The notes under the pieces were generated by a model. It was not told the DNA's origin. It searched no databases and saw only the letters and a list, made by a program, of their open reading frames with translations. From an uncultured Clostridia bacterium (GTDB lineage Bacteria; Bacillota; Clostridia; Christensenellales; CALWSW01), in the NCBI GenBank assembly GCA_937874755.1, contig CALNBC010000078.1:1-5821 (forward strand): a stretch of DNA of 5,821 nucleotides, read 5' to 3'. Of this stretch, positions 1-5,821 are shown piece by piece. The translations under genes were made by a program, and so were the position numbers. Each line of letters begins with the position of its first letter. Position 1 is the stretch's first letter.

Positions 1-55
1 GTTTACGAATCCGCAACGGTTACAGGTCTGGCTGCTGGGGAAGAAGCGGTCTACT
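1..55 (-). pseudogene. tnpB fragment at the window edge
   Basis: The 55 bases are the exact reverse complement of 5331-5385 inside copy 2 tnpB, and identity stops at base 56. Read on the minus strand they encode VDRFFPSSQTCNRCGFVN, the start of the TnpB zinc finger. Copy 1 differs at many positions here, so this is copy 2-type sequence. The match begins immediately after a TTTAT (60 to 56, minus strand), the target motif of these elements. Either a third, 5'-truncated element lies beyond the left edge, or this is the overlap left by an assembler at a repeat boundary; 55 is a common k-mer size. Both can be true together. No complete gene is present. Confidence 0.75.
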
Positions 56-79
56 ATAAAAAGAGGCGTAACTGCTCAT
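20..79 (-). other. Possible truncated start of a phage gene
   Basis: An ATG at 79-77 follows AGAGGTG (91-85) by five bases and lies just downstream of a consensus promoter. The frame reads MSSYASFY for eight codons up to the TTTAT junction at 56, then runs out of frame through the tnpB fragment to a stop at 20-22. If real, this was the first gene of the next operon, cut off by the insertion. With only eight native codons the call is weak; the hairpin may be only a terminator. Confidence 0.25.
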
Positions 80-91
80 AGTTACACCTCT
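56..91 (-). terminator. Hairpin with T run, terminator-like
   Basis: On the minus strand a 12-bp stem (91-80 pairing with 73-62, one U-G wobble) encloses a 6-base loop and is followed by TTTT and AT. This is the form of an intrinsic terminator for leftward transcription from the phage genes. It lies only about 6 bases after the expected start of the promoter at 104-132, which is unusually close. The 5' arm also contains AGAGGTG and the loop contains ATG at a suitable spacing, so it may instead hide a ribosome binding site, or do both. Confidence 0.55.
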
Positions 92-103
92 GACCTGTAT
101 CAA

Positions 104-132
104 ATTATACAATATGTAGTGCCCCCTGTCAA
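104..132 (-). promoter_or_regulatory. Consensus sigma-70 promoter, leftward
   Basis: The minus strand has a perfect -35 TTGACA (132-127), a 17-base spacer and a perfect -10 TATAAT (109-104), giving a start near 97. It lies directly downstream of the DUF1492-like regulator gene and fires away from it, where a late or packaging operon promoter would be expected in a phage. Repeats upstream of the -35 and within the spacer suggest control by a DNA-binding protein. The transcript would meet the hairpin at 91-62 almost at once. Confidence 0.75.
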
Positions 133-154
133 CACTATACACAACATATTGTGT
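107..154. promoter_or_regulatory. Pair of inverted operator-like repeats
   Basis: The plus strand at 140-154 reads CACAACATATTGTGT, and the minus strand at 121-107 reads CACTACATATTGTAT, a match at 13 of 15 positions. The first is itself palindromic (ACACAA-CATA-TTGTGT, 139-154), centred about 50 bases upstream of the predicted start and ending six bases from the -35. The second covers the spacer and the edge of the -10. Such a pair suits a dimeric regulator acting at two sites, one where activators bind and one where repressors bind. The protein is unknown; the small helix-turn-helix proteins or the DUF1492-like protein upstream are candidates by position only. Confidence 0.5.
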
Positions 155-157
155 TTT

Positions 158-604
158 TCAGGCGATATTTTCTGCGTTGCCCATAATCTTGTCGAAGATG
201 ACCAGCGCCCAGCCGTGCAGTTTGTACACACGCCGTATCCCGATGCCCATCTGTTCGGCCACCTGCCGCCATGTCAGGCCGTCAATGTAATATCTGTACA
301 GCACCTCTCGATAACGCTCTCGCGGAATCAGGGCGATGATATCACGGGCCGTCTTGCGTCTGTCGACAAACTCATCCACCGCGTCGTTGGCTCTGCCCAT
401 CAGCTGGTGCTCGCGCTCATAGTCAATCATGGCACAGACATTGTCCTCTACCCTGCTGCGCTGGCTTGTGCCGCTGATGCGTGATGCCTCGCGCTTGCCG
501 GTGCCGTAGCCCGCCGCCTCACGGTAATGCTCTAAGCGGCTGATGTGCCTGTCCGCGTCCGTGTTCGCTCGCCTGACTGATTGCAGGAACTCTTTAGCCG
601 TCAT
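158..604 (-). CDS. DUF1492/ArpU-like phage sigma-region-4 regulator
   Basis: This 148-residue protein is probably a phage transcription regulator of the DUF1492/ArpU type. The N-terminus (MTAKEFLQSVRRAN, then a heptad-like helix to about residue 35) is typical of that family. The C-terminal third contains a sigma-70 region 4-like helix-turn-helix, about residues 97-135 (REVLYRYYIDGLTWRQVAEQ followed by MGIGIRRVYKLHGWAL). In many Bacillota phages this gene is the last before the packaging genes and is linked to late transcription. Here it ends its gene run and is followed by a consensus promoter, which fits. The start is the ATG preceded by GGGGTGAAGAG. No frameshift or missing segment is visible. 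The family call rests on pattern recognition, not a search; the target promoter is inference. Confidence 0.75.
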   Translation of the reverse strand: MTAKEFLQSVRRANTDADRHISRLEHYREAAGYGTGKREASRISGTSQRSRVEDNVCAMIDYEREHQLMGRANDAVDEFVDRRKTARDIIALIPRERYREVLYRYYIDGLTWRQVAEQMGIGIRRVYKLHGWALVIFDKIMGNAENIA

Positions 605-657
605 CTCTTCACCCCATTCGATTACACTTCAGTCAATCGTAGTTGTGCTTTACGCGG

Positions 658-897
658 TCATTGCTTGCGCTCCTGCTTCGTCCATCGGCACTCAATCCCC
701 TTATGCGCCTGATACAGCGTCTCATCCACCCGCGTCGCCTCGCTTATCACCCGCCTGACCTCGGCCAGGTCGAACCCGCGCCCGGCGATATCCGCATGGC
801 TTACGCCGGAGCGATACAGCCGGATGATGTGCTCGGCGTCGGTCTGGGCCAGTTCGCTCCGGGCTGCTTCCATGCCGGGTGCAATCAAATTACTCAT
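658..897 (-). CDS. Small phage protein with possible helix-turn-helix
   Basis: A 79-residue hypothetical protein. Residues about 23-53 (EHIIRLYRSGVSHADIAGRG and the following DLAEVRRVISE) resemble a resolvase- or sigma-4-type helix-turn-helix, with a GVS turn between two helices, so DNA binding is possible. The C-terminus is basic (WTKQERKQ). The start ATG overlaps the stop of the upstream gene as ATGA and has a GGAG site within that gene's end, so translation is probably coupled. A gap of about 50 bases with no gene separates its stop from the DUF1492-like gene. I do not recognise a named family. Confidence 0.7.
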   Translation of the reverse strand: MSNLIAPGMEAARSELAQTDAEHIIRLYRSGVSHADIAGRGFDLAEVRRVISEATRVDETLYQAHKGIECRWTKQERKQ

Positions 898-1088
898 TGC
901 TCCACTCCTTCATCCCCGTTCGGGGTTGTTCTGACTGATTCCGGGCTGTTTGCACCCGATTGGGTGCGCTCAAACTGTTTGAACAGGGTAAACTTGCTTT
1001 CTACGCACAAGTCCCACCATTTCGCCAACAGGCTATTTGCACAATCTCGGTTTGAGCAGGTAGCACAGGGGTTATCTGACCCGGTCAT
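894..1088 (-). CDS. Small cysteine-rich phage protein
   Basis: A 64-residue hypothetical protein. The N-terminus holds a compact cysteine cluster (C8, C11, C16 in NPCATCSNRDC) and a further cysteine at residue 28 (WDLC), which together could bind one zinc ion. The C-terminal half is polar and low in predicted structure. The start at 1088 has GGAGGG upstream and lies inside the end of the preceding reading frame (17-base overlap); the stop overlaps the next start as ATGA. Two perfect short hairpins lie in the 3' part of the gene (914-925, 952-967). No function can be assigned. Confidence 0.65.
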   Translation of the reverse strand: MTGSDNPCATCSNRDCANSLLAKWWDLCVESKFTLFKQFERTQSGANSPESVRTTPNGDEGVEQ

Positions 1089-1239
1089 TCCTTCGCCCTC
1101 CTATCTCGTCAAGTGTCATTTCGCGTCGCCAGTAGACTATGCTCATCTCGCTCACGCCCGCCAGCACCGATAGCCGCCACAGGGACAACCCCTGCTCGGC
1201 CATCAGGCGGCGGAGGTTGGCGGCGAAGGTCGCCATCAT
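1072..1239 (-). CDS. Short XRE/Cro-like helix-turn-helix protein
   Basis: This 55-residue frame begins MMATFAANLRRLMAEQGLSL and continues WRLSVLAGVSEMSIVYWRRE. The pattern of a basic first helix, a QGLS-type turn, the pair W-RLSVLAGVS (helix 2 and turn) and EMSIVYW (recognition helix) is that of a shortened Cro/C1-type domain. The usual fourth and fifth helices are mostly missing. The start (ATGATG at 1239) overlaps the stop of the upstream gene, and the stop lies 17 bases inside the next gene, so the frame fits tightly in the run. It may bind DNA as a small regulator; target unknown. Confidence 0.6.
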   Translation of the reverse strand: MMATFAANLRRLMAEQGLSLWRLSVLAGVSEMSIVYWRREMTLDEIGGRRNDRVR

Positions 1240-1484
1240 TTCCGCGTCTTCTTTGTCATCATGCCGATTGCGCCGTTTTGCGCTTGTGCTAGTCGCTTTT
1301 TATTTCGCATCTGCCGCTTGGCGACCGCCTTCGCCATGATTTCCCTCTTCAGCCACACCGGGATGTCCTTATAACGCTTTTTCTTTTCGTTGCCACGCCA
1401 CCAGCCCAGCACGGCTTGGATAAATCGTTTGTATTGGTTCGCATCCTTGTTGAAATGCCGCTCATAACCTTTGTATCTGTTCAT
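1236..1484 (-). CDS. Small basic hypothetical phage protein
   Basis: An 82-residue protein, strongly basic, especially in residues 34-63 (EKKKRYKDIPVWLKREIMAK, then AVAKRQMRNKK) and at the C-terminus (MMTKKTRK). It has no cysteines and no membrane segment. Charge suggests nucleic-acid binding, but I recognise no family. The start overlaps the preceding stop (ATGA at 1484-1481) and follows GGAGGTGGAAGG, a strong ribosome binding site inside the end of the upstream gene; its own stop overlaps the next start. This is an ordinary accessory gene of a phage early region. Confidence 0.65.
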   Translation of the reverse strand: MNRYKGYERHFNKDANQYKRFIQAVLGWWRGNEKKKRYKDIPVWLKREIMAKAVAKRQMRNKKRLAQAQNGAIGMMTKKTRK

Positions 1485-1699
1485 CCTTCCACCTCCAGAC
1501 TTTCCAGCATCGCTATCACATCATCCAAGTAACTGATTTCTCGTCCAATTTCGTTACACATATCATGGATTGTTGTCTGACTGTATTGTTTGTTCGGTTT
1601 CTGCCACTGCCACCACCAAAGGGTTTTTCGGCATTTCGCCGACTTGCGCTTGAAGTAGTCCAGCCTGGATTCTGCGTATGACATGGCGCGAATTGTCAT
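1481..1699 (-). CDS. Hypothetical phage protein, 72 residues
   Basis: The protein begins MTIRAMSYAESRLDYFKRKS, has a tryptophan-rich patch (LWWWQWQKPNKQYS, about residues 27-40) and a helical acidic C-terminus (EIGREISYLDDVIAMLESLE) that could form a short coiled coil. I chose the ATG at 1699 because it overlaps the upstream stop as ATGA and is preceded by GGGAGGTGGAAGG; the frame stays open further upstream but lies within the previous gene. Family unknown. Confidence 0.65.
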   Translation of the reverse strand: MTIRAMSYAESRLDYFKRKSAKCRKTLWWWQWQKPNKQYSQTTIHDMCNEIGREISYLDDVIAMLESLEVEG

Positions 1700-1818
1700 C
1701 CTTCCACCTCCCGATTTCCGCTTTGCGGGCAATTCTCGCTGGTTTCCGTTTTGACGGCAACGACCACATGGGGCGTGCCGGAGCGGTCAAACACGATGTA
1801 GTCCTCTGTGTCGGTCAT
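1696..1818 (-). CDS. Hypothetical phage protein, 40 residues
   Basis: This frame encodes MTDTEDYIVFDRSGTPHVVV and 20 more residues. The first half looks like two beta strands around an RSGTP turn; the tail is polar. The ATG at 1818 is preceded by GGAGGAGG and overlaps the upstream TGA (ATGA). The end overlaps the next gene in the same way. Its short length lowers confidence, but the ribosome binding site and the overlaps on both sides support translation. Function unknown. Confidence 0.55.
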   Translation of the reverse strand: MTDTEDYIVFDRSGTPHVVVAVKTETSENCPQSGNREVEG

Positions 1819-1907
1819 GCATCCTCCTCCAGCAGCCCGCTGTACCGCTTTTGCTGCTCCTGCGTGGGGTAGTCCCACGCGTCCTCGTATGCCTCCACAC
1901 AGGCCAT
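1815..1907 (-). CDS. Short frame, likely 3' half of a split gene
   Basis: From an ATG at 1907 this reads MACVEAYEDAWDYPTQEQQK and ten more residues to a TGA at 1815. There is no ribosome binding site before the ATG. The same frame continues upstream through nine sense codons (APLPFSDPA) to the TGA at 1937-1935 that ends the 38-residue frame starting at 2051. The two therefore look like one 77- to 78-residue protein split by an in-frame TGA. It could also be translated separately by reinitiation. Family not recognised. Confidence 0.4.
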   Translation of the reverse strand: MACVEAYEDAWDYPTQEQQKRYSGLLEEDA

Positions 1908-1934
1908 CGCCGGGTCGCTGAACGGAAGCGGCGC

Positions 1935-2051
1935 TCAGTCATCGTCATCGGGCAGTACGCCGCCCGCCAGCCGCTCCACATCGTCAGGCGTCAGCCAGGT
2001 CGCCTTATAGGCCTGGAACTCCCGGTAGTCCTCGTTATTCAGAATCCACAT
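1935..2051 (-). CDS. Small acidic protein, possibly a truncated N-terminus
   Basis: The frame encodes 38 residues (MWILNNEDYREFQAYKATWL, then TPDDVERLAGG and an acidic VLPDDDD end). The ATG at 2051 has AGAAAGG nine bases upstream. The TPDDVERLAG segment looks like a short helix with a proline cap. The stop TGA is followed in the same frame by 39 more sense codons, so the gene may carry a nonsense mutation. TGA is a normal stop in this window, where several overlapping genes end with it, so recoding is unlikely. Function unknown. Confidence 0.5.
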   Translation of the reverse strand: MWILNNEDYREFQAYKATWLTPDDVERLAGGVLPDDDD

Positions 2052-2106
2052 ATTCTCTTGCCTTTCTGCCGGGGATATACCGCCCGGCTCGGTACTTACA
2101 TCGCAT
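2035..2106 (-). CDS. Possible 23-residue basic leader peptide
   Basis: An ATG at 2106, four bases after an AGG, opens MRCKYRAGRYIPGRKAREYV plus DSE, ending 17 bases inside the next gene. It is rich in Arg and Lys. The overlap with the following start could couple their translation. A hairpin (2068-2088) lies inside it. The frame is short enough to arise by chance, so this is tentative. Confidence 0.3.
   Translation of the reverse strand: MRCKYRAGRYIPGRKAREYVDSE
2068..2088. other. GC-rich hairpin upstream of small gene
   Basis: GCCGGG (2068-2073) pairs perfectly with CCCGGC (2083-2088) around a 9-base loop. It lies about 17 bases before the ATG at 2051 on the transcribed minus strand and has no T run after it, so it is not a terminator. 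It may shape translation of the short frames around it. Confidence 0.35.
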
Positions 2107-2114
2107 TACACCTT

Positions 2115-2174
2115 TTATTCCTCCGTCACGAACACGAACCTTTCTTGATTTTCCTCCCAGGGCGCAACCCCCGC
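2115..2174 (-). pseudogene. 3' remnant of a gene cut by copy 1
   Basis: Directly after the right end of copy 1 the minus strand reads AGVAPWEENQERFVFVTEE followed by TAA. The composition looks like a real C-terminus, but there is no start codon in the native part. In the reconstructed uninterrupted sequence the frame would run back into a terminator, which argues against a simple single insertion into one gene. Either DNA was lost at the junction or the frame is accidental. Confidence 0.3.
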
Positions 2175-2292
2175 TTGACACTCCCCACGGCTAAAGCCGG
2201 GGGATTCTTGGTTCTTCGAGCGTCGCCCCTGTTTGGTCTTACATGCTCTCCCCAAGCGTAAATTCCCGTGCGTCCCACGGTACTCGTTTTTG
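2155..2292 (-). ncRNA. Copy 1 omega RNA (reRNA) with guide
   Basis: TnpB RNAs of this family derive from the tnpB 3' end plus the right end, with the flank beyond the element as guide. After the tnpB stop the minus strand has a stem CCGTG-GGACG-CACGG (2280-2266), then TTACGCT (2261-2255) pairing with AGC-AT-GTAA (2247-2239), then the right-end hairpin (2203-2183). Both inner stems are shared with copy 2, the first with compensatory base changes. The predicted guide is the phage flank GCGGGGGTTGCGCCCTGGGA (2174-2155). The 5' end of the RNA is not known and probably lies inside tnpB. Confidence 0.65.
2175..2207 (-). repeat. Copy 1 right end: guide, hairpin, TCAA cleavage site
   Basis: On the minus strand GAAT (2207-2204) precedes a stem CCCC-CGGC, loop TTTA, GCCG-T-GGGG (2203-2183) with one bulged T, then AGTG and TCAA (2178-2175). 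In IS608 the right-end guide is GAAT and the cleavage site TCAA, so the arrangement is the same and the element end is placed after TCAA at 2175. Confidence 0.85.
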
Positions 2293-3411
2293 TTAAGCAA
2301 CACTTAATATTCTTAACCCTTCATCTAAAATATTCTTTGCAGCGTTTACGTCTCTGTCGTGATGCGTGCCGCACTTTGGACAGCCCCACTCTCTAACGGC
2401 AAGATTCTTCGTGTCAGAGTTCTTGTAGCCACAAGAGTTGCATGTTTGGCTTGACGGGTAGAACCTGTCTACTTTGACAAGTTCTTTCCCATACCAATTG
2501 CACTTGTACTCCAACTGTCTGGCAATCTCGCCCCACGCTGCGTCGCCGACCGCCTTCGCAAGCCTGTGATTTTTGACCATGTTCTTGGGCATGAGCGTTT
2601 CCATCGCAATCAAGTCATAGTCACGCACAAGTGATGTTGTCACCTTGTGTGCGTTATCAAGTCTTTGGTTTGCAATGTGCTCGTGCAACCTCGCCACTTT
2701 GATTCTCGCCTTTTCTCTGTTGTTACTACCCTTTGATTTTCGGGATAGCCTACGTTGGAGTTTTGCAAGTTTCTTCTGTGACTTGTTGAAGTGCTTTGGG
2801 TTTGCGAAGTGCTGATTATCTGATGTAATAGCGAGTTCCTTCAGCCCAAGATCAACGCCAACTATTGCACCGGCTCTTTCCATCGGTTGAATATCAACGT
2901 CTGTACACAAGACGGACACGAAATACTTCCCGCTTGGATTCTGTGATACGTTTGCAGATATGATACGCCCTTCTATCTGTTTAGATACTCTGCACTTGAT
3001 GTTACCAAGTTTCGGTAACCTGACATACTTGTCAAACAAGCGGATATTTGAACCCACTGCCTTACTCTTGAATGACTTGCGATTATCACGTTTACTTTTA
3101 AATCTTGGATACCCAGGCTTTCCACCACTCTTTACCCTACGGAAGAAGTTTTGGTACGCAATATCCAAATCGTTCAAAGATGACTGAAGCGCGGTTGCGT
3201 CAACCTCTCGTAACCAATCCTTAACCTTTTTATGCGATGTTAAATCGGAAGAACATGCGTAGTAGTTGAACGTAGCCTTATCAGATTCGTATTTCTCTTT
3301 CCGCATAGCAAGATAGTAGTTATACACATAGCGAGTACACCCAAATGTTTTTTGAATTAGTTCTTCTTGTGTCTTGTTTGGATAGATCCTAAACTTGTAC
3401 GCTTTTTCCAT
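2293..3411 (-). CDS. tnpB: TnpB RNA-guided nuclease, intact
   Basis: This 372-residue protein is a full-length TnpB, the RNA-guided DNA nuclease ancestral to Cas12. The N-terminal half (KAYKFRIYPNKTQEELIQKT onward) forms the wedge/REC-like part. The split RuvC has D187 in VGVDLG, E271 in AMETL and D354 in HDRDVNAAKN, and the zinc finger uses C324, C327, C344 and C347. Every catalytic and zinc residue is present. I chose the ATG at 3411: an AGGTGAT overlapping the tnpA stop lies four bases before it, whereas the GTG nine bases upstream has no such site. It follows tnpA by nine bases in one operon. TnpB favours retention of the element by cutting the empty site; the motif it would read is probably TTTAT. 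Confidence 0.93.
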   Translation of the reverse strand: MEKAYKFRIYPNKTQEELIQKTFGCTRYVYNYYLAMRKEKYESDKATFNYYACSSDLTSHKKVKDWLREVDATALQSSLNDLDIAYQNFFRRVKSGGKPGYPRFKSKRDNRKSFKSKAVGSNIRLFDKYVRLPKLGNIKCRVSKQIEGRIISANVSQNPSGKYFVSVLCTDVDIQPMERAGAIVGVDLGLKELAITSDNQHFANPKHFNKSQKKLAKLQRRLSRKSKGSNNREKARIKVARLHEHIANQRLDNAHKVTTSLVRDYDLIAMETLMPKNMVKNHRLAKAVGDAAWGEIARQLEYKCNWYGKELVKVDRFYPSSQTCNSCGYKNSDTKNLAVREWGCPKCGTHHDRDVNAAKNILDEGLRILSVA

Positions 3412-3420
3412 GTGTATCAC

Positions 3421-3822
3421 CTACTTTCTTTGAGATGTTTTCTGGTTTTCAACATACTTCCTGATTGCCTCCAACGGCGCTCCGCCCACGGTTGATACAA
3501 AGTAAGAGTTTGTCCAGAGAGTTGGAAGTTTTGATGTTAAGTCCTTAAATTCACCTCGCAGGTAAAACGATGTGACCCCCTTGATGTGCTTGACCGCCCT
3601 GTGAATCCCGAATTGCGGGTCTACCTCAAGAATCAAATGCACGTGGTCTGGCATGACTTCCATTTGAATTATATCGACCTGTTTTTCCAAACACGCACTT
3701 TTAATCAACTCCTTTAAGCGTGTTTCGACATCCTCTACGAGAACCTTGCGTCGATATTTTGGACACCATACCACATGGTATTTGCATGAGTAGACCACAT
3801 TGTTGTTAGATTTGTAGTCCAC
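3421..3822 (-). CDS. tnpA: TnpA Y1 HUH transposase, copy 1
   Basis: A 133-residue IS200-type transposase, the normal length. The HUH motif is H60-V-H62 in MPDHVHL, and the catalytic tyrosine is Y123 in KYVENQ, with Q127 as the probable extra metal ligand. TnpA acts as a dimer on single-stranded DNA, cutting 3' of the left-flank target and the right-end TCAA. The GTG start (GTGGACTAC) lies six bases after a TATAAT, so the message is leaderless or nearly so and has no ribosome binding site. By hand count 106 of 133 residues match the copy 2 protein. It is probably functional, although its left end is now displaced by copy 2. Confidence 0.93.
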   Translation of the reverse strand: MDYKSNNNVVYSCKYHVVWCPKYRRKVLVEDVETRLKELIKSACLEKQVDIIQMEVMPDHVHLILEVDPQFGIHRAVKHIKGVTSFYLRGEFKDLTSKLPTLWTNSYFVSTVGGAPLEAIRKYVENQKTSQRK

Positions 3823-3828
3823 AAATGT

Positions 3829-3859
3829 ATTATACCACTTAGACGTATCTATTAAACAA
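3829..3859 (-). promoter_or_regulatory. tnpA promoter, copy 1
   Basis: A perfect -10 TATAAT lies at 3834-3829 on the minus strand, six bases before the GTG of tnpA. The -35 is poor (GTTTAA at 17 bases or TTGTTT at 19). It survives because copy 2 inserted 20 bases further upstream. Weak transcription is usual for this family. Confidence 0.5.
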
Positions 3860-3874
3860 TATTTTCAAAAACAA

Positions 3875-3917
3875 TTTATCAGATAACGCCGTAAAACCCC
3901 TGCCTTTAGGCATGGGG
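3875..3917 (+). repeat. Copy 2 left end: TTTAT target and hairpin
   Basis: TTTAT (3875-3879) is the host target and the element starts at C3880. After a 17-base spacer come CCCC-TGCC, loop TTTA, GGCA-T-GGGG (3897-3917), an 8-bp stem with a bulged T. The bases just 5' of the stem (AAAA, 3893-3896) are where the guide that reads the target lies in IS608. Copy 1's left end (5686-5645) has the same layout after its own TTTAT. Confidence 0.85.
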
Positions 3918-3951
3918 ATATAAGGCGCAAAAAGAAATTTTCCAAAAACTG

Positions 3952-3980
3952 TTGCATTAGATAAAGCATTGTAGTATAAT
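3952..3980 (+). promoter_or_regulatory. tnpA promoter, copy 2
   Basis: TTGCAT (3952-3957), a 17-base spacer and a perfect TATAAT (3975-3980) lie just before tnpA. The expected start falls on or next to the GTG at 3987, so the transcript would be leaderless. Spacing to the start codon is identical in copy 1. Confidence 0.6.
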
Positions 3981-3986
3981 ACAAGA

Positions 3987-4388
3987 GTGGACTACAAATC
4001 TAACTCCAACGTGGTCTACTCCTGCAAGTATCATGTGGTCTGGTGTCCTAAGTATCGACGCAAAGTCCTCGTTGGAGAAGTCGAAAGCCGTCTGAAGGAG
4101 TTGATATTACAAGCGGCTTCTGAAATCCAAGTCGATATAATTGAAATGGAAATCATGCCAGACCATGTGCATTTGCTGATGAAAGTAGACCCGCAATTTG
4201 GTATTCACAAGGCGGTTAAGTACATCAAAGGAATCACGTCCTACCATCTTCGTAAAGAGTTCAAACACCTTACAACCAAACTACCAACGCTGTGGACTAA
4301 CTCATATTTTGTGTCTACAGTTGGCGGAGCACCACTTGAGATAATCAAGGAGTACATTGAGAGTCAAAAGACTTCGCAAAGAAAGTAG
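3987..4388 (+). CDS. tnpA: TnpA Y1 HUH transposase, copy 2
   Basis: A complete 133-residue single-strand transposase. The HUH motif is H60-V-H62 (MPDHVHL) and the catalytic tyrosine is Y123 (EYIESQ, Q127). The GTG start is the first codon of the conserved DYKSN-NVVYSCKYHVVW N-terminus and has no ribosome binding site. The stop TAG overlaps the AGGTGAT that serves tnpB. It differs from the copy 1 protein at 27 positions by hand count, none in the catalytic motifs, so the two are related but separate lineages and not a recent duplication. It probably still acts on both elements, whose end hairpins and cleavage motifs are nearly the same. Confidence 0.93.
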   Translation: MDYKSNSNVVYSCKYHVVWCPKYRRKVLVGEVESRLKELILQAASEIQVDIIEMEIMPDHVHLLMKVDPQFGIHKAVKYIKGITSYHLRKEFKHLTTKLPTLWTNSYFVSTVGGAPLEIIKEYIESQKTSQRK

Positions 4389-4397
4389 GTGATACAC

Positions 4398-5511
4398 ATG
4401 GAAAAAGCGTACAAGTTTAGGATCTATCCAAACAAGGCACAAGAAGAACTGATTCAGAAAACATTCGGCTGTACGCGCTATGTGTATAACTATTACCTTG
4501 TGAAGCGCAAGACCGCATATGAGGAACGGAAAGAAACTCTCAATTACAACGCTTGTTCTGCCGACTTGACACAGATGAAGAAAGCAACGGAATGGCTCAA
4601 AGAAGTGGATGCTACTGCATTACAATCTAGTATCCGCGACCTTGACGAGGCGTATCAGAACTTCTTCCGCAGGGTAAAGAACGGAGAGAAACCAGGATAT
4701 CCGCATTTCAAAAGCAAGAAAGATAACAAGAAGGCATTTAAAAGTAAGTGTGTTGGAACAAATATCAAAGTTCTTGACAAGCACATTCAACTACCAAAGC
4801 TAGGGCTTGTAGAATGCCGCGTCTCAAAGCAAGTTGAAGGCCGCATTCTCTCTGCCACCGTAAGCCAGAACCCAAGCGGCAAGTATTTCGTTTCCGTTCT
4901 CTGCACCGACGTTGAGTGGCAACCGCTTGACCCCACAGGAGCCATTGTAGGGATAGACCTCGGACTAAAAGAAATTGCCATCACCTCTGACGGACAACAC
5001 ATTCCAAACCCATCTCGCCAAGTCACAGAAGAAACTTGCCAAACTCCAACGGCAGCTATCCCGAAAACCAAAGGATAGTGCAAACCGTGAGAAGGCGAGA
5101 ATTAAAGTGGCGCGTCTGCACGAGCACATTGCCAACCAGCGTCTTGACAAAATTCACAAGATGACTACCATCCTTGTTCAAGACTATGACCTGATTGCAA
5201 TGGAAACGCTGATGCCAAAGAACATGGTGAAGAACCGCAAACTTGCAAAGGCAATCAGCGACGCGGCGTGGGGCGAAGTGGCAAGGCAATTGGAATACAA
5301 AACGAGATGGTACGGCAAGTGTCAAGTTAAAGTAGACCGCTTCTTCCCCAGCAGCCAGACCTGTAACCGTTGCGGATTCGTAAACAAGGCCACGAAAGAC
5401 CTTGCTATCCGTGAATGGGATTGTCCGCAATGCGGGGAACACAATGACCGCGATATAAATGCGGCAAAGAACATCCTAGATGAAGGTGTGCGGATTGTAA
5501 ACGCCGCCTAA
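4398..5511 (+). pseudogene. tnpB: TnpB, frameshifted by a 5-base deletion
   Basis: The start ATG at 4398 follows AGGTGAT, as in copy 1. The frame is sound to N204-P205 (5007-5012, keeping D187 in VGIDLG), then shifts and stops at 5078. The remainder is open in another frame from the LAKSQKKLAKLQ region to the stop at 5511 and keeps METL, the four zinc cysteines and the DRDINAAKN aspartate. Compared with copy 1, 7 bases replace 12 between the NP and KSQKK codons, a net loss of 5. Restoring AAGCA would give NPKHLAKSQ. The RuvC aspartate and glutamate are therefore on separate peptides and nuclease activity should be lost. The rest lacks other damage, so the lesion is recent or an assembly error. 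Confidence 0.88.
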
Positions 5512-5648
5512 AATAGATTTGTACCGTAGGACATGCGGGAAGTTACGCTTCTGGACAGCATGTAAGACGCAAGGGCGCGACGCTGAATGAAGGAAGAATC
5601 CCCTGGCTTTAGCCATGGGGAGTGTCAATATTGTAGCCTTATATCCCC
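5512..5648 (+). ncRNA. Copy 2 omega RNA (reRNA) with guide
   Basis: Downstream of tnpB the stem CCGTA-GGACA-TGCGG (5524-5538) corresponds to copy 1's CCGTG-GGACG-CACGG, with paired changes that keep the helix. TTACGCT (5543-5549) pairs with AGC (5557-5559) and GTAA (5562-5565) around an AT bulge, and the right-end hairpin (5600-5620) follows. The scaffold ends at TCAA; the predicted guide is TATTGTAGCCTTATATCCCC (5629-5648), which is copy 1 left-end sequence. With its own TnpB broken, it would need TnpB from copy 1 or elsewhere. The 5' boundary is not determined. Confidence 0.65.
5596..5628 (+). repeat. Copy 2 right end: guide, hairpin, TCAA cleavage site
   Basis: GAAT (5596-5599), stem CCCC-TGGC, loop TTTA, GCCA-T-GGGG (5600-5620), AGTG, then TCAA (5625-5628). 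The layout equals that of copy 1, with the C-G pair at the fifth stem position replaced by T-A, a compensated change. Confidence 0.85.
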
Positions 5649-5686
5649 ATGCCTGAAGGCAGGGGTTTTACGGCTGTCATGATAAA
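5629..5686 (-). repeat. Displaced left end of copy 1
   Basis: On the minus strand TTTAT (5686-5682) is followed by CATGACAGCCGTAAAA and a bulged-T hairpin CCCC-TGCC, loop TTCA, GGCA-T-GGGG (5665-5645), then ATATAAGGC. This matches copy 2's left end (3875-3926) nearly base for base but in the opposite direction, and it stops at the copy 2 right boundary. It is the missing distal part of copy 1, not a third element. Confidence 0.85.
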
Positions 5687-5712
5687 AAAGCCCGCCCCCA
5701 TTAGGAGGCGGC
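5684..5712 (-). terminator. Intrinsic terminator, leftward
   Basis: The minus strand forms GCCGCCTCC (5712-5704), loop TAAT, GGGGGCGGGC (5699-5690) with one bulged base, followed by six Ts (5689-5684). It ends the transcript of the gene that stops at 5769. Copy 1 inserted immediately after the T run, whose last five bases with AT make the TTTAT target. Confidence 0.8.
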
Positions 5713-5714
5713 TG

Positions 5715-5766
5715 TGTCGCGGTTATAATCGGCAGTTGTCGCGTCTTTTGCGACAGTTGCGGTTAT
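5715..5766. repeat. Cluster of short TGTCGC and GCGGTTAT repeats
   Basis: TGTCGC occurs at 5715-5720 and 5737-5742, with an inverted copy GCGACA at 5750-5755 that can form a hairpin with the second. GCGGTTAT occurs at 5719-5726 and 5759-5766. They fill the space between the upstream gene's stop and the terminator. Role unknown; a remnant of a duplication or a pause hairpin is possible. Confidence 0.35.
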
Positions 5767-5768
5767 GG

Positions 5769-5821
5769 TCACTCTTCAGGCGGTTTGTCTTTCGCGTATG
5801 CGGCATCAACAAGCCCTTCAC
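5769..5821 (-). CDS. 3' end of an unidentified gene (partial)
   Basis: The last 16 codons before a TGA at 5771-5769 read EGLVDAAYAKDKPPEE. The frame enters from beyond the right edge. Ordinary composition, an acidic proline-containing tail and a good terminator about 57 bases downstream support a real C-terminus. The piece is too short to name. It points the same way as the phage genes, so it probably belonged to the same region before copy 1 inserted. Confidence 0.55.
   Translation of the reverse strand, partial: EGLVDAAYAKDKPPEE

What the first reader, a model, noticed from the sequence alone, without database searches (positions are those of the whole stretch)
2175..5681. One IS200/IS605 element nested inside the left end of its relative, head to head
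Copy 2 (3880-5628, plus) splits copy 1 (minus) between its left-end hairpin and its tnpA promoter. Joining 3879 to 5629 restores a copy 1 left end that lines up with copy 2's own: TTTAT, spacer, GCCGTAAAACCCCTGCC, bulged-T hairpin, ATATAAGGC, then TATAAT and GTG at matching distance. The restored lengths are 1758 and 1749 bases. Copy 1 is therefore older, and what looks like three ends is two elements. The copy 1 ends are intact, so a 3507-base composite on one strand could still be substrate for TnpA.
Basis: partly seen in the sequence, partly recalled or inferred. Interest (0 to 1): 0.75.

Follow-up and report, generated by a model that had tools for sequence, protein, structure and literature searches.

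The report
Jumping gene nested backwards in relative
One bacterial jumping gene sits backwards inside the left end of a relative, and across 49 related elements the short landing sequence is largely erased from one strand, the one that these elements are thought to move as, which likely forces such nesting to be backwards.

Summary
Copy 2 (3880-5628, +, 1749 nt) interrupts copy 1 (minus) between its left-end hairpin (5636-5674) and its tnpA promoter. Joining 3879 to 5629 gives a 1758-nt copy 1 whose hairpin-to-tnpA gap (64 nt) fits 31 uninterrupted relatives (43-105 nt). Both are IS608-like IS200/IS605 elements, 72% identical; copy 2's tnpB is frameshifted. IS605-in-IS605 nests are already published, so the nest itself is ordinary. 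What seems new is why it is head to head. Copy 2's guide (AAAA) reads TTAT; copy 1 has 0 TTAT on its top strand and 11 on the bottom. In 49 non-redundant elements the element's own target is the most depleted of 256 tetramers on the top strand (TTAT-users 30 observed, 153 expected; TTAC-users 2, 65), while the other group's tetramer is at expectation and the bottom strand near it. Likely cause: protection of the excised single-strand circle from inserting into itself. Caveat: bases 1-55 exactly repeat 5331-5385 in reverse complement, an assembly-graph mark inside copy 2.

The parts
2175..2207 (-). Right end of copy 1 (RE1): guide GAAT, hairpin, cleavage motif TCAA at the outer edge
   Evidence: Pattern and profile hits; fold; GAAT/TCAA as in IS608 (PMC5934647, passages)
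2293..3420 (-). tnpB of copy 1, intact, 375 aa
   Evidence: OrfB_IS605, Cas12f1-like_TNB, HTH_OrfB_IS605; solved TnpB chains 8h1j and 8bf8, E about 8e-105
3421..3822 (-). tnpA of copy 1, intact, 133 aa, Y1/HUH transposase
   Evidence: Y1_Tnp; ISHp608 transposase 2a6m, E 1.5e-51
3823..3879 (-). Inner part of copy 1's left end, with the TATAAT of its tnpA promoter
   Evidence: Alignment with copy 2; sequence
3875..3879 (+). TTTAT on copy 1's bottom strand: target of the copy 2 insertion
   Evidence: Sequence; guide-target pairing in relatives
3880..3926 (+). Left end of copy 2 (LE2): spacer, hairpin 3888-3926 with guide AAAA at 3893-3896
   Evidence: Profile hit; fold
3987..4388 (+). tnpA of copy 2, intact, 133 aa, 106 of 133 residues as in copy 1
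4389..5511 (+). tnpB of copy 2, frameshifted (open frames 4389-5078 and 4975-5511)
5596..5628 (+). Right end of copy 2 (RE2): guide GAAT, hairpin, TCAA at 5625-5628
5629..5681 (-). Outer part of copy 1's left end (LE1): hairpin 5636-5674; also where copy 2's predicted omegaRNA guide would be read
   Evidence: the guide reading is inferred from known TnpB systems
5682..5686 (-). TTTAT flanking copy 1: its own left target
   Evidence: Sequence; alignment
1..55 (-). Exact reverse complement of 5331-5385: piece of a further tnpB copy, or an assembly-graph overlap

Best explanation
Copy 2, an IS200/IS605 element, lies inside the left end of its relative copy 1, directly 3' of a TTAT on copy 1's bottom strand; it likely landed there as a single-stranded circle aimed by its AAAA guide, and its head-to-head orientation was likely forced because copy 1 has no TTAT on its top strand. 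Shown: the anatomy, the guide-target match, and the count of 0 against 11 TTAT. Shown across 49 elements: each group's own target tetramer is strongly depleted on the top strand, whichever tetramer its guide reads. Inferred: selection removes top-strand target sites because the excised circle is that strand and would insert into itself; the bottom strand is not in the circle and stays open, so a same-code sibling can enter only there, i.e. antiparallel. Predicted, untested: copy 2's omegaRNA guide now matches copy 1's left end, so a TnpB loaded with it would cut uninterrupted copy 1 siblings next to TTTAT.
For: Nest: joined left end aligns and its gap fits 31 relatives. Guide code: TTAC with AAAG in 19 of 19, TTAT with AAAA 22, AATA 6, AAAC 1, ATAT 1 of 30. 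Target sites: copy 1 top 0, bottom 11; copy 2 top 0, bottom 9; zero on top was met in 0 of 300 (copy 1) and 2 of 300 (copy 2) synonymous shuffles. Group: TTAT-users (30) TTAT top 30 vs 152.9 expected, TTAC top 109 vs 104.1; TTAC-users (19) TTAC top 2 vs 65.1, TTAT top 156 vs 163.0; own word rank 1 of 256 in both; own top below own bottom in 49 of 49. 1000 synonymous shuffles: 149.2, minimum 120, and 67.4, minimum 43. 33 of 49 elements have no own target on top, 2.4 expected; the longest flanking ORFs show no TTAT deficit. Two TGAC/CAAG users: TGAC 0 and 0 on top, 13 and 6 on bottom.
Against: No uninterrupted copy 1 and no reads were available. The contig bears a 55-nt graph mark inside copy 2. 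Among TTAT-users 3 of 30 have more own than other words on top (L085, L009, L222). Synonymous shuffles also give a milder bottom-strand deficit of the own word (314 vs 374.5, z -6.0; 154 vs 174.1, z -2.4), which the trinucleotide model does not show as strongly (-1.9, -0.6). In flanking ORFs of TTAC-users TTAC is 66 vs 81.6, z -1.7, rank 7 of 256. Elements are related: on the TnpA tree 8 label changes, only 2 forced by well-supported branches, and the independent-pairs test on those had 2 pairs and no power. False cleavage at the left end or attack by siblings could also act on the top strand only.
Confidence: 0.75

Rival explanations
1. The nest is an assembly misjoin: another tnpB copy shares a 55-mer with copy 2, and the assembler joined the wrong right half (from 5386 on) to copy 2's left half.
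For: Bases 1-55 are an exact reverse complement of 5331-5385 and the match stops at 55, as expected at a k=55 assembly-graph vertex (recalled). The second junction was not found in viral contigs (0 matches).
Against: The two junctions complement each other: one piece of copy 1 ends 7 nt after its hairpin, the other starts 57 nt before tnpA, and together they give a family-typical gap; the target TTTAT and the TCAA end are exact. No second copy of the right part of copy 2 is in this genome.
Confidence: 0.1
2. The left end at 5629-5681 belongs to a third element, or an inversion between the inverted left-end repeats made the present order; copy 1 lost its own left end.
For: The left ends are nearly identical and would not tell elements apart.
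Against: No third set of ends or genes is in the window; an inversion between the two hairpins would leave copy 1 with a backward left end, whereas the present order gives both copies correct ones (reasoning).
Confidence: 0.05
3. The nest is real but its head-to-head orientation is chance or set by the replication fork, not by the lack of sites.
For: One nest only; no other sibling nest was seen among 111 loci with end hits.
Against: TTAT sites are 0 on top and 11 on bottom, so a parallel insertion by a TTAT-reading element had no exact site.
Confidence: 0.1
4. The top-strand depletion comes from false left cleavage within the element, or from siblings attacking the top strand on a lagging template, rather than from self-insertion of the circle.
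For: Both would act on the top strand only; these elements enter lagging-strand templates (PMC6006769, passages).
Against: The deficit is even along the element (own top by thirds 15, 10, 5 of 69.6, 56.9, 22.6 expected; 1, 0, 1 of 18.0, 32.9, 16.4), against a cause confined to the left end. Sibling attack is not excluded.
Confidence: 0.3
5. The depletion is a codon-usage or composition effect with no bearing on transposition.
For: The elements are 83% coding.
Against: Synonymous shuffles keeping protein and codon counts do not reproduce it; it also holds outside ORFs (own top 3 vs bottom 77; 1 vs 36); it switches with the target; TTAT is not depleted in flanking ORFs.
Confidence: 0.03

Closest known systems
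IS608 (ISHp608, Helicobacter pylori), IS200/IS605 family
   Same: TnpA sequence (2a6m, E 1.5e-51), subterminal hairpins, GAAT/TCAA right end, left guide next to the hairpin, insertion 3' of a tetranucleotide (PMC5934647, passages)
   Different: Target TTAT with guide AAAA instead of TTAC with AAAG; own-target depletion was not tested here on IS608 itself
IS605-type elements inserted into IS605-type elements in Haloquadratum walsbyi
   Same: One IS605-type element inside another; most MGE hits lie outside the ORFs. 5 of 192 listed element-in-element events (PMC3119063, Table 5 seen in passages)
   Different: Orientation and target code of those 5 were not seen; here the pair is antiparallel with a same-code explanation
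TnpB-omegaRNA retention and homing at IS insertion sites
   Same: Guide read from the right flank, TAM equal to TnpA's target (PMC11870625, passages)
   Different: Copy 2's guide would read a sibling transposon's left end, and its own TnpB is frameshifted
Self-integration avoidance in other transposons (phage Mu immunity; suicidal autointegration of Sleeping Beauty and piggyBac)
   Same: The problem: a transposon that attacks itself is lost (PMC2837660 and PMC3952818, abstracts' beginnings in the listing)
   Different: Here the means would be removal of the target word from one strand, not a protein

Membership tests
IS200/IS605 family, copies 1 and 2 | Y1/HUH TnpA | tested here: met
   Y1_Tnp in both copies; ISHp608 TnpA match for copy 1
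IS200/IS605 family, copies 1 and 2 | Accessory TnpB (in the IS605 group; not required for family membership) | tested here: met
   Intact in copy 1, frameshifted in copy 2
IS200/IS605 family, copies 1 and 2 | Subterminal imperfect hairpins at both ends, no terminal inverted repeats | tested here: met
   Folds of LE1, LE2, RE1, RE2; profile hits
IS200/IS605 family, copies 1 and 2 | Guide next to the hairpin matches the flanking target; insertion 3' of it without target duplication | tested here: met
   AAAA with TTAT in both; code holds in 49 elements. No duplication seen at 3875-3879/5629 (sequence)
IS200/IS605 family, copies 1 and 2 | Single-strand transposition activity | not testable with these tools
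   -
Composite of 3507 bases as a single transposable unit | Outer ends intact in sequence | tested here: met
   LE1 and RE1 complete
Composite of 3507 bases as a single transposable unit | Outer ends able to form their hairpins in the single strand | tested here: inconclusive
   LE1 hairpin kept; RE1 paired with RE2 over 31 of 33 nt in the minimum-energy fold; folding kinetics not modelled

The most novel reading that the evidence does not exclude
IS200/IS605 elements carry a sequence-encoded self-immunity: each erases from its transposed strand the tetranucleotide that its own left guide reads, so its single-strand circle cannot attack itself. The bottom strand stays open, so relatives with the same code can invade it only antiparallel; when the guide changes, the erased word changes with it. 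The window's head-to-head nest is the visible outcome.
Probability: 0.65. Interest if true: 0.75.

Novelty: new variant of a known kind. Interest (0 to 1): 0.62.

Why it matters
It turns one nested transposon into a rule that can be checked from sequence alone in any IS200/IS605 element: the word missing from the top strand should reveal the target, and hence also the TnpB TAM, without knowing the insertion site. If the cause is self-insertion, it shows how a transposon whose target is set by base pairing could protect itself without an immunity protein, and predicts that a change of guide must be followed by changes throughout the element's body. That bears on the re-aiming of these elements as tools.

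Tried and rejected
Empty site of copy 1: a 19-base pattern made of the two flanks hit 2 viral contigs, but both lie in a terminator with no other convincing similarity; rejected as chance. Relatives of the neighbouring phage-type gene are 24-30% identical in 9 viral contigs and 27.6% in one phage record, so no empty site could be read. The second junction and copy 1's right flank were not found in viral contigs (0 matches each). L084 looked like a second head-to-head pair, but what lies beside it is a recombinase-like gene with a copied right end, not a sibling element. Other sibling nests: of 111 loci with at least one end hit, 3 carry more than two (L031, L084, L211) and none is a sibling nest; loci are a few kb long, so wider nests would be missed. 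Rfam: MIR6217 at 3771-4038 (45.4 bits, gathering 110) most likely reflects the inverted repeat of the two tnpA starts; HPnc0580 at 5513-5602 (27.7, gathering 37) is weak. Phylogenetic correction of the depletion had no power. Two Deinococcus plasmid elements were fetched for other target codes; L241 was used, L242 was dropped because its ends were not clear to me. The relatives come from capped lists: best 80 of 204 genome-contig relatives, 35 and 43 viral loci, at most 30 loci each.
Full report
WHAT IS THERE. The window is the whole contig C78 of a genome of 1,871,199 bases in 432 contigs, 71.8% complete (contig length). Two IS200/IS605 elements fill 2175-5681. Copy 1 (minus) has an intact tnpA (3421-3822) and tnpB (2293-3420). 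Copy 2 (plus) has an intact tnpA (3987-4388) and a frameshifted tnpB (open frames 4389-5078 and 4975-5511). Copy 1's TnpA matches the ISHp608 transposase (2a6m, E 1.5e-51) and its TnpB matches solved TnpB chains (8h1j, 8bf8). The two TnpAs share 106 of 133 residues. By region the DNA is 95% identical in the left-end hairpin, 94% in the right end, 76.5% in tnpA and 71.2% in tnpB. On a TnpA tree the two copies fall in one open group with L193 (support 81/78).

THE NEST. Copy 2 begins right after TTTAT (3875-3879) and ends in TCAA (5625-5628). Joining 3879 and 5629 gives copy 1 a left end that aligns with copy 2's. Of 45 relatives examined, 31 have a left end of score 42 or more directly upstream of tnpA, with a gap of 43-105 nt, median 68 (the gap is measured to the start of the tblastn match). 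Joined copy 1 has 64 and copy 2 has 60. So copy 2 lies in the spacer between copy 1's left hairpin and its tnpA promoter, and copy 1 was there first. The direct control, an uninterrupted copy 1, was not found. In a further locus, L071, a transposase gene of another kind lies between left end and tnpA, so this spacer is hit elsewhere too.

THE GUIDE CODE. In IS608 the left target TTAC is read by a guide AAAG next to the hairpin, and TCAA by GAAT (PMC5934647, passages). In 49 non-redundant complete elements of this family, copies 1 and 2 included, TTAC goes with AAAG in 19 of 19, and TTAT goes with AAAA in 22, AATA in 6, AAAC in 1 and ATAT in 1 of 30. Both copies here are TTAT with AAAA. Two more elements (L089, and L241 from a Deinococcus plasmid) have TGAC and CAAG (assigned by eye). 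This fixes the ends of both copies and the target of the nested insertion.

WHY HEAD TO HEAD. Copy 1 has no TTAT on its top strand and 11 on its bottom strand; copy 2 has 0 and 9. An element that reads TTAT therefore has an exact site in copy 1 only on the bottom strand, which makes the pair antiparallel. I asked whether this is chance. From 226 loci scanned on both strands plus the two copies, 58 complete elements were taken; 24 left ends were dropped for lack of a right end within 1.2-2.3 kb and 2 for lack of TTAY at the left; 9 near-duplicates were then removed, leaving 49. On the top strand TTAT-users carry 30 TTAT against 152.9 expected from their trinucleotides, and TTAC-users 2 TTAC against 65.1; each is the most depleted of 256 tetramers in its group. 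The other group's word is at expectation (109 vs 104.1; 156 vs 163.0). On the bottom strand the own words are at 314 vs 348.9 and 154 vs 161.3. Own top is below own bottom in 49 of 49. In 1000 synonymous-codon shuffles the lowest values were 120 and 43 (means 149.2 and 67.4). The deficit is even along the element and also holds outside the ORFs. The longest flanking ORFs (46 and 29) show no TTAT deficit. In the two TGAC users TGAC is 0 and 0 on top, 13 and 6 on the bottom. 33 of 49 elements have no own target on top, where 2.4 are expected. A smaller first sample of 30 gave the same picture.

RESULTS AGAINST. Three TTAT-users have more TTAT than TTAC on top (L085, L009, L222) and four are level. 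Codon shuffles also show a milder bottom-strand deficit (z -6.0 and -2.4 for the own words; -3.3 for TTAT in TTAC-users). In flanking ORFs of TTAC-users TTAC is somewhat low (66 vs 81.6, z -1.7). The elements are related: on a TnpA tree of 48 of the 49 the target label needs 8 changes, only 2 forced by well-supported branches; the independent-pairs test there had 2 pairs, on average 1.6 the same way and none the other way, and cannot reach significance. All but L241 came from searches with copy 1's or copy 2's TnpA, tnpA-containing DNA or the ends' patterns, so the rule is tested in this part of the family only.

HOW IT LIKELY WORKS (inferred). These elements move as a single-stranded circle (PMC6006769 and PMC2806898, passages). 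A target word on that strand would be a substrate for the element's own guide in the same molecule, so selection would remove it. The bottom strand is not in the circle. False left cleavage, or attack by siblings on a lagging-strand template, would also act on the top strand alone and are not excluded; the even spread of the deficit speaks against a purely left-end effect.

CONSEQUENCES FOR THE NEST. Copy 1's ends are intact in sequence, but in the predicted minimum-energy fold of the composite, on either strand, RE1 pairs with RE2 over 31 of 33 nt, while LE1 and LE2 keep their hairpins; copy 2 alone folds both of its ends. The composite would therefore likely be a poor substrate. Copy 2's omegaRNA guide would be read from 5629 on, i.e. 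from copy 1's left end next to TTTAT, so it would aim at uninterrupted copy 1 siblings; its own TnpB is broken, and use by copy 1's TnpB is untested. Since these elements enter lagging-strand templates, an antiparallel pair also suggests that the two insertions did not use the same strand of one fixed fork (inference). No other sibling nest was seen among 111 loci with end hits.

ASSEMBLY CAVEAT. Bases 1-55 are an exact reverse complement of 5331-5385 and the match ends at 55. That is what contig ends look like at a k=55 graph vertex (recalled). It suggests a further tnpB copy, truncated on its 5' side, at the contig's left edge, and means that the path through copy 2 was chosen by the assembler.

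WHAT IS KNOWN. IS605-in-IS605 nests are published: 5 of 192 element-in-element events in Haloquadratum (PMC3119063, passages). I found no report of own-target avoidance in this family in searches (listings; one paper, PMC5934647, checked by word search), in a library that lacks most subscription papers.

Noticed in passing
window 1-55 and 5331-5385: Exact 55-nt reverse-complement overlap at the contig start, joined to a terminator-like hairpin ending in TTTTTAT: a 5'-truncated further tnpB copy or a graph overlap.
   Followed up: partly
L003 (G000:C331) against L230: Two stretches at 99.1% and 99.6% identity, but C331 has 579 nt more directly after an element's right end. The extra stretch starts after TCAA and ends in TTAT, both TnpA cleavage motifs, as if a flank had been deleted from the right end to a target site, or the reverse.
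   Followed up: partly
L031 4603-4698: A right end directly followed by a second left end without tnpA behind it, i.e. a right-left junction in the chromosome.
   Followed up: partly
L071 1624-3001: A transposase-like gene of another kind (304 aa, looks like the IS1595/ISXO2 type, recalled, not searched) between an IS605 left end and its tnpA.
   Followed up: no
L084 187-230 and 3700-3743: The element's 44-nt right end is copied exactly, inverted, beside a 529-aa gene that looks like a large serine recombinase (by eye).
   Followed up: no
window 158-604, minus: Phage-type transcriptional regulator (phrog_36, Sigma70_r4_2), so copy 1 may sit in a prophage or phage remnant.
   Followed up: partly
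left ends of relatives, alignment: The outer three bases of the left hairpin appear to change together (GCC with GGC, GTC with GAC, GGC with GCC), which hints at a conserved outer stem; not counted.
   Followed up: no
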